NCBI RefSeq assembly: GCF_002309535.1
Contig: NZ_CP023275.1
Location: 806,001-870,000 of the forward strand
Source of the DNA: Sulfurospirillum diekertiae
GTDB lineage: Bacteria > Campylobacterota > Campylobacteria > Campylobacterales > Sulfurospirillaceae
Length of the DNA: 64,000 nt
Direction of reading: 5' to 3'
Part shown: positions 1-64,000 of the stretch, piece after piece
How the letters are laid out: each line of letters starts with the position of its first letter
How positions within the stretch are numbered: the first letter of the stretch is position 1
Notes under the pieces: generated by a model
The model's database searches: none
The model's input: only the letters and a program-made list of their open reading frames with translations
What the model was told of the DNA's origin: nothing
Program-made: the position numbers and the translations under genes

Positions 1-1
1 T

Positions 2-1228
2 AGCTCTTTAGTGTCTGATAAACATGTACAAGCCATGTTAAATGCTGTTAAAGATGAAAATGTTATCTCCGTTAATACCTTAGAGCGAGCCATGCTCATC
101 ATCAATGATACCCCCGGTGTAAAAGTCACAGGAGCTGATGTTAAGCCAGGTGCTGCAGTTGGGACATCCGACTTTGATATGACCACCGAAGCCACGAATC
201 CCTATAGTGCTTATATTGTAGGGGATAACTATGGCAGTAAATACACAGGGCGTTATAGAACCAATGTAGGCGTAAGTGCGAACTCTCCTTTGGGATACGG
301 CGATAAACTAGGTATGAACGGTGTAATGTCCACGACTTCCGATCTGAAAAATGGAAAGATCTACTATAACTTCCCCTTGATGGCAAATGGTCTTAGGGGT
401 GAACTCACTGCTTCTCGTACAACCTATTCCTTAGCCGAAGAGTATGCCGCCTTAGATGCCTTGGGTCATTCCACCACACTGGAAGCCTCTTTGATCTACC
501 CACTCATCAAAACACGTCTTGAAACTTTAGATGTCACCTTAGGGTATGCGCATAAAAATATGAAAGATGAAGTGCGAAGTACCGGTACTGTGACCCCAAA
601 AGAGTCTGATGCGGCTAATCTTACCTTTGCCTATATGCGTAATTGCCTTCTCTTTGGCTTGAACAGTACTGCCAATGCCAGTATTACACTCACGAAAGGT
701 AACCTTAGCTTTCATGATGCCGATGCACTGATCCAAGACCTTACAGGGGCTCAAACCAATGGAGATTACACTAAAGTGAGTGGTTCACTGGAAAAGTCCA
801 TTCAATTAAACCCAGAGTATGCCCTTACCACAAGCCTTCGATTCCAAAAAGCGCTAAATAGTAAAAACCTTGATGGCAGTGAAGACTTCTCACTAGGAGG
901 AGCTTATGGGGTCAGAGCTTTCCCTGATGGTGAACACAGTGCTGAAAATGGCTATCTCCTAGGAGCAGAACTCTTCTATACCCTTCCTCGCGTTGAAGGT
1001 ATCAATCATAAAGTCAGTCTCTTTGCCGATACCGGCTATGCCAAAATGGAAAATGCTATCAGTGGGAGTGAAGGAAGACAGCTCAGTGACATAGGTTTAG
1101 GTTATCAAGCTTCCTTCAAACAGTTTTTTACCAAAGCCCAAATTGCCAGAGTCATAGGTGGAGAAAAGGTAGAGAGCGAGTCTGAACACTCTACAAAACT
1201 ACTACTTCAAATCGGGTATGTGTATTAA
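2..1228 (+). CDS. TpsB-type outer-membrane transporter (ShlB/FhaC family), 5' partial
   Basis: The frame is open to the left edge of the window, so the gene starts upstream and the GTG at 11 is probably internal. Residues up to about 45 of the visible part resemble the end of a POTRA domain (alternating polar and hydrophobic residues, then NDTPGVKV). The rest has the glycine- and aromatic-rich alternating pattern of a ShlB/FhaC beta barrel and ends in an aromatic residue after GYVY, as outer-membrane barrels do. The family exports large TpsA adhesins or hemolysins across the outer membrane. The TpsA partner is not in this window and would be expected upstream. A TTACATGTAA palindrome lies 11 bases after the stop. 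Confidence 0.8.
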   Translation, partial: SSLVSDKHVQAMLNAVKDENVISVNTLERAMLIINDTPGVKVTGADVKPGAAVGTSDFDMTTEATNPYSAYIVGDNYGSKYTGRYRTNVGVSANSPLGYGDKLGMNGVMSTTSDLKNGKIYYNFPLMANGLRGELTASRTTYSLAEEYAALDALGHSTTLEASLIYPLIKTRLETLDVTLGYAHKNMKDEVRSTGTVTPKESDAANLTFAYMRNCLLFGLNSTANASITLTKGNLSFHDADALIQDLTGAQTNGDYTKVSGSLEKSIQLNPEYALTTSLRFQKALNSKNLDGSEDFSLGGAYGVRAFPDGEHSAENGYLLGAELFYTLPRVEGINHKVSLFADTGYAKMENAISGSEGRQLSDIGLGYQASFKQFFTKAQIARVIGGEKVESESEHSTKLLLQIGYVY

Positions 1229-1418
1229 TTAATATTCTTTTACATGTAAAGATGTTTGTTTCAATACAAGGATTAATGCATGAATTGAACTTAGAATGTT
1301 TTATATCCTGACCCGCTTCAGGGAACACTTAAAATTTACAAGATTAACCATGAATAAAGGTCAGTAGATTTGTCTTTAACAGTTTTATTCCCGTAGGGAG
1401 ATGCTGACTGATAGTAAT

Positions 1419-2318
1419 TTACAAACTTTTGGCTATTAATAAAAATTCCTGTGCAATTTTTGATAAGCGTTTGTCTTTTTTATACGCTAACACAACGGTA
1501 CGTGAAAGCAAGGGTTCTTCTATACTAAAGAGCATAATTTTGTTTTCTTTATCTTCTTTAATAAATTGCGGCAATGTAAAACAAGCTCCAATGCCAGAAG
1601 CTACGATGGAATTGGCAATATCAAATGTTTCTGTTTCACAAAAAATATTTGGTTCAAAACCCGCTTTTTTAAAAATATTATCAAAAATAGGCCTGCTTCG
1701 TTGCGTGTCTTTTGGCAAGATAAATTTTTCATTTTTGAGTTCACTTAATGCAAGCGTGGGGTATCCCTTGACTCTTTTTTTGACTTTTTGAGCGAGAGGG
1801 TGCGTTATAGGCAAAGCAAGTAATGCTTGTTCTTCTTTGATCACTTTATAACTGAGCTCATCCGAATGTAGCGGTAAAATAAGTGTTGCGATATCTACAT
1901 CCCCATCCAAAAGCATTTTTTCTAAATTTAGAGTAGAAAAGACTTGGGAGACCCGAATATCTGCCTTGGGAAATTTTTTATAAAATTTAGACAAGGCATC
2001 TGGAATAAAATGATATCCCGTCTGTGAAAACCCAAGCCGTAACTTTCCATTTTCAAAGCCAGTGACATCGCACATTTGTATGTTTAAATCATGATACAGC
2101 TCGATGATTGCGTTTGCTTTAGAGAGATAAATTTCACCCGCATGCGTTAGGCTAATCGGTGTTGTGCTTCGATCGAATAGGGGTACCCCAATCTGTTTTT
2201 CTAAGATATTAATACTTTGACTTAAAGAGGGTTGAGCAATTTTGAGCTTATTCGCTGCTTTTGTAAAGCTTTTTAATTTTGCCACCATTACAACACATTC
2301 AATTTGCTTTAAACTCAT
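1419..2318 (-). CDS. LysR-family transcriptional regulator
   Basis: The protein has 299 residues, normal for LysR regulators. The N-terminal winged helix is clear at residues 3-62 (FTKAANKLKIAQPSLSQSI, then the wing around GVPLFDRS). Residues about 88-295 form the two-lobed co-inducer domain. The start is supported by AGGAG just upstream on the minus strand. It is divergent from mfrABE with about 180 bp between the starts, the usual geometry for a LysR regulator acting on its neighbour, so fumarate reductase is the likely target. The effector is unknown. Overlapping plus-strand reading frames are shadows. Confidence 0.9.
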   Translation of the reverse strand: MSLKQIECVVMVAKLKSFTKAANKLKIAQPSLSQSINILEKQIGVPLFDRSTTPISLTHAGEIYLSKANAIIELYHDLNIQMCDVTGFENGKLRLGFSQTGYHFIPDALSKFYKKFPKADIRVSQVFSTLNLEKMLLDGDVDIATLILPLHSDELSYKVIKEEQALLALPITHPLAQKVKKRVKGYPTLALSELKNEKFILPKDTQRSRPIFDNIFKKAGFEPNIFCETETFDIANSIVASGIGACFTLPQFIKEDKENKIMLFSIEEPLLSRTVVLAYKKDKRLSKIAQEFLLIAKSL

Positions 2319-2351
2319 TCTAAACTCCTATTTTATGGTACTAAACAGCAT

Positions 2352-2414
2352 TTTTATTCATAACAAAATACCTATGAGAATATATATAAAATGTACTTTG
2401 ACTTATGAATAAAA
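2352..2414. promoter_or_regulatory. Inverted repeat pair in the lysR-mfrA divergent promoter region
   Basis: TTTTATTCATAA at 2352-2363 and its exact reverse complement TTATGAATAAAA at 2403-2414 have centres 51 bp apart, between the divergent starts at 2318 and 2501. LysR regulators often bind two sites spaced by whole helical turns, so this is a candidate recognition and activation pair. That role is inferred; the region is AT-rich, though a 12-base exact match is more than expected by chance. Confidence 0.4.
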
Positions 2415-2500
2415 GTGTATTAATATTTTGCTGTCATTAAATTTAAAATGTATTTAAAAAATATAATTTTAAATTTATAAAACTATTGAGAGGAAATTTT

Positions 2501-4351
2501 ATGACTGAACAGTTTACCCGCAGAGAATTTCTGCAATCAGCCTGTATTACGATGGGCGCATTGGCAGTAAGTACAACGGGTGTTGAGAAGGCTTTTGCTG
2601 CAACTTCTGCTTCAACACCTAATGCTTCAGGAATGCCAAGTTGTGATGTTTTGATTATTGGTTCTGGTGCCGCAGGTCTTAGAGCGGCTGTTGCTGCGCG
2701 TAAAAAGAACCCAAATCTTAGTGTCGTCGTTGTCAGTAAAGTGATGCCAACACGTAGTGCCACAACGATGGCTGAAGGTGGCATTAATGGGGTCATTGAT
2801 TTTAGTGATGGAGACTCTTTTGAATCACATGCTAAAGATACCGTCAAAGGTGGCGATTACCTTGTGGATCAAGATACGGCAATGAAATTTGCGACTTACG
2901 CGGGAGCTGCTATTCATGAACTTGATTACATTGGTATGCCTTTTTCACGTGATAGCAAGGGACATGTTGCGAAGCGTTTTGCGGGTGGTGCCGCTAAAAA
3001 GCGTTGTAATTATGCTGCCGATAAAACGGGACACATTTTAACGCACACCTGTTTGGACGATGCGTTAAAACATGGCGTTAAGTTTTTAATGGATCATCAC
3101 ATGCTAGACCTTAGCATTGAAAATGGTCACTGTGAAGGTGTTGTTCTTCGTAACATTCGTACGGGTGATATTGCTCCTGTCCGTGCAAAATCAGTTGTGC
3201 TAGCAACGGGAGGTTATACCCGTGTGTTTTGGAACAGAACATCAACCCCTTACATTGCCACCGGTGATGGTGCCGCAGCAGCTTTACGTGCAGGCTTAAT
3301 CTTTAAAGATCCAGAGATGCTCCAATTTCACCCCACAGGTGTCTGCCACGGTGGTACACTGATTACCGAAGCGGCACGTGGTGAAGGCGGTATCTTACTT
3401 AATAGCCTTGGCGAGCGTTTTATGAAACGTTATGTTCCAAACAAGATGGAACTAGCCCCTCGTGATATTGTTTCTCGTTCTATTGAGAATGAAATTCGTG
3501 AAGGTCGCGGTTTTGGTCATGATATGGAAGCCTACGTTCTTCTCGACGTAACGCATTTGGGTCGTGAAAAAATCATGAGAGACTTACCTCAAATTCGCCA
3601 TATTGGTCTTTTATTTGAGAACATGGACTTGATTGAAAAACCGATTGCCATTCGTCCGACAGCGCACTACTCCATGGGCGGTATTCACGTTGAGAGTCTT
3701 GATACCATGGCAACACCGGCTCCGGGTCTTTTTGCGGCAGGTGAGGCAGCGTGTGTCTCCATTCACGGTGCAAACCGTTTGGGCGGTAACTCTTTGTGTG
3801 ATGCAACGGTTACTGGAAAAATTGCAGGTGATAATGCTGCTGAGTATGCTGCAAAAGCAGACTTTGGTGCAGGAAAACGTCTGAATGATTTAACCCTAAA
3901 ATGGATCAGCCACTTTAAAGAAATTACAGGCTCAAATAAAGGTAATGTCAACGATATGTATGCACTTCGTGAAGAACTCGGTGCTGCAAACTGGTACAAC
4001 ATGGGAATTTTTCGTACTGAAGCAAAAATGCTCGCCCTTGCTGACAAGCATACAGAATTGCAAGCGCGTTACGATGCCCTTCGCATCCCAAACGCAAACC
4101 CAATATGCAATACGGCATTTACAGAGTATGTTGAACTTGGTAACTTATTACTCGCATCTCGCGCAGCGCTCATGGGTGCTACTGCGCGTAAAGAATCACG
4201 TGGTTCACACTTCAGAGAAGATTATTTGAAGCGCGACGATGAGAATTTCCTTAAACACTCAATGGTCACAATGGATGAGAGCGGTAAAATGCACTTAGCA
4301 TGGAAAGATGTTGTGGTCGGTCAGTTCAAAATTGAAGAGAGGAAATACTAA
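2501..4351 (+). CDS. mfrA: Periplasmic methylmenaquinol:fumarate reductase, flavoprotein subunit
   Basis: This is a 616-residue member of the fumarate reductase/succinate dehydrogenase flavoprotein family. The N-terminus carries a twin-arginine signal (RREFLQ at 7-12, then a hydrophobic stretch ending AFA), which places the enzyme in the periplasm as known for Wolinella MfrA. The FAD-binding motif DVLIIGSGAAGL is at 49-60. The substrate-site segment QFHPTG and the following ARGEGG are present. At 82-95 the usual RSHT, whose His carries covalent FAD in FrdA/SdhA, reads RSAT. I start at ATG 2501 behind GAGAGGA rather than an upstream TTG. The stop overlaps mfrB by one base. Confidence 0.88.
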   Translation: MTEQFTRREFLQSACITMGALAVSTTGVEKAFAATSASTPNASGMPSCDVLIIGSGAAGLRAAVAARKKNPNLSVVVVSKVMPTRSATTMAEGGINGVIDFSDGDSFESHAKDTVKGGDYLVDQDTAMKFATYAGAAIHELDYIGMPFSRDSKGHVAKRFAGGAAKKRCNYAADKTGHILTHTCLDDALKHGVKFLMDHHMLDLSIENGHCEGVVLRNIRTGDIAPVRAKSVVLATGGYTRVFWNRTSTPYIATGDGAAAALRAGLIFKDPEMLQFHPTGVCHGGTLITEAARGEGGILLNSLGERFMKRYVPNKMELAPRDIVSRSIENEIREGRGFGHDMEAYVLLDVTHLGREKIMRDLPQIRHIGLLFENMDLIEKPIAIRPTAHYSMGGIHVESLDTMATPAPGLFAAGEAACVSIHGANRLGGNSLCDATVTGKIAGDNAAEYAAKADFGAGKRLNDLTLKWISHFKEITGSNKGNVNDMYALREELGAANWYNMGIFRTEAKMLALADKHTELQARYDALRIPNANPICNTAFTEYVELGNLLLASRAALMGATARKESRGSHFREDYLKRDDENFLKHSMVTMDESGKMHLAWKDVVVGQFKIEERKY

Positions 4352-5310
4352 TGAAATTTATCATTGATCGCTTTGATGGCAAAAAAAATTATCAACAAAC
4401 GTATACGGTTGAGAAAAAGGATATTGAAGCATTAACCTTGCTTGGTACTTTGCTTTTTATTAAACAACATCTTGATCTTACACTCAATTTCACAGCATCC
4501 TGTCGTATGGCCATTTGTGGTGCGTGTGGTGTGCGTGTCAATGGGCACTCCTACCTTGGTTGCGACACTAAAATGACAGAGCTTTTTGAAGAGTACAAAG
4601 ATGCTGACATGTTCCAGATTTCTCCACTCGCAAACTATACCGTTCTTTCTGATCTTGTCGTAGATTGGGAGCCTGCGATCGAGAATTTACGGAAAATAAA
4701 ACCGGGTCTTGTCGCTAAAGATAAATTCTCAGAAAAAGAGGGTTGTGTTCAAAATCAAGAAGAGTACGATCGTATTGTCAAACAATGGGATTGTATTTTA
4801 TGTGGCGTGTGTGCTTCTGAGTGTAATAAACTTACCGCAGATCGCTCTGATTATATGGAACCATTCGTCTTTACGCAAGCATGGCGTCTTGCTAATGATT
4901 CACGTAGTAAAGATCCAATGACGAATGTAAAACCAGCCGTAGCGAATGGTCTATGGAATTGTGTTCATTGCCATGAGTGCACGAATCGTTGTCCTAAACA
5001 TATTAGTGCTGCGGAGGACATTGCAGGCTTACGTGCATTAGCATTAAGAAAAGGTCTTAACAGTGGTGTTGGTCCAGCGCATGCTAAATCGTTCTATACA
5101 GATTTAGTGGAAGATTCAGGACGACTCAATGAAATCCGACTTGCGCTTAGAACAGAAGGTGTCAGTACAGCACTTCGCGCAGGAACCGCTATTACACTTA
5201 TGCGTGCAGGTAAAATGAATCCACTCGAAATTTTTGGTGGTCATGAGATTGAAGGTCATAAAGAGTTAGTAAAAATGATTGAAGCAGCGCATGCTGCAAA
5301 CAAGGAGTAA
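4351..5310 (+). CDS. mfrB: Methylmenaquinol:fumarate reductase, iron-sulfur subunit
   Basis: This 319-residue subunit is the electron conduit between MfrE and the MfrA flavin. The N-terminal plant-type ferredoxin fold has Cys 51, 56, 59 and 71 (CRMAICGACG then C) for a [2Fe-2S] cluster. The C-terminal half has CILCGVCASECN and CVHCHECTNRCPKH, the bacterial-ferredoxin pattern for the [4Fe-4S] and [3Fe-4S] clusters. It has no signal peptide, so in known Mfr systems it would be carried out with the Tat-signalled MfrA. It is translationally coupled to mfrA (TAATG) and followed 3 bases later by mfrE. It is longer than FrdB (about 240 residues), as expected for SdhB/MfrB types. Confidence 0.88.
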   Translation: MKFIIDRFDGKKNYQQTYTVEKKDIEALTLLGTLLFIKQHLDLTLNFTASCRMAICGACGVRVNGHSYLGCDTKMTELFEEYKDADMFQISPLANYTVLSDLVVDWEPAIENLRKIKPGLVAKDKFSEKEGCVQNQEEYDRIVKQWDCILCGVCASECNKLTADRSDYMEPFVFTQAWRLANDSRSKDPMTNVKPAVANGLWNCVHCHECTNRCPKHISAAEDIAGLRALALRKGLNSGVGPAHAKSFYTDLVEDSGRLNEIRLALRTEGVSTALRAGTAITLMRAGKMNPLEIFGGHEIEGHKELVKMIEAAHAANKE

Positions 5311-5313
5311 CGT

Positions 5314-6168
5314 ATGCAAAATGAATTTGCTTTTTTCCCCGGATGCGTGCTTACTCAAGCCGCTATCGAAGCTAAAATGTCCATTGAGGCAATCGCCCCT
5401 ATATTAGGTATTAAACTGAAAGAGATTAAGGGATGGAGTTGTTGTGGTGCTTCTCAAGCGCAAGATGTGGATCCATTGGCAACTCTAGTTGCTAATGCAA
5501 GAAATCTAGCGTTGGCTGAGCAGATGAAATTACCCGTTTTAACAACATGTAGTACCTGTCTGCTGATGTTGCGTCGTGCAAAAGCACAGCTTGATGGTGG
5601 CGAAAAAGAGCGTATCAATACGTTCCTTGCCAAAGGCAATATGAACTATCAAGGTACGAGTGAAGTGACCAGTCTTCTTTGGGTATTGGCGCAAAATACA
5701 GAGCTAATCAAGTCTAAAGTAAAAAAACCTCTCACGGGTCTTAAAGTCGCCGTTTTTTATGGTTGTCACAGTGTGAGACCTGCAAAAGATTTAGGTTTTG
5801 AAAGCTCCGTCAATCCAACCAGCTTTGAAACGGTTGTGAAAGCATTAGGCGCAGAGGTAGTACCTTTTGAAAAACGTTTGGATTGTTGTGGATTCCATGC
5901 GGTTTATCCAGCAGAGAAGTCTGCAATGAAAATGACCAGTGGCATTGTGAACAGTGCTGCTAAAAGTCAAGCAGACTGTGTGGTCACACCATGTCCATTG
6001 TGTCAAATGCAATTAGATATCTATCAAGAGGATGCACAAGATACAACGAAGTCAAAAGCACGTGTTCCAGTCCTTCACCTTTCACAATTAGTAGGTCTAG
6101 CGCTGGGTGTTCCTGCTAAACAATTGGGGCTTGATTATAATGTTATTAATACGAGTAAATTAGGATAA
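5314..6168 (+). CDS. mfrE: Methylmenaquinol:fumarate reductase, CCG-domain membrane-associated subunit
   Basis: The protein has 284 residues with two cysteine-rich CCG domains of the HdrB/SdhE type: SCCGASQ with CSTC in the first half, and DCCGFH with CPLC in the second. In Wolinella and Campylobacter this subunit replaces the cytochrome b anchor and passes electrons from methylmenaquinol to MfrB. There is no transmembrane helix, which is normal for SdhE/MfrE. It is the last gene of the mfrABE operon; an imperfect hairpin follows at 6178-6218. Confidence 0.87.
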   Translation: MQNEFAFFPGCVLTQAAIEAKMSIEAIAPILGIKLKEIKGWSCCGASQAQDVDPLATLVANARNLALAEQMKLPVLTTCSTCLLMLRRAKAQLDGGEKERINTFLAKGNMNYQGTSEVTSLLWVLAQNTELIKSKVKKPLTGLKVAVFYGCHSVRPAKDLGFESSVNPTSFETVVKALGAEVVPFEKRLDCCGFHAVYPAEKSAMKMTSGIVNSAAKSQADCVVTPCPLCQMQLDIYQEDAQDTTKSKARVPVLHLSQLVGLALGVPAKQLGLDYNVINTSKLG

Positions 6169-6177
6169 GGTTGTTGG

Positions 6178-6218
6178 TTTCGCCGAGTGATAAGCCTTGT
6201 TTGTGTCATTCGGTGAAA
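6178..6218 (+). terminator. Hairpin after mfrE
   Basis: TTTCGCCGAGTGA at 6178-6190 pairs with TCATTCGGTGAAA at 6206-6218 (13 pairs including two G-T) around a 15-base loop. No T-run follows, so it may be a weak terminator or an mRNA 3'-end stabiliser. Confidence 0.45.
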
Positions 6219-6313
6219 TCTCATTTGCATTTCTAGGTATGTTGAAAATCGTTTTGACGATCTTCTTTTTTCATGTCTTGAAAATACTACACTAATCTTA
6301 GGAGTATACAGCT

Positions 6314-7114
6314 ATGTTAAAGTTCTTTTCTAAAATTACGTCAGTTACATTTATAACTCTTTTATTGGCATTGGGAGTGCAGGCGGCAACCATTGAAGTG
6401 ATCAGCTCGGGTGCTTTTTATGCAACGATGAATGAATTAAAACCTATCTTTGAAGAAAAAACGGGGCATACAATTCACCTCTCTTCTGGTTCATCGATGG
6501 GGGCTTCCGAGACGTCTATCCCCAATCGTCTGAAGCGAGGCGAAACTTTCGATCTTATCATCCTTGCAAGTAACCAGTTGGATAAAATGATTGCCGATGA
6601 TTTTGCCGTCAAAGGAAGCAGGGTAGATCTCATTCACTCCTCAATCGGTATGATGGTTAAAAAGGGTCAACCAAAGCCAGATATTAGTACCCAAGCAAAA
6701 TTTGACAAGGTTCTATTAGAGGCAAAATCCATTGGATACTCTGCAAGTGCGAGTGGAACACATCTGAGTGAAAACATCTTTCCTCATTTTGGAGAGAGTG
6801 TCAAAGCTAAATCGAAGCTGATTGTGGGTGATCGTGTTGCCACATGGGTTGGACGTGGTGATCTGGAAATCGGTTTTCAACAAGTGAGTGAAATCGTTCC
6901 TTTTACAGGAGAAAATGGCAGTGTTGATTTGGTGGGTCCTATCCCCGCTCCTTATCAAAAAGTGACTATCTTCTCCATCGGTGTTGCAAAAGGAAGTAAA
7001 GAGCCAGCAGCAGCGCAAGAGCTCGTTAAATTTCTTACCGCTAAGGAAAATTTTCCTCGTTTGATAGCGCAAGGTCTTATCCCAGCAGCGGTCGCACACG
7101 ATACTGCCAAATAA
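6314..7114 (+). CDS. Orphan periplasmic substrate-binding protein, ModA-like
   Basis: The protein has 266 residues with a Sec signal peptide (hydrophobic 8-23, cleavage after VQA). The mature part resembles the molybdate-binding ModA/extracellular solute-binding family: IEVISSGAFYATMNELKPIF near the start, a serine-rich oxyanion site (HLSSGSSMGAS), then FDLIILAS and GYSASASGTH. No permease or ATPase gene is adjacent, so it either works with a transporter elsewhere or delivers its ligand to a sensor. Ligand candidates are molybdate, tungstate or another oxyanion or organic acid; the sequence does not decide. A strong terminator follows. Confidence 0.75.
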   Translation: MLKFFSKITSVTFITLLLALGVQAATIEVISSGAFYATMNELKPIFEEKTGHTIHLSSGSSMGASETSIPNRLKRGETFDLIILASNQLDKMIADDFAVKGSRVDLIHSSIGMMVKKGQPKPDISTQAKFDKVLLEAKSIGYSASASGTHLSENIFPHFGESVKAKSKLIVGDRVATWVGRGDLEIGFQQVSEIVPFTGENGSVDLVGPIPAPYQKVTIFSIGVAKGSKEPAAAQELVKFLTAKENFPRLIAQGLIPAAVAHDTAK

Positions 7115-7141
7115 GTATTTCTCTCTATGAAAGAGGTAGGT

Positions 7142-7173
7142 GGGTCTTTATCATTGACTAAAGACCCTCTTTT
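7142..7173 (+). terminator. Rho-independent terminator after the ModA-like gene
   Basis: GGGTCTTTA at 7142-7150 pairs perfectly with TAAAGACCC at 7159-7167 across an 8-base loop and is followed by TCTTTTATTCT. Confidence 0.8.
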
Positions 7174-7289
7174 ATTCTCATCAGCGTGTAATTGACATGT
7201 CGTATGCAAATAAAATATTTTCACTTTAAAGAAAGTTCTAATCATGCTTAAGTTACGATAGCCTAACTTTTAATTTAAGGCTTTGTATT

Positions 7290-7928
7290 ATGAATAGAAT
7301 ACGAAATATTGCAATTTTCTCAAAACTGAATGATGCACAACTTGAAAAGCTCAAAAAGATTTCGCTTATCAAGAAATTCAAAGCCAAAGAGATTTTATTC
7401 TACGAAGGCGATGCCCCTATCTATCTGTATGTCCTGCTTCAAGGCACACTGAAAGTTTACAAAACCAACCACAAAGGTCAGCAGATCTTTTTGCATCAGT
7501 TTTATCCCGGTGGTTTGGTAGCAGAACTAGCTAATTTTGAAAATATCCCGTACCCAGCAACGGCGGAGTTTATGAGTGACAGCGAAGTGTTACGCATCGA
7601 CTATAAGGCGTTGGAGCATGACTTTTTTAAAAATCCTGATATTTCCTTTGAAATTATCAAATCCCTCATTGCTAAGCATAAAATCCTCATTGATGTTATT
7701 CAAAAAGAGGTTATTTTAACCGCCGATGCCAAAGTGGCGAAGTTTATTTTGGAAAATGGCGAACTCTTTAAAACGCTCAAAAATACCCAAGTAGCTTCCA
7801 TTTTGAACCTGACTCCCGAGACACTTTCCCGCACCCTTTCTAAATTCAAAACCTCAGGGCTTATCGAGCTTGATGAGCAGCATCACATTCACGTTCTTAA
7901 ACCTCAAAAACTGGAGGAAGTCCTTTAA
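7290..7928 (+). CDS. Crp/Fnr-family transcriptional regulator (first copy)
   Basis: The 212-residue protein has a cyclic-nucleotide-binding-type beta roll at about 15-115 (FYEGDAPIYLYVLLQGTLKV) and a C-terminal winged helix at about 150-205 whose recognition helix is around NLTPETLSRTLSKF. It lacks the N-terminal cysteine cluster of FNR, so it is not an Fe-S oxygen sensor of that type. It lies directly upstream of nrfHA in the same direction, but the nrf operator and promoter fall between them. Nss-type regulators of Wolinella and NssR of Campylobacter, which answer to nitrate or NO, are the best functional comparison. Confidence 0.85.
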   Translation: MNRIRNIAIFSKLNDAQLEKLKKISLIKKFKAKEILFYEGDAPIYLYVLLQGTLKVYKTNHKGQQIFLHQFYPGGLVAELANFENIPYPATAEFMSDSEVLRIDYKALEHDFFKNPDISFEIIKSLIAKHKILIDVIQKEVILTADAKVAKFILENGELFKTLKNTQVASILNLTPETLSRTLSKFKTSGLIELDEQHHIHVLKPQKLEEVL

Positions 7929-7944
7929 GTTGTTAGACACTCAC

Positions 7945-7986
7945 TTGACATAAGTCAAGGTTTTTTTTCGCCTTTCTTTATACAAT
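7945..7986 (+). promoter_or_regulatory. Predicted nrf promoter with Crp/Fnr-type operator
   Basis: The palindrome TTGACATAAGTCAA at 7945-7958 fits a Crp/Fnr-family half-site spacing (TTGAC-N4-GTCAA). A -10-like TACAAT at 7981-7986 puts the start near 7993, with the operator centre at about -41.5, the class II activator position. The same arrangement precedes napA. The mRNA leader to nrfH would be about 160 nt and contains a near-perfect 24-bp palindrome at 8070-8093 built on TTTACATGTAAA. Confidence 0.65.
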
Positions 7987-8152
7987 ACCCGAAAGCTTTC
8001 AATAGATTATTTTATTAAAGATATATTAATAAAAATAGGAGGTTGCGAGTCTTGGTTCGAAGTTGGCGTTGTTCCTTTACATGTAAAAGAACACAGAACA
8101 TTAGATTTCTTATGCGAAGTTGGTTTCGTAAGGCGTCTATGAAGGAGGAAAT

Positions 8153-8686
8153 GTGAAAAGTAGTAATTTCCTAAAGTACACGGCACTCTTGGTTTTTGCC
8201 ATTGCCATTGGCTTTTTTGCCTATATGGTGAATGCATCCAAAGCGCTGTCGTATCTCTCCCATGATCCCAAAGCCTGTATCAACTGTCACGTCATGAATA
8301 CACAATATGCAACATGGCAACACAGTTCACATGCGAGGGATGTTGGGTGTATCGATTGTCACTTACCACGGGATAATATGGTCAATAAGTACATTGCAAA
8401 AGCACGTGATGGGTATAACCACAGTGTTGCTTTTACGTTCAATACGTACAAAAACGCCATTAAAATCAGTGATGATGGAGCGAAGAGAGTTCAGGAGAAT
8501 TGTATTTCGTGTCATGCGAGTTTAACCTCACAAATGGTTAAAAATGCCGATGCAAATCATAATTATGACGATCCAAGTGTAGCAACGGGCAGACGTTGTT
8601 GGGAGTGTCATAAAGGTGTACCACACGGTAAAGTCAGAGGTTTGACGACTACGCCAAATAATCTTGGCGTTAAAGAAGTTCAGTAA
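8153..8686 (+). CDS. nrfH: Cytochrome c nitrite reductase small subunit, quinol dehydrogenase
   Basis: This NapC/NirT-family protein of 177 residues has one N-terminal membrane helix (about 8-26) and four haem c sites: CINCH at 42-46, CIDCH at 66-70, CISCH at 117-121 and CWECH at 149-153. It oxidises menaquinol and passes electrons to NrfA on the periplasmic side. The start is GTG at 8153, preceded by GGAGGAA; the overlapping ATG at 8151 runs straight into TGA. It is 11 bases upstream of nrfA. Confidence 0.95.
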   Translation: MKSSNFLKYTALLVFAIAIGFFAYMVNASKALSYLSHDPKACINCHVMNTQYATWQHSSHARDVGCIDCHLPRDNMVNKYIAKARDGYNHSVAFTFNTYKNAIKISDDGAKRVQENCISCHASLTSQMVKNADANHNYDDPSVATGRRCWECHKGVPHGKVRGLTTTPNNLGVKEVQ

Positions 8687-8697
8687 AAGGAGAAATA

Positions 8698-10230
8698 ATG
8701 ATGAAGTTTAAAGTGTTACTTGTTGGCTCATTGGTCGCTATCGGCGCAATGGCATTATTGGCTGGCAACATAACTGAAAAAGAGAAACAACGCGTCGAAT
8801 TGGCTAAAGCTCCAAGCGAAGCAGGCATCGAAGGTAAAGCAAAAAGTGAAGAGTGGGCAAAATACTATCCAAGAGAGTTTGATTCTTGGAAGAAAACCAA
8901 AGAGCAAGACACTCTCAAAGACATGCTCGATAAAAAACCTTATCTTGTTGTTGCGTGGGCTGGGTATCCTTTTTCCAAAGATTATAACGCTCCACGTGGC
9001 CATTATTATGCCATTCAAGATAATGTCAATTCCCTTCGAACGGGCGCTCCAACGGATGCCAAAACAGGTCCTTTGCCAACGGCATGTTGGACATGTAAAT
9101 CACCTGATGTTCCTCGTTTGATCGAAGAAGACGGTGAACTTGAGTTTTTTACAGGTAAATGGGCAAAATACGGTGCACAAGTGGTTAATCCAATTGGCTG
9201 TGCAACCTGCCACGATGACAAAACAGCGCAGTTAAGCGTTCGTGTTCCTCATCTTAATCGTGGCTTGCAAGCAGCTGGACTTAAAACATTCGAAGAGTCT
9301 ACGCACCAAGAGAAACGCTCTTTGGTTTGTGCTCAATGTCACGTAGAGTACTACTTCAAAAAGACAGAGTGGAAAGATGCACAAGGAGCTGATAAAACAG
9401 CCATGGTTGTCACCCTTCCTTATGGCAAAGGTTTAACCGTAGAAGCAATGGAAAAATACTATGATGAGATCAATTTCTCTGACTGGGTACATGGCATTTC
9501 TAAAACACCTATGATTAAAGCACAACATCCTGACTGGGAACTTTGGAGAACAGGAATTCATGGACAAAAAGGTGTTTCATGTGCAGATTGTCACATGCCT
9601 TATACCCAAGAAGGTTCTGTCAAATATTCTGATCACAACATTGGAAATCCTCTTAAAAATATGGATAAAAGTTGTATGAACTGCCATAGAGAGAGTGAAG
9701 ATAAACTCAAAGGTATCGTACAACAAAAAATGGAGCGAAAAGATTTCATGATGGATATTGCTTTTGATAATATTGCAAAAGCGCATCTTGAAACAGGCAA
9801 AGCGATGGAAGTAGGCGCAAGTGATGATGAGCTTAAAGAGATTCGTACACTCATCCGCCATGCTCAATGGAGAGGTGATATGGCAATTGCAGGTCATGGT
9901 GCATTCTTCCATGCTCCTGAAGAGGTTTTACGACTTTTGGGATCTGCGAATGAACAAGCCCAACAAGCACGTCTAAAATTGGTGAGTGTTCTTGCCAAAC
10001 ATGGTGTGATGGACTATATGGCACCTGATTTTGATACCAAAGAAAAAGCACAAAAAATCGCAAAAGTCAATCTTCAAGCTGAAATTGATGCGAAGTTGAA
10101 ATTTAAAGAAACACTTGAGAAAGAGTGGAAAAAAGAGGCTGCTGCAAAAGGCAGATTGGCTCCAAATTCCGTTGCTCTTGACCCTGCGGTTGATGTGAAA
10201 TCGTCTTACTTCGACAAAACGAAGAAGTAA
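8698..10230 (+). CDS. nrfA: Pentahaem cytochrome c nitrite reductase, catalytic subunit
   Basis: NrfA reduces nitrite to ammonium with six electrons in the periplasm. The 510-residue protein has a signal peptide (hydrophobic 5-21) and five haem sites: the catalytic CWTCK at 130-134 with lysine as axial ligand, then CATCH 168, CAQCH 211, CADCH 295 and CMNCH 326. The CX2CK site needs a dedicated lyase, and a fused CcsBA gene follows. The usual calcium-site and active-site neighbourhood (VEYYF after the third haem) is present. Two ATG codons begin the gene; I use the first, behind AAAGGAGAAATA. Confidence 0.96.
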   Translation: MMKFKVLLVGSLVAIGAMALLAGNITEKEKQRVELAKAPSEAGIEGKAKSEEWAKYYPREFDSWKKTKEQDTLKDMLDKKPYLVVAWAGYPFSKDYNAPRGHYYAIQDNVNSLRTGAPTDAKTGPLPTACWTCKSPDVPRLIEEDGELEFFTGKWAKYGAQVVNPIGCATCHDDKTAQLSVRVPHLNRGLQAAGLKTFEESTHQEKRSLVCAQCHVEYYFKKTEWKDAQGADKTAMVVTLPYGKGLTVEAMEKYYDEINFSDWVHGISKTPMIKAQHPDWELWRTGIHGQKGVSCADCHMPYTQEGSVKYSDHNIGNPLKNMDKSCMNCHRESEDKLKGIVQQKMERKDFMMDIAFDNIAKAHLETGKAMEVGASDDELKEIRTLIRHAQWRGDMAIAGHGAFFHAPEEVLRLLGSANEQAQQARLKLVSVLAKHGVMDYMAPDFDTKEKAQKIAKVNLQAEIDAKLKFKETLEKEWKKEAAAKGRLAPNSVALDPAVDVKSSYFDKTKK

Positions 10231-10238
10231 CTTCTAAA

Positions 10239-10264
10239 CAAGAGAGAGACCTATCTCTCTCTTG
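10239..10264 (+). terminator. Hairpin between nrfA and the cytochrome c synthetase gene
   Basis: CAAGAGAGAGA at 10239-10249 pairs perfectly with TCTCTCTCTTG at 10254-10264 over a 4-base loop. No U-run follows, so it may be a partial terminator or stabiliser that keeps nrfHA mRNA more abundant than the downstream genes. Confidence 0.5.
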
Positions 10265-10331
10265 CCTTGTGATATACTAAAACTTCCAATGGCACTTTTA
10301 GTGTGTCACACACTCATTTCCAAGGACAAAC

Positions 10332-12713
10332 GTGTTGCTCAAAGTTTTTGGCTCTTATAAAACGACATTGTTTTTACTTTTCATTTTAGCCGTAGGTGCC
10401 GCGGTAGCAACCTTTGTTGAAAATGATTTTGGCACAGCTGTAGCGCGTCATTATGTTTATAATGCCATTTGGTACGAAGCATTTTTAACTCTAGGCGCGC
10501 TCAACCTTGCTATCGTACTTTACCGCTCCAAAATGATTTTACATGTAAGCCGCTTTACCTTTCATGCTGCGTTTATTCTCATCCTCATCGGTGCAGGACT
10601 GACCCATTTTTTAGGTGTGGATGGCGTGATGAAAATCCGCGAAGGCGCAAGCTCCAACGTCATCTTCTCCAATGCGAATAATGCAGAAATCACCCTTCCT
10701 TTTGCCCTGCATCTCAACCATTTTGAGCTAGAGCGCTACTACGGCAGTCGCTCTCCTTCGGCATATACGAGTGATGTTCAAGTACGTGATGGTAACACAA
10801 GTTTGGATGCCAAGATATTTATGAACCATACGCTCACTTACAAAGGGTACAAATTTTTTCAAACCTTTTATGATCCCGATGAAAAAGGCACGATTCTCTC
10901 CGTCACCAAAGACCCAGGTGTTGAGGTGACGTATGTGGGGTATGCGCTCCTTTTTTTAGGGTTGATCTTTAATCTTTTAGATCCCAAATCACGTTTTCGC
11001 AAACTCATTGCCGAAGTTAAGAGCAGTTCACTTCTTGTGCTGCTTGCTTTGGTGGTGCAAACACCTTTATGGTGTGAGAGTGACTATGTTCAAAACTATC
11101 TGAGTGAGCATCAGGCTAAAAGCAAAGAGGTCAGTGACGCATTTGGCAAACTGGTCGTGCAGTCGCGCATGGGGCGCATGAAGCCGTTTGATACGCTCTC
11201 CCAAGAGGTGTTGTATAAACTCAGTGGTAAAAATAGTTTGTACGATATGGATGCCATGCAAATTGCCCTTGGCATGCTTTCCCATCCAACGCTGTGGAAA
11301 AACCTTCCGATGATTCAGACCAAAACGCCGAAACTTCGAGCATTTATTGGCATTCCAAACGATCAAAAACTCGCTTCCTTTAATGACTTTTTTAACGGAC
11401 ACCGCTACAAATTAGAGGCTGAACTTCAAAAAGCAATGGCGATGAAACCCAGCCAGCGTGGCACATTTGAGAACGATCTCATTAAAGTCGATGAGCGCCT
11501 CAGCATCGCGTTTATGCTTTATCAAGGCGTTCTGTTTAAAATCTTTCCTCTGCCCAATGATGTGAACCACACATGGCTTGCCTTTGAGCAGATATTTGCG
11601 CAATTAAAGGGTGATGAAGCCGAAAAATTGCAAGAGAGTTCCACCGCATTTATCGAGGCACTGTTTGAGCGAGATTATGACAAAGCGCTTTTACATGTAA
11701 AGACATTTTCACAGTTTCAAAGCCACTATGGCGCTGATATTATGCCTTCATCCACGCACATTAAAATGGAGATACTCTTTAACAAACTGATGATTTTTGA
11801 GCGTTTAACCTTGGCGTATGTACTCTTAGGTTTACTGCTTTTAGGCGTCGCATTTGGGCGAGTTTTTGCTCCCAAAACCTTTACATGTAAACTGAATCGT
11901 CCGCTCTTTTTCATCGTCGCAACGCTGTTTGTCGTGCATACGTGTGGGCTCGCTCTGCGCTGGTATGTGAGCGGTCATGCGCCTTTGAGCGATACCTACG
12001 AGTCTATTGTTTATATTGCGTGGTCGTGTCTGCTTTTTTGCATGCTCTTTATGCGCACTTCGCTTTTTGCACTCTCTGGCTCGGTGATGATGGCGGGCAT
12101 TTTTATGTTTGTCGCACACCTAGGGCACATTGACCCAGAGATCACCAATCTTGTGCCCGTTTTAAAATCGTTTTGGCTTAGCGTACATGTCTCCATCATC
12201 ACCGCCAGTTACGGCTTTTTAGCACTGGGGTGTGCGTTGGGTTTTTTCACGCTGATTCTCTTTACATGTAAACGCTCCAGCCAAACCGTTGCGACCATCA
12301 AACACCTGACGTCCATCAATGAAATCACTCTGATTTTGGGCTTGAGCCTTCTGGTCATTGGTAACTTTTTAGGCGGCATTTGGGCGAATGAATCGTGGGG
12401 ACGGTATTGGGGTTGGGACCCTAAGGAGACGTGGGCGTACATTTCTATTTTAGTCTATACGATCATTTTACATGTAAGACTGATTCCCAAATTTTATTCG
12501 CACTATCTCTTTGCTGTATTTTCGCTTCTAGGCTTTGCGTCGATCTTGATGACATACTTTGGCGTGAACTTTTACCTTGCAGGCATGCACTCCTACGCTA
12601 CGGGCGATCCTGTGCCGATTCCGCTTTGGGTTTATGTGTGTAGTGGCGTGGTCGCAGGTTTGATTATACTGTCGTATAAGAATAGACTTCTTTTGAAGTC
12701 TTCTGATGCGTAG
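10332..12713 (+). CDS. nrfI: Fused ResB-CcsA cytochrome c synthetase, NrfI-like
   Basis: This 793-residue membrane protein fuses an N-terminal ResB/Ccs1 part (helices near 10-30, 55-70, 75-95 and a periplasmic loop) to a C-terminal CcsA part with several helices and the haem-handling tryptophan motif WANESWGRYWGWDPKETW. Epsilonproteobacteria use such CcsBA fusions for system II haem attachment. Next to an NrfA with CWTCK, this copy is probably the specialised NrfI that handles the lysine-type haem site; Wolinella has the same order. The start is GTG at 10332 after AAGGA. Five TTACATGTAA palindromes lie in frame inside the gene, encoding LHV(K/R/S) or FTCK. Confidence 0.88.
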   Translation: MLLKVFGSYKTTLFLLFILAVGAAVATFVENDFGTAVARHYVYNAIWYEAFLTLGALNLAIVLYRSKMILHVSRFTFHAAFILILIGAGLTHFLGVDGVMKIREGASSNVIFSNANNAEITLPFALHLNHFELERYYGSRSPSAYTSDVQVRDGNTSLDAKIFMNHTLTYKGYKFFQTFYDPDEKGTILSVTKDPGVEVTYVGYALLFLGLIFNLLDPKSRFRKLIAEVKSSSLLVLLALVVQTPLWCESDYVQNYLSEHQAKSKEVSDAFGKLVVQSRMGRMKPFDTLSQEVLYKLSGKNSLYDMDAMQIALGMLSHPTLWKNLPMIQTKTPKLRAFIGIPNDQKLASFNDFFNGHRYKLEAELQKAMAMKPSQRGTFENDLIKVDERLSIAFMLYQGVLFKIFPLPNDVNHTWLAFEQIFAQLKGDEAEKLQESSTAFIEALFERDYDKALLHVKTFSQFQSHYGADIMPSSTHIKMEILFNKLMIFERLTLAYVLLGLLLLGVAFGRVFAPKTFTCKLNRPLFFIVATLFVVHTCGLALRWYVSGHAPLSDTYESIVYIAWSCLLFCMLFMRTSLFALSGSVMMAGIFMFVAHLGHIDPEITNLVPVLKSFWLSVHVSIITASYGFLALGCALGFFTLILFTCKRSSQTVATIKHLTSINEITLILGLSLLVIGNFLGGIWANESWGRYWGWDPKETWAYISILVYTIILHVRLIPKFYSHYLFAVFSLLGFASILMTYFGVNFYLAGMHSYATGDPVPIPLWVYVCSGVVAGLIILSYKNRLLLKSSDA

Positions 12714-12800
12714 CATCAAGCTTTAGTGCCTTAGTGGCTAACGTAGCTTTGAAAGCTTTGCTTGAAAAGCGTTGTAAAATAAAAATTTAAAGGAAGAAAA

Positions 12801-13451
12801 ATGAATAAAATTAAATTACTAGCATTTTCACTTGCGCTCATCGGTAACCTTTCCGCAGGTGATATCTATGAAGGAACGGTAGTCGATACGGTCGATGGCG
12901 GTGGTTACACATACTTGCAGATTGACGATACCAAGAAAAAATACTGGGTTGCCGTTGAGGGAACGAAGGTTGAAAAAGGAACTGAGGTTCGTTTTACCGA
13001 GGAATTACGTGCTAAAAACTTTGAGAGTAAATCCTTAAACCGTACCTTTGATGAGGTTGTCTTTGCTTCGAACCTTCAGTACCGCACTAAAGTACCAGAA
13101 GCCGGCAATCTTGCGCTTATTAGCGAGCAAGTCAAAGAGTCTCCTTACAAACAAAAGGATACAATGAGTGTTAAAGAGGCATGGGAAAAACGTGCAAGCC
13201 TCAAAGACAAAACGATTAGCATTCGTGGCAAGGTTGTCAAAGCTTCACAGAACATCATTTCACGTAACTGGATTCATATTCAAGATGGTACGGGTGAGGG
13301 AAGTGAAGTAGGACGCATCGTCTTTACATCAAAAGAACTCCCAAAAGTGGGAGATATTGTAACTGCTACGGGTGTTGTTACGGTTGATAAGGACTTTGGT
13401 TCGGGATATTTTTATAAAATTATTGTTGAAAATGCTACATTTACTAAATAA
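12801..13451 (+). CDS. Periplasmic OB-fold-like protein of the nrf locus (NrfJ-like)
   Basis: The 216-residue protein has a signal peptide ending LSAG. Residues 20-90 contain a small beta domain (DIYEGTVVDTVDGGGYTYLQ). Residues 115-215 look like an OB-fold of the nucleic-acid-binding type found in exported proteins (KTISIRGKVVKAS, NWIHIQDGTGEG, VGDIVTATGVV). Its position after nrfI matches nrfJ of Wolinella, a gene of unclear role, so I use that only as a likely relationship. It may bind a cofactor or assist cytochrome maturation. It begins 21 bases before the second Crp/Fnr gene, which suggests one transcript. Confidence 0.7.
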   Translation: MNKIKLLAFSLALIGNLSAGDIYEGTVVDTVDGGGYTYLQIDDTKKKYWVAVEGTKVEKGTEVRFTEELRAKNFESKSLNRTFDEVVFASNLQYRTKVPEAGNLALISEQVKESPYKQKDTMSVKEAWEKRASLKDKTISIRGKVVKASQNIISRNWIHIQDGTGEGSEVGRIVFTSKELPKVGDIVTATGVVTVDKDFGSGYFYKIIVENATFTK

Positions 13452-13471
13452 ATTATTGTAAAGAGAGTTCA

Positions 13472-14134
13472 ATGGCAAATGATTCTTTATCACTTATTGC
13501 TTCATTGCCACTGTTCGATGCGTTAGAACAAGAAGACATCGAGAAGATCGCCTCCTTTTGCAGTGTACGTCATCACAAAGCAGGTGACGTACTTTTTTAT
13601 GAGAGAGACACCAAAGATGCAATCTATTACATTATCAACGGTTCGGTTAAATTTTACAAGGTCGATCGATTTGAGAATGAAATCTTTCTCTACAAACTCT
13701 ACTCCAACTCCCTCATTTTCAATGTCTCCAAGCTGATCGACAGCTTTTTTATCAGCTGTTATGCCAATGCGGAATTTTTGGAAGACAGTATGGTGCTTTC
13801 CATCCAGAGCGAGCCTTTTCGTACGATGATTTATGCCAATCACCGCTTGATGACAAAGATTTTGGAAGAGTCGTTTAAGATGATTCAGCAGATGCAGTGT
13901 ATCATTAGCCGTGATGTTGTGTTTGATGGAACGGCAAAAGTGGCGCATATGCTTGTTAATGAGCTTGAGACGTTTAATCGCCTAAAAAAACATGAAATTG
14001 CCTATATGCTACACATTCAACCCGAGACACTTTCACGTATTTTAAACAAACTCACCCGTAATGGAACGATTGAAATCGAAAAAAACAGTGTGGTGATCTT
14101 GAATATTCAAGAATTAAAAGAGATTTATGAGTAG
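13472..14134 (+). CDS. Crp/Fnr-family transcriptional regulator (second copy)
   Basis: The 220-residue regulator has a beta-roll sensor domain at about 15-120 (FYERDTKDAIYYIINGSVKF) and a C-terminal HTH with recognition helix IQPETLSRILNKL. It is clearly related to the regulator at 7290 but not identical, so the nrf locus is bracketed by two paralogues. Cysteines at 28, 100, 143 do not form an FNR-type cluster. It is 6 bases upstream of a PilJ-domain nitrate or nitrite sensor-like protein and probably cotranscribed. It is a candidate for binding the TTGAC-N4-GTCAW sites of nrf and nap. Confidence 0.83.
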   Translation: MANDSLSLIASLPLFDALEQEDIEKIASFCSVRHHKAGDVLFYERDTKDAIYYIINGSVKFYKVDRFENEIFLYKLYSNSLIFNVSKLIDSFFISCYANAEFLEDSMVLSIQSEPFRTMIYANHRLMTKILEESFKMIQQMQCIISRDVVFDGTAKVAHMLVNELETFNRLKKHEIAYMLHIQPETLSRILNKLTRNGTIEIEKNSVVILNIQELKEIYE

Positions 14135-14140
14135 GACATT

Positions 14141-15520
14141 ATGATTAAGCCAACAACCATTAGCACCAAAATGAAATTAGCAGGTGGACTGCTCTCTTTC
14201 GTGATTATTTTCATCATCTCACTCACTGTGATGATGAATCAGATGAGCAAAAAAGACTCGTATATCATCAACATTGCAGGTAAGCAGCGCATGCTTTCGC
14301 AAAAAATTAGCAAAGAGACTTTTTTCATCGTACATCGCCATACCAATGACTTTCGAGAGCTAAACACGGCTGTCAACTTGTTTGAGAGCAGTCTTAAAGA
14401 CCTTTTGTATGGAAATGATACCAAAGGCATTTATGCTCCACAAAATGAACGCATCCAAGCCAAACTGGAAGAGGTGATGAGCTTGTGGATTCCCTTTCGC
14501 TTGGAAGTAGAAGCGCTTAAAACAGGCATCGAAGATGTACGTCCCGATATGGAAGTGCTCACGCCGCGCATCGAAAAACTCCTCATCCTTTCCGATAACG
14601 TTGTTCAGCACATGGTCGTAGCCAATCTCAGTAATATTCACATTGATCTCTCAGGTCGCCAGAGAATGCTCTCACAACGCATGGGACTTTACGTCAATCG
14701 TTATTTGAGGACAGCAAATGCCCAAGATTTACTGGTCTATGCCGATGCTAAGGCACTGTATAACAAAACGATAAAGAGCTTTTTAGATGATCCTGCGGTC
14801 AAAAATGTTCCGACTGTCTATGCGATTGTGAAAGAAAATAACGCCTATTGGGAAGAGTACAGTGTTTATTTAGACCATCTTATTGCTGTAGAGAGTGAGA
14901 TTAACAAGCACATGGCGTTTGTGTATGAAAAAAATGTTCAACTGCTCAATGCCATGGATGATGCTGTTTGGCTCTATACCAATCACAGTGAAGCGAAGAA
15001 CGATATGTTCCTCAAATTTCAGTACATTGCACTTCTTATTGGGCTCATTATTATCGTCTATGCGTTTGTGATGACCAAAGAGGTTATCGAGCATTTAGAT
15101 GGGTTTGTGCAAAAAGCCAAAGAGTTGGCACATGGCGATATTAATAGCTTTACTGGACACAATGTTACGCTCTCTGCCAACGGTGAAGATGAGCTAAAAG
15201 AAGCTTCTTCGCATATTTCACTCTTTGTTCAAAAAGTCAATCTTGCGATGAAAGATTCCGAAGATGCTCTCAAAAAAGCAGAAAATGCAGTCTCTCAACT
15301 TCAACAGCTTGCTGAAGATGTGGAAGATGTCATCGAAGATATGGGGATTGATGAACATGATAAAAAAACATTTGACAAAAATGTTAATGCCACGGAAGAC
15401 ATCGCTATTCAGTCCGCAGAAAATCTTATCCATGTCAATCGCATGTTGCAAAAGCTTAAAAAAAGCCTCAATGCGATGGTCGATAGCGGCAATCAAGTAG
15501 ACGAAAAAAAGGACGTGTAA
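14141..15520 (+). CDS. Membrane sensor with two PilJ/NarX-type P-box motifs, no output domain
   Basis: The 459-residue protein has an N-terminal membrane helix (about 13-32) and a periplasmic four-helix region with two P-box-like motifs, AGKQRMLSQKISKE at 46-59 and SGRQRMLSQRMGLY at 171-184. A second helix is at about 290-308, followed by a HAMP-like segment and a coiled-coil tail. In NarX/NarQ the P-box binds nitrate or nitrite, so this fits a nitrate or nitrite sensor. It has no histidine kinase, cyclase or recognisable MCP signalling tip; the cytoplasmic end is acidic coiled coil. It might signal to the adjacent Crp/Fnr protein by contact or through a separate kinase; both are inference. 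Confidence 0.75.
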   Translation: MIKPTTISTKMKLAGGLLSFVIIFIISLTVMMNQMSKKDSYIINIAGKQRMLSQKISKETFFIVHRHTNDFRELNTAVNLFESSLKDLLYGNDTKGIYAPQNERIQAKLEEVMSLWIPFRLEVEALKTGIEDVRPDMEVLTPRIEKLLILSDNVVQHMVVANLSNIHIDLSGRQRMLSQRMGLYVNRYLRTANAQDLLVYADAKALYNKTIKSFLDDPAVKNVPTVYAIVKENNAYWEEYSVYLDHLIAVESEINKHMAFVYEKNVQLLNAMDDAVWLYTNHSEAKNDMFLKFQYIALLIGLIIIVYAFVMTKEVIEHLDGFVQKAKELAHGDINSFTGHNVTLSANGEDELKEASSHISLFVQKVNLAMKDSEDALKKAENAVSQLQQLAEDVEDVIEDMGIDEHDKKTFDKNVNATEDIAIQSAENLIHVNRMLQKLKKSLNAMVDSGNQVDEKKDV

Positions 15521-15575
15521 CAATTTATTTAAACTCTTAATGTATCATATTTAAAAGATTGCACAAGAGGCTTGA

Positions 15576-16142
15576 ATGAAAAAAATTTACATTATTCATG
15601 GTTATTTTGCTTCACCAACGGATCATTGGTTTCCATGGTTTGTCGAAAAAGTTCATGCCGATTATGGCATAGAAGTTGAAGTGTTACGTATGCCAACACC
15701 CGATACTCCTGACATGGATGAATGGCTGGAAAAACTTCACGATAAAATCGGCATGCCGAGCAACGAGACGTTTATCATCGCGCACAGTTTAGGCTGTATC
15801 ACCCTTTTGCATTACCTAGATACGCTTCAAGAGAATTTTGCCCTTGGCGGTATGATCTTAGTCTCTCCTTTTGATAAACCGCTCGAAGTTTTTCCCAATC
15901 TTAATTCGTTTGTTGATATTACGCTGAATTTTTCCAAGCTCTCCCGCAGTGTCGCTCAAAAGTATGTCATCTTTTCCGACAACGATATGTACGTGCCGCC
16001 CTTTATAAGCAAGACTATAGGCGTTAAACTTGACAGCGCCCTTCTTGAAATCCCTCGCGGCGGTCACTTTTTGGGCATTGAAGGGTTTGAAACATTTCCT
16101 GAACTGTATGAAATTTTTAAAACAATGCTGGCAAAAAGATAA
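15576..16142 (+). CDS. RBBP9/YdeN-family serine hydrolase
   Basis: This is a small (188-residue) alpha/beta hydrolase. HGYFASPTDHWFPW near residue 8 forms the oxyanion loop, AHSLGC holds the nucleophile serine, the acid is likely in SDND and the histidine is in RGGHFLGIEG near the C-terminus. Length and order match the RBBP9/YdeN family, whose natural substrates in bacteria are mostly unknown. It is not obviously linked to its neighbours and converges on the LysE exporter gene. Confidence 0.85.
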   Translation: MKKIYIIHGYFASPTDHWFPWFVEKVHADYGIEVEVLRMPTPDTPDMDEWLEKLHDKIGMPSNETFIIAHSLGCITLLHYLDTLQENFALGGMILVSPFDKPLEVFPNLNSFVDITLNFSKLSRSVAQKYVIFSDNDMYVPPFISKTIGVKLDSALLEIPRGGHFLGIEGFETFPELYEIFKTMLAKR

Positions 16143-16149
16143 CTTGAGT

Positions 16150-16779
16150 TCAAAGTTCTTCGTGTAAAAGTTTGATACCAAGCGCTAAAAAAAGCGCACC
16201 AATACTTCTATTGAACCAAAGTGCAAAGGTATGATGCGCTTGTAATTTTGAGATAAAGACCATCGACAACCACGCGACAATGATATTCCAGACTGTGCCA
16301 TTGATGTCAAATAAAATACCTAAAAACAGCATACTCAATGCCTTGTTATTGGATGCAATATCTACAAATTGCGGTAAAAATGCAAGGAAAAAAAGTGCTA
16401 CTTTGGGGTTGAGCATATTGGTAAGAAAGCCTTGCCAAAAGATATTTTTTAAGGTTTGATGACCGGTTTTTGTTTTTACATGTAAAGGGGTTTGCGTTGA
16501 GCGTAATATCGTGATACCAATGTAAATCAAATAAGCGGCACCGATGCTTTTAATAATGCTAAATGCCATTGCCGAGGTTGCGAGCAAAGCTGAAAGTCCA
16601 ATCGTTGTTGCGAAGATATGCACCAGACATCCCGTACCAATACCAAGGGCTGCAAAAAATCCCGCACGAAATCCTTGCGTACTGGAACGTCCGACAATAT
16701 ACAGCGTATCAACGCCTGGTGTCATATTTAAAAGCAAGCCTGAAAGGATGAAAAGCCAAAGATCATGCGTCCCTAACAT
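16150..16779 (-). CDS. LysE/RhtB-family amino-acid exporter
   Basis: The 209-residue membrane protein has six predicted helices. The N-terminal signature LLLNMTPGVDTLYIVGRSSTQG is typical of LysE/RhtB exporters, as is GFLTNMLNPKVALFF in the fourth segment. The family exports amino acids or homoserine lactones; the substrate is not predictable here. The start follows AGGAG on the minus strand. A TTACATGTAA copy at 16476 encodes PLHVK in a cytoplasmic loop, where such an insertion is easily tolerated. Confidence 0.88.
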   Translation of the reverse strand: MLGTHDLWLFILSGLLLNMTPGVDTLYIVGRSSTQGFRAGFFAALGIGTGCLVHIFATTIGLSALLATSAMAFSIIKSIGAAYLIYIGITILRSTQTPLHVKTKTGHQTLKNIFWQGFLTNMLNPKVALFFLAFLPQFVDIASNNKALSMLFLGILFDINGTVWNIIVAWLSMVFISKLQAHHTFALWFNRSIGALFLALGIKLLHEEL

Positions 16780-16823
16780 GGATTATCTCCTGTCCATAAA
16801 ACTATCAGTAAATTATACTCAAT

Positions 16824-18149
16824 TTATTTTTGGTGTGTTTTATAGCGTTTAACCAAATGTTTTGGTGAAACACCACACCAGTATAAAAAGCTTAAAACAC
16901 GGTTGCGAAGGGTGGTGTAAACGATGCCTTCTTTCTGCCATCTTCTGGATGACGTTAAGACTTTGGATTTTAAAAGGGCGATCTTTTCACCTTGTTTTTG
17001 AATGCGTTTCATCATCTCCACATCTTCCATGAGCGGAATTTCTGCGTAGCCACCGAGGTTTCTAAAAAAAGAAGTTTTAAAAAATTGGGCTTGGTCGCCG
17101 TAAGGGATTTGAGAAAAAGAGGTGCGAAGATTTGCCATGGTTTCGATGAAACGAAGGACAACGTTGGCATCATCAATCCCCAGTGAAAAAGCGCCCGCTT
17201 TGTTTACATGTAAAGATTCTTGGATGAGCGTGTCCCATGCGTTTGGAAGCAGAGTATCGGCATGTAAAAAAAGCACAATGTCTCCCCGTGCTTTGCGTGC
17301 GCCTTCATTCATCTGGGAGGCTCTTCCTTTTGGGGCAAAGACGATGTGAACATCTTGTAAGGCTAAATGCTCCACCGTTGTTTTTTCCTGTGTGTCGACC
17401 ACGATAATTTCGTAGTTTTTATTTTGTGCCATCTCTCTCAAATGTGCTAGGGTTTTCAGCAGTGTTTCGTCTTCATGGTATACGGGGATGATGACACTGA
17501 TGTGGGGCAATGTGCCTAAAATACGCTGTGCGAAGTGTGTCAGAGGTGTCGTAAACGCTTTACATGTAAAAACACGCAGGTCATCCAATGTGTCGATGTC
17601 AGAAAGCATCGCCCCTTTGGCAACGCGAAGATGTGCCATCTTTGAAAGCGTTTTAGCATAGACATCGTTTTGGCTGTAGGTAATGCCTTTAAACGCCTCT
17701 TGGCAAAAGGTGTCAGCATGAAAACCAATGAGATAATACCCGCCATCTAGCGTAGGAGAGAGTAGGGCATCGTTGGAAGAAAGTAAGTCAAACGCTTCTT
17801 TTAAAAGGAGTTCATCCACTTCGGGAATATCCGAACCCACTAAAATAGCGCGTTCATATCCTTGTGCAAATACTGTTTCAAAGGCATTTTTCATGCGCTC
17901 ACCCAAGTCCTTGCCGCTTTGATACAAGAGAGGTTTATGTTCCACATAAGCAGGTAAAGACATACGTGCTTCATCATCATACGCCACGATAACATCGACA
18001 TCGTGTGGTAGCGTTATGCTGAGCAGTTGTTCACACATTAAGCGGTAAAGTATGGTAGCGTTTTCATCGCCAATATGCTCAGCAAGGCGTGTTTTTACTC
18101 GACCAACAAGGGGCGCTTTCATAAAAAGAATTAGTGCGTTTTGGCGCAT
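16824..18149 (-). CDS. Fused TIGR04282-TIGR04283 glycosyltransferase (arsenosugar/rSAM-associated type)
   Basis: The 441-residue protein fuses two families that are usually separate neighbouring genes. Residues 1-200 are TIGR04282/DUF2064 (ALILFMKAPLVGRVKTRLAE, then VGSDIPEVD and TLDGGYYLIGF). Residues 215-441 are a family 2 glycosyltransferase of the TIGR04283 kind (HISVIIPVYHEDETLLKTL, LFLHADTLLP, FMEDVEMMKRI-like). Both were named rSAM/selenodomain-associated and later tied to arsenosugar biosynthesis. The gene overlaps the kinase gene upstream on the same strand by 19 bases and faces away from the radical SAM-ArsM operon. Two palindromes lie in frame. Confidence 0.85.
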   Translation of the reverse strand: MRQNALILFMKAPLVGRVKTRLAEHIGDENATILYRLMCEQLLSITLPHDVDVIVAYDDEARMSLPAYVEHKPLLYQSGKDLGERMKNAFETVFAQGYERAILVGSDIPEVDELLLKEAFDLLSSNDALLSPTLDGGYYLIGFHADTFCQEAFKGITYSQNDVYAKTLSKMAHLRVAKGAMLSDIDTLDDLRVFTCKAFTTPLTHFAQRILGTLPHISVIIPVYHEDETLLKTLAHLREMAQNKNYEIIVVDTQEKTTVEHLALQDVHIVFAPKGRASQMNEGARKARGDIVLFLHADTLLPNAWDTLIQESLHVNKAGAFSLGIDDANVVLRFIETMANLRTSFSQIPYGDQAQFFKTSFFRNLGGYAEIPLMEDVEMMKRIQKQGEKIALLKSKVLTSSRRWQKEGIVYTTLRNRVLSFLYWCGVSPKHLVKRYKTHQK

Positions 18150-19222
18150 AAATGCCGCTCCACAATAGCGATAAATTCTTCCACACTCTTTACATGTAAA
18201 AAGTGTTCAACCAGCTCTATGCTCAGGTTTTCACACAGCGCATAGGCTTTTGTTTTGGCTTTTTTAGAACGAATTGCTTCAAGAGGTTTAGCTTTGGCAG
18301 GGACGACCAAACGGCGCGAAAGCTCTGCTCCACAAAAGCCGACACTCTGCTTTAAAATGTGTTCAGGTACGCCACCCACTTTTTTTTCAAAGGATCTCCA
18401 CAAGGCGGAAATGATGGGTTTGAATTGGAGAGGTTTTTTCTCAAAAAGGGTGTAGATTTCTCCCAAAAGGATGTGCGCTAAAAGTGTTCCCACATCAAAG
18501 CCCAAAGGACCAAATAAAGAGAATTCTGCATCGATGATGGCGAGGTTTTCATGCTTTGTCATGATAGAACCTGTGTGCAAATCACCATGAAGTAAACACT
18601 CTTTTTCCGTTTGAAAGAGGTTTAAAAGAAGGTCAATATTTTGCAGAAAAAGGGCACTTTTGGGTTTAGGGCAAAAGTAAGAAGGCAAGACTAAAGCAGG
18701 GTGATTGGCAATATAAGGGAAGATGAAAATATACTCTTCGCTGATGCGTTTAAGGGTGGTATTTTCATAGTAATTGGCATCTTGTTTTGGTGGTGTTTTA
18801 GCGTAGAGCGTTGCCAAAAATGAGCCCAGTTTCGTGTAAATGGAGAGCGGAATAAACTGATCTAACTGTGCGCTTTGCAAGAGTTTATATCCTACAAGGT
18901 CTTCCATCGCAAAGCAAAATGCCGCTTCATCACAATGGTAAAGGTTCGGAATGAAGGATGGTGCGATAGTTTTAAAGTAAGAGAGCGTGTGCATTTCCAC
19001 ACAGATACGCTCTTGGGGTAAGGGAAAATCTTCACCAAGCAGCCTAAGATAGGGCGCTGCGTATTTGAGTATGAGTGTTTTTCCCTTTTCATCGTAGAGG
19101 CGAAAGATAAAATTTAAGTTACCGTCTCCAATTTCACTGACATGCAAAGGAGCGTGGTTGAAAAATGTGTTTAAAGCCGTTGTTTTCTTGACATAGTCGA
19201 TCACCTCGTTTTCGGTTTGCAT
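18131..19222 (-). CDS. mtnK: 5-methylthioribose kinase homologue (MtnK-like)
   Basis: The protein kinase-like (APH fold) enzyme has LLHGDLHTGSIM as the catalytic loop and IIDAEFSLFGPLGFDVGTLLA-like metal-binding region, both close to MtnK (split here as HGDLHTGSI and GPLGFDVG). MtnK phosphorylates C1 of 5-methylthioribose. No mtnA or mtnB is near. The gene is coupled to the arsenosugar-type glycosyltransferase, so a 5-substituted ribose other than methylthioribose, such as an arsinoyl-ribose, is an attractive substrate; this is inference. I start at ATG 19222 behind GGGAGGA rather than the upstream codon at 19273. The IDAEF in place of IDPEF is a small departure from the family. Confidence 0.8.
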   Translation of the reverse strand: MQTENEVIDYVKKTTALNTFFNHAPLHVSEIGDGNLNFIFRLYDEKGKTLILKYAAPYLRLLGEDFPLPQERICVEMHTLSYFKTIAPSFIPNLYHCDEAAFCFAMEDLVGYKLLQSAQLDQFIPLSIYTKLGSFLATLYAKTPPKQDANYYENTTLKRISEEYIFIFPYIANHPALVLPSYFCPKPKSALFLQNIDLLLNLFQTEKECLLHGDLHTGSIMTKHENLAIIDAEFSLFGPLGFDVGTLLAHILLGEIYTLFEKKPLQFKPIISALWRSFEKKVGGVPEHILKQSVGFCGAELSRRLVVPAKAKPLEAIRSKKAKTKAYALCENLSIELVEHFLHVKSVEEFIAIVERHLCAKTH

Positions 19223-19434
19223 GTCCAAAATCCTCCCATGTAAAAGCGCCATTATAGCAAAAACAGTCAACAAACATTGACCGTGTTAACCTTTTTCTAA
19301 GTCGTAACAGTTTATCATGTCGGATAACTCATGTAATGGCTTAAGGTTTAAGCGTACATCAAAAGTGACATGAAACTGCTCTTTTTGATACTTCCCAAAA
19401 TCCTTACATGTAAAAATCCCTTTTAGGAGAACAG

Positions 19435-19884
19435 ATGAAACTTGCTTCATTGTTTGTGTTGCCGATTGCGGCTTTATTATTGATTGGTTGTGGTGGTGGA
19501 AAGGTTAAAGAAAACTCAAAATACAACTACATTACAGCGGATGAGACAGCAAAATTGATACGCGAAGATGCTTCCAAAATCGTTCTTGTTGATATTCAAG
19601 AAAAACCTGATTTTGATGAAGAACACTTAAAAGGCGCTTTGGCGACGTATGCGTACCCTGTGAAAACAGAAGATGAAAAAGCAAGACTAGCAGCACTTCT
19701 TCCAGAGATTAAAGAGGGTCAAAAAGTGATTATTGTTTGTCCACGAGGCGGTGGAGGAGCGGATCGCGCGTATGATTTCTACCTTTCAAAAGGTGTTAAA
19801 AAAGATAACCTTTTAACCCTCAAAGATGGACAATACGGTTGGCCACGCGATAAAGTCAAAGATGTTTTAGCCGTTAGCAAATAA
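19435..19884 (+). CDS. Rhodanese-domain lipoprotein
   Basis: The 149-residue protein has a lipobox (LLIGC, Cys19), so it is lipid-anchored in the periplasm. The mature part is a single rhodanese domain (TADETAKLIREDASKIVLVD, DEEHLKGA) with the active-site cysteine in VIIVCPRGGGGADRAY. Rhodaneses carry persulfide sulfur or bind oxyanions; in a metalloid module this could mean thiolation or redox handling of arsenic species outside the cell. It is the first gene of a run of overlapping genes (19435-27201) and is divergent from the kinase. Confidence 0.85.
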   Translation: MKLASLFVLPIAALLLIGCGGGKVKENSKYNYITADETAKLIREDASKIVLVDIQEKPDFDEEHLKGALATYAYPVKTEDEKARLAALLPEIKEGQKVIIVCPRGGGGADRAYDFYLSKGVKKDNLLTLKDGQYGWPRDKVKDVLAVSK

Positions 19885-20555
19885 TGTTCAAACCACGCAA
19901 AATCGCGATACTGCTCTTTGTCGGTATCGCGCTCACCCTTCTTTTTACGTGCCCACAAAGCCGAAACTATTTTTTTGATGTAGTAGGGCTATTTGAAGGT
20001 CTTGATATTGAAAAAATCAAAGCGTACATCCTCTCTTTTGGTATTTTAGCACCACTGATCTCCTTTGCCTTGATGGTTTTCCAAGCCGTTGTCGCTCCTT
20101 TGCCCGCATTTCTCATCACCTTTGCCAATGCGGCGCTGTTTGGTTGGGTGTACGGAGCCGCACTTTCATGGGTAAGTGCTATGGTGGGTGCCCTTTTGTG
20201 CTTTTACATCGCCAAGTTTTTAGGGCGTGAAGTGGTTGAAAAATTGACCAGCAAGATGGCGTTAGAGAGTGTCGATGCTTTTTTTGAAAAACATGGCACG
20301 TATGCGATTTTGATTGCACGTCTTTTGCCTTTTATCTCGTTTGATGTGGTCAGTTACGCCGCAGGACTGACGTCTATGAGTCTTCGTTCTTTTTTGATCG
20401 CTACGGGCGTGGGACAACTGCCTGCAACATTGATCTACTCGTATGCGGGAGAAATGCTGACCGGTGGTGCTCAAACGATTGTGTATGGACTTTTGATCTT
20501 ATTTGCCCTTTCACTTTTGATTTATTTGATTAAGCGGGTGTATCGTGGAAAATAA
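19884..20555 (+). CDS. TVP38/TMEM64-family membrane protein (VTT/SNARE-associated domain), first copy
   Basis: The 223-residue protein has about five membrane segments and the VTT-domain core FANAALFGWVYGAALSWVS followed by YIAKFLGR and LLPFISFDVVSYAAGLTSM. The family includes DedA-like proteins and is often found in operons with mercury or arsenic genes and rSAM/selenodomain genes; its transport role is unsettled. The ATG overlaps the rhodanese stop by one base and its own end overlaps the next gene by 11 bases, so the genes are tightly coupled. Confidence 0.85.
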   Translation: MFKPRKIAILLFVGIALTLLFTCPQSRNYFFDVVGLFEGLDIEKIKAYILSFGILAPLISFALMVFQAVVAPLPAFLITFANAALFGWVYGAALSWVSAMVGALLCFYIAKFLGREVVEKLTSKMALESVDAFFEKHGTYAILIARLLPFISFDVVSYAAGLTSMSLRSFLIATGVGQLPATLIYSYAGEMLTGGAQTIVYGLLILFALSLLIYLIKRVYRGK

Positions 20556-21648
20556 AATCAAAGCGTATGAGCGTGAGTGTGTGGATTGTAGGAGTTGTAT
20601 GAAGGGTTGTCCGATGTTGTACAGCTTTACCATCTCTCCCAAAAAATTGCTCACCAAATTCACCACGGAGATTCCAAGCTCTCAGATGGCGTTTTCATGC
20701 GCAAATTGTGGTTTATGTGCACATGCATGTCCACGTGATATTGACTTTGGCGCGATCTTTACGGCTTCTAAGAAGAACTACGCTGAAGATAAAAAAGTGT
20801 TGAAAAAGTATGGCTATGGTGGCGTGATATTCCATCAAAAAAGTAGTTTTTCAAAACTTTTTTCTACTACAAAAAAGTTTACAACTGGAGAGTACACCCA
20901 TATGGCATTTATGCCTGGATGTGCGCTAAGCTCGTACTCTCCGAACCTCGTTCACACCGTTTTTAATTACTTACAATCCAAATGTTCTGGCATTGGTATC
21001 ATTCAACAATGCTGTGGCACACCCACTCGTGTTATGGGCGATATGGCACAATTTAAAATCTACCACTCACAGCTTGAAGCAGACCTAGATAAAATGGGTG
21101 CGACCACCGTTGTGACAGCCTGTGAAAACTGTTTTATGAGCATTAAAACCTATGCCCCACATATTAAAATCGTTTCACTTTATTCACTGTTAGCGCAGAT
21201 TGGACTTCCAGAAAGCGCCAAAGACCGCCATAAAAATACCCTGAAAATGGCACTGCATGACCCGTGCCCCACACGGTATGAAAAAGAGATTCATAAAGAC
21301 GTTCGTACCCTTTTAGCACAGATAGGTTTACCTTTTGAAGAGTTCAAACAAAATCGTGAGAAGACGCTTTGTTGCGGAAGCGGAGGTATGTTGGAGCTGA
21401 CCAATTCTGCTTTAGCGCATGAGCAAATGCGCACGCGTGCCAACCAAACAGAGTGCGAAAGCATCGTCAGTTACTGCCAAAGTTGCGCGGAGTCGATGAG
21501 TCATGGGGGTAAAAATGGCGTGCATCTGCTCGATCTTATTTTTAACCCCACCTTTGAGATGAAGCAAAAAGAGCAGGGAACTTTAAAAAAATGGTATAAC
21601 CGTTTTACATCACGTCAAATGATCAGCGCTCTAAAGGATAACACATAA
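20545..21648 (+). CDS. Fe-S oxidoreductase with two CCG domains (GlpC/HdrD-like)
   Basis: The 367-residue cytoplasmic protein has two [4Fe-4S] ferredoxin motifs (CVDCRSCMKGCP near 12-22, CANCGLCAHACP near 52-63). These are followed by two CCG domains (QCCGTPTRV with ACENC, and LCCGSGGML with YCQSC). The layout matches GlpC, LldE/LutA-fusion and HdrD-type subunits that move electrons between quinol or thiols and a partner. In this operon it may reduce a metalloid-thiol intermediate or the radical SAM cluster; that is inference. The start is GTG at 20545 inside the previous gene. Confidence 0.83.
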   Translation: MENKIKAYERECVDCRSCMKGCPMLYSFTISPKKLLTKFTTEIPSSQMAFSCANCGLCAHACPRDIDFGAIFTASKKNYAEDKKVLKKYGYGGVIFHQKSSFSKLFSTTKKFTTGEYTHMAFMPGCALSSYSPNLVHTVFNYLQSKCSGIGIIQQCCGTPTRVMGDMAQFKIYHSQLEADLDKMGATTVVTACENCFMSIKTYAPHIKIVSLYSLLAQIGLPESAKDRHKNTLKMALHDPCPTRYEKEIHKDVRTLLAQIGLPFEEFKQNREKTLCCGSGGMLELTNSALAHEQMRTRANQTECESIVSYCQSCAESMSHGGKNGVHLLDLIFNPTFEMKQKEQGTLKKWYNRFTSRQMISALKDNT

Positions 21649-21680
21649 AAAAGGTCATACTTTTTTTAGCCTTTGGCATT

Positions 21681-22289
21681 GTGATGTTTGTCTTTTATAA
21701 AAATGGCGTGCTCTCTTACGCACAAGTTGAGTCCATCAAAACGTTTGTACTTGGCTTTGGTATTTACGCACCGCTTATTTTCATAGCTCTTTTTACGCTT
21801 GCACCGCTTATCTTCTTTCCTGATGGTATTTTAGCACTTGCGGGCGGGCTCATTTTTGGCTTTGCATGGGGGAGTTTTTACATCATTTTAGGCGCACTGT
21901 GTGGCGGTACATTGTCGTTTTACCTTGCACGACTTTACAGCCATAAAATGCGTGAAAAATTGGCGCATGAAAAACTGATTCATTTTCAAAAAAGCGTTCA
22001 AAAGCATGGTTTTGTGATGATTTTACTGCTTCGTTTAGTCCCCCTTGTGCCGTTTAACATCATCAGTTACAGCGCTGGGTTCTCAACGATTCGCTACCGT
22101 GATTTTTTCTTTGCAACGCTTTTGGGTATGATGCCAGGAGTTTTAGTGTACGCCAATATCGGCGCGCAATCGCTAAGTTTTGGAAGCCAAGAGTTTTACC
22201 TCTCTGTGGTATTATTGGTTGTGCTAGTGGTGGTTTCGATGGTGTTAAAACACCGTGTAAAAAAGAGGTTGGAGCGGTATGAAAAGTAA
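21681..22289 (+). CDS. TVP38/TMEM64-family membrane protein, second copy
   Basis: The 202-residue VTT-domain protein parallels the copy at 19884 (GGLIFGFAWGSFYIILGALC, LARLYSHKMRE, LLRLVPLVPFNIISYSAGF). Reading upstream from GTG 21681, the frame stays open to 21645 and gives a normal first helix, IKKVILFLAFGIVMF, but begins with ATA overlapping the previous TAA. The true start may therefore be ATA 21645, a former ATG, or GTG 21681 or ATG 21684. The 3' end overlaps the radical SAM fusion gene by 11 bases. Confidence 0.78.
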   Translation: MMFVFYKNGVLSYAQVESIKTFVLGFGIYAPLIFIALFTLAPLIFFPDGILALAGGLIFGFAWGSFYIILGALCGGTLSFYLARLYSHKMREKLAHEKLIHFQKSVQKHGFVMILLLRLVPLVPFNIISYSAGFSTIRYRDFFFATLLGMMPGVLVYANIGAQSLSFGSQEFYLSVVLLVVLVVVSMVLKHRVKKRLERYEK

Positions 22290-25269
22290 TTGGCAACGTA
22301 TTGTTTTTGAAGAGAGTCCTATTTATGTGCATCGCCACAGTGCGGACTGGTTTGTGCCCAATGCAAGTGCGGATGCTTTGTTACAAAGTGAGGTAAAAAG
22401 CCTTACGTATGAGGCGTTAAAACGTCGTATTTCTGAACCAAATCCTTTGGTTTATACGCCAAAACAAACTTCTAAAACAGCGCTGCAAGAGTTTTGGATC
22501 CATCTGACCAATCGTTGCAATCTCTCGTGTACACATTGCCTTTTTAACTCTTCACCTACAGAGAAAGATACACTGAATTTTGAGTCTATTTCTTTACATG
22601 TAAAAGAGGCGTACACACTGGGTTGTCGGCTTTTTATCATTAGTGGTGGTGAACCGTTGGTACATCCTGAGCTGTTGGCGCTGGTGGAGTTAATTTTAGC
22701 ACTCAGTGACACCGAAGTGGTCATCTTGACCAATGGTATGTTGCTTGAAAAACTCTTTACATGTAAAGAGTTTCCAACGTCACGTTTGCACTTTCAAATC
22801 AGCCTTGATGGGCTTCCAAAAGAACACGATGCGATCCGTGGGCAGGGAAGTTTTGACAAGCTTGAACACAACATCGTTTGGCTTCAAAAAACGGGTTATT
22901 CGTTTTCATTGTCAGTGTGTCTGCATCCTCTGAATATTCAAAGTTTAGAAAAAATTGTGGTATTGGCAAGCGAACTTAAAGCTGGGCATTTGCATTTTTT
23001 ATGGTATTTTTCGCGTGGACGAGGCGTTGATGAAAGGTTGATAGACCAAGACATTCTCTTTAAAGCGCTGATAAATGCCTATGAAAAAGCGCAAAATTTA
23101 GGCTTAGTTATTGACAATTTTGAAGCGCTCAAGACGCAAATCTTTGCCCCCAAAGGTACGGTACATGACGGCTCTAGTTCGGGGCGAAGTTCCATCGCTT
23201 TAGGCTACGATGGACACTTTTACCCCAGTGCCGCGATGGTAGGTGAGAGTGCGCTTTTAATGGAAGGTGAGAGCATTGTTGAGGCGCTTGAAAGTAAGGT
23301 GGCTCAAGCGATTTGGGCGCAGTCCATCACCGCACTCTCTTCGCCACTTCGTTTTTTACTGGGTGGTGGCGACTTAGACCACAGCTTTTCTCATGCCAAA
23401 ACCTTGATGGGCGATGACCCGTATGAACCCCTTTTGGAGAAGCTTGCTTTGTGGATGATTTCACAAGAGGCGAAGCGATTTGAGCCTTTACATGTAAAGC
23501 CTGCGTTGTGTTTGGAAATGGGTGACATCTTGCAGAGTTGCGGCGCAAATGAAGGTGTGGCGCATACCCATGCGAACTGTCTACTTGCCACAGGCGAGAG
23601 CGAATCGTTGCGCCTTGTGAAAGCCTTTTACCATGACGCGGCATTGGAAGATAAAGAAGACATCCTCAACCCTGCGTGTTACGAAGAGCAGTACCTTTCG
23701 CACATTCCCTCCCATTTGCGCTTTCGTGGGTACGGCTGTGGTAGTCCTATCTTAGATGCAAAGCTCAAAATGGGTGAATCCATGCTTGACCTTGGCTCTG
23801 GCAGAGGCATTGAGTGTTTTATCGCCTCAAAACTTGTAGGGAAAAGTGGGCGTGTCGTGGGTGTCGATATGCTCGACTCCATGCTCAAAATCGCGCGAAG
23901 CGGGGCAGAAGAGGTGGCACAACGTCTGGGTTATAACAACCTCACGTTTGCCAAAGGTTACCTTGAAGCATTGCCAGAAGAAGATGAGCGTTTTGATGTC
24001 ATCACCTCCAACTGTGTGCTGAACCTTTCCAGTCACAAACGCAAACTCTTTGCAGAAATCTTTCGGGTGCTTAAAAAGGGCGGAAGGCTCGTGGTTTCCG
24101 ATGTTGTGTGTGATGTTGAGGCAAGTGCGCTCATCCGCAATGACGCAAAACTGAGTGGCGAGTGCATCGGTGGGGCACTCACGCAAGCCCATCTTTTAGG
24201 ACTGCTACGTGAGAGTGGTTTTGAGAACGTAGAGCTTATCAAACGCTTTTTTTACCGTGAGGTGCAAGGGCATATGTTTTACTCAATCACGTTTGAGGCA
24301 CACAAGCCAGACACGCAAAAGCAGGTCGAAGTCATCTACAAAGGTGTGGGCGAAAGTCTTGCATTAGACAATGGTATTGTGCTGTTTAAAGGGGTTAAAA
24401 CATGCATTGATGAGGCTTTGGCAAAGCGGTTGGAAAGCGAGCTGTTTCTACTGGACGATGATGGTAATGTCACCAATCAAGAGGGTCAAAGCTGTTGTTG
24501 TGCGACACCACCTGAGTCCAAACCAAGCCTTTTATTGACGCCAAAACCGACAGCAAAGGTTTCATTTAGCATAGCACCTTCTAAGAAAAACCATAACTGC
24601 ATGGTCTGCGCATCGGCGCTTGTTTACACACCCTCACCGCACGAAGTGACATGTTATTATTGCGGAAGTGTGAGCGTTCAAAGCGTTACATGCCAAGAGG
24701 GGCATTATGTGTGCGATGCGTGTCATTCCAAAGAGGCACTAGCCGTCATCGAACATATCTGTGCTACGTCTAAAGAGCGCGATATGCTCAAACTTTTTCA
24801 GCAGATACGAGAGCATCCAAGCATCCCAAAACACGGACCAGAGCATCATGCCATGGTGCCTGCCATTATCGTTACCGCCTATAAAAACAGCGGTGGGAAA
24901 CTTCCCGAAAATGCACTTAAAACAGCGCTTTCACGCGGCTCTAGTATTATGGGTGGTGCCTGTGGATTTTTAGGGATTTGCGGTGCGGCTTCGGGGGTTG
25001 GCATTGGCTTTGCGATTGTATTGGAGGCTTCACCCGTGGTGGCAAAAGCACGCTCTGCGGCTCAAAAGGTCACATACGCAGTACTCGGTAAAATCGCTGA
25101 GTACGAAGCGGCACGCTGTTGCCATAGAGAAGTCTGGACAGCGCTCAATATCGCTTCATCGCTCTCCGAAACCTTTTTACATGTAAAGCTTTTGGCACAG
25201 ATGGAAACGAAATGCGATCAGAAAAAGTTTAACCAATATTGCTATGGAAAAGAGTGCCCGATATTTTAA
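22279..25269 (+). CDS. Radical SAM - ArsM-like methyltransferase - DUF5714 triple fusion
   Basis: This is a 996-residue protein of three parts. Residues 70-380 are radical SAM with the cluster motif CNLSCTHC (Cys 80, 84, 87), ISGGEP at 121-126 and LDGLP. Residues about 465-735 are an ArsM-type arsenite methyltransferase: YGCGSP 485-490, LDLGSGRGIECF 503-514, VGVDML, SNCVLNLS 577-584, GECIGGA 627-633, FYSITFEA. Cys487, 579 and 629 fall where ArsM has its arsenic-binding cysteines. A CCC cluster is at 739-741. Residues 772-996 match DUF5714 with two CXXC pairs, HGPEHH 852-857 and GGACGFLGICGAASG 892-906. It sits mid-operon. The predicted job is methylation plus adenosyl transfer on arsenic or a similar element. 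Four palindromes lie in frame. Confidence 0.82.
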   Translation: MKSNWQRIVFEESPIYVHRHSADWFVPNASADALLQSEVKSLTYEALKRRISEPNPLVYTPKQTSKTALQEFWIHLTNRCNLSCTHCLFNSSPTEKDTLNFESISLHVKEAYTLGCRLFIISGGEPLVHPELLALVELILALSDTEVVILTNGMLLEKLFTCKEFPTSRLHFQISLDGLPKEHDAIRGQGSFDKLEHNIVWLQKTGYSFSLSVCLHPLNIQSLEKIVVLASELKAGHLHFLWYFSRGRGVDERLIDQDILFKALINAYEKAQNLGLVIDNFEALKTQIFAPKGTVHDGSSSGRSSIALGYDGHFYPSAAMVGESALLMEGESIVEALESKVAQAIWAQSITALSSPLRFLLGGGDLDHSFSHAKTLMGDDPYEPLLEKLALWMISQEAKRFEPLHVKPALCLEMGDILQSCGANEGVAHTHANCLLATGESESLRLVKAFYHDAALEDKEDILNPACYEEQYLSHIPSHLRFRGYGCGSPILDAKLKMGESMLDLGSGRGIECFIASKLVGKSGRVVGVDMLDSMLKIARSGAEEVAQRLGYNNLTFAKGYLEALPEEDERFDVITSNCVLNLSSHKRKLFAEIFRVLKKGGRLVVSDVVCDVEASALIRNDAKLSGECIGGALTQAHLLGLLRESGFENVELIKRFFYREVQGHMFYSITFEAHKPDTQKQVEVIYKGVGESLALDNGIVLFKGVKTCIDEALAKRLESELFLLDDDGNVTNQEGQSCCCATPPESKPSLLLTPKPTAKVSFSIAPSKKNHNCMVCASALVYTPSPHEVTCYYCGSVSVQSVTCQEGHYVCDACHSKEALAVIEHICATSKERDMLKLFQQIREHPSIPKHGPEHHAMVPAIIVTAYKNSGGKLPENALKTALSRGSSIMGGACGFLGICGAASGVGIGFAIVLEASPVVAKARSAAQKVTYAVLGKIAEYEAARCCHREVWTALNIASSLSETFLHVKLLAQMETKCDQKKFNQYCYGKECPIF

Positions 25270-25285
25270 AAGTAGGTAAGAGCGA

Positions 25286-26101
25286 ATGATGAAATATAAA
25301 CGTGAATTTATGGGTGAATGCTTAGGAACGTTTATGATGGTGATGTTTGGATGTGGTTCTGTTGCGGTGTCGGTGTTGTTTAATGCCCATCAAGGTTTGT
25401 TCCAAATAGCGATGATTTGGGGTATGGGTGTGAGCCTTGCCATTTACGCGGCACGTCATTTATCGTGCGCGCATCTCAATCCAGCCGTGACGTTGGCAAT
25501 GGTGATGAGCCAAAGAATGACGATCAAAAAAATGCCTGTTTATCTTTTAGGGCAGTTTCTTGGCTCTTTTGGTGCAGGTGTGATGGTATATGCGCTCTTT
25601 AATCCTTCTATTGTGGCCTTTGAAAATGCGCATCACATCATTCGCGGTACGCAAGAGTCCATTGCAATCGCGAAAATGTTTGGTGAATATTATCAACTCC
25701 CTAACACTGCCGCTATCGTCTCGCTGCCCTTGGCAATGATTGCAGAGGGATTTGGAACGTTCTGCCTTGTGATTATCATTTTTTGTTTGACGGAGAGCTG
25801 TAATTTGGGACGACCCGATGACAATATAGCCCCCATTCTCATAGGGCTCGCCGTCACTTCCATCATCTGCCTTATCGCCCCTTTAACGCAAGCAGGACTG
25901 AACCCTGCACGGGATTTTAGTCCTCGTATGGTTGCATGGATCTTTGGGTGGAAAGAGGCTTCTTTTCCTGATCAAGTTGGAGGTTTCTTTTGGGTTTATA
26001 TCTTAGCTCCTTTGCTTGGAGGCATGAGTGCTGGATTTTTATTTACATACCTCATTGAGCCTCTGATGCGCAACAAATGTGAAAAATGTGACTGCCAATA
26101 A
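25286..26101 (+). CDS. Aquaglyceroporin (MIP family, GlpF/AqpS-like)
   Basis: The 271-residue channel has six helices and the two half-helix motifs LNPAVT and LNPARDFSPR. The aspartate after NPAR is the mark of aquaglyceroporins rather than water-only aquaporins. Such channels pass As(OH)3 and methylated arsenicals as well as glycerol, and AqpS in rhizobial ars operons does this. The C-terminus ends in a cysteine-rich tail (CEKCDC), unusual for the family and possibly metal-binding. It follows the ArsM fusion by 16 bases. Confidence 0.87.
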   Translation: MMKYKREFMGECLGTFMMVMFGCGSVAVSVLFNAHQGLFQIAMIWGMGVSLAIYAARHLSCAHLNPAVTLAMVMSQRMTIKKMPVYLLGQFLGSFGAGVMVYALFNPSIVAFENAHHIIRGTQESIAIAKMFGEYYQLPNTAAIVSLPLAMIAEGFGTFCLVIIIFCLTESCNLGRPDDNIAPILIGLAVTSIICLIAPLTQAGLNPARDFSPRMVAWIFGWKEASFPDQVGGFFWVYILAPLLGGMSAGFLFTYLIEPLMRNKCEKCDCQ

Positions 26102-26112
26102 AAAGGATGATG

Positions 26113-27201
26113 ATGAAAACACGTATTATTTTAGTGGGTGGATTTTTGGGAGCGGGTAAAACTACGCTGTTGTGTGAGTCGGCACGAATGCTGAGTGAAC
26201 AAGGCAAACACGTTGGTTTAATCACCAATGATCAAGCCTCAGGACTGGTCGATACAGCGTTTCTTGAGCGTTCTCTCCGTTGCGTTACAGAGGTGAGTGG
26301 TAGCTGCTTTTGCTGTAATTTCAATGGTTTTGTAGAGGCTATCTCTCACCTCAAAGCAAAAGGTGCTATGGAGATGATTATTGCTGAACCTGTAGGCAGT
26401 TGCACGGATCTTTCTGCCACGATTATGCAGCCTTTAAAACAAAAATTCGAAGAGGATTTGATTGTTTCGCCACTGAGTGTTTTAGTCGATCCCGAACGGT
26501 TGAATGCTATACTCAAAGGTGGCACATCGGGATTTCATGAAAGTGCGGCGTATATTCTTCAAAAACAGCTTGATGAAGCCGATATGATTGTCATCACAAA
26601 AATAGATTTACTCTCACGTGATGCGCTTGAAACCTTAAAAAGACGAGTTGCCAAGAGATGGCCATTAGCTAAAATCTTCTCCTTAAGCGTTAAAAGCGGT
26701 GAAGGCTTGGAACTGTGGCTCGATGAAGTGAGCCATTCTACAGTAGCAGGAACGCACTTAGCCGAAGTGGATTATGATATTTACGCGCAAGGCGAAGCCG
26801 TGCTTGGATGGCTTAACACGACAGTCACCCTTCAAGGTCACTCTGTGAATTGGGATGCGTTCACGCACAAAATTTTAAAAAGCTTGGCAGAGCGGTTTGA
26901 TGCTTTAAACTTAGCCATTGGGCATGTCAAAGTGTTACTCGAAGCAGACAAAAAGTACGTGATAGGCAATGTGACAGGAACGTGTGAATCTCTTAGCATA
27001 AGAGGCAGTGTAGGAAGCGGAAATCAGGCTCAAATGACGTTAAATGCGCGTGTTGAAATGAATCCAGCAGCGTTAGATCGTATTGTAACAGAGGTCCTTT
27101 CTGAGGTATGTGGCAATGAGGTTACTCAAAAAATCGAAGCTTCAAAATGCCTGCAACCAGGACGTCCAAACCCAACCTACCGCTACGATTATGTCGTATG
27201 A
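26113..27201 (+). CDS. CobW/G3E-family P-loop GTPase
   Basis: The protein of about 362 residues has Walker A GGFLGAGKTTLL, the metal-binding CXCC of the family (SCFCCNF), Walker B-like IIAEPVG and the guanine motif TKIDLL. G3E proteins (CobW, HypB, UreG, YeiR) insert or carry metals. It ends the operon and suggests metal delivery to an enzyme of the module, though which metal is unknown. Three ATGs stand in a row; AAAAGGA at 26101-26107 is correctly spaced only for the third, at 26113. The end overlaps the convergent transporter gene by 13 bases. Confidence 0.85.
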   Translation: MKTRIILVGGFLGAGKTTLLCESARMLSEQGKHVGLITNDQASGLVDTAFLERSLRCVTEVSGSCFCCNFNGFVEAISHLKAKGAMEMIIAEPVGSCTDLSATIMQPLKQKFEEDLIVSPLSVLVDPERLNAILKGGTSGFHESAAYILQKQLDEADMIVITKIDLLSRDALETLKRRVAKRWPLAKIFSLSVKSGEGLELWLDEVSHSTVAGTHLAEVDYDIYAQGEAVLGWLNTTVTLQGHSVNWDAFTHKILKSLAERFDALNLAIGHVKVLLEADKKYVIGNVTGTCESLSIRGSVGSGNQAQMTLNARVEMNPAALDRIVTEVLSEVCGNEVTQKIEASKCLQPGRPNPTYRYDYVV

Positions 27202-28049
27202 TAGTGCTTCATAAAAAGATGATGTAACCACCATGAAAAGGCAATAACCCCACTTCCCAAAGTCAGTAAGAAATAATTGGTCGGCGTTCCCCAGATGAGA
27301 ATGTTTACAATCAACCCTGCGGGAACGTGTACATTGTTCATGATGGCAAGCACCCCTGCATCGACTTCACATGCGCCTTTGTTCCACAAAAAATACCCAA
27401 GACCCGAAGCGACAACCCCTAACCACACTAAAACGCCCCATTGTATCAAAGTGGGTGAGAGTTTATCAGTGTTGGCAAACAGTCCAAAAGCAACGATGCC
27501 GATAATCAGCGCTCCAAAGTGAAAGTAACCAAATACATCACTTTGTGAAATATTTGCATTGGATTCCATAACTTTTTTATAGGCAGTTTGCCCAAGCGCA
27601 AAGCAGATATTTGCCCCTTGCACCATCAAAAAACCTGTGATAAACTCAGAATTGACGTTTTGATAACGAATAATATACGCCCCCAAAACCGCCACCCCTG
27701 TGCTGATAAGATACAGCGGTTTAAACTGCCCTTTCAGGCCATCATAAAGCAGTGTCACATAGATAGGTGTAAAAATGGTGAAAAGAATGACCTCAGGAAC
27801 GGTGAGAAATAAAAACGATTGATAGAAAAAGATATACATGAAGCCAATTTGCACACCGCCGATCAGCATGATTTTGATCTTTAATGTCGTGGGAACGCCT
27901 CGAAATTTCGTAAACGGTAAAAAAACCAGTGATGCGAGTCCAATACGCACCAACACCGCAAAATAGCTATCGACTTTACCTGCTAAAACTTCACCAATAA
28001 AGCTAAACGAAAACGCCCAAATCAGCGTTATCAAAATCAAATATCGCAT
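27189..28049 (-). CDS. EamA/DMT-family transporter
   Basis: The 286-residue protein has about ten helices in two EamA repeats (ILITLIWAFSFSFIGEVLAG at the start; the second repeat begins near MVQGANICFALGQTAYKKVM). The drug/metabolite exporter family covers amino acids and other metabolites; the substrate is not predictable. AAGGA precedes the ATG. It converges on the CobW gene. Confidence 0.87.
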   Translation of the reverse strand: MRYLILITLIWAFSFSFIGEVLAGKVDSYFAVLVRIGLASLVFLPFTKFRGVPTTLKIKIMLIGGVQIGFMYIFFYQSFLFLTVPEVILFTIFTPIYVTLLYDGLKGQFKPLYLISTGVAVLGAYIIRYQNVNSEFITGFLMVQGANICFALGQTAYKKVMESNANISQSDVFGYFHFGALIIGIVAFGLFANTDKLSPTLIQWGVLVWLGVVASGLGYFLWNKGACEVDAGVLAIMNNVHVPAGLIVNILIWGTPTNYFLLTLGSGVIAFSWWLHHLFMKHYHTT

Positions 28050-28297
28050 GGTTATCCTTGTGGAAATGAAGGTGTTACTATAGCACGGGGAGGATTAGTT
28101 TAAAAGAAAGGAATTGGGGAGAATAGAGGGGAGAAGGTGTTTTTTAGGTTTACATGTAAAAGAAATGATCAAAGTTTTTAGCCAGACTCACGTTTATTTT
28201 TTTACACGATTCATCAGGCGTTAGTCATATTTTATATTACGCTATTATTCTTCAAGAATAGTAAAAATAGATAAGAAATAAAAAGGTTATTTTCTTC

Positions 28298-29185
28298 ATG
28301 AATAAAGCAATCGTGAATCAGTTTAGTACATTTTTAAAAAAAGATGGTTTTTACAATACTTTTATAGATGCCGTAAAACTATTGAAAATAAGTAAACCCA
28401 TGGTTTTAAGTCCTTGCCTTTATGATAACTGGATTGTGTTTACGTTTCAAAATAGTAAAACGGTTAAATTGAATAACCATACTTTAGAATATAATGAAAG
28501 TAATTATTTAGTGGCTTCATCAAAACTACCACTAGAGAGTCAAACAGATTTTGCTTCTGAGGCAGAGCCAATGATAAGTATGATTATTTCAATCGATTCA
28601 AATGAAATACATCAACTGATACAAGAGTTATCGCCAGAGTTTTCTCTACAAGATAAGGATACTTTGCAAGGAACATTTGTAGATAGAGTGACGCCCGAAA
28701 TAGAAAATATTTTATATAGATTGATAGAAGCTATAAAATCAAAAGAGGAATCAAAAATCTTAGGTAAATCACTTCTTCGGGAACTGTTTTATAGGGTCTT
28801 AAAAGGTGAAAATTCAAAATTTCTCTATAAATTATTTGATCAATCTTCAAAAGAAGCAAAAATTGCAAGAACATTACAAACGATACATAATGACTTTGCA
28901 AACGATCTCGATATAGAATCTCTTGCACGAAAAGAAGATATGAGTGTCGCTTCTTTTCATGCTCATTTTAAAAATATTACGGCACATAGCCCTTTGCAGT
29001 ATATAAAGAAGATTCGTTTAACAAAAGCGAGAGATTTAATGATCCAAGAAAAACTAAAAGTCAATGAAGTGGCTATCAAAGTGGGATATGACAATATTTC
29101 TCATTTTAGTAGGGAGTTCAAAAAATACTTTGGCTTTTCTCCAAAGGATACAAAAGCATCTTATGAAGAGTATACTTTAGAATAA
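28298..29185 (+). CDS. AraC-family transcriptional regulator
   Basis: The 295-residue protein has an N-terminal AraC_N-type effector domain (residues 15-160) and two HTH units at the C-terminus (about 190-290; SLARKEDMSVASFHAHFK and VNEVAIKVGYDNISHFSREF). It lies upstream of the NmrA-like reductase in the same direction and is its likely activator. Both genes are clearly richer in A and T than the flanking genes and carry no TTACATGTAA copies, which suggests later arrival. Confidence 0.88.
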   Translation: MNKAIVNQFSTFLKKDGFYNTFIDAVKLLKISKPMVLSPCLYDNWIVFTFQNSKTVKLNNHTLEYNESNYLVASSKLPLESQTDFASEAEPMISMIISIDSNEIHQLIQELSPEFSLQDKDTLQGTFVDRVTPEIENILYRLIEAIKSKEESKILGKSLLRELFYRVLKGENSKFLYKLFDQSSKEAKIARTLQTIHNDFANDLDIESLARKEDMSVASFHAHFKNITAHSPLQYIKKIRLTKARDLMIQEKLKVNEVAIKVGYDNISHFSREFKKYFGFSPKDTKASYEEYTLE

Positions 29186-29353
29186 ATCCTTACGCTTTAA
29201 ATCTCAAGAATCTGAACATATCTCAAAGGCATTTCATTTTAACGGTAAGCTGCTTTATAGAATTATGCATACAATTTATAGAAATTCCTATTTACATAAT
29301 TTGGTGTAAAAAATATACTAACCAGATGCATATGAATACATAAAGGAGCACGA

Positions 29354-30265
29354 ATGAATGATAATATTCTCATTATTGGAGCTGGAGAATTAGGTTTGGC
29401 AATGATAGACGCATTTGCTAAAAAGTTAAAAACGAATCAAGGATCTCTTAATGTTTTACTCAAAAAGGAATCAATAGAATCATCCGATAAACGTAAAATT
29501 CAACGCCTTTGTGACTTTGAAATGAATCATATAGGCGTTACTATGGGCGACCTAGAGAAAGATTCAATAGCAACGCTTAGCGGAATTTTTTCTAAATTTG
29601 GAACCATCATTAATTGTAGTGGTTTTGTGGGTGGACAAGGAACACAGATTAAGATTACCAAGGCAGTACTGAATGCTCAGGTTCCCACCTATGTGCCTTG
29701 GCAGTTTGGTGTTGACTATGATATTGTTGGAAAAGGAAGCGGACAACCTGTATGGGATGAACAATATGATGTTCGAGAATTATTACGTTCTCAAAATACG
29801 ACTGACTGGATAATAGTGTCTACTGGAATCTTTACCAGCTATCTTTTCTCATCAGATTTTGGAATCGTTGATCTTAAAGAAAAAACAGTTCATGCATTGG
29901 GAGATTGGAATTATAAAGTTACTGTTACAACCCCTGAAGATATTGGTCGATTAACTGCTGAGATTGTTTTCTTTATGCCTAAGATCAAGAATGAAATAAT
30001 TTTTGTTGCAGGTGACACACTCTCATATGAAGAGCTAGCCGATACAACTGAACATGTCGTTGGTGAACCGTTCAAAAGAGAGTTACTCTCTATGAGCGAC
30101 TTAACTAAAGCAGTAGAGGAAGATGAAAACAACGTAGCAGCCAAATACAGAATCGCTTTTGCAAGACCCGATGGAGTAGCTTGGGAAAAAACATCAACAT
30201 TCAATTTTCGCCACAATATTGGGGTATCTGATGTCAAAAGCTGGTTAATGAAGAGTATGAGTTAA
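29354..30265 (+). CDS. NmrA-like NAD(P)-binding protein, aromatic alcohol reductase type
   Basis: The 303-residue protein begins with a Rossmann motif, ILIIGAGELGLAMIDAF. It then follows the NmrA/isoflavone reductase pattern (GTIINCSGFVGGQGTQIK, YVPWQFGVDYD). This subgroup is often called aromatic alcohol reductase. It is probably a cytoplasmic NADPH enzyme or redox sensor whose substrate is unknown. Adjacent AraC regulator and low GC suggest a transferred two-gene unit. A terminator follows at 30290. Confidence 0.78.
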   Translation: MNDNILIIGAGELGLAMIDAFAKKLKTNQGSLNVLLKKESIESSDKRKIQRLCDFEMNHIGVTMGDLEKDSIATLSGIFSKFGTIINCSGFVGGQGTQIKITKAVLNAQVPTYVPWQFGVDYDIVGKGSGQPVWDEQYDVRELLRSQNTTDWIIVSTGIFTSYLFSSDFGIVDLKEKTVHALGDWNYKVTVTTPEDIGRLTAEIVFFMPKIKNEIIFVAGDTLSYEELADTTEHVVGEPFKRELLSMSDLTKAVEEDENNVAAKYRIAFARPDGVAWEKTSTFNFRHNIGVSDVKSWLMKSMS

Positions 30266-30289
30266 TTTAATGTCTGCCGAAATAAAACT

Positions 30290-30324
30290 GACAGGCTACT
30301 TTTTAAAGTCACCTGTCTTTTTTT
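30290..30324 (+). terminator. Terminator after the NmrA-like gene
   Basis: GACAGG at 30290-30295 pairs with CCTGTC at 30312-30317, followed directly by seven T residues. Confidence 0.7.
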
Positions 30325-30374
30325 GTCCTTCATTCCAATTTTCAGGGCGATTTAAAATGGATTCGAAATTCATC

Positions 30375-31277
30375 TTAAACCACATGATCCCAAATAATTC
30401 CCACAAATAAAAGCAGTCCAAAGAGGGTTGAGAGTTGTGCGGTGGCTTGCATGGCGGGCATTAGCTTAAGGGCAGTTCCTTTGGTTTTAAAGCCGAGGAT
30501 GGCTTGCAAGGCTTTGGGCAGACTCAAGAAAACCAGCAGTGCCCAAAAAGAAATGACGTGCGCCAAAACTAAACCGACCATCCACAGATATGCGGCGGCG
30601 ATGACGTAGCTAAAGACTTTAACCGCTTGTTCGTACCCTAAAACGATGGGCAAGGTGCGTCGCCCTTTTTCTTGGTCGTTGTCTAGGTCTCGAATGTTGT
30701 TTGCCATATTGATAGCACCCACTAAAAAGCCGATGGGCAGGGAGATGAGCACCGCGCGCATCGTGAGGGTATCTGCTTGAATAAAAAAGGCGATCCAGAG
30801 AATAAACAGCCCCATAAAAAGCCCCGAGGCAATCTCGCCAAACGGCGTATACGCGATGGGTTTAGCCCCACCTGAATACAAATACCCCACCGCCATGCAC
30901 CCCACACCTGCAAGCCCAACCCACCAACTGCTGTGGATGCAGATGTAAAGCCCGATGCCAAGGGAAATGAGACATAAGAGTTTGGCTAAATTGGAAATGG
31001 TTTTAGGCTCAAAGCCATCGCGCACGATGCTCCCGCCGATGCCGATGGAATCTTCCGTATCGAGTCCACGTTTATAGTCAAAATATTCATTGAAAAGATT
31101 GGTAGCAATTTGAATGAGCATGGAAGCAATCAGCATTGCCCAAAAGAGGTTCCAGTGTACTGTGTAAGTGTATTCTAACGCCAAGGCTGTACCTAAGATG
31201 ACGGGGACAAACGAAGCGGTTAAGGTATGGGGCCTTGTCATTCGCCACCATTTTATCCATGTGCTCTGTTGTGTCAT
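30375..31277 (-). CDS. menA: MenA/UbiA-family prenyltransferase
   Basis: The 300-residue membrane protein has about eight helices and the two aspartate motifs of UbiA prenyltransferases: NEYFDYKRGLDTED and NNIRDLDNDQEKGRRTLP. The sequence follows the MenA pattern (1,4-dihydroxy-2-naphthoate prenyltransferase) closely. Most Campylobacterota make menaquinone by the futalosine route, so the substrate may be the 6-naphthoate analogue. The product would be the menaquinone pool feeding Nrf, Nap and Mfr. AAAGG precedes the ATG. Confidence 0.82.
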   Translation of the reverse strand: MTQQSTWIKWWRMTRPHTLTASFVPVILGTALALEYTYTVHWNLFWAMLIASMLIQIATNLFNEYFDYKRGLDTEDSIGIGGSIVRDGFEPKTISNLAKLLCLISLGIGLYICIHSSWWVGLAGVGCMAVGYLYSGGAKPIAYTPFGEIASGLFMGLFILWIAFFIQADTLTMRAVLISLPIGFLVGAINMANNIRDLDNDQEKGRRTLPIVLGYEQAVKVFSYVIAAAYLWMVGLVLAHVISFWALLVFLSLPKALQAILGFKTKGTALKLMPAMQATAQLSTLFGLLLFVGIIWDHVV

Positions 31278-31392
31278 CTTTAACCTTTTTAAAGCTCACG
31301 ATTTCAAAGAATTGAAGAGCCTATTCGCATATTCTAAGCAATAGTATAGCAAAATGAGACTATAAAGGCAGGATGAAAAAACAAGGAGCTGT

Positions 31393-32526
31393 ATGCAAAA
31401 CAGTAATGAACTTGGTCTCACTGATGTGACCGCATGGACGGATAAATATTTTTCCAATACCAAAGCAATCATCGAACATTTTGGCGATACCGAAGTCACG
31501 TATGCCTTCTTTTTACGCCGCCCAGTGCTTTGTGCGACACGTTTAGCCACGCAGTGGATTCAAACACAAGCGACAAGTCGTGGCATCAACGTTATCATCG
31601 AAACGACGCACGAGGAGGGTGAATGGGTAGGTGCTGGTGAGCCTTTGTTTTATCTTAGTGGTTCGTTTATGCATTTAGTAGAATTAGAGACGATCATTTT
31701 ACAAAAATTAGGCTCGGCATGTGTTGCTGCTTACAACGCCTATGAAATGTGTCAAATGCTTCCACATGTCTCATTTTTAGCGATGGACGCGCGTCACTGT
31801 GCAGGAACTGAGATGGCTGAGATGATGGCGTATGGGGCATCGGTGGGTTCACGTGTGGCACAACGTTTAGGTGCAGTGGGTTTTATTGGCAATGCGACCG
31901 ATGCAACGGCACATTTCTTTGGATGTGAAAAAGGCTTAGGCACGGTTCCCCACGCGCTCATCGGCTACGCAGGTTCAACGCTTCGTGCGGCTGAGATGTT
32001 CCATGAATGTTTTCCAACGGAGAACATCCCCATTTTGGCGGATTATTTCGGTCGAGAAATCACCGATACCTTAGAAGTATGCCACGCTTTTCCAAAGTTC
32101 GCACGCGATGGTAAGATCGCTGTTCGCCTTGATACGCATGGCGGACGTTTTTTAGAGGGGCTTGATACGCAAGAGAGCTATCATGTTTTAGGACGGCATG
32201 TTCCTGACGCGGTGCGTGACTACCGTACGGAAGCGGAACTCCATGACTTGATCGGCACAGGCGTTTCGGCGGCAGCCATCTGGAGCATGCGAGAAACGCT
32301 TGATCATGCGGGATTTTCCAAAGTACGCATCATCGCTTCTTCAGGTTTTACACCACAAAAGTGCCGTTCAATGGCATGCGCAAAAGCACCCATCGACATC
32401 ATCGGAACAGGTTCATTTCTTCCCGAAAAATGGAGCGAGACCAATGCCACAGCTGACATCATCGCTTATGGTGGCACACCAAAGGTTAAAGTGGGGAGGG
32501 AGTTTTTGCTCAAAAAGAACCACTAA
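31393..32526 (+). CDS. pncB: Nicotinate phosphoribosyltransferase
   Basis: The 377-residue enzyme resembles the shorter archaeal/bacterial nicotinate phosphoribosyltransferases. DARHCAGTEMAEMMAYGASVG and VRLDTHGGRFLEGLD (each a family landmark) and FIGNATDATAHFFG are visible. It converts nicotinate and PRPP to nicotinate mononucleotide for NAD salvage in the cytoplasm. It stands alone with its own AAGGAGC site. Two TTACATGTAA palindromes follow at 32543 and 32579. Confidence 0.85.
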   Translation: MQNSNELGLTDVTAWTDKYFSNTKAIIEHFGDTEVTYAFFLRRPVLCATRLATQWIQTQATSRGINVIIETTHEEGEWVGAGEPLFYLSGSFMHLVELETIILQKLGSACVAAYNAYEMCQMLPHVSFLAMDARHCAGTEMAEMMAYGASVGSRVAQRLGAVGFIGNATDATAHFFGCEKGLGTVPHALIGYAGSTLRAAEMFHECFPTENIPILADYFGREITDTLEVCHAFPKFARDGKIAVRLDTHGGRFLEGLDTQESYHVLGRHVPDAVRDYRTEAELHDLIGTGVSAAAIWSMRETLDHAGFSKVRIIASSGFTPQKCRSMACAKAPIDIIGTGSFLPEKWSETNATADIIAYGGTPKVKVGREFLLKKNH

Positions 32527-32697
32527 ATTTCACTTTTTATTTTTACATGTAAAGGGAGGGCTTAACGTTGAACTATCTTTACATGTAAAAAGCTAGTAAT
32601 GTCCATCCACTCTTTTTTTGTATCTCACTCATCAAAAAACCAACCCGTACTAAAGCCTTTATACACTAGACTGCATCACATTATAAAGGCATCCTCC

Positions 32698-33785
32698 ATG
32701 AATCACGATTTACTCACTCTCCAACCCGATAGACCGCCAATTATTACCTCCGAAATCGAAGTGATACGTTTTTATCACGACACGGATGCAAAGGCTGCCG
32801 TGCAGGAAATGATCGCAGGGACGTATGTTCTGGTGGAAGAGTTTTACAGCAATGGTTTAGAAATTTTGGCTGAACTCAAACGAACGCTTTTAGTTTATTA
32901 CACCGATAAAAAATTTCAAGGACAACGCGATTTTCGTAGCGCCTTCAGAGAGGCATCGCACCGTTTGTTAGTGGAAGTCAAAGGTCATAAACTGGTTGTG
33001 AAGAAGGCTCCCGTGATTGGTTGGTTGAAAGTGCTATACCCCGAAATTGCTGACTTTTATGTCTCTTTTCCTGAAATTCAGGGGATGAACAGCGCGTGGC
33101 AGTGGTACCAAAAAGGCATTGAAGTAAAAACACTAGGTATCACGCTTCACCCTTTTTATGGGGCGTATTTTCCCACACGATTTGAGCATTTAACGCTCTT
33201 TGATAGGTGGCTCAAAAAATACGTTGGTTCAAAAGAAAAAGCGATAGAAATAGGCGTAGGAAGTGGCATTTTATCGTTTCAACTCATCCAAAATGGTTTT
33301 AAAACTATCTTCGCATCCGATACCAATAAAAATGCGATTATCGGCGTGGCGCAAGAGTGCAAGCGATTGGATTATGAAGCAAATATAACCCTCAATCATG
33401 GCGATTTATTTGAAAATTGCGATGTTAAAGCGGATGTGATTGTGTTTAATCCACCTTGGTTACTAGCAAAGCATAGCTTGGAAGAGGGGCTTGATAAAGC
33501 AATTTATTATGAGAAAGAGCTCTTTCCACGGTTTTTTGAGCAAGCCCAAAAACACACCTTACATGTCATGGGAAAATAGTGCTTCTTTTCTCCAACCTAG
33601 CGCAAGTTATTGATGCAAAAAGTCCCCATCCCATCATCGAAGAATTACGCACTAACGGCCGCTTTAAAAAAGAGTTACACCTCAGACGAGACGTGAACGC
33701 TTCATCAAAAAAAACAAAACGTACAGATTCAAGAGAGAATGAAAAAGTTGAGCTGTGGGTTTTAACGCCAAAAGAAATGGTGTAA
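32698..33785 (+). pseudogene. SAM-dependent methyltransferase split by a frameshift
   Basis: The first frame runs from ATG 32698 (after AAAGG) to TAG 33577-33579 and has the class I motif KAIEIGVGSGILSFQ plus the NPPW catalytic-type motif (IVFNPPWLLAK). The missing C-terminus continues in the next frame from 33579 (LLFSNLAQVIDA to the stop at 33785). Adding one A to the AAAA run at 33573-33576 would restore MGKIVLLFSNLAQ and a single protein of about 362 residues. NPPW-type enzymes methylate N atoms of nucleic acids, proteins or small molecules. It may be a true mutation, phase variation or a sequencing error. An extra 33-codon N-terminus from 32599 is possible but has no ribosome site. Confidence 0.75.
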
Positions 33786-33946
33786 AAGTGTGAGTTAATT
33801 TTTATATACTTAAAATATACTTAAATTTTTATGCTATTTCCATGCTATATATTTGATGTAATATTTTAACAGACTTCTTACATAACTTAGCATAATACTA
33901 TCATGTCAGGTGATGCAAGAAGTCTAATCTGCTTTAAGGAGGAAAT

Positions 33947-35338
33947 ATGAAAATAGCTAAACTTAGCTTGGTGGCTATTGTAGTTGCGGGCCTCGCTTCT
34001 AGTTCTTTTGCGGCATCAGATACACTTGCTGACGCATTTAAAAATGGAAAAGTAACGGGTGAATTAAGAGCTTGGTACTTTGATAGGGATACAGGTTCTT
34101 CTAACCCTACGGTATCTATACCTGGCAAAGATGGGACACTTGGCAAGGGTGATGCTGACATTTTCTCTACAGGTGTTATGTTGAGTTATGTAACAGATTC
34201 ATTGTATGGTTTAACTCTTGGGTTAACAATGCAGTCAAGTTATGCACCGTTTGCTGATGACGATGCAAAAAATCTTTATGCTACCGATATGTACGGTTCA
34301 GGTGCGGTACTTTCAGAAGCCTATGTAGCGTATACGATTGGTAAGACAACGGCAAAAGTGGGTCGACAATTTATTACAAGCCCCCTTGTTAACAGTTCTA
34401 GTTCACGTATGATTAAAGAAGCATTCCAAGCAGCAGTTCTTGTCAACACAGACCTTCCAAATACAACCTTAGTTGCAGGTTATTCTGACAAATTTCAAGG
34501 TAGAACATCTGATTATGACGCAAGCGTAGCTGGTGGTGAATCAGGGATTCCTAACTTTAAAAAAGAAGCGGTATTTTACGGAACCGGTAAAGCTAATAAT
34601 GGATCAAATGTTTTTGGATTTGACGGAGCATACACTGCTGCTGCTATCAACACATCCATCACAAATTTGACATTAACAGGTCAATACTTATTTGTAAATG
34701 ATGTTGAATTAACCAATGGTGGCGATGCCAATGTTTTCTATGCTGAGGGTAACTATGTTGTGCCTTTAAGCACTATGAAATTACTCCTTGATGCAACCTA
34801 TCGAGGGTCAAGAACATCAAATGCTACATTTGATAGTTTCCATGTTGAGGGTGATATGTACCAAGGACGTGTTGGCTTTAAAGAGCTAGCAGGCTTTAAT
34901 GGATCTTTTGCCTATAGTACCGTATCAAGTGGACAATCTGTTCTCCTAGGTGCAGGAAATGGCCCTACAACGTATACTGCTCCATTGATCAAAGGTGCTG
35001 AAGTAACTTCAGGTGCTAACACAGATGCTTACAAAGTTGAAGTGGGTTATGATTTTACAAAAGTTGGTGTTACGGGTCTTAAAGTCTTAGGACAATATGT
35101 CAAAATCAATCAAGATGCTTCATCTGTCGCTGTAGGTTATATCTTGAATCATGCAGAGAGTGATACGAAAACTAAATACTGGGAAGGACAAATTGCTTAT
35201 GACATCCCTTCACTTAAAGGTTTAACGCTATCTCTTGAGTATGAAAATGCTACAAAAGATGTTGCCGCATTGGGTGCGACAGCTGCTAGTTCAACAGACT
35301 TTAATGAGATGAGATTTAGAGCTAACTACAAATTCTAA
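33947..35338 (+). CDS. OprD-like outer-membrane porin
   Basis: The 463-residue protein has a signal peptide cleaved after SSSFA and a barrel of about 18 strands with the pattern of epsilonproteobacterial OprD-related porins (GELRAWYFDRDTG near the N-terminus; last residue F). It is probably a major general or anion porin for small solutes in the outer membrane. GGAGG precedes the ATG. A strong terminator follows, so it is monocistronic. Confidence 0.8.
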   Translation: MKIAKLSLVAIVVAGLASSSFAASDTLADAFKNGKVTGELRAWYFDRDTGSSNPTVSIPGKDGTLGKGDADIFSTGVMLSYVTDSLYGLTLGLTMQSSYAPFADDDAKNLYATDMYGSGAVLSEAYVAYTIGKTTAKVGRQFITSPLVNSSSSRMIKEAFQAAVLVNTDLPNTTLVAGYSDKFQGRTSDYDASVAGGESGIPNFKKEAVFYGTGKANNGSNVFGFDGAYTAAAINTSITNLTLTGQYLFVNDVELTNGGDANVFYAEGNYVVPLSTMKLLLDATYRGSRTSNATFDSFHVEGDMYQGRVGFKELAGFNGSFAYSTVSSGQSVLLGAGNGPTTYTAPLIKGAEVTSGANTDAYKVEVGYDFTKVGVTGLKVLGQYVKINQDASSVAVGYILNHAESDTKTKYWEGQIAYDIPSLKGLTLSLEYENATKDVAALGATAASSTDFNEMRFRANYKF

Positions 35339-35341
35339 TTG

Positions 35342-35373
35342 AAACTCCGTCTCTTTTGAGGCGGAGTTTTCCC
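35342..35373 (+). terminator. Terminator of the porin gene
   Basis: AAACTCCGTCTC at 35342-35353 pairs with GAGGCGGAGTTT at 35358-35369 (one G-T) around TTTT and is followed by TCCCC. The stem is strong though the T-run is short. Confidence 0.75.
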
Positions 35374-35456
35374 CTCAATTTCTCTAAACAGGGGATATTC
35401 CTTTTATTAAGTATATGAATATTTTATAAATTATTTAAATTTTAAGTTATAATCAT

Positions 35457-35502
35457 TATAATGTATTCATTATATAAAATTTTATACAATGAATACATTA
35501 TA
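35457..35502. promoter_or_regulatory. Long inverted repeat upstream of the TonB receptor; rest of the 35.34-35.66 kb gap
   Basis: Two 23-base arms meet at position 35479/35480 with a single mismatch; the arm core is ATGTATTCATT. Just before it, ATAATCATTATAAT is similar to Campylobacter-type Fur boxes. The 317-bp gap to the TonB receptor otherwise holds only AT-rich sequence and the ribosome site AAGAGGGG. The palindrome is a candidate operator for an iron, nickel or other metal regulator. Confidence 0.45.
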
Positions 35503-35655
35503 CAAATTTTTTCGTTGCACATTGATGGCGTATGAATATTTTTTAAAGCCTCTGCTGGATGTTATGATTTATTAATACTAAAGAATTCATAAAATATTTT
35601 AATCAGATATATCGTTATATATATAAAAATACTACAACTTAAAAGAGGGGCAGGG

Positions 35656-37908
35656 ATGAATGTAACAGGGAAAAGAACATTAGTGTTTAGTCTTATTGCA
35701 CTATGCAATTTGTATGGGCAAGATTCTTATCAATTAGAAGAGGTTATTGCAACGGGGAAAACAGGGAGTGCCACAGCTTTTGAAACGGGTGGCAAAGAAA
35801 ATGTTAATTCGCAAGGATACAATAAAGACGCCATTGATCTTTACAGTGGTCCTATAGGCATTTCAGCTCTCAAAGTCGTAGGTATGTCGCCTTCAGTCGA
35901 TTATCAACCTGCGGAGGTTTTTGGTTCCAACGAAACATCGTTCCACGATCCTTTGCGTATCAGGGGTAAAAATCAGTCAGGACCGGGCGGTGTTTACATG
36001 TTAGAATCACTCCCCATCAGCGGCAATCCAGGTGGTGGAAAAACCATGTTTGATATGGAAAATATCTCATGGATTGATCTTTATAAAGGGTATATGCCTG
36101 CGGATAAAAGCCTTGGTTTTTCCAACCTGATCGGAAAAGTCGATATGATTGTCGATCGACCCAAAAAAGAGATGGAAACAACGGTATCACAAACGGTGGG
36201 CTCAGACAATGCCCTCAGAACTTTTTTACGTTTTGATACAGGACAAATGGGCGATGTCTCAGCGTTTGGATCGGTTTCTAAAACCAGCGGCGATAAATGG
36301 AAAGGCGAAGGTGATTTGGATCGCACCAACGTGATGTTAGGCATGACCTACAAACCAAATGATAACTTTAAAAGTGAACTATTTTATGCTCACAGCGAAG
36401 ACGATCATCACAATTATTATGGGCTTTCCTATACTGAAGCAAAAGATTTGGACGCGAATTATAAAAAAGATTGGAATACGGCGTATCCTACAACAAAGAA
36501 TGCTAATTATTATGATTGGAATAAGCAATCTTTTACCGATGACGTCGTCACGGCAAACCTAGAATACCGCTTTGCAAATGACTCTGTTTTGAGTTTTAAA
36601 CCGTACTATTCAAAAGACAAAGGCGAATATTGGTTCACCAATATGCCAGCAACTCCAGCAACATCGCCCGTGACCCAATGGCTCATTGATCATGACAGGT
36701 ATGGTGCCGTATTGGCCTACGAGATACCGATCATTGAAGAAATGGCGATGAAGATCGGCTATTGGTATGGAGAGCAAGATTTACCAGGACCTCCAACGAG
36801 TCGAAGAATGTACACGGTCAGCAATACGGGGCAATTAACATACAATGGCTGGAACATGTTAGCCGAAGAGGCAACGCATAAGTTTAGCTCTCCATTTGTA
36901 CAATTTAGTGGTGACATTAAAGATTTTAGCTATGCGTTTGGCATACGATACCTTGACTTTAAACTCGCAGGAATTAACAGTCACACGGCAGGTGCAAATA
37001 GTGCTTCTATAAGCTCTGATTACGATACGGCACTCAGTCAAGTTGCGCTTGATCCGTGGTCAAGTGTCGCCTCTAAAACCTTTACCGAATGGTTACCCAG
37101 TGCCTATTTAGGATATAAAGTAACATCCAATACGGAAGTCTATTTTGATTACGGTCGAAGCTATGGTTACGATGTTAATCTTTTTCCAACGTACCTCTCC
37201 AATCGAGCAACTTATGTGAGTAAAGGTGTCACCCTTCAGAAACTATGGGATAAGCAAAACCTAGAGATTTCCGATAATTACGATGTCGGTCTAAAGTACA
37301 GAGTTGGAAGCATTGTTTTGTCACCAAATCTTTTTTATACCAAAGTATCGGGTAAACAAGCCACCATTTATGATACCCAATACGGCATCAATTATCCTAC
37401 CAACAACCTTGATGCCGAAAGTTACGGTGCTGAGTTTGCCATTAGTGGTGCAGCCACTGAGTCTATAGATTTTCTTGCCAGTGCTTTTTACAATCGCTAC
37501 TACTATACAGAGAACTTTCAAACCAGTGCGCTAGCAACAACGTCGACAAAAAACAATCAAGTTCCTGATGCTCCGATGCAAGGGCTTAAAGGTTCTATGA
37601 CATATAAAATAGGTAGCTTTAAATTCACACCTATTGTTCGCTATACGGCTAGTAGGTACGGTAATGTGGAGCATACGCAAGAAATTCCTTCGTTTACGAC
37701 AGTGGATTTTAATGTTGATTATAAATTGCCTAAAATCCAAAGCATTAAAGAGAGTAATATGCAGTTAAGTTTTGTCAATCTTTTGGATAAACACTATATT
37801 GCTTCCATCATTACACCTGATAATGCGCTTGCAGCGGATACAACACAACCAACCTATTTGGCGGGCATGCCATTTGGTGTCTACTTGACGCTCAATATGA
37901 AATTTTAA
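35656..37908 (+). CDS. TonB-dependent outer-membrane receptor
   Basis: The 750-residue protein has a signal peptide ending NLYG, a plug domain at about 25-190 (YQLEEVIATGKT as TonB-box region, RIRGKNQSGPGGVYM, IDLYKGYMPAD) and a 22-strand barrel ending in NMKF. It takes up a scarce ligand using TonB energy. The plug details do not say whether siderophore, haem, cobalamin or metal chelate. No siderophore or ABC genes adjoin. The upstream long palindrome suggests metal-dependent control. Confidence 0.85.
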   Translation: MNVTGKRTLVFSLIALCNLYGQDSYQLEEVIATGKTGSATAFETGGKENVNSQGYNKDAIDLYSGPIGISALKVVGMSPSVDYQPAEVFGSNETSFHDPLRIRGKNQSGPGGVYMLESLPISGNPGGGKTMFDMENISWIDLYKGYMPADKSLGFSNLIGKVDMIVDRPKKEMETTVSQTVGSDNALRTFLRFDTGQMGDVSAFGSVSKTSGDKWKGEGDLDRTNVMLGMTYKPNDNFKSELFYAHSEDDHHNYYGLSYTEAKDLDANYKKDWNTAYPTTKNANYYDWNKQSFTDDVVTANLEYRFANDSVLSFKPYYSKDKGEYWFTNMPATPATSPVTQWLIDHDRYGAVLAYEIPIIEEMAMKIGYWYGEQDLPGPPTSRRMYTVSNTGQLTYNGWNMLAEEATHKFSSPFVQFSGDIKDFSYAFGIRYLDFKLAGINSHTAGANSASISSDYDTALSQVALDPWSSVASKTFTEWLPSAYLGYKVTSNTEVYFDYGRSYGYDVNLFPTYLSNRATYVSKGVTLQKLWDKQNLEISDNYDVGLKYRVGSIVLSPNLFYTKVSGKQATIYDTQYGINYPTNNLDAESYGAEFAISGAATESIDFLASAFYNRYYYTENFQTSALATTSTKNNQVPDAPMQGLKGSMTYKIGSFKFTPIVRYTASRYGNVEHTQEIPSFTTVDFNVDYKLPKIQSIKESNMQLSFVNLLDKHYIASIITPDNALAADTTQPTYLAGMPFGVYLTLNMKF

Positions 37909-37926
37909 GTCAGCACTTTTTCAAAA

Positions 37927-37956
37927 GTTTTGCCCATGCTTACGTATGGGCAAAAC
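37927..37956 (+). terminator. Hairpin after the TonB receptor gene
   Basis: GTTTTGCCCAT at 37927-37937 pairs perfectly with ATGGGCAAAAC at 37946-37956. There is no long T-run, so termination may be partial. Confidence 0.5.
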
Positions 37957-38048
37957 CTGAATGCTCTGCTTTAGAACTCGTGGATTTCTACATCCCCGCA
38001 GTCTCACAAAAAACGTACCAATTCTTTTTTACATGTAAATACAAATAG

Positions 38049-38690
38049 CTATTGGTTTACATAAATTTCAATGCGTTCTTTGCCTTTGCCGATGTTCTTT
38101 CGTTTTAAGCAGAGTCGCCCCACTTCACCTGTGTGTTTCAGGTGCGTGCCACCGCAAGGAACCTGTGCGAAACCGTCGATTTCCCAGTAACGTCTTTGGT
38201 TTGCAAGATCGCTGTAGTCGCTTTTAATGGGTAAGTTTTTATTGATTAATTCTGTTGCTTTGTGAAGAAGGAGGGGAAACAGGTTGCTAATGTTTTCCTG
38301 CCAAAAAAAATCAATGCGGGCTTTATCTTGGGCGATGTGCGCGCCGATTTTTTCCACCGAACCTAGTTCTTGATAAAGTAATTCCAAGATTAATTCTGCA
38401 GCAAAATGGTGTTGCATCAGGCTATAACGTCTTTGCCAGTCGATCTTGACTGCTACTTCTTGCCCCACGTGAAGATCATGTTCGCTCGCTAGAGTGTAAC
38501 GTATATTGGTACCTTCTTTGGTTGCTTCTAAGACTTCAACGCCACCAATGGTTCCAAAATCACTCTCTTGACCGCCTGAAAATGCGTAAAAAATGGTTTG
38601 GTCTAAGTAAATACCATCACCCTCAACCGATGCAATTTTTGCTTGAATTTCGCTCGCGTAAGGGTCATCCCAAAAAAGTTTATCTAACAT
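38049..38690 (-). CDS. Alanyl-tRNA editing protein AlaX
   Basis: The protein of about 213 residues matches the free-standing editing domain of AlaRS. The zinc site is formed by QHHFAAELI and CGGTHLKHTGEV; the N-terminal FYAFSGGQESDFGTI segment is also typical. It hydrolyses Ser- or Gly-tRNA(Ala) in the cytoplasm. I choose ATG 38690, which follows GGAG by six bases, over upstream in-frame ATGs at 38702 and 38717. It reads away from the accessory genes that follow. Confidence 0.88.
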   Translation of the reverse strand: MLDKLFWDDPYASEIQAKIASVEGDGIYLDQTIFYAFSGGQESDFGTIGGVEVLEATKEGTNIRYTLASEHDLHVGQEVAVKIDWQRRYSLMQHHFAAELILELLYQELGSVEKIGAHIAQDKARIDFFWQENISNLFPLLLHKATELINKNLPIKSDYSDLANQRRYWEIDGFAQVPCGGTHLKHTGEVGRLCLKRKNIGKGKERIEIYVNQ

Positions 38691-38887
38691 AACGTTCTCC
38701 ATAGGTTTAATGCACAAATATTATATAGAAAATTGAAAGGAAAAAAGGTGATTTTTTATCTTTACATGTAAAGGCGATGCTATTACATTTAACCCATAAA
38801 ATTGAAATAATTTAAAGTAGCTTATCCCCATTTTCTTCTGGTTTCTGGTAGGGGTTTGAATCTCTTCACACCATCCATCTTGTTCCT

Positions 38888-38919
38888 TCAAATCATCTTT
38901 ACATGTAAAGATGATTTGA
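38888..38919. repeat. Perfect 32-bp palindrome built on TTTACATGTAAA
   Basis: Arms TCAAATCATCTTTACA and its complement meet at 38903/38904 with no mismatch. It lies about 40 bp past the stop of the minus-strand UDG-like gene, and may serve as its transcript end, though no T-run follows. It is one of the longest members of the TTACATGTAA family here. Confidence 0.6.
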
Positions 38920-38960
38920 TAAAATTTGACCCATAAAATTAACTCTTGATGGGTAAAAAG

Positions 38961-39632
38961 TTAAAAGTTTAGCCCTGCCCCCTTTTTGTTAGCACTAAAG
39001 ACTTCTTTAAATTTAGATTTATAAAAGTCAATTTTAAATTGTTTTACTGGCTTATCAAATATCCCGTAATATTCATTTTTTACTTGTTTATATATTTTAC
39101 TATTAGATATACCTATATTAGAAGCTCCAGATGGAGAAAGTAAAACTATACATTTGATTACTTTGTTCTCAAATTCTATATGAAACTCATATGTTTTGTT
39201 CCAGTTTTTTGGAACTTGCATCTTTAATTTAAATAAATCAAAAAATAATTTTGCCGCATTGTTTTTGCCAAAAGCACTTGTAAAGAATATTGTTTCTATG
39301 TTCGAATCAAGAATTTGATTTTTTATATCTGTATTTAGTTTGAGATTGTATAGATCACTATCTTTTGTTACTGATTTGTCTTTTCTTTCGCACTCAATAA
39401 CCATATCTGAAATCCCAATGTTGTATTGATTGAATATTTCCAATATGTCATCTAAAGTCTTGAATTTTAGTTCTGTTGCATTTGATAGAATATCCCAAAA
39501 AGTTTTTGCATTTCCATAGAAAAAATCTAATTCAGAATGACCGTGAGGATGTATCGTTCCTAAAACTAAGTACTTATCATTCTTCTTTATCGGATAGTTC
39601 TTTATATACCTATGTTTTGTGATAACTGGCAT
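38961..39632 (-). CDS. Uracil-DNA-glycosylase-superfamily-like protein in a gene cassette
   Basis: The protein of about 223 residues has the layout of the UDG superfamily: YLVLGTIHPHGHSE near residue 20, FFYGNAKTFWDIL as the G(N)-x-FW active-site region and LLSPSGAS near residue 170 as the second catalytic loop. It may be a mismatch or damaged-base glycosylase; distant members exist in defence islands. I start at ATG 39632 after AGAGGT, because the longer frame from 39686 would read through the attC site. The C-terminal codons overlap another GTGCTAAC word. It is AT-rich relative to the core genes. Confidence 0.55.
   Translation of the reverse strand: MPVITKHRYIKNYPIKKNDKYLVLGTIHPHGHSELDFFYGNAKTFWDILSNATELKFKTLDDILEIFNQYNIGISDMVIECERKDKSVTKDSDLYNLKLNTDIKNQILDSNIETIFFTSAFGKNNAAKLFFDLFKLKMQVPKNWNKTYEFHIEFENKVIKCIVLLSPSGASNIGISNSKIYKQVKNEYYGIFDKPVKQFKIDFYKSKFKEVFSANKKGAGLNF
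38971..38995 (-). repeat. Possible remnant of a second attC
   Basis: On the minus strand the end of the UDG-like gene reads GTGCTAAC (38995-38988) then AAAAAGGGGGCAGGGCTAAAC, the same boundary octamer as the complete attC at 39650. No matching GTTAGCAC is found downstream, so if it is an attC it is truncated. Confidence 0.35.
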
Positions 39633-39649
39633 TAATTGACCTCTATAGT

Positions 39650-39706
39650 GTGCTAACGTCTGGTTCAAATGCACCGTAGGTGTCACTTGGAACCACTTGT
39701 TAGCAC
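39650..39706 (-). mobile_element. Integron attC recombination site (57 bp)
   Basis: The outer boxes GTGCTAAC (39650-39657) and GTTAGCAC (39699-39706) are exact complements. Inside, TGGTTC pairs with GAACCA, AA with TT, and TG then CACC with matching GGTG and CA around the loop GTA. The plus strand folds with exactly two extra unpaired bases, T39683 and G39689. This T and G pair of extrahelical bases on the bottom strand, the unpaired spacer GTC/CTT and a length of 57 bp are the defining structure of attC sites. The stop codon of the upstream cassette gene abuts the site at 39707. Confidence 0.8.
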
Positions 39707-40663
39707 CTAGCCCTGATTTAACAAATTAAGCAAATGGTCATATTCTTCCATTTCTATATCTGTAAGAAGCTCTTTTAACTTAACTGTCATTGTTGTTTGA
39801 GTTTCTCGACCATCATGCTTATCTGTATGCTTAACAACGTTCGGAGTGAAGCATTTAATTATGTCAATGAGACCATTGTCATCTGTAATAAAGTTTGATC
39901 TAAGGTACCCACCAACTCCATCACGCCCCAGTTGCTCAATCTCAAGCTTGATACCAGCAAACCTACTTATTAGCATAATATCTGCTAAAGCGTTTTCAGC
40001 ATCAAAATTCTGAGGATCAGCTTTGAATTTCATCAATTTTTTTGCAGCAAGGTTTCCGTAAAGGCACGCAAGACCAATAGTCACAACTGGGTGCTGTCTA
40101 CTAAAATTGAAATGATTTGTTTGTTCGATAATTTTTTCAGCTATCTTTAATCTTTGTTTAGATGATACAGGGTTGCTAAGTTTAAATTGGTCATTTAAAG
40201 CTCTTAAAAAACCTAAATAGTCAGATCGTTTTTCTTCAATTGGATTACCTCGCAATTCCTTAAGAAAGTCCAAAACAAATTCATCAGGTTCATATACACG
40301 AGCATTTGTGAAAAATTTTCTCATAGACACTAGGTCAGATAGTATTTTCTTCTCTAATTCTTCGTCTGTATCAATTCCACGTGAGTCGCTGACCTTCTCC
40401 ATCAACGCAAAAAGATATGAAAAGCAGTTATTAGGTCTATCTAATTCACGAAGATCGTTAACTAGATTAGCTTTTCGAGGGTCATTCTCAAGTGAAGCAC
40501 TTGTGAGTTTTGTCGCACTTACAACACAAATATCTAACATATATAATGTTGGAATACTTAGTGACCACTCCCTCATCATACTGTCTTGTTCTGGTGTAAG
40601 TTGCATTTTAAGTGTTATTGAATCTCCACTAACAAACTCTTTAACAGTATTTTTATTATCCAT
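39707..40663 (-). CDS. Unrecognised cassette-borne protein
   Basis: I do not recognise this 318-residue protein. It is cytoplasmic (no signal or membrane helices), rich in charged residues and mostly helical. Acidic residues in LYMLDICVVSA (near 42), ENALADIMLIS (near 235) and FITDDNGLID (near 268) have the order of a PIN-like nuclease active site, but this is weak. Its stop touches the attC site and its start region is preceded by GTTAGC at 40716-40711, so the gene sits exactly as a cassette would. AAAGGT precedes the ATG. Confidence 0.6.
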   Translation of the reverse strand: MDNKNTVKEFVSGDSITLKMQLTPEQDSMMREWSLSIPTLYMLDICVVSATKLTSASLENDPRKANLVNDLRELDRPNNCFSYLFALMEKVSDSRGIDTDEELEKKILSDLVSMRKFFTNARVYEPDEFVLDFLKELRGNPIEEKRSDYLGFLRALNDQFKLSNPVSSKQRLKIAEKIIEQTNHFNFSRQHPVVTIGLACLYGNLAAKKLMKFKADPQNFDAENALADIMLISRFAGIKLEIEQLGRDGVGGYLRSNFITDDNGLIDIIKCFTPNVVKHTDKHDGRETQTTMTVKLKELLTDIEMEEYDHLLNLLNQG

Positions 40664-41092
40664 TTACTACCTTTTTAAAGTTAACTATAAGCTTACAGAT
40701 TGAGAGGGCTGCTAACTATTTATTCAACGAACATTATATATAAATCAGTCTGTTATTCTCAAATAAACGAACACAAAAAATGTTCGTTTATTTAATAAAA
40801 ATATTTTAAAATGCGATTTTTTTATTGTTTTATAGTCAGAAGCACTTAAATTTTTCAAATATCAATGACCATTTAAAAATATATTTGGCGTTATTTGAAC
40901 ATTTTGTCGTTTAATTGGCAGAAAAAAGTGTTAAATGGTTATTGTGTCGTTTAATGTTTAGGAATTTATATAGAAAGTGAGAGGCTATTTTTTATCTGCC
41001 ATAAACCCATAGAATACTAGCAAATAACGTTACATCACTTTTTTACATGTAAAACCAAAACCCCATAAAATTAAATTTCCAAAACTAAAGTA
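40664..41092. other. Gene-poor spacer between the cassette genes and nap
   Basis: This AT-rich stretch has no credible ORF. It holds the cassette-boundary word GCTAAC (40711-40716), a perfect 13-bp hairpin (AAATAAACGAACA at 40761-40773 with TGTTCGTTTATTT at 40781-40793), two copies of GTCGTTTAAT about 45 bp apart near 40908 and 40951, and one TTACATGTAA at 41043. I see no attI site or integrase. Confidence 0.5.
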
Positions 41093-41135
41093 TTGACTTA
41101 AGTCATGGCTTTGTCTTTTTGCTTAGTGATAGAAT
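41093..41135 (+). promoter_or_regulatory. Predicted nap promoter with Crp/Fnr-type operator
   Basis: TTGACTTAAGTCAT at 41093-41106 is nearly the same palindrome as that of nrf. A -10-like TAGAAT at 41130-41135 puts the start near 41142 with the operator centre at about -42. The napA ribosome site AGGAGG lies at 41154-41159. Confidence 0.65.
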
Positions 41136-41166
41136 GACCTCGTAACTCAAATCAGGAGGTTTCAAC

Positions 41167-43956
41167 ATGTCGCTTTCAAGAAGAGACTTTTTAAAAACAT
41201 CTGCCGCTGTGAGCGCTGCTGCTGCGGTGGGCATTAGCGTGCCTTCCGAGCTTAAGGCCGCAGGGGAACACGCCGAAAAAGATTGGCGTTGGGACAAATC
41301 TGTGTGTCGATTCTGTGGTACCGGTTGTGGTATTATGGTGGCGACCAAAGAGGGTAAAATTGTCGCGGTCAAAGGTGATCCAGCGGCTCCCGTCAACCGT
41401 GGATTGAACTGTATCAAAGGCTATTTTAATGCCAAAATCATGTATGGTGCCGATCGTCTTAAAGAACCACTTTTACGCATGAACGACAAAGGTGAATTTG
41501 ACAAACACGGTCAATTCAAACCTGTCTCATGGAAACGTGCGTTTGACGAGATGGAAAAACACATGAAAGCCGCGATGAAAGCGGGTGGTCCAGAAGCGAT
41601 TGGTGTGTTTGGTTCAGGTCAATACACCATTCATGAAGGTTATGTCGCCGCAAAATTGATGAAAGCGGGCTTTCGCTCCAATGCCATCGATCCTAATGCG
41701 CGTCACTGTATGGCTTCAGCCGTTGTTGGCTTTATGCAAACCTTTGGTATCGATGAGCCAGCAGGCTGTTACGATGACATTGAACTGACCGATACCATTG
41801 TTACTTGGGGTGCCAACATGGCGGAGATGCATCCGATTTTATGGTCAAGGGTGAGTGATCGAAAACTGACCTCTCCCGATAAAGTCAAAGTGGTGAACCT
41901 CTCTACATATACGCACCGTTGTTCTGACCTTGCGGACACGGAGATTATCTTCTCTCCAAGTACCGATCTTGCGATTTGGAACTACATCGCACGTGAGATT
42001 GTTTACAATCATCCAGAAGCGATTGATTGGGATTTTGTGAAGAAAAATACCATTTTTGCAACCGGTTTTTCGAATATCGGTTATGGTATGAGAACGGAAG
42101 CTGAGGCTAAAAAATTAGGCTACTCCGATAAAGAACTTGAGATTATTAAAAAAGAAGAAGCGAAAGTTATTTCTGAGAAAGAAGCTCCAGGCCTTGCACA
42201 CTTAGGTGTTAAAGCGGGCGATACCATGAAAATGGATAAAGCAGATGCTGCGATGCTTCACTGGGAAATTAGCTTTGAAGATTTTAAAAAAGGTTTAGAG
42301 CCTTATACCCTTGATTATGTTGCAAAAATTGCTAAAGGCAATCCTGATGAGACCATCGAGAGCTTTAAAGCAAAACTGCAAACACTTGTAAGCCTTTACA
42401 TTGAAAAAGAGCGTAAAGTTGTCAGTTTCTGGACAATGGGCTTTAACCAACACCAACGAGGTACATGGGTAAATGAACAAGCGTATATGGTTCACTTTCT
42501 CCTTGGCAAACAAGCCAAACCCGGTTCTGGAGCATTTTCTTTGACAGGACAACCGAGTGCGTGTGGAACAGCGCGTGAAGTGGGTACCTTTACACATCGT
42601 TTACCTGCCGATATGGACGTTTCGATTCCTGCACACAGAGCCGTGAGTGAGAAAATATGGAAATTACCAGAGGGCACACTCAATCCAATGGGGTACCAAC
42701 ATATTATGAATATCCACAGACAAATTGAGAGTGGCAAGATCAAATTTGCATGGGTCAATGTCTGTAATCCTTACCAAGACACAGCGAACGCTGAACACTG
42801 GATCAAAGCGGCTCGTAAATCTGACAACTTTATCGTCTGTTCTGACGCGTATCCAGGAATTTCTGCCAAAGTGTCTGATCTGATCTTACCTTCTGCGATG
42901 ATTTATGAGAAATGGGGCGGATACGGTAACGCTGAGCGAAGAACACAACAATGGAAACAACAAGTCATCCCCGTTGGCGATGCGATGAGTGATACATGGC
43001 AATGGGTTGAGCTTTCAAAACGCTTTACGATTGCAGATGTTTGGGGTGAACAACCAATCAAGGGTGGCAAATTACCAAACGTTATCGAAGCGGCAAAAGC
43101 GATGGGCTACAAAGAGACCGATACTTTGTATGACGTTTTGTTTGCTAATGAATTTTTCAAATCTTTCAAAGCACAAGACCCTATTGGTGAAGGCTTTGAT
43201 AACACCGAAGTCAACGGTGATAAACGTGGTGTCATGGGCAGTGATGGTAAAGAGTGGAAAGGGTATGGCTTCTTCTTGCAAAAAGCAATTTGGGAAGAGT
43301 ACCGCAAGTTTGGGGCTGGTCATGGACATGACTTGGCTGACTTTGACACCTACCACAAAGTAAGAGGACTTAAATGGCCTGTTGTCGATGGTAAAGAGAC
43401 ACAATGGAGATTTAACGCTAAGTATGATCCGTATGCTGCAAAAGAAAACAATGGTGAGTTCGCATTTTATGGAACATTTGCAAAAGCGATCAAAAAAGGC
43501 AACTTACTCAAACCAACCACCGAAGAGACATACCCGCTTAAAAATAAAGCGAAAATTTTCTTTAGACCGTATATGGATCCATGCGAAATGCCAGATGCGC
43601 AGTATGATACATGGTTGTGTACAGGGCGTGTGCTAGAGCACTGGCATAGTGGTACGATGACGATGAGGGTTCCTGAGCTTTACCGTGCTGTTCCTGAGGC
43701 ACTTTGTTATATGCACCCAGAAGATGCAAAAGCGAAAGGCTTTATCCAAGGCGAATTGATTTGGATAGAGAGTCGCCGTGGATCATGTAAAGCACGTGTG
43801 GAAACACGCGGTCGTAACAGAACACCACGTGGGCTTGTATTTGTTCCTTGGTTTGATGAGAAAGTTTTCATCAACAAAGTATGTCTTGATGCAACATGTC
43901 CTCTTTCTAAACAGACGGACTATAAAAAGTGTGCGGTCAAACTTTATAAAGCGTAA
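41167..43956 (+). CDS. napA: Periplasmic nitrate reductase, catalytic subunit
   Basis: The 929-residue molybdoenzyme has a Tat signal (SRRDFLK at 4-10) and a [4Fe-4S] site of Cys 47, 50, 54 and 82. The molybdenum ligand Cys182 lies in [10 protein letters not shown]. The C-terminal domain with [14 protein letters not shown] and the final [13 protein letters not shown] is typical. It reduces nitrate to nitrite in the periplasm with bis-MGD. It is the first gene of napAGHBFLD, the epsilonproteobacterial order without napC; electrons come through NapGH. No TTACATGTAA copy occurs in the gene. Confidence 0.96.
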
Positions 43957-43964
43957 GTAATAAA

Positions 43965-44780
43965 ATGGAAACAACAGATAAAATCGCAATCTCAGACCGC
44001 CGTAAATTCCTCGCTTTGATGGCTCAAAGTGGTGGATTCATGGCGTTGGGTGGCATGGTTTGGACAGGGTATTTGGAAGAGGCAAAAAGCGCTCCGTTGG
44101 TTTTGCGACCACCTGCTGCAGTCTTGGAAAAGGACTTTATGCGCTTGTGCATCAAGTGTGGGCAGTGTGTTGTCGCATGTCCTTACCATACGCTTAGCCT
44201 TGCCAAACCAGGTGACACAAAGCCGTTGGGAACACCGTTTTTTATTCCTCGTGAAGTACCGTGTCACATGTGTACGGATATACCGTGTGTACCTGTCTGT
44301 CCCACGGGAGCGTTGGATGAGAAGAGTGTTTCTAAAATCACTGAAGGTGTCTTTGAACTGGACATCACCAAAGCGCGCATGGGACTTGCCGTCGTTGATG
44401 TCCAGTCCTGCATCGCATTTTGGGGAATTCAGTGTGACGCGTGTTACCGAGCATGTCCTATTATGGACAGTGCGATTAAGTTAGAGTATAGACGCAATGA
44501 GCGAACGGGCAAACATGCCTATTTGACACCGATAGTCAACAGTCTTACCTGTACGGGATGTGGTTTGTGCGAGAGAGCCTGTGTCACTGAAAAAGCAGCA
44601 ATCCATGTGTTGCCTTTGGAAATCGCCACAGGAAATATCGGCTCACACTATATTAAAGGCTGGGAGCAGGGGGATGAGCAACGCTTAGAAAAAGCGAGTG
44701 GTGATGTTACAACACATACCAAACGTAGCGAGAAGTCTGCGACAGACTACTTGAATTCGAATGAGGAGATGTTCAAATGA
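43965..44780 (+). CDS. napG: Ferredoxin-type quinol dehydrogenase subunit NapG
   Basis: The 271-residue protein has a Tat-like N-terminus (DRRKFLALMAQSGGF) and four [4Fe-4S] motifs: CIKCGQCVVACP, CHMCTDIPCVPVCP, CDACYRACP and CTGCGLCERACV. It works with membrane NapH to take electrons from menaquinol and pass them to NapB and NapA. The ATG is 8 bases after napA and its end overlaps napH by four bases. Confidence 0.94.
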   Translation: METTDKIAISDRRKFLALMAQSGGFMALGGMVWTGYLEEAKSAPLVLRPPAAVLEKDFMRLCIKCGQCVVACPYHTLSLAKPGDTKPLGTPFFIPREVPCHMCTDIPCVPVCPTGALDEKSVSKITEGVFELDITKARMGLAVVDVQSCIAFWGIQCDACYRACPIMDSAIKLEYRRNERTGKHAYLTPIVNSLTCTGCGLCERACVTEKAAIHVLPLEIATGNIGSHYIKGWEQGDEQRLEKASGDVTTHTKRSEKSATDYLNSNEEMFK

Positions 44781-45610
44781 GAGAATGGATCAGAAGCCAC
44801 CGTTTTATGATGGCACGACGCTTCACTCAACTGAGCATTCTTGGTTTGTTTGTGGCTGCCAATGGTTATGGGTTTAGGCTACTCAATGGTGATTTAAGCG
44901 CCTCTTTGGTGATGAAAAAACTTCCTTTAGCCGATCCTTTTGCCTTATTGCAGATATTAGCGACGGGTGCGATTGTAGGCATAGATGTACTTACAGGTGC
45001 AGCTTTGATCTTACTGTTTTACATGGTTGTCGGTGGGCGCGCATTTTGTTCATGGGTTTGTCCTCTCAATATGGTAACCGATGCAGCAAACGGAACACGA
45101 AGAGTCCTTCTTTTGGATAAAACCGTTGAAAAGAAGGTGTGGATGAGTCGTAATGTAAGGTATTGGGTTTTGGCTCTTAGCCTTATATTATCGTTCATGA
45201 CAGGCGTGGCTGCATTTGAAATGGTCAGTCCTATTGGAATTTTAAATCGGGGTATCATCTTTGGGATGGGCATGAGCGTGGCTCCTATACTTTGCATTTA
45301 TCTGTTTGATCTTTTTGCCGTAAAAAATGGCTGGTGCGGACACATTTGCCCTTTGGGCGGGTTTTACTCTCTTGTTGGGCGTTTAAGTCTGGTACGTATT
45401 AAACACGACCACACGAAGTGTACTTTGTGCATGAAGTGTAAAGAGATTTGTCCTGAGAAGCAGGTTCTTGGCATTATCTCCAAAAGGAGCGGTGCCATAA
45501 CTTCAGGAGAGTGTACCAATTGTGGACGATGTGTTGAAGTGTGTGAGAGTGATGCACTCTCTTTTGGTGTGCGGAATTACATTAACACAAATGTAGGAGA
45601 AAAAGAATGA
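44777..45610 (+). CDS. napH: Membrane quinol dehydrogenase subunit NapH
   Basis: The 277-residue protein has four membrane helices and the NapH cysteine motifs CSWVCPLN and CGHICPLGG facing the cytoplasm, then two [4Fe-4S] sites near the C-terminus (CTLCMKCKEICPE, CTNCGRCVEVCE). It oxidises menaquinol together with NapG. It overlaps both neighbours by four bases, which indicates translational coupling. Confidence 0.94.
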   Translation: MREWIRSHRFMMARRFTQLSILGLFVAANGYGFRLLNGDLSASLVMKKLPLADPFALLQILATGAIVGIDVLTGAALILLFYMVVGGRAFCSWVCPLNMVTDAANGTRRVLLLDKTVEKKVWMSRNVRYWVLALSLILSFMTGVAAFEMVSPIGILNRGIIFGMGMSVAPILCIYLFDLFAVKNGWCGHICPLGGFYSLVGRLSLVRIKHDHTKCTLCMKCKEICPEKQVLGIISKRSGAITSGECTNCGRCVEVCESDALSFGVRNYINTNVGEKE

Positions 45611-46131
45611 CTAGTATAAAAACGTTGATAATAGGTTCTTTGATAAGTATTATTGTGGCAAGCGGATGTGCGGTGTCACAATCATACAATGAAGAAGATT
45701 TAGGGCTTAGAAAGGTGGATCTCTACAGCGAAAAAACCGTTGTGGGTGAGCCAACATCATACTCAACAGTGTCTGCTGGTGAGTCAAAAACGATTCAAAG
45801 GTCGTTTGAAAATGCACCTCCGTTGATTCCACATGATGTGGAAGGAATGCTCGATATGACGAAAGAGAACAATGCGTGTACGGGTTGCCATATGCCTGAA
45901 GTTGCTGAGGCAGTGAAAGCGACTCCGATTCCGAAGTCTCACTTTTTCGATATGAGAACGCAAAAAGTGTTGACAGAGATGAGTTCTGCACGCTATAACT
46001 GTTCAGCATGTCATGTGCCTCAATCTGCCAACGAGCCTTTGGTTCAAAATAATTTTAAACCAGACTATCGTAAAGAGAGTGAGAAAAGTCGTTCAAACCT
46101 CATTGATAACCTTAATGAAGGTGTGAAGTAG
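45607..46131 (+). CDS. napB: Periplasmic dihaem cytochrome NapB
   Basis: The 174-residue small subunit has an N-terminal signal with a cysteine at a lipobox-like site (IVASGC) and two haem c sites, CTGCH and CSACH. The axial histidines are probably in PIPKSH and PLIPHD. It hands electrons from NapG to NapA. The possible lipid anchor is a feature to note, since NapB is usually soluble. Confidence 0.93.
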   Translation: MTSIKTLIIGSLISIIVASGCAVSQSYNEEDLGLRKVDLYSEKTVVGEPTSYSTVSAGESKTIQRSFENAPPLIPHDVEGMLDMTKENNACTGCHMPEVAEAVKATPIPKSHFFDMRTQKVLTEMSSARYNCSACHVPQSANEPLVQNNFKPDYRKESEKSRSNLIDNLNEGVK

Positions 46132-46133
46132 CC

Positions 46134-46651
46134 ATGACAAATGGTAGCAGAAGAGGGGTTTTTACCTCTCTTTTTGGTAACAAAAAGGCGCAAAAAAATC
46201 AAAATGAGTTGTGTGTGCGCCCTCCTTACCATCATGCGGGGTATGACTTTTTGGATTATTGCGTTACATGTAAAGATACGCCTTGCATGAATGCGTGTGA
46301 AGAAAAGATTATCGTCCTCTCTGCTGCCACCCATACCCTTACTTAGACTTTACCAAAGGTGGATGTACCTTTTGTGAAGCGTGCGCAAGGGCGTGCCCAA
46401 GTGGTGTTTTAAGTCTTACATGTAACGATGAAAAAGATTTACATGTAAAAGCGAAGATTGATATAATAGCCTGTATGGCATGGCATCAAAGTCTGTGCAA
46501 TAGCTGTTTGGATGCGTGTGAACCTAGAGCCATTCAATTTTTAGGGCTTTGGAAACCGCAAATAGAGATGGATGTCTGTAATGGATGTGGCATGTGCGTC
46601 GGCATCTGTCCCAGTAGTGCGATTATGATACAAGAGGAGAAAAAGGCATGA
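46134..46651 (+). pseudogene. napF: NapF ferredoxin-type protein, frameshifted
   Basis: The first frame gives about 70 residues with CVTCKDTPCMNACEE and then stops at TAG 46344-46346. The same protein continues in another frame: YLDFTKGGCTFCEACARACP, later CNSCLDACEP and CNGCGMCVGICP, to TGA at 46649-46651. One extra C in the CCC run at 46336-46338 would restore ATHTPYLDF and a full protein of about 172 residues with four Fe-S motifs. NapF is a cytoplasmic maturation or electron-transfer factor for NapA. Three TTACATGTAA copies lie inside it (46264, 46416, 46439). The stop overlaps napL. Confidence 0.85.
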
Positions 46652-47595
46652 AATTATTTCTGTTTCTAAGTCTCTTGACAAATGTGCTGTTAAGTGCAGC
46701 GTTAGTACCAGAACGAACAATAGAAACGGCTGGAACGGTACAACATATAGCTTTGGTTGAGGGAAAGATCATCGCAGGAACAAGCGCAGGAACTCTTGAG
46801 GTGTATCAACTGAGTGATGCGACCAAACTTTCTCAAACCAAATTTCCGAATATAAAAGATTTTACAGGAGATGAGGTTGCTCCTAAAGTTTTTTCAGTTG
46901 ATATGCTAGGCAACACGCTTCTTGCTGTCGTTCAAGCCAGTAACGGTGCGCGTGAGTTATACCTTATAGAAGAGGGTAAGCCTAAAGTGCTCATAGACGC
47001 TACGGCTAATCTTTTCATCTCCAAAGCACAATTTGTCGATAAAAAGCACATTTTGGTGGCACTTCTCAGTAATGAGATTTTTTTGTGGGACATTCAAACG
47101 AAAAAAGAGATTTACCGCATTCAACCTTCCTCTTCACACTTTAGCGATTTTGCATTGAATGAAACAAAAAGTAGGGCCGCAAGTGCATGTGAGTCGGGTG
47201 AAATCACTCTCTTTGATGTTTTAAGTGGCAAAATCACTCAAGTGCTCAAAGGCGGTAATGTGGACAATGTTTATACTGTGGATTTTAAAAAAGATAAAGT
47301 GCTCTGTGCGGGTCAAGACAGACGTGGCATTGTTTACACTCTTCAAAATAGCACGTATGAACGATTTGATGGCTCGTTTCTCATTTATGCGGGAGCACTG
47401 AGTCCTAGCGTAACGTTGGGTGCGTTTGCCTTTAATGAACAGAATGATATTGTTGTGTTTGATCTTGCCACAAAAGCGAAAGTTCATACGCTTAAAGGGC
47501 AAAAAAGTACGCTCAATACCATCATCTTTGCGACGGAGAAAGAGCTTGTCAGTAGCAGTGACGATCAATTTATTATGATTTGGAGAATCCCATGA
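46648..47595 (+). CDS. napL: NapL, periplasmic WD40-like protein of the nap operon
   Basis: The 315-residue protein has a signal peptide (cleavage near LLSA) and a repeated pattern of about 40 residues consistent with a beta propeller (DKKHILVALLSNEIFLWDIQ, ASACESGEITLFDVLSG, ELVSSSDDQFIMIW). It is found in epsilonproteobacterial nap operons between napF and napD, where loss lowers Nap activity in Wolinella; its biochemical job is unknown. It overlaps napD by four bases. Confidence 0.85.
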   Translation: MKLFLFLSLLTNVLLSAALVPERTIETAGTVQHIALVEGKIIAGTSAGTLEVYQLSDATKLSQTKFPNIKDFTGDEVAPKVFSVDMLGNTLLAVVQASNGARELYLIEEGKPKVLIDATANLFISKAQFVDKKHILVALLSNEIFLWDIQTKKEIYRIQPSSSHFSDFALNETKSRAASACESGEITLFDVLSGKITQVLKGGNVDNVYTVDFKKDKVLCAGQDRRGIVYTLQNSTYERFDGSFLIYAGALSPSVTLGAFAFNEQNDIVVFDLATKAKVHTLKGQKSTLNTIIFATEKELVSSSDDQFIMIWRIP

Positions 47596-47945
47596 ATATT
47601 TCAAGTATTGTGATACAAACGAAGCCTTTACATGTAAAAGAGATTATTGCGATTTGTGAGGCGAGTGATTTTTGTGACTACCATTTTCATGACGAGCAAA
47701 CTGGCAAAATTATTGTCACGATTGAGGGTGCAGACCTTGACGAAGAGATGGCGAAAATGAAAAAAATTGAGCAGATTCCTCATGTCATTTGCGCTGATAT
47801 GATGATGGCTTACAGCGAAGATGAGCTCGACGCGGAAAGAGAAAAGCTAGCGCAATCTCCTAGTGTACCAGATATTCTCAACGATGAAACGGTTGCCCTC
47901 AAAGATATTGTCTATAAGGGTGATTTGAAAAAGAAAATCAACTAA
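47592..47945 (+). CDS. napD: NapD chaperone
   Basis: The 117-residue cytoplasmic protein has the ferredoxin-like NapD fold (NISSIVIQTKPLHVKEIIAI, GKIIVTIEG) and a longer acidic tail than usual. NapD binds the Tat signal of NapA and holds back export until the cofactor is inserted. I start at ATG 47592, which overlaps the napL stop (ATGA), not the upstream TTG. TTACATGTAA at 47628 encodes LHVK at the position where many NapD proteins have a helix start. Confidence 0.88.
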   Translation: MNISSIVIQTKPLHVKEIIAICEASDFCDYHFHDEQTGKIIVTIEGADLDEEMAKMKKIEQIPHVICADMMMAYSEDELDAEREKLAQSPSVPDILNDETVALKDIVYKGDLKKKIN

Positions 47946-47954
47946 GGAAGGGTT

Positions 47955-48491
47955 ATGCAAACGACGTATCAGATGTTTATTGAAACTATTGTGCCAAGTG
48001 ATGAGCTTATTGTCTCTCGTACCGATTTGCATGGAAACATAACCTACGCCAATGAAACGTTTGCCCATATTTCGGGCTATGAGATTGATGAACTCATTGG
48101 AAAACCCCATAACATCGTTCGTCATCCCGATATGCCTCATTCCGTTTTCAGGACACTCTGGCAGACTTTGAAGCAAGAGCAGATGTGGAAAGGGTATGTC
48201 AAAAATCTGCGAAAAGATGGCGGTTACTACTGGGTTTACGCCGAAATTTCGGGTGTCTATAAAGATGGCGTATTGGTTGAATACAAATCATTGCGAGCAC
48301 CTATAGAAGAAGAGACGAAAATTAAGATGCAGCGTGAATATGATGAAAAATGTGAAAAAGAAGAGGGAAAAAGCCGAGTTGTTGTCTATTTGAAAAGCGA
48401 TATTGTTCATAAAGTTGAAACACTTGCACGTGAAAAAGCCTGTTTAGGCGATACGATCATGAATGACATTTTGAGCGATTCCCTCTTTTAA
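47955..48491 (+). CDS. PAS-domain protein (Aer-like) without transmitter
   Basis: The 178-residue protein has an Aer-type PAS domain at 15-115 (DLHGNITYANETFAHISGYE, NIVRHPDMPHSVF, GYYWVYAEISGVY). A short helical tail follows with no HAMP, kinase or MCP region. In Aer the PAS binds FAD and reports redox state. Campylobacter uses separate PAS proteins (CetB) with a partner MCP, and that may be the role here. It starts 9 bases after napD and may be cotranscribed with nap. Confidence 0.78.
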   Translation: MQTTYQMFIETIVPSDELIVSRTDLHGNITYANETFAHISGYEIDELIGKPHNIVRHPDMPHSVFRTLWQTLKQEQMWKGYVKNLRKDGGYYWVYAEISGVYKDGVLVEYKSLRAPIEEETKIKMQREYDEKCEKEEGKSRVVVYLKSDIVHKVETLAREKACLGDTIMNDILSDSLF

Positions 48492-48638
48492 TTCCTCCCT
48501 TTGGGTTGAAGTTGACCCTTCAATCCTCCCCATGATTTCATTAAGACTAAATCCTAGCCATTTTTATTTATGATTTTATAATTAATAAAAGTATATTCTT
48601 ATAATTATATTTATTATAAATTATAATTAGGAGTGTCA

Positions 48639-49607
48639 ATGGATGAGGTTCTTACGTGCGAGAACAGTAGAGTAAAATTTTTCCCTATCATGATGTATGC
48701 GATGGTTATGGGAATGAGTGGTTTAACGATTATGTACCAAAAAGCTGCCCTTTGGTTAGGCTTTACGGATATGATTGGTCATCTCTTAATGATGGTTTCA
48801 ACCACATTATTTGTTGTTATTTCTCTCATCTATCTTAGTAAATACATCAAATATGCACCAATGGTAAAAAAAGAGTTTTCACACCCCATTAGACTCAATT
48901 TTTTTGCAGCGATTTCGATTTCGATGTTAATGCTAGCGATTATTTATAAAGAGGTCAATGTCAATGTCGCTTCCATGTTTTGGTATGCAGGAACGGTTTT
49001 GCATTTTTACCTTACCATGCACACGATCTCTTTTTGGATCAATAACAATCAAGAACTAGACCACTCTAATCCTGCATGGTTTATTCCTGTGGTGGGCAAT
49101 GTCCTTGTTCCTGTTGGCGGTGTAGGATTTGCGAGCCAAGGGGTTCTGATGTACTTTTTTAGCTGTGGTATCTTTTTTTGGGTAATTCTGTTTGCCATTT
49201 TGCTCAATCGTATTATTTTTCACCATCAATTAGCCGTAAAGTTTATGCCAACGATGTTTATTCTTATCGCTCCACCCGCGGTTGGCTTTCTGGCATACTA
49301 CAAAATGTACGGTGTGATTGATGTTTTTGCCACGATGTTGTTCAATCTTGCCCTTTTCTTTACGCTTTTGGTCGCTTTCATGTACAAAAATTTCATTAAA
49401 ATCAAATTTTTCATCTCTTGGTGGGCCTTTGTTTTTCCCCTTGCAGCCATGAGTATCAGCGCGATGTTAATGTATCATGAAACTAAAGATGTTATACTTT
49501 TATCACTCTCGTATGTGATGGTTGGTGTGACAACAATGGTCATCTCTGTTGTGATGTATCAAACGGTATCGCATGTGCTCAGAGGTGAAATCTGCGTACA
49601 AGAGTAA
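48639..49607 (+). CDS. TDT/SLAC1-TehA family transporter
   Basis: This membrane protein of about 322 residues has ten predicted helices in the pattern of the tellurite-resistance/dicarboxylate transporter family. Landmarks are MVMGMSGLTIMYQKA in helix 1 and NPAWFIPVVGNVLVPVGG in the middle. Members are anion channels or malate, sulfite or tellurite-linked transporters. TAGGAG is correctly spaced for ATG 48639; GTG 48633 is the alternative. Upstream sequence is very AT-rich. Confidence 0.85.
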   Translation: MDEVLTCENSRVKFFPIMMYAMVMGMSGLTIMYQKAALWLGFTDMIGHLLMMVSTTLFVVISLIYLSKYIKYAPMVKKEFSHPIRLNFFAAISISMLMLAIIYKEVNVNVASMFWYAGTVLHFYLTMHTISFWINNNQELDHSNPAWFIPVVGNVLVPVGGVGFASQGVLMYFFSCGIFFWVILFAILLNRIIFHHQLAVKFMPTMFILIAPPAVGFLAYYKMYGVIDVFATMLFNLALFFTLLVAFMYKNFIKIKFFISWWAFVFPLAAMSISAMLMYHETKDVILLSLSYVMVGVTTMVISVVMYQTVSHVLRGEICVQE

Positions 49608-49631
49608 ACAACACTTTACAAGGAAAATTAG

Positions 49632-50018
49632 ATGGAAAAAACACTCTTTTTAGATCAATATCCTATTCATTCACTAACCCTGAAGAAAGAAGGATTTCGT
49701 TATCAGCATATGTCCCAAATCGTTGATTATTTTAAAGAGAAGATCAACGCTGATCCTGTGGCGCACTTTATCGCAATTTTTGACCATTATGCCCACACCA
49801 AAGCACTGGGTGGAGAGATGATGGAAGGGCTCAAAGATGTTCAAAATGTTATTTTTTGTTTTGGAAAGACTATCCAAAATACCAAAATCGTAGCAGTCCG
49901 TCCACGAAGTATCGGAATCTGTGAGTTTGAAGATCGCTTTGTGATTGAATTTATGGAAGCACCCAAAGAGGAGATTCATACGATTATGCAACTGTGGATA
50001 AAAGCCTTGGTAGCTTAA
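49632..50018 (+). CDS. Conserved-looking protein of unknown function
   Basis: I do not recognise a family with confidence. The 128-residue protein is cytoplasmic and mixed alpha/beta, with a single cysteine pair (Cys76 in VIFCFGK and Cys97 in SIGICEF). It follows the TDT gene by 24 bases with its own AAGGAAA site, so it is probably cotranscribed. It converges on the DUF134 gene with only one base between the stops. Confidence 0.6.
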   Translation: MEKTLFLDQYPIHSLTLKKEGFRYQHMSQIVDYFKEKINADPVAHFIAIFDHYAHTKALGGEMMEGLKDVQNVIFCFGKTIQNTKIVAVRPRSIGICEFEDRFVIEFMEAPKEEIHTIMQLWIKALVA

Positions 50019-50019
50019 A

Positions 50020-50610
50020 CTACCAAAGTGCCGTAATCTCTTCGTCTGTAATTTCTTCTTTTAAAAGCACGGGTATTCCTTTTGTGGAAAGCATGCTTTT
50101 AAATCCTTGCCCAATGGTTCCCGTGACAAATACATTGACACGTTGATTGACAAAAAGCTCTGTTAAGACTAAAGGGGGTTTCATCTGGTTGGATGTCAGA
50201 GGATTTGGAATCATCTGGTGCTCACTAATGTGATGATTTTCAAGTGTAAAAAAATGAATGTATCTGCTTTTAGGGCTCAAAGAGCTATAAGGGGAGGTTT
50301 CATTTTCACTGCAGAGTGCAACCACATAACGCTCTTTCGTATTTTCCAGATGTAACGTATGTCCACCCAGTAGTGCTAAAGCCACCTTATTTCGAGCAGA
50401 TTTAATAATACGTGCAAACGTAGGGCGAGAAACTTCCATCTTTTGTGCGGCTTCTTCTTGATACAACTCCAATAAATCCATAAGATAAAGCGCTTCCACC
50501 TCTTCGGATAAAAGTGTGATCGTCTCTTGATGTGTTTGAATTTCACGAGGGTTAAATTGGCAACACGGCGGTCTGAATGAAGTAAACCGTTTGCATTTTT
50601 GCCGTGGCAT
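50020..50610 (-). CDS. DUF134 HTH protein fused to a NifX-like domain
   Basis: The 196-residue protein has an N-terminal DUF134 domain with PCCQFNP and a sigma-like HTH (YQEEAAQKMEVSRPTFARII, residues 49-68). Its C-terminal domain (about 95-190) resembles the dinitrogenase Fe-Mo cofactor-binding NifX/NifB fold (VLTELFVNQRVNVFVTGTIG). It is divergent from two NifX-like genes and is their likely regulator. The NifX domain may sense the same ligand that the regulated proteins bind. Confidence 0.78.
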   Translation of the reverse strand: MPRQKCKRFTSFRPPCCQFNPREIQTHQETITLLSEEVEALYLMDLLELYQEEAAQKMEVSRPTFARIIKSARNKVALALLGGHTLHLENTKERYVVALCSENETSPYSSLSPKSRYIHFFTLENHHISEHQMIPNPLTSNQMKPPLVLTELFVNQRVNVFVTGTIGQGFKSMLSTKGIPVLLKEEITDEEITALW

Positions 50611-50826
50611 AATTCTCCTTTACATGTATAGACTTTTTGTATAACCCATTGAAAAAAGAGTATCGCTTATAGCACATCACTTTTTAAAACTAAAAACATC
50701 GCTGAAGCTAAAGGCTATGACTCAATTTTGAGTTTTAAAAATTAACGCACTCTCAGCAAACTCTTTATCTTTTCAAGGGGCATACAAAAAGTCTAATATG
50801 CACATTATAACATGATTTAAAAATAC

Positions 50827-50874
50827 TTGACATATGTCCATTATGAGAGTATTATTTTGAACATATGCTCATTA
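50827..50874 (+). promoter_or_regulatory. Sigma70-type promoter and repeated operator before the NifX-like genes
   Basis: TTGACA at 50827-50832, a 17-bp spacer and TATTAT at 50850-50855 form a near-consensus promoter. Two direct copies of ACATATGNNCATTA start at 50830 and 50861, 31 bp or three helix turns apart, one over the promoter and one over the leader. This fits repression by the divergent DUF134 protein. The -35 region also reads TTGACATATGTCCA, one base from the nrf-type operator. Confidence 0.6.
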
Positions 50875-50884
50875 AGGAGTTTCA

Positions 50885-51271
50885 ATGATAGCAGTACCTG
50901 TTAAAACAGAAAAAGGCGATGTGATAGCACCTCTTTTTGGAAAAGCAAACTATTTTAGTTTGATCGATGCGCAAGGTCATATAGCAACACGCGAATGCAG
51001 TGTTCAAGGAGGCATGAATGTTGTCCCTTGGTTACAAAATTTGGGCGTTAAAACGGTTTTACTCAATCACGTAGGCGAAAAACCTTTTCATGCACTTTTG
51101 GGTGCAGGCATCGATATTTATTATGTCGGGAAAGAGCGAATTATGCTCAAAGAGGCTTTGGATCAATTGCATAAGGGCACACTTGAAAAAGTGACAGTTA
51201 TGAATTATATGAAGCTTCTAGGCGATGACGGAGATCATCATGATAGTGGTGGTTGTGGCTGTGGGCACTAA
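50885..51271 (+). CDS. NifB/NifX-family cluster-binding protein, first copy
   Basis: The 128-residue protein has the dinitrogenase Fe-Mo cofactor-binding fold: AVPVKTEKGDVIAPLFGKAN at the start and a GAGIDIYYVG segment. It ends with a His/Cys-rich tail (DHHDSGGCGCGH) suited to metal binding. Outside nitrogen fixation such proteins carry Fe-S or Mo clusters or stay uncharacterised. It is followed 43 bases later by a paralogue. Confidence 0.85.
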   Translation: MIAVPVKTEKGDVIAPLFGKANYFSLIDAQGHIATRECSVQGGMNVVPWLQNLGVKTVLLNHVGEKPFHALLGAGIDIYYVGKERIMLKEALDQLHKGTLEKVTVMNYMKLLGDDGDHHDSGGCGCGH

Positions 51272-51314
51272 ACCATAAAATACAAAACTCTATTAACATA
51301 AAAAAGGATCGCAA

Positions 51315-51680
51315 ATGACAATTATATTTCCAACCATGAAAGACGAAGGAATTGAAGCAAAGAGAGGCGCACATTTTGGTAAGGCAACTTTTTATACAGC
51401 CGTTACGGTTGAAGATGGTGTGGTAAAAGAGGTCAAGGTGCATAAAAACCCTGGTCATGTAACGGGAGGATGTGCGAATGCTGTGGCAAACATACAAGCT
51501 TTAGGTGCTGATACATTGGTAGTTTCAGGCATCGGTGGAGAGCCTTTAAAAAAGTTTTTAGCGGTGAATGTTTCTGTCTATTTTGATGATAAAAATGAAA
51601 CGGTAGAAGATTCGTTAAGAGATTTTCTAGCCGGAAAAACAGCTAAAATTGACCCAAACCATACGTGTGCTCACCATTAA
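51315..51680 (+). CDS. NifB/NifX-family cluster-binding protein, second copy
   Basis: The 121-residue paralogue has IIFPTMKDEGIEAKRGAHFG at the start, NPGHVTGGCANAVA in the ligand region and a short tail with CAHH. It shares the fold but not the long His/Cys tail of the first copy, so the pair may form a heterodimer or a donor and acceptor. A strong terminator follows, closing the two-gene operon. Confidence 0.84.
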   Translation: MTIIFPTMKDEGIEAKRGAHFGKATFYTAVTVEDGVVKEVKVHKNPGHVTGGCANAVANIQALGADTLVVSGIGGEPLKKFLAVNVSVYFDDKNETVEDSLRDFLAGKTAKIDPNHTCAHH

Positions 51681-51690
51681 TTATTTTTGA

Positions 51691-51726
51691 ATTTCTGCAA
51701 GGAAGTGTTCTTGCAGAAATTTTTTT
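51691..51726 (+). terminator. Terminator of the NifX-like operon
   Basis: ATTTCTGCAAG at 51691-51701 pairs perfectly with CTTGCAGAAAT at 51710-51720, followed by six T residues. Confidence 0.85.
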
Positions 51727-51813
51727 GATCACACTTTATAACCAGATAACAATGTGTATTTTTAATTAATATTTATTATTATTTAGTTATAATTTTGAAA
51801 AGGTTGATTTAAA

Positions 51814-52023
51814 ATGCAGTGGGTTAAACAGATCGTTTTTTTCTACCGTGATGGTTTTAAACAGATGCACGTTGGCAAACAGCTCTGGCTCATTATTGCT
51901 ATCAAGTTTTTTCTTTTTTTTGTTGTTTTAAAGCTCTTCTTCTTCCCCAATATCCTCCAAACACACTTTTCAAATGACATGCAAAGAGCAGACTCTGTGC
52001 TGGAACATTTGATGCAAAAATAA
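51814..52023 (+). CDS. DUF4492 small membrane protein
   Basis: The 69-residue protein has one membrane helix (about 24-44, IIAIKFFLFFVVLKLFFF) after a short amphipathic start. It matches DUF4492, which is commonly encoded just before cydA in Campylobacterota and Bacteroidetes. It probably assists or belongs to the cytochrome bd complex. It ends 12 bases before cydA. Confidence 0.8.
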   Translation: MQWVKQIVFFYRDGFKQMHVGKQLWLIIAIKFFLFFVVLKLFFFPNILQTHFSNDMQRADSVLEHLMQK

Positions 52024-52035
52024 AAGGTATTTCCG

Positions 52036-53562
52036 ATGGATCACACACTTCTTGTTGAGTTGTCGCGTGCACAATTTGCGCTTACGGCACTGTATCACTG
52101 GCTTTTTGTCCCGCTTACGTTAGGACTTTCATTTATTATCGCTATTATGGAGAGCATTTACGTCAAGACAAAAAACCCTGAGTGGAAAAAATTGACGAAA
52201 TTTTGGATGACGCTCTTTGCGATCAATTTTGCGATCGGTCTTGCGACGGGCATCATCTTAGAGTTTGAATTTGGTACCAACTGGTCAAATTACTCATGGA
52301 TCGTGGGTGACCTTTTTGGCGCACCGCTTGCGATTGAGGGCATTATGGCATTCTTTTTAGAGTCGACCTTTTTTGCTGTCATGTTTTTTGGTTGGGAGAA
52401 AGTTTCGCCTAAAATGCACCTCTTTTCAACATGGCTTGTGGCGATTGGCTCAAACCTCTCTGCCCTTTGGATTTTGGTTGCCAATGGATGGATGCAACAC
52501 CCTGTGGGGATGGAATTTAACCTTGAGCGTGCGCGCTTTGAGATGAAAAGTTTTGCCGATGTTCTCTTCAACCCAAACGCCGTTTCCAAATTTTTACACA
52601 CGATTGGCAGTGGTTATGTGATGGGCTCCCTCTTTGTCGTGGGGGTAAGCAGTTGGTTCTTACTCAAAAATCGCCATACGCTTTTCGCCAAACGCAGCAT
52701 CATTGTGGGCGCTTCTTTTGGATTTTTGGCTTCCATTTTCTTGCTGGTTACAGGCGATGAGTCCGCGCATCAAGTTGCCCTTAGTCAACCGACCAAACTG
52801 GCTGCGATGGAAGGGCTTTACGATGGAAAACATCGAGCAGGCATCGTGGCGATCGGTCAGTTGAATACAAACAAAAAAATTGGCGATACGCAAGATGAAT
52901 TTATCTGGTCGATTGAGATTCCTTACGCACTCTCTTTTCTAGGGTTTCACAACATCAACGCGTTTGTACCGGGCATTGATGATCTCGTACTTGGAAACAC
53001 AATACTGGGTATTGAGCCTGCTCAAAGCAAACTGGACAAAGGCAAACTGGCGTTAGAGGCGTTGCGTACCTACAAAGAAGCGCAGCAGATGAATAATGTT
53101 CCAACTCAAGAAGAAGCTTTAGCACTGTTTCGTACCAATGAGGCTTATTTGGGGTATGGTTACTTAGATAAACCCGAAAAAATCATCCCACCCATTGCAT
53201 TGACATTTTATAGCTTTCACATCATGGTGAGCTTAGGCAGTTGGTTTTTGGCACTCTTCTTTTTCGTGCTCTACTTTAGCATGATCGGCAAGATTGGGAG
53301 CAAAAAACTCCTGTTGTATGCGGGGCTTTTCTCCATTCCTTTGGGTTACATCGCAGGCGAAGCGGGTTGGATTGTGGCAGAAGTGGGCAGGCAACCGTGG
53401 GCGATTCAGGGCATGCTTCCTGTGGGCATGGCGAGTTCGCACATTGATGAAGTCTCAGTCATGATCACACTAGGACTTTTTGCGATTATCTTTACCGCAC
53501 TGCTCATTGCGGAAGTGAAAATCATGCTGAAACAAATTATAATCGGACCTGAGGAGGCATAA
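52036..53562 (+). CDS. cydA: Cytochrome bd quinol oxidase subunit I
   Basis: The 508-residue subunit has the CydA signature from the N-terminus (LSRAQFALTALYHWLFVPLT, with the haem b595-type histidine His18/19). GRQPWAIQGMLP lies near the C-terminus and the quinol loop around residues 250-330 is of medium length. It oxidises quinol and reduces O2 at the periplasmic side of the inner membrane, giving microaerobic respiration or O2 removal in an otherwise anaerobic cell. It is one base upstream of cydB. Confidence 0.94.
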   Translation: MDHTLLVELSRAQFALTALYHWLFVPLTLGLSFIIAIMESIYVKTKNPEWKKLTKFWMTLFAINFAIGLATGIILEFEFGTNWSNYSWIVGDLFGAPLAIEGIMAFFLESTFFAVMFFGWEKVSPKMHLFSTWLVAIGSNLSALWILVANGWMQHPVGMEFNLERARFEMKSFADVLFNPNAVSKFLHTIGSGYVMGSLFVVGVSSWFLLKNRHTLFAKRSIIVGASFGFLASIFLLVTGDESAHQVALSQPTKLAAMEGLYDGKHRAGIVAIGQLNTNKKIGDTQDEFIWSIEIPYALSFLGFHNINAFVPGIDDLVLGNTILGIEPAQSKLDKGKLALEALRTYKEAQQMNNVPTQEEALALFRTNEAYLGYGYLDKPEKIIPPIALTFYSFHIMVSLGSWFLALFFFVLYFSMIGKIGSKKLLLYAGLFSIPLGYIAGEAGWIVAEVGRQPWAIQGMLPVGMASSHIDEVSVMITLGLFAIIFTALLIAEVKIMLKQIIIGPEEA

Positions 53563-53563
53563 G

Positions 53564-54688
53564 ATGTTTGGAACTTTATCTCTTTTAACGCTTCAACAGT
53601 ATTGGTGGTTTTTGGTGAGTCTGATTGGGGCATTTTTTGTGTTTATTACCTTTGTACAAGGCGGACAAACCCTGCTTTACGCCATCGCCAAAGATGACAA
53701 ACAACGCAACATGCTCGTCGCCTCACTGGGTCGCAAATGGGAACTCTCCTTTACCTCATTGGTTCTTTTTGGAGGTGCGCTTTTTGCGGCATTTCCTCTT
53801 TTTTATGCGGTCAGTTTTGGTGGAGCTTATTATGTGTGGATGGCGATTTTGTTCTGCTTTATCCTGCAAGCGGTTTCGTATGAATACCGCGTAAAACCCA
53901 ACAACTTTTTAGGCAAACGCACGTATGAAGCCTTTTTGTACATCAACGGAAGTGTGGGCATTATCCTCATCGGCATAGCACTTGGCACACTCTTTACGGG
54001 TGGAAATTTTATGCGCAACAGCATGAATTTTTCGGCATGGACTTTGCCAAGTTACGGTTTAGAAGGCGCACTCAACCCTTTTAATGTGGCATTTGGCTTG
54101 AGCCTCTTTTTCTTAGCGCGTGTTCAAGCAGCGCTTTATTTTATCAATAACATTGAGGATGTTCATATCATCGCCCATGCCAAACAACAGCTTTTTAAAG
54201 ATGCTTTTTTGTTTGTGGGCTTTTTTGTACTGCTTGTGGTGATGCTTTTGGTCATGAACGGCTTTACCTACCATATGGGCGTGGTCTTTCCCGAATCGCA
54301 TAAGTTTTTGAACAACTTTTTAGCCACGCCACTGCTCATCGTTACTTTTCTTGGCGGTACACTTTTGGTGCTGTATGCCATCTTTAGTACGCTTTTTAAA
54401 GGAAGCAGGCGCGGCATTTGGTTCAGTGGTTTTGGCGTGATTTTAGTCGTAACGAGCCTGCTCTGTCTGCTTGGCTTTAACGCCACACCTATTTATCCTT
54501 CGCTCTCTGACTTAGCAAGTTCGTTGACCATTGAAAACAGCTCCTCTTCGCACTATACACTGAGTGTCATGAGCTATGTCTCTTTGGGCGTTCCGTTTGT
54601 CCTTGGCTATATTTATTTGGTATGGCGCGCTATGGATAAAACCAAAATGACATCAGCCGAAATCGAAGCTGATTCACATCATTATTAG
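53564..54688 (+). CDS. cydB: Cytochrome bd quinol oxidase subunit II
   Basis: The 374-residue membrane protein has eight to nine helices and typical CydB features (LQQYWWFLVSLIGAFFVFIT, LGRKWELSFTSLVLFGGA). It forms the structural partner of CydA. The ATG follows GAGGAGGCATAAG at the cydA end. A small CydX-like ORF follows 8 bases later. Confidence 0.93.
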   Translation: MFGTLSLLTLQQYWWFLVSLIGAFFVFITFVQGGQTLLYAIAKDDKQRNMLVASLGRKWELSFTSLVLFGGALFAAFPLFYAVSFGGAYYVWMAILFCFILQAVSYEYRVKPNNFLGKRTYEAFLYINGSVGIILIGIALGTLFTGGNFMRNSMNFSAWTLPSYGLEGALNPFNVAFGLSLFFLARVQAALYFINNIEDVHIIAHAKQQLFKDAFLFVGFFVLLVVMLLVMNGFTYHMGVVFPESHKFLNNFLATPLLIVTFLGGTLLVLYAIFSTLFKGSRRGIWFSGFGVILVVTSLLCLLGFNATPIYPSLSDLASSLTIENSSSSHYTLSVMSYVSLGVPFVLGYIYLVWRAMDKTKMTSAEIEADSHHY

Positions 54689-54696
54689 GAGTCATT

Positions 54697-54822
54697 ATGG
54701 AAGCAATCAATTATACCTCAGGGCTCTTGTGGCTCTGCACATGGCCTGTTATTATTTACGTCTCGTATCGCTTTATTGCGCTTAATATTGACCATTTTGA
54801 AGCGTATTTGAAAGACAAATAA
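54697..54822 (+). CDS. CydX-like 41-aa membrane protein
   Basis: This short ORF starts with ATG eight bases after the cydB stop behind TAGGAG. It encodes one membrane helix (GLLWLCTWPVIIYVSYRFIA) followed by a charged tail (EAYLKDK). Position, size and topology match the CydX/CydZ-type third subunits that stabilise haem in cytochrome bd, although the sequence is not the classic CydX motif. A TTACATGTAA copy lies just past the stop at 54826. Confidence 0.7.
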   Translation: MEAINYTSGLLWLCTWPVIIYVSYRFIALNIDHFEAYLKDK

Positions 54823-54932
54823 CCTTTACATGTAAAGCTCAAATCCTATACTTGTAGATTGAGGACATATGTCAGTTTTTAAGACGATTTAAGGTAAAAT
54901 CCCCCTTAAAAGTTAATTAAAAAGGTCAATCT

Positions 54933-56033
54933 ATGGGTTTAGGTGTCGGTATCGTAGGACTCCCCAATGTCGGAAAATCAACCACGTTTAATGCGCTGAC
55001 TAAAGCGCAAAATGCAGAATCTGCAAACTATCCTTTTTGTACCATCGAGCCTAATAAAGCCGTTGTTCCAGTTCCAGATCCAAGACTTGAAGAGCTGGCA
55101 AAGATCGTCAACCCTGAACGTATTCAGCACTCAACGGTCGATTTTGTCGACATCGCAGGACTTGTAAAAGGTGCGAGTGCAGGCGAGGGGCTTGGCAATC
55201 AGTTTTTATCAAACATTCGTGAAGTTGAAGTTATTTTACACATGGTACGTTGTTTTGAAGATGAAAACATCACGCACGTTGAAAACAGCATCAATCCGCT
55301 TCGTGACATCGAAATCATCGAAAGCGAACTCATTTTTGCGGACGTTCAACAACTCGATAAAAAACTCGATCGTCTGAAACGTCAAGCGAAAGTCGACAAA
55401 TCGGCCGCAGGTATTGCTGAGATCGCCGAAGCACTTCGCGCACACCTTGATGAGATCAAACCGGTCAGTACGTTTGCTAGGCGTGATGATGAAAACTTTC
55501 AAATCCTTGATAAAGAGCTACGTTTTCTTTCCAACAAAACGATCATTTACGGTGCAAACGTTGATGAAGCAGGACTTTTAGAAGAAAATGATTTTGTTAA
55601 AGCCGTCAAAGAACATGCTAACGCAGTGGGTGCGGACGTTGTTGTTCTTTGTGCCAAAGTCGAAGAAGAGATGATCGCGCTTGAAGAGGACGAAGCCGAA
55701 GAGTTCTTAAAAGAGCTTGGCATTGAAGAATCAGGACTTAAACAGATCATTCGTCTTGCGTTTGACAAACTTGGACTTGCATCTTACTTCACCGCAGGGG
55801 TTAAAGAAGTGCGCGCATGGACGATTGAAAAGGGTTGGAAAGCACCTAAGGCAGCTTCTGTGATTCACAACGACTTTGAAAAAGGATTTATCCGCGCCGA
55901 AGTCATTTCTTACAATGATTTTATCGCGTACAAGGGTGAGGCTGGCTCAAAAGAAGCGGGTAAAATGCGCTTAGAGGGTAAAGAGTATGTCGTTCAAGAT
56001 GGCGATGTGATGCACTTTAGATTTAACGTTTAG
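54933..56033 (+). CDS. ychF: Redox-regulated ATPase YchF/OLA1
   Basis: The 366-residue P-loop protein has GIVGLPNVGKSTTFNALTKA as Walker A at the N-terminus, DFVDIAGLVKGASAGEGLG as switch II and the C-terminal TGS domain. The guanine motif position holds ANVDE, the YchF variant that prefers ATP. It is a ribosome-linked ATPase conserved in nearly all bacteria. It stands alone and ends with a palindromic terminator. Confidence 0.96.
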   Translation: MGLGVGIVGLPNVGKSTTFNALTKAQNAESANYPFCTIEPNKAVVPVPDPRLEELAKIVNPERIQHSTVDFVDIAGLVKGASAGEGLGNQFLSNIREVEVILHMVRCFEDENITHVENSINPLRDIEIIESELIFADVQQLDKKLDRLKRQAKVDKSAAGIAEIAEALRAHLDEIKPVSTFARRDDENFQILDKELRFLSNKTIIYGANVDEAGLLEENDFVKAVKEHANAVGADVVVLCAKVEEEMIALEEDEAEEFLKELGIEESGLKQIIRLAFDKLGLASYFTAGVKEVRAWTIEKGWKAPKAASVIHNDFEKGFIRAEVISYNDFIAYKGEAGSKEAGKMRLEGKEYVVQDGDVMHFRFNV

Positions 56034-56042
56034 TCTGCTTTA

Positions 56043-56090
56043 AATGTTTACATGTAAGCTTTTACATGTAAACATTCTTCTTTTTTATTT
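56043..56090 (+). terminator. ychF terminator made from two TTACATGTAA palindromes
   Basis: A perfect 34-bp palindrome at 56043-56076 contains two complete TTACATGTAA units (56048, 56062) around GCTT and is followed by TCTTCTTTTTT. It should work as a rho-independent terminator, and shows the repeat used as a structural part of a transcript end. Confidence 0.7.
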
Positions 56091-56114
56091 CAAATTTTTT
56101 TTAGGGAGTTATTC

Positions 56115-56711
56115 ATGAAATTATGGGTTACTTTAATGTTTTCAGCAATGGTTCTTTTGGGTGCGGAGACACATTATGCAGTCGAGGATTTAGATGTCAG
56201 GGAAGATGGCACTTTAATAGAGGTTAAAACACAAAAACTTGCCAATGGCATCGGTCAATTTTTCTATGAATCGGGAAAAATTAAAAGTGAGACACCGTTC
56301 AAAGAGGGCTTACGTGATGGTCTTGGTAAGATGTATTATGAATCAGGAAAGCTCCAAAGTGAAACGCCGTTTAAAAACGATAAGATTGAAGGACTCAAAA
56401 AAGAGTATTATGAATCAGGAGTGCTTCGAACCGAAGTTACTTTTGTTAATGACCAAGCCGAAGGTGTAGGCAAGTTTTACTATCCCACAGGTAAACTTCA
56501 AGGGGAAACTCCTTTCAAAAAGAACCAACCTGATGGCATTACGAAGCTTTTCAATCCAGCAGGTAAGTTGATCCGCACGATTGAGTTTAAAGAGGGCAAC
56601 ATCGTCAAAGGCTATGATTATAATGATCAAGGAACCAAACTTGAACTGAGCCGCGATGAGCTTTTAGAAGCTACAAAAGAAGTATCAAATCCAGAAGAAG
56701 CTACGAAGTAA
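56115..56711 (+). CDS. Exported YwqK/MORN-like repeat protein
   Basis: The 198-residue protein has a signal peptide (cleavage after LLGA). Five repeats of about 23 residues follow, each of the form G-x-(F/Y)-Y-x-S-G-K-(I/L)-x-x-E-(T)-P-F-K. It matches the YwqK family often labelled antitoxin, though export makes a toxin-antitoxin role unlikely here. The repeats form a beta meander that may bind the cell envelope. No partner toxin lies beside it. Confidence 0.8.
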   Translation: MKLWVTLMFSAMVLLGAETHYAVEDLDVREDGTLIEVKTQKLANGIGQFFYESGKIKSETPFKEGLRDGLGKMYYESGKLQSETPFKNDKIEGLKKEYYESGVLRTEVTFVNDQAEGVGKFYYPTGKLQGETPFKKNQPDGITKLFNPAGKLIRTIEFKEGNIVKGYDYNDQGTKLELSRDELLEATKEVSNPEEATK

Positions 56712-56730
56712 CTTCTTCCTTGATAGAGTG

Positions 56731-57474
56731 TTACTCTCCGCTTTCACATTCCCCATCATAGGATATAATACCGTGTTCAAGGTTGAGCACGGTTTTATAC
56801 CCCATATGCAACAAAATGCGCTGGCAGTATGCGCTTCGACTTCCACTGTAACAATATAAGATGACAGGTATGTTCTCTTTGCCACTGAGTTGGGAGAGCG
56901 CGTCATGAAAACTGGTAGTTGGGATGAGGAAGTCCGTTCCTGTGATGCGATTGCTAATCCATTCCATCCATTCACGAGTGTCTACAAGATTAAAATTCAC
57001 AACACCATGCTTTCGTGCTTCGAGCAACGCTTCAAGTTCATTGCCATCAATCTGCTTTTTCTTCATTAACGCGTCACACTCTTCTTTGCTGAGTCCTCTG
57101 GTATGCGTATGCGCTATCTCTTCCATATTTTCTTCTTTTGCGAGTTCTCGCGCATGTTCAGGTGTGCAGAAGATCGTGCAGTGGCATTTGCCCGTTTGGG
57201 GAATTTCAACGGTGAGTGCAGGCGTGCAAGGACACAAGCGGTTACCCGCATTAGCTTGCTCTTCGGGTGTGCTACCTATCACCATAAAACAGGGACAGTA
57301 ACGTTTGCCATAGATGAGTTTATTGCGTGTTAAGCCTTGTTGAATGGACTCTTTGACTTCATCAAGAGGCGTGTACGCAAAGCCAAATTGTTCGCAGACT
57401 TTGTCGGTAAATGCCTCTGTTTTCTCAAATTCTGCTAAAAATTCGGGAGAGTTCATATCTATTTTAGTTATCAA
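56731..57474 (-). CDS. Ferredoxin-thioredoxin-reductase catalytic domain fused to rhodanese
   Basis: Residues about 15-115 match the FTR beta-chain with its [4Fe-4S]/disulfide motifs CPC, CPC and CHC (YCPCFMVIGS, RLCPCTPAL, GKCHCTIFC). Residues about 145-245 are a rhodanese domain with active-site Cys in VILYCYSGSRSAY. The 247-residue fusion suggests an enzyme that moves electrons from ferredoxin to sulfur or persulfide on the same chain. The start is TTG 57474, six bases after AAGGA; ATG 57456 is the alternative. It is cytoplasmic and stands alone. Confidence 0.8.
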   Translation of the reverse strand: MITKIDMNSPEFLAEFEKTEAFTDKVCEQFGFAYTPLDEVKESIQQGLTRNKLIYGKRYCPCFMVIGSTPEEQANAGNRLCPCTPALTVEIPQTGKCHCTIFCTPEHARELAKEENMEEIAHTHTRGLSKEECDALMKKKQIDGNELEALLEARKHGVVNFNLVDTREWMEWISNRITGTDFLIPTTSFHDALSQLSGKENIPVILYCYSGSRSAYCQRILLHMGYKTVLNLEHGIISYDGECESGE

Positions 57475-57745
57475 AGATATTCCTTTTATTTATTTTTATA
57501 CACCATTATAAAGAGTTTGCATTGGAAAAAAATTAAAGAAAGGTTTTACATGTAAAGCATCAAGAAAGAGAAGGGGTTACGCTTTACATGTAAAACGATT
57601 GTGTTCCTTTTTGACTCAGTTACCTCCTTTACTTTAAAAATGTCAAATTCTTACATGTAAAATCTTTCTTGCGATTTTTTTGCTCTTTTTTTGCTTTACC
57701 ATTTCCCTAGTTGGTTAAAAAAATAAATTAAAAAAAGAGTTTAAG

Positions 57746-58303
57746 ATGCAAACTTTTCAACCGCAAACGACTTCCAGACTCGATGACATCAAACACCTTC
57801 GTGATATCTTTAATGCCCAAAATTCTAAAGAGCTCAAAGTTGCGTTTGATGCGCTGAATCCTTCCTTCACTATTTCAGAAGAGGATTTGGAAGTGCAGTT
57901 TAATCGCTACTTTGTAGGTCCAATGGAAACCGTTGCCGATCCATTTGCTTCTGTTTACCTTGACAATCCTGATGTTTTTATGTCCAAAAGTACCTTACAT
58001 GTAAGAGAGTTGTATGAAACAATGGGATTTTCCTATTCGCTTAAAAACGTTGTACCAGAGGATCATTTAGGCGTTGAACTTGACGCGTATTACCAACTAC
58101 TTTTTCTAGAAGAGGCTAAAGAGATAACTTATTTGAGTGACCTTCGTCACTATTTTTTACACGAACACTTAGCCCTTTGGATACCGCGCTTTTTGGAGCG
58201 TGGCTTAGCGCAGAGTGAGAAAGATGCACCTGCCATTACCTTTATTTTACAACAGCTCAAATCGTTACTGATAAGAGAAACCACGACAACAAGGAGTTCT
58301 TGA
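57746..58303 (+). CDS. TorD/DmsD-family molybdoenzyme chaperone
   Basis: The 185-residue, mostly helical protein has the TorD-like pattern: FNRYFVGPMETVADPFASVY resembling the Y-x-x-L-F-x-G region, and YFLHEHLALWIPRFLERG in the conserved E-H-L-x-x-W-I-P-x-F motif. It binds the Tat signal of the enzyme encoded next and delays export until the cofactor is in. It is directly before the catalytic subunit with no gap. Three palindromes lie in the 270 bp upstream and one (57995) inside. Confidence 0.85.
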   Translation: MQTFQPQTTSRLDDIKHLRDIFNAQNSKELKVAFDALNPSFTISEEDLEVQFNRYFVGPMETVADPFASVYLDNPDVFMSKSTLHVRELYETMGFSYSLKNVVPEDHLGVELDAYYQLLFLEEAKEITYLSDLRHYFLHEHLALWIPRFLERGLAQSEKDAPAITFILQQLKSLLIRETTTTRSS

Positions 58304-60580
58304 ATGAGTTATTCCAAAGAAAAAGTTGAGAGCATTCTCAACAACGGCATTAGCCGAAGAAGTTTTCTAAAAGGCTTAGCAGCCAGTGGTGTATTATCGT
58401 CACTTCCAGGAGGCATTCTCCAAGCCAATGAAGACCTTAATACTAAAATCCCCTACATTGGGCAAAAAAATTACCAAACGTTTCGCAATGCGTGTCCAAG
58501 AAACTGTTACGACACCTGTAGTATTAAAACCTACGTCAAAGATGGGGTTATGCAGTTTATCGAAGGCGCTCAGGAATCTACATACACCCGAGGTGGTTGT
58601 TGTGTGAAAGGTAATTCGTACGTCAAGAGAGTTTACTCAGCACGCCGTCTTAAATTTCCGATGATGCAAGTGGGCGGCAAAGGTTCAGGCAACTGGAAAC
58701 GTGTCTCTTGGGATTATGCGATGGAAACGATTGCTAAAAAACTCTTAGAGATGAAAAAAGAAGATGGAACTTTGTTGGGGGCAGCACTCACCAAATACTC
58801 TGGCAACTTTGGTATCACGCATTATGGTGTTGAGGGAATGTTTAACTCTATTGGATATACGACACGCCTTGCAGGAACGCCATGCTGGCCAGCGGGAATT
58901 GATGCGCAAAACCTTGATATGGGCGACATGTGGTGTAACGATCCTGAAGAGATGAAAGACAGTAAATTTATTATTCTCTGGGGTGTTAATCCTGCGAGCA
59001 ACTCGGTTCACTCGATGAAATACATCTATGAAGCCAAGAGCAAAGGGGCAAAAGTTGTAGTGATTGACCCTGTATTTACCGAAGCCGCTTCAAAAGCAAG
59101 TCAGTACATTCAGATTAAAACAGGAACAGACGGCCTTTTAGCGCTTGGAATGGCAAAAATTATCATTGATGCCAATTTACACGATCAAAAATGGCTCGAT
59201 GCAAACTCAAAAGGGTACAAAGAGTACAAAGCGTACTTGGATAAAGAGATCAATTTAGAGAATGTTTCCAAAACGACAGGTATCCCTCTTGCAATGATTA
59301 AAGAGTTGGCTTTATCATTTGTAAAAGCAAAACCTGCGACCATTTGGATGGGCTATGGTATGCAACGTCACACCAATGGTGGTTCAATGATACGAGCGAT
59401 TGACGCCTTAGTAGCGGTTTCTGGCAACATCGGCAAATACGCAGGTGGTGCTCGTTATGGACACCTTAGCACATGGGGCTTTAATTATGCGGCACTCAGC
59501 CAAACTAAGCCAGAAGGTAGTGTAGGGTACACAGGTCCAGAAGGGGCTAAAGGTGAATTTGCTCAAGTGGGTGGTGAAAAAGCGGCGTATACCGATCGTT
59601 TCTTAAACATCAACAAAACGGCACGTGAACTTCTCAATGCAAAAGAGCCAAAAGTAAGACTCCTGTGGGTAGCGTGCAAAAATGTCTTTTCTCAAGATTT
59701 TGACCGTAATCAACTCATTCGTGCCTTTCAACAACTTGATCTCGTTGTCGTTGCCGATCAGTTCTTTAATGAAACCGCAAAATGGGCAGACATTGTCCTT
59801 CCTGTTGCGACACAGTTTGAAGAATACGACGTCAATGTCTCTTACTGGCATTACTGGTTGAGTCTTAATGAACAAGCGATCAAACCTCTTTTTGAAGTCA
59901 AATCGGACGTTGAAATCGCAGCACTGCTTTCCAAACATATGAATAAGCTTGAGGCGGGTTCATGTACTTTTCCACAAAGTGTGGATACCAAAGCGATGAC
60001 GATCAAAGAGTTTAACCCTGGCATTTACGAGCAATTTGGCATCAAATCATGGGAAGAGCTTAAAAATGGTCCCGTAAAAGCTAAAGCGGTCATTCCGTAT
60101 GCTGATGGCAAATTTAAAACACCTAGCGGCAAGTTTGAGTTTTACTCTGACAAAGCGTTGGAGCTTTTTGGAAGTGCATTGCCAACCTACCTTGAAGTGC
60201 GTAAACCGTACGACAAATTCCGTATGACGTCACCTCACAGTAGATGGAGCTTGCACTCACAGTTCCAAAACTTAGAGTGGATGGAAGATATGCATCCAGA
60301 ACCGTACGTGTACATCAACCCTGATGATGCTGAAGCCAAAATGGTTAAAGAGGGCGACACGGTAGCCGTTTTTAACAAACAAGGACTCTTACGTGTGAAA
60401 GCCAAACTTACCGATAATGTTCAAGCAGGTACGGTTTTGATGTACGAGCAATGGTATAACAACAATATTTACAACGTCAATGAACTTGTCGATGACACCA
60501 GTTCAGACATGGGTGCATTTAAAACGGGAGCGCCAGGTGTTGCTCTTCATGATACCTTTGTCAATTTTAGAAAACTATAA
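58304..60580 (+). CDS. Tat-exported molybdopterin oxidoreductase (DMSO reductase family)
   Basis: The 758-residue enzyme has a Tat signal (SRRSFLKG at 18-25) and a [4Fe-4S] site (ACPRNCYDTC then GGCCVKG). It also has the bis-MGD fold of DmsA/PsrA-type enzymes. The metal ligand is probably the Cys in AGTPCWPAGID. Electrons arrive through the FeS subunit that follows. There is no NrfD/DmsC-type membrane anchor in the operon, unlike Psr, Phs and Dms. Substrates could be an S- or N-oxide, polysulfide, selenate, arsenate or other oxyanion; the sequence does not settle which. Confidence 0.82.
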   Translation: MSYSKEKVESILNNGISRRSFLKGLAASGVLSSLPGGILQANEDLNTKIPYIGQKNYQTFRNACPRNCYDTCSIKTYVKDGVMQFIEGAQESTYTRGGCCVKGNSYVKRVYSARRLKFPMMQVGGKGSGNWKRVSWDYAMETIAKKLLEMKKEDGTLLGAALTKYSGNFGITHYGVEGMFNSIGYTTRLAGTPCWPAGIDAQNLDMGDMWCNDPEEMKDSKFIILWGVNPASNSVHSMKYIYEAKSKGAKVVVIDPVFTEAASKASQYIQIKTGTDGLLALGMAKIIIDANLHDQKWLDANSKGYKEYKAYLDKEINLENVSKTTGIPLAMIKELALSFVKAKPATIWMGYGMQRHTNGGSMIRAIDALVAVSGNIGKYAGGARYGHLSTWGFNYAALSQTKPEGSVGYTGPEGAKGEFAQVGGEKAAYTDRFLNINKTARELLNAKEPKVRLLWVACKNVFSQDFDRNQLIRAFQQLDLVVVADQFFNETAKWADIVLPVATQFEEYDVNVSYWHYWLSLNEQAIKPLFEVKSDVEIAALLSKHMNKLEAGSCTFPQSVDTKAMTIKEFNPGIYEQFGIKSWEELKNGPVKAKAVIPYADGKFKTPSGKFEFYSDKALELFGSALPTYLEVRKPYDKFRMTSPHSRWSLHSQFQNLEWMEDMHPEPYVYINPDDAEAKMVKEGDTVAVFNKQGLLRVKAKLTDNVQAGTVLMYEQWYNNNIYNVNELVDDTSSDMGAFKTGAPGVALHDTFVNFRKL

Positions 60581-60589
60581 CAGGAGATT

Positions 60590-61231
60590 GTGATGCAAAA
60601 AGCTTTTTTAGTCGATGGCAGTATCTGTCTAGGATGTAATACGTGTGCAATGGCCTGTAAAAATCAGTATCATCAAGACGATGGAATTTTATGGCGCAAA
60701 GTAAGAGAGATTGGGGCAGAAGATTATTTGATGGATAACAACAATATCTTGCCAACCTTAACGTCGTACCAAAAAGCACCCAAAGTAAAAATGCCGATGG
60801 AGCGTTTCTATTTTTCATTGGCATGTAACCACTGCGAAAACCCAGCCTGTGTGGCGATTTGCCCTGTGGGAGCACATACGAAAGACCCTGAAACGGGCAT
60901 TTGTAAACACGACCAAACGATTTGTATTGGCTGTGGCGGTTGTGTCAAAGCGTGTCCATTTGGTGCTTCAAAATTCAATACCAAAATGGGACAAGCCGAG
61001 AAGTGCAGTATGTGTTGGGAGAGACAAGCCGATGGCAAAACAACAGCGTGTGTTCAAGCCTGCCCTGTGGGGGCGATTGCGATTATTGACTTGCATGACC
61101 CCAAATACAAAGAGTACGCTAATGCCTCTCCTGTGGGAATCGACTATGCGATCAATGCGGAAACGCATCCGAGTACGCGGTTTATTCTTCCTCATATGCC
61201 CAAAGAGGTTTACAGGCAAGCAAAAGGATAG
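60590..61231 (+). CDS. DmsB/PsrB-type four-cluster ferredoxin subunit
   Basis: The 213-residue protein has four [4Fe-4S] motifs (CLGCNTCAMACK, CNHCENPACVAICP, CIGCGGCVKACP and CSMCWERQ with CVQACP). It is the electron-transfer partner of the molybdoenzyme and would be exported with it, having no signal of its own. It starts 9 bases after the catalytic gene behind CAGGAG. Confidence 0.88.
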   Translation: MMQKAFLVDGSICLGCNTCAMACKNQYHQDDGILWRKVREIGAEDYLMDNNNILPTLTSYQKAPKVKMPMERFYFSLACNHCENPACVAICPVGAHTKDPETGICKHDQTICIGCGGCVKACPFGASKFNTKMGQAEKCSMCWERQADGKTTACVQACPVGAIAIIDLHDPKYKEYANASPVGIDYAINAETHPSTRFILPHMPKEVYRQAKG

Positions 61232-61235
61232 TCTC

Positions 61236-61598
61236 ATGAAAACAACGCTGCGATGGATTATGAGTCTTTGTGGTGTTTTTCTTTCACTCGCTTGGGGGCA
61301 AATTGCCCCAAGCACCTGTAGTTTTGGTGATCCGCTTTTTAGTGAATTGTCCCATCAAAAGGCTGTTTTGATCGAGCCCAAAAACTACGTGGTTGGCGAA
61401 GAAAACTTCGTTATAATACAACTTGAAAAGCCAAGTCTTCCTTCGGGCTACATGGTGAGTGTCTTTGTCGATACGATTCAATCACCCAAGAGTGAACCTG
61501 AAGTGCAAGGGTGGTATCCAAAAACAAATATCAAGCCTTTAAAAGAGGGATTTTATGAATTATCGGTTCGCGTGAACCTCATGTATAAAGGAAGTTGA
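61236..61598 (+). CDS. Small exported protein of the molybdoenzyme operon
   Basis: The 120-residue protein has a clear signal peptide (hydrophobic 7-19, cleavage near AWG). The mature part is beta-rich with an immunoglobulin-like or sulfur-carrier-like pattern (AVLIEPKNYVVGEENFVIIQ, FYELSVRVNLMYKG). I do not recognise the family. The start is ATG 61236; the frame extends upstream into the FeS gene without a ribosome site. It may replace the missing anchor by docking the enzyme to a periplasmic donor. Confidence 0.6.
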   Translation: MKTTLRWIMSLCGVFLSLAWGQIAPSTCSFGDPLFSELSHQKAVLIEPKNYVVGEENFVIIQLEKPSLPSGYMVSVFVDTIQSPKSEPEVQGWYPKTNIKPLKEGFYELSVRVNLMYKGS

Positions 61599-61688
61599 GG
61601 CGGTATGTTGGTTGCAAGTCTTGCAAATACGAAGATTAGCTTTACCGCAAAGAAATCTAAATAACACTATGTTCAAGGAGTCTCAAAC

Positions 61689-62381
61689 GTGGATAAACCC
61701 TTTTTAGAACGATTGAAGACGCTCACAATTCTTTATGCTGAAGATGAAGAGGGTATACGAAAAAACATTGCCGCATCGCTTCGCTATTATACTAAAGAGG
61801 TGATCGAAGCAGAAAATGGCAAAATTGCCTTAGAGCTCTACAAAAGTGAAAAACCTGATATTGTGATTACCGATATTTTAATGCCTGTGATGAATGGCGT
61901 TGATCTTGTAAGAGAAATTCGTAAAACCGATGAAGTGACTCCCCTTGTCATTATTTCAGCACATACGGATAGGGAGTATCTGCTCAAAGTCGTGGATCTT
62001 CATTTAGAGCAGTACATCATCAAACCGGTGACACTCAATGGCCTTTTAGAGGCACTTTCACGCTGCCTCAAACGTATTACTCAAACGCATACGATTGTCT
62101 ATGAACTTCCTTGTGGCTACTTGTACGATGTTGATCATAAGTTACTGACGTATGAGGGAGAGATCATTCATCTCAATAAAAAAGAGGCGGGATTTTTAGA
62201 ATTACTGTTGCATAATAAACAACGCATTGTCTCCTACGATGAGTTACAAGCCCATGTGTGGCAAGACGATGTGATGACCGATAGTGCGCTTCGCTCACTG
62301 GTGCGTAATTTACGCAAGAAGTTACCGAAAGATTTTATTACCAATTTATCAGGGGTTGGGTACCGATTTGAGATGTGCTAG
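61689..62381 (+). CDS. OmpR-type response regulator
   Basis: The 230-residue protein has a receiver domain (YAEDEEGIRKN acidic pocket, phospho-Asp in IVITDILMPVMNG, lysine in YIIKPVT) and a C-terminal winged helix (residues about 140-230, LNKKEAGFLELLLHNKQRIV). The start is GTG 61689 after AAGGAG. It likely controls the molybdoenzyme operon, and its end overlaps the next gene by 14 bases. Confidence 0.9.
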   Translation: MDKPFLERLKTLTILYAEDEEGIRKNIAASLRYYTKEVIEAENGKIALELYKSEKPDIVITDILMPVMNGVDLVREIRKTDEVTPLVIISAHTDREYLLKVVDLHLEQYIIKPVTLNGLLEALSRCLKRITQTHTIVYELPCGYLYDVDHKLLTYEGEIIHLNKKEAGFLELLLHNKQRIVSYDELQAHVWQDDVMTDSALRSLVRNLRKKLPKDFITNLSGVGYRFEMC

Positions 62382-64000
62382 ACTCTTACTTTTAGTGCTT
62401 GTGTGTGTGACCTTTGGTAGGGCACAAGAGTGGAAAAATCCTTTTTATTACCGCAGTGATGATACCACTTTGGTACTCATCAATGAACGTGTCAAAGGCT
62501 CTCACATCAAAGTCTTTTTACCGACCATGCCTTATTTATATGTCTCAAAACTGGTCAATGGTACGCTGGTTCGCTCCAGTGGTAACCATGAAGGATGGGA
62601 GTATATGATGGCAACATCGTATACCAAGATAGACGATCTTACTTATGAATTTTCCTTGCGTAAAGGGGTTCTATTTCAAGATGGAACGCCGTTTAACGCG
62701 GATTCAGTGGTTGAAAATTTCACCTATTTTATGAAAGATCCTGTGGTTTATTCGGATATTCATAAGCGACTTAAAAGTGTGAGTAAAGTGGATGATCATA
62801 CCATTCGTATTCACCTGTATAAACCCTATGGGTTGCTCTTTAGCGATCTGACTTCTATCAATTTGTACACATCCGCCTACCTCAAACGTTATGGATGGAG
62901 TACGAAAGAGGGCTCTACGTGTAACAGCATGCAAGCTCCAGGTCCTTATGGATTGGGTCCGTATATCTTAAAGCAAGGCTACGCAACAGGGCGGTTTCAA
63001 ACGCCTATTTTAGAGCTTCAAGCCAATCCAAACTATTATGAAGCGGGTTTGCCTTACATTGAGAATGTAACCATTTATACAGAACTGACATCTGCCCAAT
63101 CGGTCAGTATGGCGTTGGAAGAAGAGCGTTTGGATATAACACCGATTCCTTTCAATAAAAAAGTAGAGACCGTTCTTTCTAAGTATGCAAGACTCTATAC
63201 GAAACCTTCAACGCACAGTATTTCGATCTATTTTAACCTGCTTAAGCCCAACAGTAAATTGAGAAATCAAAAAATACGTATAGCGCTTAATAAAGCGGTC
63301 AATCAAGCCAATTTGCTTAATTTTGTCTATAAAAAAGAGGGTGAACTCGCACCTACAGAAGCTTCCGTGAATTATCGTTCTGTAAAACTGGCAACGGCAA
63401 ACCTTCAAACATGGGGTGAACATACACTTCATAATCCAGATGAGGAGAAGGAACTTAAAGCGATTTTAAATGGGTTGGAGCTGGATGTCATTACGATGGA
63501 TCGTTTTATGTTTTTATGGCGAGGCATTGAGTATCAGCTCAAAAAATACGGTGTTACGCTTCATTACACCACAACACCCAATGAAAAAGAGATCTATGAG
63601 CAACTTCTCACGAACCGTCAGTCACCTAAAACATGGGATATTTTAACATGGGGTAATGACGATTGGAGCAGTAACAATCCTTGGACAGCGTTCTTTGCGT
63701 ACCGCATCTCCGATAAATGGTCGGCGATTGATAAAGACGATATTATGCAAGAATATATTGAACATTTTTTTGATGTTGAATTTCAAAGTGAGGCTTTTGA
63801 TGAGGTCGTCGCAAAGATTGTCAAACGGGCATATGAAAAAGCGTATATGCTTTTTGTTCCATCTCCAAACATTGTGTTAGCGGTCAATAAAGAAGTACGT
63901 TATGAGCCTTCATCGGTTTTATTGATGCCTCTATGGAAGGCAAAATTGACCAAGTATCACTGGTCGATTAGGGGTAATGCTGCTTATCCTAAAGAGCGTG
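62368..64000 (+). CDS. Peptide/nickel-binding-protein-like (SBP_bac_5) sensor, 3' partial
   Basis: A long open frame starts at TTG 62368 inside the response regulator gene and runs to the window end without a stop (544 codons). The first residues form a signal peptide (RCARLLLLVLVCVTFG, then RAQ). The following part matches extracellular solute-binding family 5: EFSLRKGVLFQDGTPFNADS, APGPYGLGPYIL and QKIRIALNKAVNQANLL. Coupling to a response regulator suggests that a membrane helix and histidine kinase follow beyond the window, so this would be a ligand sensor rather than a transporter part. That extension is inference. Confidence 0.75.
   Translation, partial: MRCARLLLLVLVCVTFGRAQEWKNPFYYRSDDTTLVLINERVKGSHIKVFLPTMPYLYVSKLVNGTLVRSSGNHEGWEYMMATSYTKIDDLTYEFSLRKGVLFQDGTPFNADSVVENFTYFMKDPVVYSDIHKRLKSVSKVDDHTIRIHLYKPYGLLFSDLTSINLYTSAYLKRYGWSTKEGSTCNSMQAPGPYGLGPYILKQGYATGRFQTPILELQANPNYYEAGLPYIENVTIYTELTSAQSVSMALEEERLDITPIPFNKKVETVLSKYARLYTKPSTHSISIYFNLLKPNSKLRNQKIRIALNKAVNQANLLNFVYKKEGELAPTEASVNYRSVKLATANLQTWGEHTLHNPDEEKELKAILNGLELDVITMDRFMFLWRGIEYQLKKYGVTLHYTTTPNEKEIYEQLLTNRQSPKTWDILTWGNDDWSSNNPWTAFFAYRISDKWSAIDKDDIMQEYIEHFFDVEFQSEAFDEVVAKIVKRAYEKAYMLFVPSPNIVLAVNKEVRYEPSSVLLMPLWKAKLTKYHWSIRGNAAYPKER

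Follow-up and report, generated by a model that had tools for sequence, protein, structure and literature searches.

A conserved Sulfurospirillum gene module with a radical SAM–ArsM–DUF5714 fusion as a probable arsenosugar-type cluster

The window analysed here, a 64,000-nucleotide stretch of the Sulfurospirillum diekertiae genome, carries what is probably an arsenosugar-type gene cluster without canonical ArsS, in which a triple fusion of radical SAM (rSAM), ArsM-type and DUF5714 domains substitutes for ArsS plus ArsM, since canonical ArsS elsewhere has the same TVP38, Fe-S, rhodanese and aquaporin proteins around it. We put the probability at about 0.64 that this module produces an arsenosugar, or an arsenosugar lipid, from trivalent arsenic by the route proposed below. 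The first-pass annotation had described a metalloid-modification module rather than a resistance operon, a description that our analysis bears out and narrows. Among the major forms of arsenic in seaweed are arsenosugars and arsenosugar lipids, and ArsM and ArsS are known enzymes; our literature searches found no paper that names the bacterial enzymes leading from the adenosylated arsenical to the finished sugar, ties Sulfurospirillum to arsenosugars, or ties arsenosugar to MTA phosphorylase or MTR kinase. The comparison yields testable candidates for these middle steps (an MtnK-like kinase or an MTA phosphorylase, then TIGR04282, then TIGR04283), proposes the triple fusion as a second radical SAM enzyme that may form carbon-arsenic bonds, and gives DUF5714 a link to arsenic.

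All genes named in the first-pass annotation were recovered in place. Two lie on the minus strand and overlap by 19 bp: a TIGR04282–TIGR04283 glycosyltransferase (GT) fusion (16824..18149), composed of a DUF2064/CofC-like domain and a GT2 glycosyltransferase domain, and an MtnK-like kinase (18131..19222). The kinase probably starts at the ATG at 19222 and not at the alternative TTG at 19273, because one relative has a stop codon inside the TTG extension and the others align only from 19222. The divergent promoter region (19223..19434), with the inverted repeats ATCAAAA/TTTTGAT and TCATGT/ACATGA, is strongly conserved among close relatives in an alignment of eight. On the plus strand are encoded a rhodanese-domain lipoprotein (19435..19884; PF00581, lipobox LIGC), a first TVP38/VTT membrane protein (19884..20555; PF09335), a CCG/4Fe-4S dicluster protein (20545..21648; PF02754 and PF13534), for which the match to NF045663 is confined to the C-terminal portion of that model (253 bits, cut-off 530), a second TVP38/VTT protein (21681..22289; PF09335), the 996-aa triple fusion (22279..25269), an MIP aquaglyceroporin with the Cys-rich tail NKCEKCDCQ (25286..26101; PF00230) and a CobW GTPase (26107..27201; PF02492). 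Plus-strand neighbours overlap by at most 11 bp or are spaced by 5–32 bp, in keeping with the earlier description of overlapping or nearly touching genes. As had also been stated, none of arsR, arsC and acr3/arsB is represented among the module proteins; the genome does have an acr3 gene, located outside the window at a distance of about 205 kb.

Across Sulfurospirillum, the pair of kinase and GT fusion repeatedly occurs together with the rhodanese-VTT-CCG-VTT-fusion unit, with the triple fusion found in the named strains S. cavolei and S. arcachonense, and parts of the module were also detected outside the genus (genomes G026, G027 and G365). Of the 23 genus genomes, 17 have both the kinase and the triple fusion and 6 have neither. 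As the gene order recurs genus-wide and the presence and absence of these two genes coincide in 23 genomes, the arrangement is not a product of chance, and the proposal of a conserved neighbourhood survived its check. The conserved unit ends at the triple fusion, because MIP and CobW follow it in only three mapped genomes (G000, which is S. diekertiae, G015 and G006); both were therefore rejected as core parts and are regarded as accessory. The Cys-rich MIP tail is kept in G015 and G006, whereas an MIP encoded in a canonical ArsS cluster does not have it. The earlier word "complete" was thus an overstatement, the more so as the adenine-removing enzyme, if it is an MTA/SAH nucleosidase, is encoded elsewhere.

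Both halves of the GT fusion score above the cut-offs of the arsenosugar-cluster models (TIGR04282, 169 bits against 134; TIGR04283, 240 bits against 182). The N-terminal half also has a CofC Pfam match and matches 3cgx, a "putative nucleotide-diphospho-sugar transferase" (E 6e-37), and we propose that the TIGR04282 domain acts as a sugar-1-phosphate nucleotidyltransferase. TIGR04283 has a complementary distribution: among 397 Campylobacterota genomes it occurs in 32, 17 with canonical ArsS and 15 with the rSAM-ArsM-DUF5714 fusion, and only alongside one or the other, while all 17 ArsS-bearing genomes have it. In G365, which carries GT and kinase without ArsS, a triple fusion was expected beforehand and then found. 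No protein anywhere in the S. diekertiae genome exceeded the ArsS cut-off (TIGR04167, >300 bits).

Canonical arsenosugar clusters, consisting of ArsM, ArsS (TIGR04167), TIGR04282 and TIGR04283, are found for example on Cupriavidus and Acinetobacter plasmids and at the ArsS loci of Campylobacterota. The Sulfurospirillum locus resembles them in its TIGR04282 and TIGR04283 domains, its ArsM-type domain and its TVP38/VTT and Fe-S or FAD redox partners; VTT and CCG proteins accompany canonical ArsS, and rhodanese or MIP does so in single cases. In G023, a rhodanese-VTT-CCG-VTT set lies beside an ArsS-ArsM fusion, and the kinase gene overlaps the GT gene, this pair sitting away from the ArsS-ArsM fusion. 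Unlike canonical clusters, Sulfurospirillum has the triple fusion instead of ArsS, has TIGR04282 and TIGR04283 fused to each other, and has a separate MtnK-like kinase where canonical clusters have an MTA phosphorylase or a TIGR04282-APH fusion.

The rSAM part of the triple fusion (residues ~70-270) belongs to the radical SAM superfamily (PF04055, 75 bits), with a CxxxCxxC motif (C80/C84/C87) invariant in 10 relatives. At 52 bits against a cut-off of 300, it was rejected as a true ArsS; it scores better to the Rv1681 and mycofactocin families, and a fold search with this part returned only general SPASM, MoaA and viperin-like matches. A profile comparison aligned 246 columns with ArsS (98.5%), which does not establish kinship with ArsS in particular, since no other radical SAM family served as control. 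In Burkholderia, ArsS has a further radical SAM protein nearby, but this is not closely related to the triple fusion. Given the distance from ArsS and the replacement of two ArsS C-terminal cysteines by other residues, a different radical reaction is possible.

The ArsM-type methyltransferase domain (458-661) scores below the cut-offs of both ArsM models (NF008823, 207 bits against 263; NF038099, 106 bits against 400). Its C487, C579 and C629 are invariant in 10 relatives and align with C72, C174 and C224 of 4kw7, the As(III)-binding cysteines of that enzyme. The C-terminal domain is a DUF5714 (PF18978, 193 bits against a gathering score of 26.2), and residues 734-996 align with positions 3-266 of MbdU (NF045648), a metal-binding double selenoprotein. 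Unlike MbdU, which is defined by two Sec residues, it has Cys for Sec and no in-frame UGA, lacks the MbdU C-terminal part and is joined to rSAM and ArsM domains; its score to the MbdU model is 138 bits, with a cut-off of 600. A fold search with DUF5714, for which the structural model was weak (pLDDT 67), returned no match at E 0.001.

The kinase scores 235 bits to the MtnK model TIGR01767 (cut-off 275). It shares with MtnK (2olc) the fold, as judged by sequence, and the GDGNLN, catalytic HGDLHTGS and twin Arg elements; unlike MtnK, it has DAEF for DPEF and an altered segment following the twin Arg, and it forms its own clade (100/100). MtnA was not found in the S. diekertiae genome or in the tested genomes with the kinase, which argues against a role in methionine salvage, and the assignment as a methionine-salvage MtnK was rejected. 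We propose instead that it phosphorylates C1 of a 5-arsinoyl-5-deoxyribose. The AmgK-MurU sugar salvage system, with an anomeric APH-fold kinase and a nucleotidyltransferase, follows the same proposed logic on another substrate and with other families, and is an analogy only.

An MTA phosphorylase, which would reach the same sugar-1-phosphate in one step, adjoins TIGR04282/TIGR04283 in three proteobacterial plasmid ArsS clusters (Acinetobacter, Burkholderia and Cupriavidus), in agreement with a prior prediction for clusters without the kinase. It was expected in nine kinase-less ArsS clusters of Campylobacterota too, and was absent from them. In nine canonical clusters, TIGR04282 is fused to an APH-like domain that may not be a kinase, because NTEL stands where HGDL is expected, and these clusters, which lack the phosphorylase, may use another route. 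Neither kinase nor phosphorylase was found near ArsS on Hymenobacter, Thiodictyon and Pseudanabaena plasmids.

Radical SAM adenosylation of arsenic is part of arsenosugar synthesis (PMC12159101). In the route that we propose, the ArsM domain would methylate As(III), the rSAM domain would attach a 5'-deoxyadenosyl group to arsenic, and the Cys-rich DUF5714 domain might hold or pass on the arsenical, the triple fusion thus performing the carbon-arsenic chemistry usual for ArsM plus ArsS. An MTA/SAH-type nucleosidase would then strip adenine, the kinase would act as described, the CofC-like TIGR04282 domain would convert the sugar-1-phosphate to a nucleotide sugar, and the TIGR04283 domain fused to it would pass the sugar on to glycerol, a lipid head group or a similar acceptor. 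Redox or membrane functions may fall to the rhodanese, VTT and Fe-S proteins. A broader generalization, to which we give slightly less than even odds, is that arsenosugar synthesis reuses the scheme of methionine salvage. 5-Arsinoyl-ribose-1-phosphate would arise either through MTA phosphorylase or through a nucleosidase with an MtnK-like kinase; TIGR04282, a nucleotidyltransferase and not a glycosyltransferase, would activate this product for use by TIGR04283; and the ArsS step in Sulfurospirillum would fall to a different subfamily of radical SAM enzymes, joined there to ArsM and DUF5714.

The un-ArsS-like rSAM domain, whose model is nearest to SPASM-type peptide maturases, could instead transfer a group other than 5'-deoxyadenosyl, with kinase and GTs acting on some other organoarsenical; transfer of 3-amino-3-carboxypropyl to arsenic in arsinothricin synthesis is a precedent (PMC12159101). 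We consider this unlikely, as the kinase and GT types are common to canonical ArsS systems and an MtnK-type site with twin Arg would suit a 5-substituted 5-deoxyribose. The kinase might also be merely co-located, salvaging 5-deoxyribose or methylthioribose from SAM enzymes, in line with its MtnK homology and with the kinase-isomerase-aldolase salvage of 5-deoxyribose described in PMC6079011. This is quite unlikely: the genomes tested have no MtnA-type isomerase, kinase and triple fusion share their presence and absence across the genus, and even in G023, apart from ArsS-ArsM, the kinase stays with the GT gene.

As for the element, arsenic, the best guess of the first-pass annotation, is favoured over selenium and antimony by the three invariant ArsM cysteines and by the position of DUF5714 beside arsM-acr3-arsR in Paraclostridium. 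Selenium and antimony had been left possible earlier; a role of the fusion in detoxifying or storing selenide or antimonite through methylation and sugar modification now appears very improbable. ArsM enzymes may accept antimony, and several matched models (MbdU, TsoB, CobW_rel_Se and diclust_near_Sec) derive from selenoprotein neighbourhoods; against this, the GT families co-occur with ArsS, the evidence from the cysteines and Paraclostridium points to arsenic, and those models concern Sec inside a protein, where the fusion has Cys.

Gene linkage and complementary distribution together give good support to an arsenosugar-type role for this module, for which we infer the individual reactions (arsenic methylation and adenosylation, adenine loss, C1 phosphorylation, nucleotide activation and glycosyl transfer). 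ArsS (TIGR04167), the radical SAM core enzyme of canonical arsenosugar clusters, was found in 17 of 397 Campylobacterota genomes, and TIGR04283 in 32 (above or slightly under the cut-off, excluding a weak match of 109 bits in genome G051), including all 17 with ArsS. Of the other 15, all but G365 (12 Sulfurospirillum genomes plus G026 and G027) carry the triple fusion, which is split in G106. G365 belongs to another genus; its TIGR04283 gene adjoins the kinase and it lacks ArsS, and a subsequent search found the full triple fusion there too. These counts show that the glycosyltransferase implies ArsS or the triple fusion, in this direction only, as the fusion was searched for in only some genomes lacking the glycosyltransferase. 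Like the window module, the canonical ArsS clusters of Campylobacterota contain TIGR04282, TIGR04283, two VTT proteins and a CCG protein; one has a rhodanese, and one an MIP 45% identical to that of the window. In G023, rhodanese, VTT, CCG and VTT genes adjoin an ArsS-ArsM fusion, and the kinase-glycosyltransferase pair lies on a separate contig. Beyond Campylobacterota, a Pseudanabaena plasmid carries consecutive genes for TVP38, a "mercuric reductase", ArsM, TVP38 and ArsS, and in Acinetobacter a TVP38/FAD-oxidoreductase fusion is located downstream of ArsS; from these neighbourhoods, it follows that such partner genes recur in arsenosugar clusters.

Every gene listed in the first-pass annotation is present in the window, which belongs to a complete genome of 2.81 Mb, and adjacent same-strand genes overlap or are spaced by at most 32 bp. 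Family scans identified the TIGR04282-TIGR04283 fusion (16824-18149, minus strand; both models above cut-off), the MtnK-like kinase (MtnK score under cut-off), the rhodanese lipoprotein, two VTT proteins, the CobW GTPase, a CCG/4Fe-4S protein matching NF045663 over the C-terminal part of that model, and the triple fusion of 996 aa (22279-25269, plus strand), which joins a radical SAM domain to an ArsM-type methyltransferase and DUF5714; the MIP aquaporin ends in NKCEKCDCQ. The kinase probably starts at the ATG at 19222, because the upstream extension has a stop codon in one relative. The intergenic region between the divergent units (19223-19434) is strongly conserved and contains two inverted repeats, a candidate regulator site.

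The radical SAM domain of the triple fusion has the CxxxCxxC motif (C80, C84, C87) and scored higher against the Rv1681 and mycofactocin families than against ArsS. Its profile alignment with ArsS, the sole family compared and with no control, reaches the C-terminal region, where the ArsS cysteines are replaced (GRSSIALGYDGHFYPS versus CRxxISVxxDGxLYDC in ArsS). The best solved matches of the methyltransferase domain are ArsM, and its three arsenic-binding cysteines are retained and invariant. The DUF5714 domain is cysteine-rich; its predicted structure, a model of poor quality, matched no solved structure. Homologues on Paraclostridium plasmids adjoin arsM, acr3 and arsR, or in one record arsM and arsR.

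The kinase can be aligned with solved MTR kinases and retains GDGNLN, HGDLHTGS and the twin arginine, which has a role in methylthioribose binding in MTR kinase; it differs from MtnK in having DAEF instead of DPEF and an altered segment following the twin arginine. In the tree, the cluster-linked kinases, including that of G023, formed one clade (100/100 support) separate from MtnA-linked MtnK; the placement of the G365 and G209 kinases is less sure, as both are long branches. MtnA was not found in the window's genome or the other tested genomes with the cluster-linked clade. Leaving G209 aside, four genomes with ordinary MtnK were tested, and all four have MtnA; in G209, MtnA was not found, and an MtnK-scoring kinase is divergent from its TIGR04283 gene. 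In G023, a HAD phosphatase gene (L095:9276-9929) lies directly upstream of the kinase and glycosyltransferase fusion.

In methionine salvage, the sugar-1-phosphate is produced by MTA phosphorylase, or by a nucleosidase plus MtnK, and we had predicted beforehand that kinase-less ArsS clusters should carry a phosphorylase. None was seen in Campylobacterota ArsS clusters, nine of which have TIGR04282 fused to an APH-like domain (loci L153-L160 and L163; e.g., L159:12153-13661); the activity of this domain is uncertain, since NTEL replaces the catalytic HGDL in all nine. An annotated MTA phosphorylase adjoins TIGR04283/TIGR04282, or lies one gene off, on Acinetobacter and Burkholderia glumae plasmids, and in Cupriavidus TIGR04282 is directly followed by an MTA phosphorylase homologue; neither kinase nor phosphorylase was seen near the ArsS cluster on Hymenobacter, Thiodictyon and Pseudanabaena plasmids. 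The prediction is borne out in three clusters and is not general. A PF01048 nucleosidase-type protein, a candidate for adenine removal, was found in the window's genome and 26/26 other tested genomes. No PF01048 match was found in the control genome, Synechococcus elongatus, which has ArsS and TIGR04283, and adenine removal there must therefore differ if the proposed route holds. Arsenosugar synthesis involves radical SAM adenosylation of arsenic, and arsinothricin synthesis aminocarboxypropyl transfer (PMC12159101); a nucleosidase step has been proposed for an algal arsenolipid (PMC10456119). No kinase or phosphorylase assigned to the arsenosugar pathway was found in the accessible literature, which mostly excludes subscription journals, so earlier publication is possible.

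As far as searched, the triple fusion is confined to Sulfurospirillum and a few relatives, and most of the Sulfurospirillum genomes searched have it at full or almost full length. The kinase occurs in all 17 genus genomes with the triple fusion and in none of the six without it (1 in 100,947 by simple counting, ignoring relatedness). Mapping of 20-kb stretches narrowed the complete module proposed earlier: the kinase/glycosyltransferase unit and the divergently oriented unit that runs from rhodanese through VTT, CCG and VTT to the triple fusion are conserved genus-wide, but MIP and CobW are not, being downstream of the fusion only in the window's genome, G015 and G006 among the mapped neighbourhoods. 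Variants include duplicated rhodanese genes and a single diverged VTT (G001, G017); in G026 and G027, kinase and glycosyltransferase still adjoin the triple fusion, and the rhodanese unit is absent from the mapped stretch or placed differently. Two additional genes, perhaps a sensor pair, adjoin the kinase in G010, G007 and G018 (L031:13855-16881; L096:1686-4703; L097:8183-11198). In L031, one encodes a solute-binding protein (SBP_bac_3) and the other a PAS-GGDEF diguanylate cyclase; the genes in L096 and L097 match these in size. Both units have decayed in G013 (L039:9856-10245), where all that persists is scraps of the glycosyltransferase gene and of the triple fusion's final 50 residues. 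In G106, a second genome of its species, the triple fusion lies in two frames, broken before the DUF5714 part (L166, L169; C1:785444-788424), through either a sequencing error or a real break. The draft genome G001 (L029, L098, L094) apparently has two triple-fusion copies and a standalone canonical ArsS adjoining a VTT gene.

Follow-up and report, generated by a model that had tools for sequence, protein, structure and literature searches.

The question raised by this locus is what chemistry is carried out by a single protein in which a radical SAM domain, an ArsM-type methyltransferase and a DUF5714 domain follow each other. The window analyzed, a stretch of 64,000 nucleotides from the genome of Sulfurospirillum diekertiae, carries the corresponding gene in a frame showing no stop across 996 amino acids (Table 1). 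The occurrence of the three domains in one chain, as announced in the initial annotation, was borne out by Pfam and NCBIfam, a Pfam methyltransferase domain being identified at residues 498-646 (2e-30) between the other two. Fifteen full-length orthologues showing 65-90% identity were found in other genomes (a contig scan with a single-sequence query recovered one of this kind), and these further copies exclude the possibility that the fusion might result from chance or from an assembly error. The AlphaFold model of the full chain, a prediction recommended in the initial annotation, was of too low a quality to be used (pLDDT 62). The fusion is probably the arsenic-handling core of a cluster of the arsenosugar or arsenolipid type, in which ArsM would act first and a radical SAM domain would then take the place of ArsS.

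Table 1. Genes of the locus and features of the fusion protein (positions in the window).
Feature	Position	Strand	Evidence
Fused TIGR04282 + TIGR04283 arsenosugar glycosyltransferase-type protein	16824..18149	-	Scores of 169 and 240 bits, each above the curated cut-off
Methylthioribose-kinase-like protein, divergent from operon	18131..19273	-	TIGR01767 235 bits
Rhodanese-like protein, first operon gene	19435..19884	+	PF00581, conserved order
VTT-domain (TVP38/DedA-type) membrane protein 1	19884..20555	+	PF09335 2e-29
4Fe-4S dicluster + CCG (GlpC/HdrB-like) protein	20545..21648	+	PF02754, PF13534; NF045663-like
VTT-domain membrane protein 2	21681..22289	+	PF09335
996-aa fusion, radical SAM + ArsM-type methyltransferase + DUF5714	22279..25269	+	Translation, Pfam, NCBIfam, orthologues
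Radical SAM core, residues 75-227	22501..22959	+	PF04055 9e-21
CxxxCxxC motif C80, C84, C87 (RCNLSCTHC)	22516..22539	+	Invariant in 16 proteins
Degenerate SPASM region, residues 293-383	23155..23427	+	Alignment with L206
ArsM-type methyltransferase + C-terminal ArsM subdomain, residues 442-735	23602..24483	+	PRK11873 3e-62, NF040538 5e-53, PDB 4kw7 2e-37
C487 (YGCGSP), CmArsM Cys72 equivalent	23737..23739	+	Alignment with CmArsM, invariance
C579 (SNCVLNL), CmArsM Cys174 equivalent	24013..24015	+	Alignment with CmArsM, invariance
C629 (GECIGGAL), CmArsM Cys224 equivalent	24163..24165	+	Alignment with CmArsM, invariance
Linker C739-C740-C741, variable at C740 and invariant at the other two	24493..24501	+	Alignment of 16 proteins
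RING-like Cys/His module preceding DUF5714: C774, C777, C792, C795, C805, H809, C812, C815, H816	24598..24726	+	Invariance
DUF5714, residues 824-995, with HGPEHH + further invariant Cys	24748..25263	+	PF18978 4e-57
MIP channel (aquaglyceroporin type)	25286..26101	+	TIGR00861 over cut-off
CobW-type GTPase	26107..27201	+	PF02492

When the three parts of the protein were searched separately with profiles, the ArsM-type and DUF5714 parts were recognized, whereas the radical SAM part did not prove to be ArsS. The best NCBIfam match for the middle third was the arsenite methyltransferase model PRK11873 (3e-61, or 3e-62 with the domain alone), at 207-211 bits as compared with a curated cut-off of 263. 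All the PDB matches stronger than 1e-20 were ArsM enzymes (2e-37, versus approximately 1e-10 in the case of the next family). The three cysteines expected in this domain according to the initial annotation were indeed present and invariant in the 16 full-length proteins; C487 aligns with a position occupied by alanine in chain 5eg5. Few outgroups were available for the methyltransferase tree, the deep branches of which were unresolved. The prediction that this domain is an As(III)-methylating enzyme is well supported by these matches, which also support the earlier proposal of an arsenic enzyme combining, in one chain, a methylating domain with another domain that uses SAM.

The radical SAM third had been set initially in the context of ArsS. 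Since it scored only 52-53 bits with the ArsS model TIGR04167, the curated cut-off of which is 300, and no match with DUF3641, which is present in true ArsS, was detected in residues 228-442, this third is not of the ArsS kind. Judging from its sequence, the domain is a SPASM-family relative: the profiles closest to it are those of SPASM maturases and Rv1681/NirJ-type proteins, and its best homologue outside the window's group is L206, a protein of 785 amino acids encoded in a Bacillota genome (G709; 171 bits, the next best homologue scoring 114). None of the SPASM auxiliary-cluster cysteines of L206 are kept in the window protein, where S299, S305, S317, a deletion, L361, D365, and E383 occur instead, and the only family matched by this region in the profile search was CbpB, weakly (E 0.009). 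The CxxxCxxC and GGEP motifs are invariant in the 16 full-length proteins, however, and the whole third is well conserved. Kinship with ArsS was also considered: a first tree grouped the radical SAM third with ArsS (90/89), but when the sampling was widened, the AU test neither favoured nor excluded a grouping with ArsS (p 0.30) or one with L206 (p 0.42).

The loss of the SPASM cysteines could alternatively mean that the function is altered or lost, despite the invariant CxxxCxxC motif. Another reading is that arsenic is methylated solely to confer resistance, and that the radical SAM part is a decaying passenger. The disappearance of every auxiliary-cluster cysteine is in line with this idea, which is nevertheless highly improbable in view of the conservation of both motifs and of the whole third, and of the separate Acr3 efflux pump encoded at another locus in the genome. 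It is also unlikely, if less so, that the domain may still act on a peptide or protein in the SPASM manner, as a maturase or in self-modification, while arsenic is detoxified by ArsM and DUF5714. The nearest profiles, the full SPASM set of the Bacillota homologue, and the RiPP-maturase-like radical SAM proteins present in clostridial ArsM-like/DUF5714 operons are consistent with a role of this kind; but the SPASM ligands usual in peptide maturases have been lost here, and pairings of a radical SAM domain with ArsM and genes of the arsenosugar type recur in two phyla.

Between the methyltransferase and DUF5714, the initial annotation described a CCC linker. The first and last of these cysteines are invariant, but the middle one is replaced by S, N, or A in the relatives, and the motif is really C739-x-C741. 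The Cys/His module which follows showed weak RING-type matches in many members. The PF18978 score (193 bits) is well over the curated cut-off (26.2), and the predicted structure of DUF5714 is good enough (pLDDT 88) for a fold search, in which no PDB entry matched with an E value under 0.001. Five of 27 DUF5714 members weakly resemble the putative redox family C_GCAxxG_C_C (best 6e-5), which is a lead only, and no paper naming DUF5714 was found in the literature searched. The fusion was expected to provide this domain with a plausible context; it does gain an arsenic-cluster setting here, but in other places it stands by itself or adjoins ArsM-like methyltransferases, radical SAM proteins of two other kinds, or thioredoxin genes. 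Since DUF5714 is not present in ArsS-type clusters, the pathway in general does not require it.

The fusion gene is the last of an operon in which it is preceded by the rhodanese, VTT, 4Fe-4S dicluster, and second VTT genes, and this order, along with the divergent glycosyltransferase and kinase-like genes, is largely kept across the orthologues. The MIP channel and the CobW-type GTPase occur at the fusion locus only in the window genome and two near relatives. VTT protein 1 has a 59% identical homologue beside the Bacillota ArsM-radical SAM fusion. The kinase-like protein falls under the cut-off for true S-methyl-5-thioribose kinase (275 bits), a true kinase from another genome scoring 482. 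The TIGR04282 and TIGR04283 parts, both over their cut-offs, lie next to ArsM and radical SAM, an arrangement which characterizes arsenosugar-type gene clusters; these adjoining genes point to arsenosugar-type chemistry. This neighbourhood, which the initial annotation did not mention, is the best evidence available.

The nature of the group transferred and that of the element are worth considering in this light. The radical SAM domain might transfer another fragment of SAM, such as the 3-amino-3-carboxypropyl group transferred by ArsL, which would give an arsinothricin-like or other organoarsenical instead of an adenosyl arsenical. ArsL and ArsM are a known pair (PMC8552651), the methyltransferase part strongly matches the arsinothricin ArsM model NF040538, including the C-terminal end, and the radical SAM domain does not belong to ArsS; a ribose-bearing arsenical would nevertheless be in better agreement with the linked glycosyltransferase and methylthioribose-kinase-like genes, which makes this reading rather improbable. 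That the true substrate of the ArsM-like enzyme might be selenium, antimony, or tellurium is very unlikely: a number of related families, both ArsM-like and DUF5714-like (MbdU), consist of selenoproteins, but the linked glycosyltransferase families are those of ArsS loci, as reproduced here at classical ArsS loci, and the window gene has no internal in-frame UGA. In another assembly of the same species (G106), where the gene is split at the linker, a selenoprotein reading was rejected, the split being due to a pair of small indels and not to an in-frame UGA.

Among the 397 genomes sampled, the kinase-like gene was present in all 15 genomes carrying the fusion and in one of the 382 others (Fisher p about 3e-26, kinship between genomes being ignored). 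The exception, G023, carries the glycosyltransferase/kinase-like pair and an ArsS-ArsM fusion next to rhodanese-VTT-CCG-VTT genes. Canonical ArsS was identified in 17 of the 397 genomes, none of which carry the fusion; mutual exclusion was not retained, as this non-overlap is not significant alone at such frequencies (p = 1). Both ArsS and the fusion are present in the draft genome G001. The window genome contains no true ArsS, the best match with the ArsS model being the radical SAM domain of the fusion itself. VTT, CCG, and TIGR04282/4283-like genes are also present at classical ArsS loci. At the locus L199, a MIP gene lies between the ArsM and ArsS genes. A reading in terms of the Trs system was discarded: a separate TrsS-like gene and a methyltransferase lie elsewhere in the window genome.

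In the arsenosugar- or arsenolipid-type pathway favoured here, the ArsM domain would bind As(III) via C487, C579, and C629 and methylate it from SAM, a step well supported by the sequence data. The methylated As(III) species would then reach the radical SAM domain without leaving the protein, and a second SAM would be cleaved there so that arsenic is bonded to one more carbon group, most probably 5'-deoxyadenosyl; that this domain stands in for ArsS is suggested by the genomic replacement and the fusion. DUF5714, in which numerous Cys and His are invariant, may hold arsenic as a thiolate and/or pass electrons, which would offset the lost SPASM-like auxiliary clusters. More speculatively, the kinase-like protein might phosphorylate 5-deoxy-5-arsinoyl-ribose after adenine removal, the TIGR04282 part might activate this arsenical ribose and the TIGR04283 part transfer it, and the VTT proteins might move a lipid product. 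We put forward more tentatively the broader idea of a second, ArsS-independent C-As route, in which a SPASM-family radical SAM domain devoid of auxiliary clusters, recruited in two phyla through fusions with ArsM of one or the other order, would adenosylate or otherwise alkylate methylated arsenic, DUF5714 providing an in-chain arsenic-thiolate or redox site.

The conserved gene neighbours suggest a route to the C-As bonds of arsenic-containing sugars or lipids which has not been described before. A review (PMC12159101) describes just two reactions of radical SAM enzymes with arsenic, namely adenosylation by ArsS, which occurs in oxo-arsenosugar biosynthesis, and aminocarboxypropyl transfer by ArsL. 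If a different radical SAM family acts in the same gene setting, it would be a third C-As-forming enzyme; DUF5714 would be tied to arsenic chemistry, and nature would provide an example of a SPASM domain functioning without clusters. The cluster also suggests that arsenosugar- or arsenolipid-type biosynthesis occurs in this bacterial group, which bears on the origins of organoarsenicals, and the roles of the kinase-like, glycosyltransferase, and VTT genes linked to the fusion become open to experiment.

Several known systems resemble parts of this protein. The model for the metal-binding double selenoprotein MbdU (NF045648) spans the linker and DUF5714 (135-139 bits), but its cut-off of 600 is far above this score, and the window protein has cysteines throughout, with no Sec and no second MbdU half. 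In the TrsS/DUF5714 proteins of Clostridia (L126, L127, L129), a radical SAM domain is linked or fused to DUF5714, but it is Tes-like, and the window genome has its own separate TrsS-like gene. ArsL and ArsM, which build two kinds of C-As bond in arsinothricin biosynthesis, are separate proteins with other neighbours, and their product class is unlikely to match. In the cyanobacterial oxo-arsenosugar pathway, arsenic is likewise methylated by ArsM before undergoing a radical SAM reaction, but the two proteins are separate, and ArsS belongs to another radical SAM family, whose model the window domain fails. The initial annotation held that ArsM and ArsS are normally separate enzymes; the survey of fused and split versions confirmed the fusion in its 15 full-length copies, but ArsS-ArsM two-domain fusions (L193, L194, L196, L197) exist in related genomes. 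These also show the radical SAM-then-ArsM order, and their neighbours are again the rhodanese, VTT, and CCG genes in the case of G023 and glycosyltransferase-family genes in the other cases, but they contain a true ArsS (TIGR04167, DUF3641) and no DUF5714. Lastly, L206, the closest homologue of the radical SAM third found outside the window's group, also carries ArsM in the same chain, in the reverse order, with the full set of SPASM cysteines and no DUF5714, and its neighbours include TIGR04283, VTT, flippase-like, and dicluster proteins.

The 996-residue frame described in the initial annotation as a single radical SAM, ArsM-like and DUF5714 chain was borne out by Pfam and NCBIfam, and that observation is right. 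The methyltransferase third, tested for arsenic kinship, has PRK11873 (arsenite methyltransferase) as its nearest profile and ArsM as its nearest solved structure (2e-37). Judging from the sequence, the expected ArsM arsenic-binding positions are filled by C487, C579 and C629; these residues and the radical SAM CxxxCxxC are kept in all 16 full-length proteins, of which 15 are relatives (65-90% identity) of the one in the window. The linker motif, previously read as CCC, is C-x-C throughout this set. The radical SAM third scored 52-53 bits against the ArsS model (TIGR04167; cut-off 300), and profile searches showed DUF3641 to be absent from the fusion: the radical SAM enzyme, by its sequence, is not ArsS. 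Core-domain trees neither establish nor reject a sister relation between ArsS and this domain.

Coordinates of the fusion, its domains and related proteins and loci
Feature	Location	Strand	Remarks
Three-domain fusion	22279-25269	+	open frame, 996 residues
Radical SAM domain of fusion	residues 75-227		Pfam/NCBIfam
ArsM-like methyltransferase of fusion	residues about 442-735		Pfam/NCBIfam
DUF5714 of fusion	residues 824-995		Pfam/NCBIfam
Two-domain ArsS-ArsM fusions, four genomes of the window's phylum	L193:7502-9490, L194:8484-10505, L196:7086-9200, L197:7082-9082		about 660-705 aa
Clostridial ArsM-like methyltransferase / RiPP-maturase-like radical SAM / DUF5714 loci	L116, L119-L122, L124
DUF5714 at N-terminus of TrsS-type radical SAM protein	L126:4489-6519		677 aa; CCC motif precedes DUF5714
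Bacillota ArsM-radical SAM/SPASM fusion	L206:400-2757 (= L212:6909-9263)		785 aa; C-terminal CCS; arsenosugar-like neighbourhood

The fusion gene is the last in an operon (rhodanese, VTT, 4Fe-4S dicluster/CCG, VTT, fusion) in which the frames overlap or almost abut. Divergent from it are a methylthioribose-kinase-like gene and a fused TIGR04282-TIGR04283 gene: each half of the encoded protein exceeds its curated cut-off, and both families are named arsenosugar biosynthesis glycosyltransferases. The arrangement is largely preserved around the orthologues; in genome G365, the kinase/glycosyltransferase pair is on a different contig from the fusion. The MIP channel and CobW genes downstream are limited to the window's genome and those of two near relatives. 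At a threshold of at least 220 bits against the window's copy, the kinase-like gene is present in 15/15 sampled fusion genomes and one other (Fisher p about 3e-26, uncorrected for the kinship of the genomes). The more distant methylthioribose kinases of the phylum are longer and do not adjoin this glycosyltransferase gene, except that one in G360 is about 5 kb away from an ArsS locus.

The sole non-fusion genome with the kinase-like gene among the 397 sampled from the window's phylum, G023, lacks the DUF5714 fusion and carries a true ArsS joined to ArsM, adjoining rhodanese-VTT-CCG-VTT. The same kind of ArsS-ArsM fusion was also found in G032, G334 and G360, and the two enzymes, normally separate according to the initial annotation, are thus not always so; no paper describing such proteins was found in the literature searched. 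Classical ArsS loci include VTT, CCG and TIGR04282/4283-like genes. Of the 397 genomes, 17 have a canonical ArsS above the cut-off, and none of these is among the 15 with the fusion, a zero overlap that is not significant alone; the draft genome G001, outside this sample, carries both, and the top match to the ArsS model in the window's genome is the fusion itself (53 bits). From the replacement in G023, the gene content of the ArsS loci and these distributions, the fusion therefore sits where ArsS and ArsM are usually found. Together with the arsenosugar-type neighbours, this position gives the arsenic reading stronger support than the initial annotation had available. In a 629-aa protein (L195:8607-10493), a metallophosphoesterase-like domain, judged by eye, precedes ArsS; a metallophosphoesterase gene also adjoins arsM on Paraclostridium plasmid L100.

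DUF5714 exceeded its cut-off in 15 of the 397 genomes, all of which carry the fusion, and in 51 of 399 from the phylum of clostridial G423 (presumably Bacillota), almost always as a separate small protein and once fused to a TrsS-type radical SAM. One of these 15, a same-species copy of the fusion gene (G106; L057:8438-11424), is interrupted at the linker by a pair of small indels, which may be sequencing errors; the dicluster gene of locus L062 is likewise split, possibly for the same reason. In G013, of the same genus (L048 / L058), DUF5714 is reduced to a remnant with a stop codon, and the kinase-like gene is absent.

On the DUF5714 side, the invariant residues fall into two groups: a RING-like module of Cys and His, and a core that contains HGPEHH together with several further cysteines. 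A good model (pLDDT 88) matched none of the solved structures searched, and a few members weakly match C_GCAxxG_C_C, a putative redox family. In the sampled Clostridia, some DUF5714 genes have, no more than a few genes away, a maturase-like radical SAM and an ArsM-like methyltransferase that carries the same three cysteines; one such operon includes a thioredoxin/thioredoxin-reductase-type fusion, and on a Paraclostridium plasmid DUF5714 adjoins arsM and an ArsR-family gene. We infer that DUF5714 would serve ArsM-type and radical reactions by thiol/metal chemistry or by electron transfer. In a second, clostridial subfamily (L133, L134 and L141 in alignment A4), HGPEHH is replaced by LGCENAW or LGCEHAW, and no ArsM-like neighbours were seen in the stretches read. 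The window's genome has a separate cluster (L003, L004; about 1.784-1.787 Mb) that encodes a TrsS-like radical SAM in addition to a methyltransferase and a protein of the CCG type.

The methylation of As(III) by the ArsM domain, which would come first, is well supported by the sequence. The replacement and fusion evidence supports a further C-As bond made by the radical SAM domain, most likely with 5'-deoxyadenosyl, the group that ArsS joins to arsenic (review PMC12159101). The later steps are conjecture: the arsinoyl-ribose product would be processed by the kinase-like protein and the glycosyltransferase, 5-methylthioribose being a proposed analogue of 5-deoxy-5-arsinoyl-ribose, and a lipid product may be handled by the VTT proteins, relatives of which flip or scramble lipids.

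When 300 genomes of the second phylum were searched with a profile of the radical SAM third, a single outlier was found in the Bacillota genome G709, scoring 171 bits over residues 67-398 against 114 bits for the next best match. Its 785-residue chain consists of an ArsM with all three cysteines followed by a radical SAM/SPASM domain. In the alignment, residues 293-383 of the window's protein correspond to the SPASM region, and the auxiliary-cluster cysteines are replaced by S299, S305, S317, a deletion, L361, D365 and E383. Genes near the G709 fusion encode a TIGR04283 glycosyltransferase (148 bits, frame incomplete), a VTT protein that shares 59% identity with the window's across 145 residues, and two further proteins, one flippase-like and one of the dicluster type. 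Fusions of ArsM with this type of radical SAM thus exist in either order, across two phyla and among the same gene neighbours.

Follow-up and report, generated by a model that had tools for sequence, protein, structure and literature searches.

An attC site in Sulfurospirillum diekertiae assigned to a chromosomal integron that has lost its integrase gene

In the window, the whole 64-kb stretch of Sulfurospirillum diekertiae DNA analysed here (64,000 nucleotides), lies an integron without an integrase, in which an attI, a promoter, cassette 1, its attC and cassette 2, the attC of which is cut by a REP element, follow one another. The 57-nt element at 39650–39706 is, with a probability that we put at about 0.9, the attC of the first cassette of a Sulfurospirillum chromosomal integron that lost its integrase gene, intI. 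The parts of the locus are as follows, with coordinates given in the window.

39650–39706, gene strand minus: complete attC of cassette 1, 57 nt; the recombinogenic bottom strand is the plus strand, and the crossover G is at 39657
39657–40715, minus strand: gene cassette 1, 1,059 bp, delimited by the crossovers of attI and attC; homologues diverge exactly after G 40716
39707–40663, minus strand: ORF of cassette 1, 318 aa, abutting the attC
38961–39632, minus strand: ORF of cassette 2, 223 aa, with its ATG at 39632 and running to the end of the unit
38983–38997, minus strand: truncated attC of cassette 2, read by eye, with the R'' box GTGCTAACAA kept and the rest missing
38950–38985, minus strand: REP of the RAYT/IS200-like type, on the cassette strand and abutting the truncated attC of cassette 2
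40709–40738, minus strand: putative attI core TATAATGTTCGTTGAATAAATAG^TTAGCAG, crossover after G 40716, called from homology and the sharp boundary after G^TTA
40733–40762, minus strand: candidate Pc, TTGAGA-18-TATAAT, a consensus match only (11 of 12 consensus bases)
40709–40972, minus strand: intI–attI spacer (PintI/attI region), 84–85% identical to the spacers beside intI in genomes G017 and G010
40973–41041, no strand: link between the spacer and the napA side, at the place where an intI would begin; the junction is homologous in four species (the window, G014, G005 and G016)

Structure of the attC site

On the gene (minus) strand the site reads GTGCTAAC-AAG-TGGTTC-C-AAGTG-A-CACC-TAC-GGTG-CATTT-GAACCA-GAC-GTTAGCAC. 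The outer R boxes pair over 8 bp (GTGCTAAC/GTTAGCAC) and the L boxes over 6 bp (TGGTTC/GAACCA), forming inverted repeats with the AAC/GTT core, and the central spacers between R and L are unpaired and short, 3+3 nt by reading and 2+2 nt in the MFE structure of the plus strand. Following the L box on the minus strand are an unpaired C, a short helix, an unpaired A and the terminal CACC-TAC-GGTG. Two unpaired bases are located in one arm, and on the plus strand they correspond to T 39683 and to a G that, lying in a GG doublet, may be either 39689 or 39690; the plus-strand MFE structure leaves further bases unpaired besides this T and G. The available text of PMC2727003 places the extrahelical bases of attC sites on the R''–L'' arm of the bottom strand, including a G in the L box, an arrangement that T 39683 and G 39689/39690 fit, and names a G directly after the AAC of R' on the bottom strand as a feature of most attC sites, which is present here as well (GTGCTAAC-G). 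The fold energy has a z-score of −3.92 on the minus strand (77 nt; 0 of 200 shuffles as good) and −4.46 on the plus strand (57 nt; 1 of 200 as good). Directly abutting the element is the stop codon of the preceding ORF, which ends at 39707; the original prediction had placed this stop on the first base of the site, and was right about the adjacency but not about the overlap. No Rfam family reached its gathering score anywhere in the 64-kb window.

Such a combination of features was predicted to be unlikely by chance, and simulation agrees: in 89.0 Mb of second-order Markov sequence a single place equalled the site in stem score, two-bulge pattern and 8-bp R boxes, a rate of about 0.03 per genome of the same size. 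For homology searches we used a covariance model of our own, not that of IntegronFinder, built with the target excluded from 23 attC sites (18 from Campylobacterota and 5 plasmid-borne). These came from stretches around 20 Campylobacterota intI genes and six plasmid integrons; among 397 Campylobacterota genomes, 43 have an intI match at E ≤ 1e-40, 34 of these over the family cut-off. Strict and looser Python scans of integron loci missed most real attC sites, and a fold-based scan and the covariance model were used in their place.

The model matches 39650–39706 over its full length at 24.7 bits, above background, which together with the R and L boxes, the spacers and the two bulges T and G bears out its identification as an attC. 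Covariance scans had been proposed for the window and the genome, and the site is the best match in both, with E = 0.00047 in the window (next match 13.1 bits) and E = 0.02 in the genome (next match 19.5 bits, a score also seen in four congeneric genomes and apparently due to chance). Many congeneric attC sites score 50–69 bits with the same model, against a modest 24.7 for the target, and owing to this difference we place the target in another subfamily. A search for intI and additional attC sites, also proposed, returned no intI and no second complete attC: the one complete site detected by the model in the whole genome is accompanied by truncated ones read by eye. By sequence and structure, 39650–39706 is a candidate recombination site for IntI.

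A probable integron remnant at napA

About 1 kb upstream of the attC is the putative attI, with the crossover context TATAATGTTCGTTGAATAAATAG^TTAGCAGCCC. This sequence recurs next to an integrase gene in two genomes: in G017, where an intact intI starts 252 bp away, and in G010, where the neighbouring intI is frameshifted. It is for this reason, homology and position, that 40709–40738 is read as attI. The spacer of the window is 84% identical over 258 bp to that of G017 and 85% identical over 254 bp to that of G010, both of them beside intI, and where intI-similar sequence is found upstream of an attI, the gene starts 216–274 bp from the crossover. Located within attI and oriented toward the cassettes is the candidate Pc, which ranks first among the 16 promoter-like sites of the scanned stretch (12.3 expected by chance); cassette 1 is probably still transcribed from it. 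Between the lost intI start and the attI core is a 13-bp perfect inverted repeat, AAATAAACGAACA...TGTTCGTTTATTT (40761–40793), which touches the −35 box of the candidate Pc, is partly conserved beside intI in G017 and G010, and is a possible regulator site.

Comparison of the locus between alaX and napA across the genus indicates that intI is gone from about its start codon, with the spacer kept. Three other genomes, G014, G005 and G016, share the window sequence from 40713 (40710 in G016) to napA, with unbroken attI-to-napA homology of 81.5–86.7%; the cassettes are not shared. In the alignment, the napA copies of G014 and G005 keep the region of the intI start codon and then switch to sequence common to all four napA copies, and that of G016 has an additional gap in the intI–attI spacer. 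The four species, which have the same intI-deletion junction, diverge exactly after the attI crossover base G 40716; their first ORFs encode 318, 189, 232 and 1,135 aa, and no pair of the four units has downstream similarity of 60 bp or more. On these alignments, intI would have been lost once before the four species separated, or the headless segment would have spread among them. Throughout the window genome, no match to TIGR02249 (intI) lies over the cut-off, nor at E ≤ 1e-15. The original prediction of an attC with no integrase nearby therefore holds for the locus and the genome alike, but it overlooked three things: the attI and promoter that lie about 1 kb upstream, the intI-deletion junction common to the four species, and a further headless attI unit elsewhere in the genome.

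The protein of cassette 1 has no family in Pfam, NCBIfam or PADLOC, and shares 74% identity along its full 318 residues with a protein of the Acinetobacter johnsonii plasmid pMRA. No attC was found beside the plasmid homologues, and given a homologue on an Acinetobacter plasmid without attC, the gene has crossed phyla and exists outside cassettes. Homologues on Acinetobacter (L306, 4001–4957) and Methylorubrum (L307, 1308–3005) plasmids adjoin a SIR2-family gene, a neighbour that hints at a defence function. DNA of the cassette region has no plasmid match, and in 60 relatives only REP and short matches; viral contigs gave no confirmed match to the attI pattern or the cassette 1 protein. The cassette 2 protein is weakly similar to DNA-deoxyinosine glycosylase (31.6% identity, E = 3e-5), and single-sequence structure predictions for the two cassette proteins were poor (mean pLDDT of 41.0 and 38.4, respectively). 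The 3' end of cassette 2 reads AGTGCTAACAAAAAGGGGGCAGGGCTAAAC, which comprises the R'' half of an attC and, after it, the REP. The retained GTGCTAACAA is identical to the first ten letters of the first attC, and the cassette start, TTAGCAC, is complementary to the R'' remnant, as expected for a cassette's own attC.

Both cassettes would have been inserted by IntI recombining the single-stranded bottom strand of attC with attI, and since the cassettes differ among species with a common deletion, at least some of the insertions are likely to post-date the loss of intI. The enzyme could have been supplied in trans, from elsewhere in the genome or from an incoming element, or could have acted in a donor whose allele was then transferred. 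Lacking IntI, the array would now be immobile unless the integrase is supplied, and cassette 2 would be unable to leave by itself owing to the cut in its attC.

Headless attI units and REP elements in the genus

Allowing up to three mismatches, a 23-mer of attI occurs 34 times in 17 of 24 congeneric genomes, compared with one occurrence of a reversed control pattern. An intact intI is present in 1 of these 24 genomes and a disrupted one in 1 more, and a third has a weak partial match. Of the 33 units examined, 31 have no intI similarity upstream (for two of them less than 600 bp was available), and conservation across the 33 is high through GTTA, dropping at the next position from 1.61 to 0.34 bits. 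Grouped by upstream flank, the 30 units with loci form 13 clusters, or about 11 loci once two pairs are joined by downstream similarity. Locus A, found in 4 genomes, is the napA site; locus B is found in 12 genomes, no two of which have a common first cassette, and is empty and directly joined in G013 and G009. The window genome has units at both loci, its locus-B unit (L213, G000:C1:1701000–1706500) comprising a headless attI, an HNH endonuclease cassette and a truncated attC, with inverted REPs flanking. A simple REP-to-REP insertion was considered for the locus-B unit as a whole and rejected, as the insert there also includes about 100 bp outside the left REP. In G106, of the same species, the space between the locus-B REPs (L293, 2592–6319) is occupied by two inverted, near-identical transposase-like ORFs, presumably IS110-like, and a pentapeptide-repeat-like ORF. 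An apparently empty attI lies between inverted REPs in G007 (C41; L235/L248), with the same downstream flank as the filled G017 unit.

Beyond the genus, an exact-match attI scan covered 84,980 species with one genome apiece and returned 50 stretches. Nearly all of these are labelled Sulfurospirillum, Sulfurimonas, Sulfurovum or other Campylobacterota, and a few, from metagenome bins, are oddly labelled. Similarity to intI is present upstream in 12 of the 50 (two being fragments of at most 33 aa) and absent in 31 with at least 600 bp available upstream; the remaining 7 offer too little sequence. When the whole spacer served as the query of a similarity search, 107 of 397 Campylobacterota genomes had a match at E ≤ 1e-3; among the weaker of these are chance matches that do not end at the crossover.

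The REP that abuts cassette 2 is the terminal repeat of an IS200-like element of the same genome (335348–336179), in which an ORF (L043) matches PF01797 (E = 2e-13) and inverted copies of the same REP flank the gene, at 335348 and 336164; we take this element to be a RAYT. A downstream REP (within 3.5 kb where available) is present in 18 of the 33 attI units, and all 21 such REPs are on the cassette strand, with 0 on the opposite one. Among 32 attC sites scoring at least 30 bits, a same-strand REP follows within 150 bp in 11, an opposite-strand REP in none, counts that are not independent in that many sites are orthologous at locus B, with at least five separate loci represented. No REP lies within 150 bp before any of the 32, and from the 21 REP matches in the 2.8-Mb window genome about 0.02 would be expected per strand near 32 attC sites. 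Upstream of attI, an oppositely oriented REP is found within 110 bp in 9 of the 33 units (two mismatches), eight at locus B and one at another locus, and further degenerate upstream REPs are visible by eye. The six exact REPs of the window genome are the RAYT pair, one after the window array, the pair around the locus-B unit and one elsewhere.

In five units (the window, L213, L226, L237 and L238) REPs were seen by eye to abut truncated attC remnants. At locus B, a similar short A-rich run and a REP come after complete attC sites that differ in sequence. Unit L235 has a REP within 26 bp after attI, so a REP can precede cassette insertion. REPs may have moved the attI platforms, or may simply settle beside them. 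Their strict restriction to one strand at array ends points to a possible connection of HUH (Y1) transposases with attC DNA.

The palindrome TTTACATGTAAA occurs at 26 places in the window, against 0.02 expected (for example 38761–38772, 38898–38909 and 41042–41053). Of the 26 copies, 14 are outside the long ORFs, which together occupy 88% of the window, and a copy is also the joining point of the empty locus B. The palindrome is possibly an uptake sequence, a terminator or a recombination boundary, and a literature search on its core found no relevant title.

Alternative explanations and known systems

Hairpins after stop codons are often terminators and the covariance score is moderate, so that a chance hairpin or a transcription terminator has to be weighed in place of an attC; with one comparable structure in the simulated sequence, no terminator-like match at the position, an attI at the other end of the ORF and a second R'' box after the next ORF, this reading is barely credible. 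Insertion of a lone cassette off target, at a secondary attG-like site and with no integron remnant, would agree with one complete attC and no intI in the genome, and off-target insertion is a published route to CALINs in the available text of PMC8618304. The insertion point, however, is a long attI homologous to the intI-linked attI and not a short attG-like site, and the spacer is kept as far as the region where intI would start; the alignment largely refutes an off-target origin, which we consider highly unlikely. Against our preferred reading, the first cassette of an integron that lost intI, stand the modest covariance score, the short central spacer and the calling of attI from homology and position.

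Much closer to an even chance, although somewhat below it, is that the locus is an integron remnant in which the cassette differences reflect whole attI–cassette swaps, by homologous recombination or transformation with IntI-bearing strains, and not the action of IntI here after its gene was lost. The whole segment 38774–41040, bounded by two TTTACATGTAAA copies, is replaced in G106, of the same species, and the segment between two such palindromes is also replaced in G015; an intact intI in so few of the 24 genomes likewise favours swaps. Yet in four species homology of the flank extends as far as the crossover base itself; a swap would therefore require either breakpoints at exactly that position or import of the whole attI region. 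More speculative, and on balance unlikely, is that the Sulfurospirillum integron came apart, attI–promoter platforms bracketed by inverted RAYT-type REPs having spread to many loci, fed by an integrase in trans, with the REPs fixing the last cassette by cutting its attC. Were this so, the docking half of the integron would exist apart from its recombinase, as a dispersed, MITE-like element.

It is usually by way of the integrase that integrons are looked for and found, and here attI and promoter persist without intI at conserved positions. If IntI acts in trans, or if donors supply ready attI–cassette alleles, most docking sites of the genus would be invisible to integrase-based surveys, and an integron without intI need not be a frozen relic.

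Close to this locus in organization is the integron of Sulfurospirillum sp. UBA2217 (G017:C8, L048), which has the same spacer, attI and GTTA crossover followed by a first cassette, attC and REP, but retains the intact intI. Insertion sequences of the IS1111-attC group are reportedly mobile elements associated with attC; unlike these, the associated element here is the REP of an IS200-like (Y1) RAYT, which lies after the attC and always on the same strand.

Integrons of Campylobacterota, which the original prediction took to be little described, are already listed in PMC8618304, and CALINs in Sulfurovum and Sulfurimonas are tabulated in PMC10295459, in the portions of both sources available. 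The predicted CALIN label is not the best one: like a CALIN the window has an attC without an integrase, but the available text of PMC9024848 gives at least two attC sites as the IntegronFinder 2 default, whereas the genome has one complete attC and the window keeps attI and promoter. As far as the accessible text of PMC12444791 goes, the Xanthomonas integrons at ilvD resemble the window in their ancestral locus, lost or broken intI and retained attC cassettes, with inactivated intI accompanied by frozen arrays; strains with the same intI lesion usually have identical arrays there, whereas here four species have different first cassettes, and that text describes no counterpart of the several headless attI platforms per genome seen here. 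The attI/delta-attI-type cassettes of mobile integrons share with the present units an attI away from its integrase, but in the available text of PMC12901181 the remnants lie downstream of the cassette gene and replace attC, whereas the attI copies here precede the cassette and are dispersed on the chromosome. Open-licence papers, in their accessible parts, on integrons or attC in Sulfurospirillum or Sulfurimonas, or with REP transposases, describe no dispersed headless attI or REP-bounded integrons in the group. Remnant integrons are known; the re-used, REP-associated form is new.
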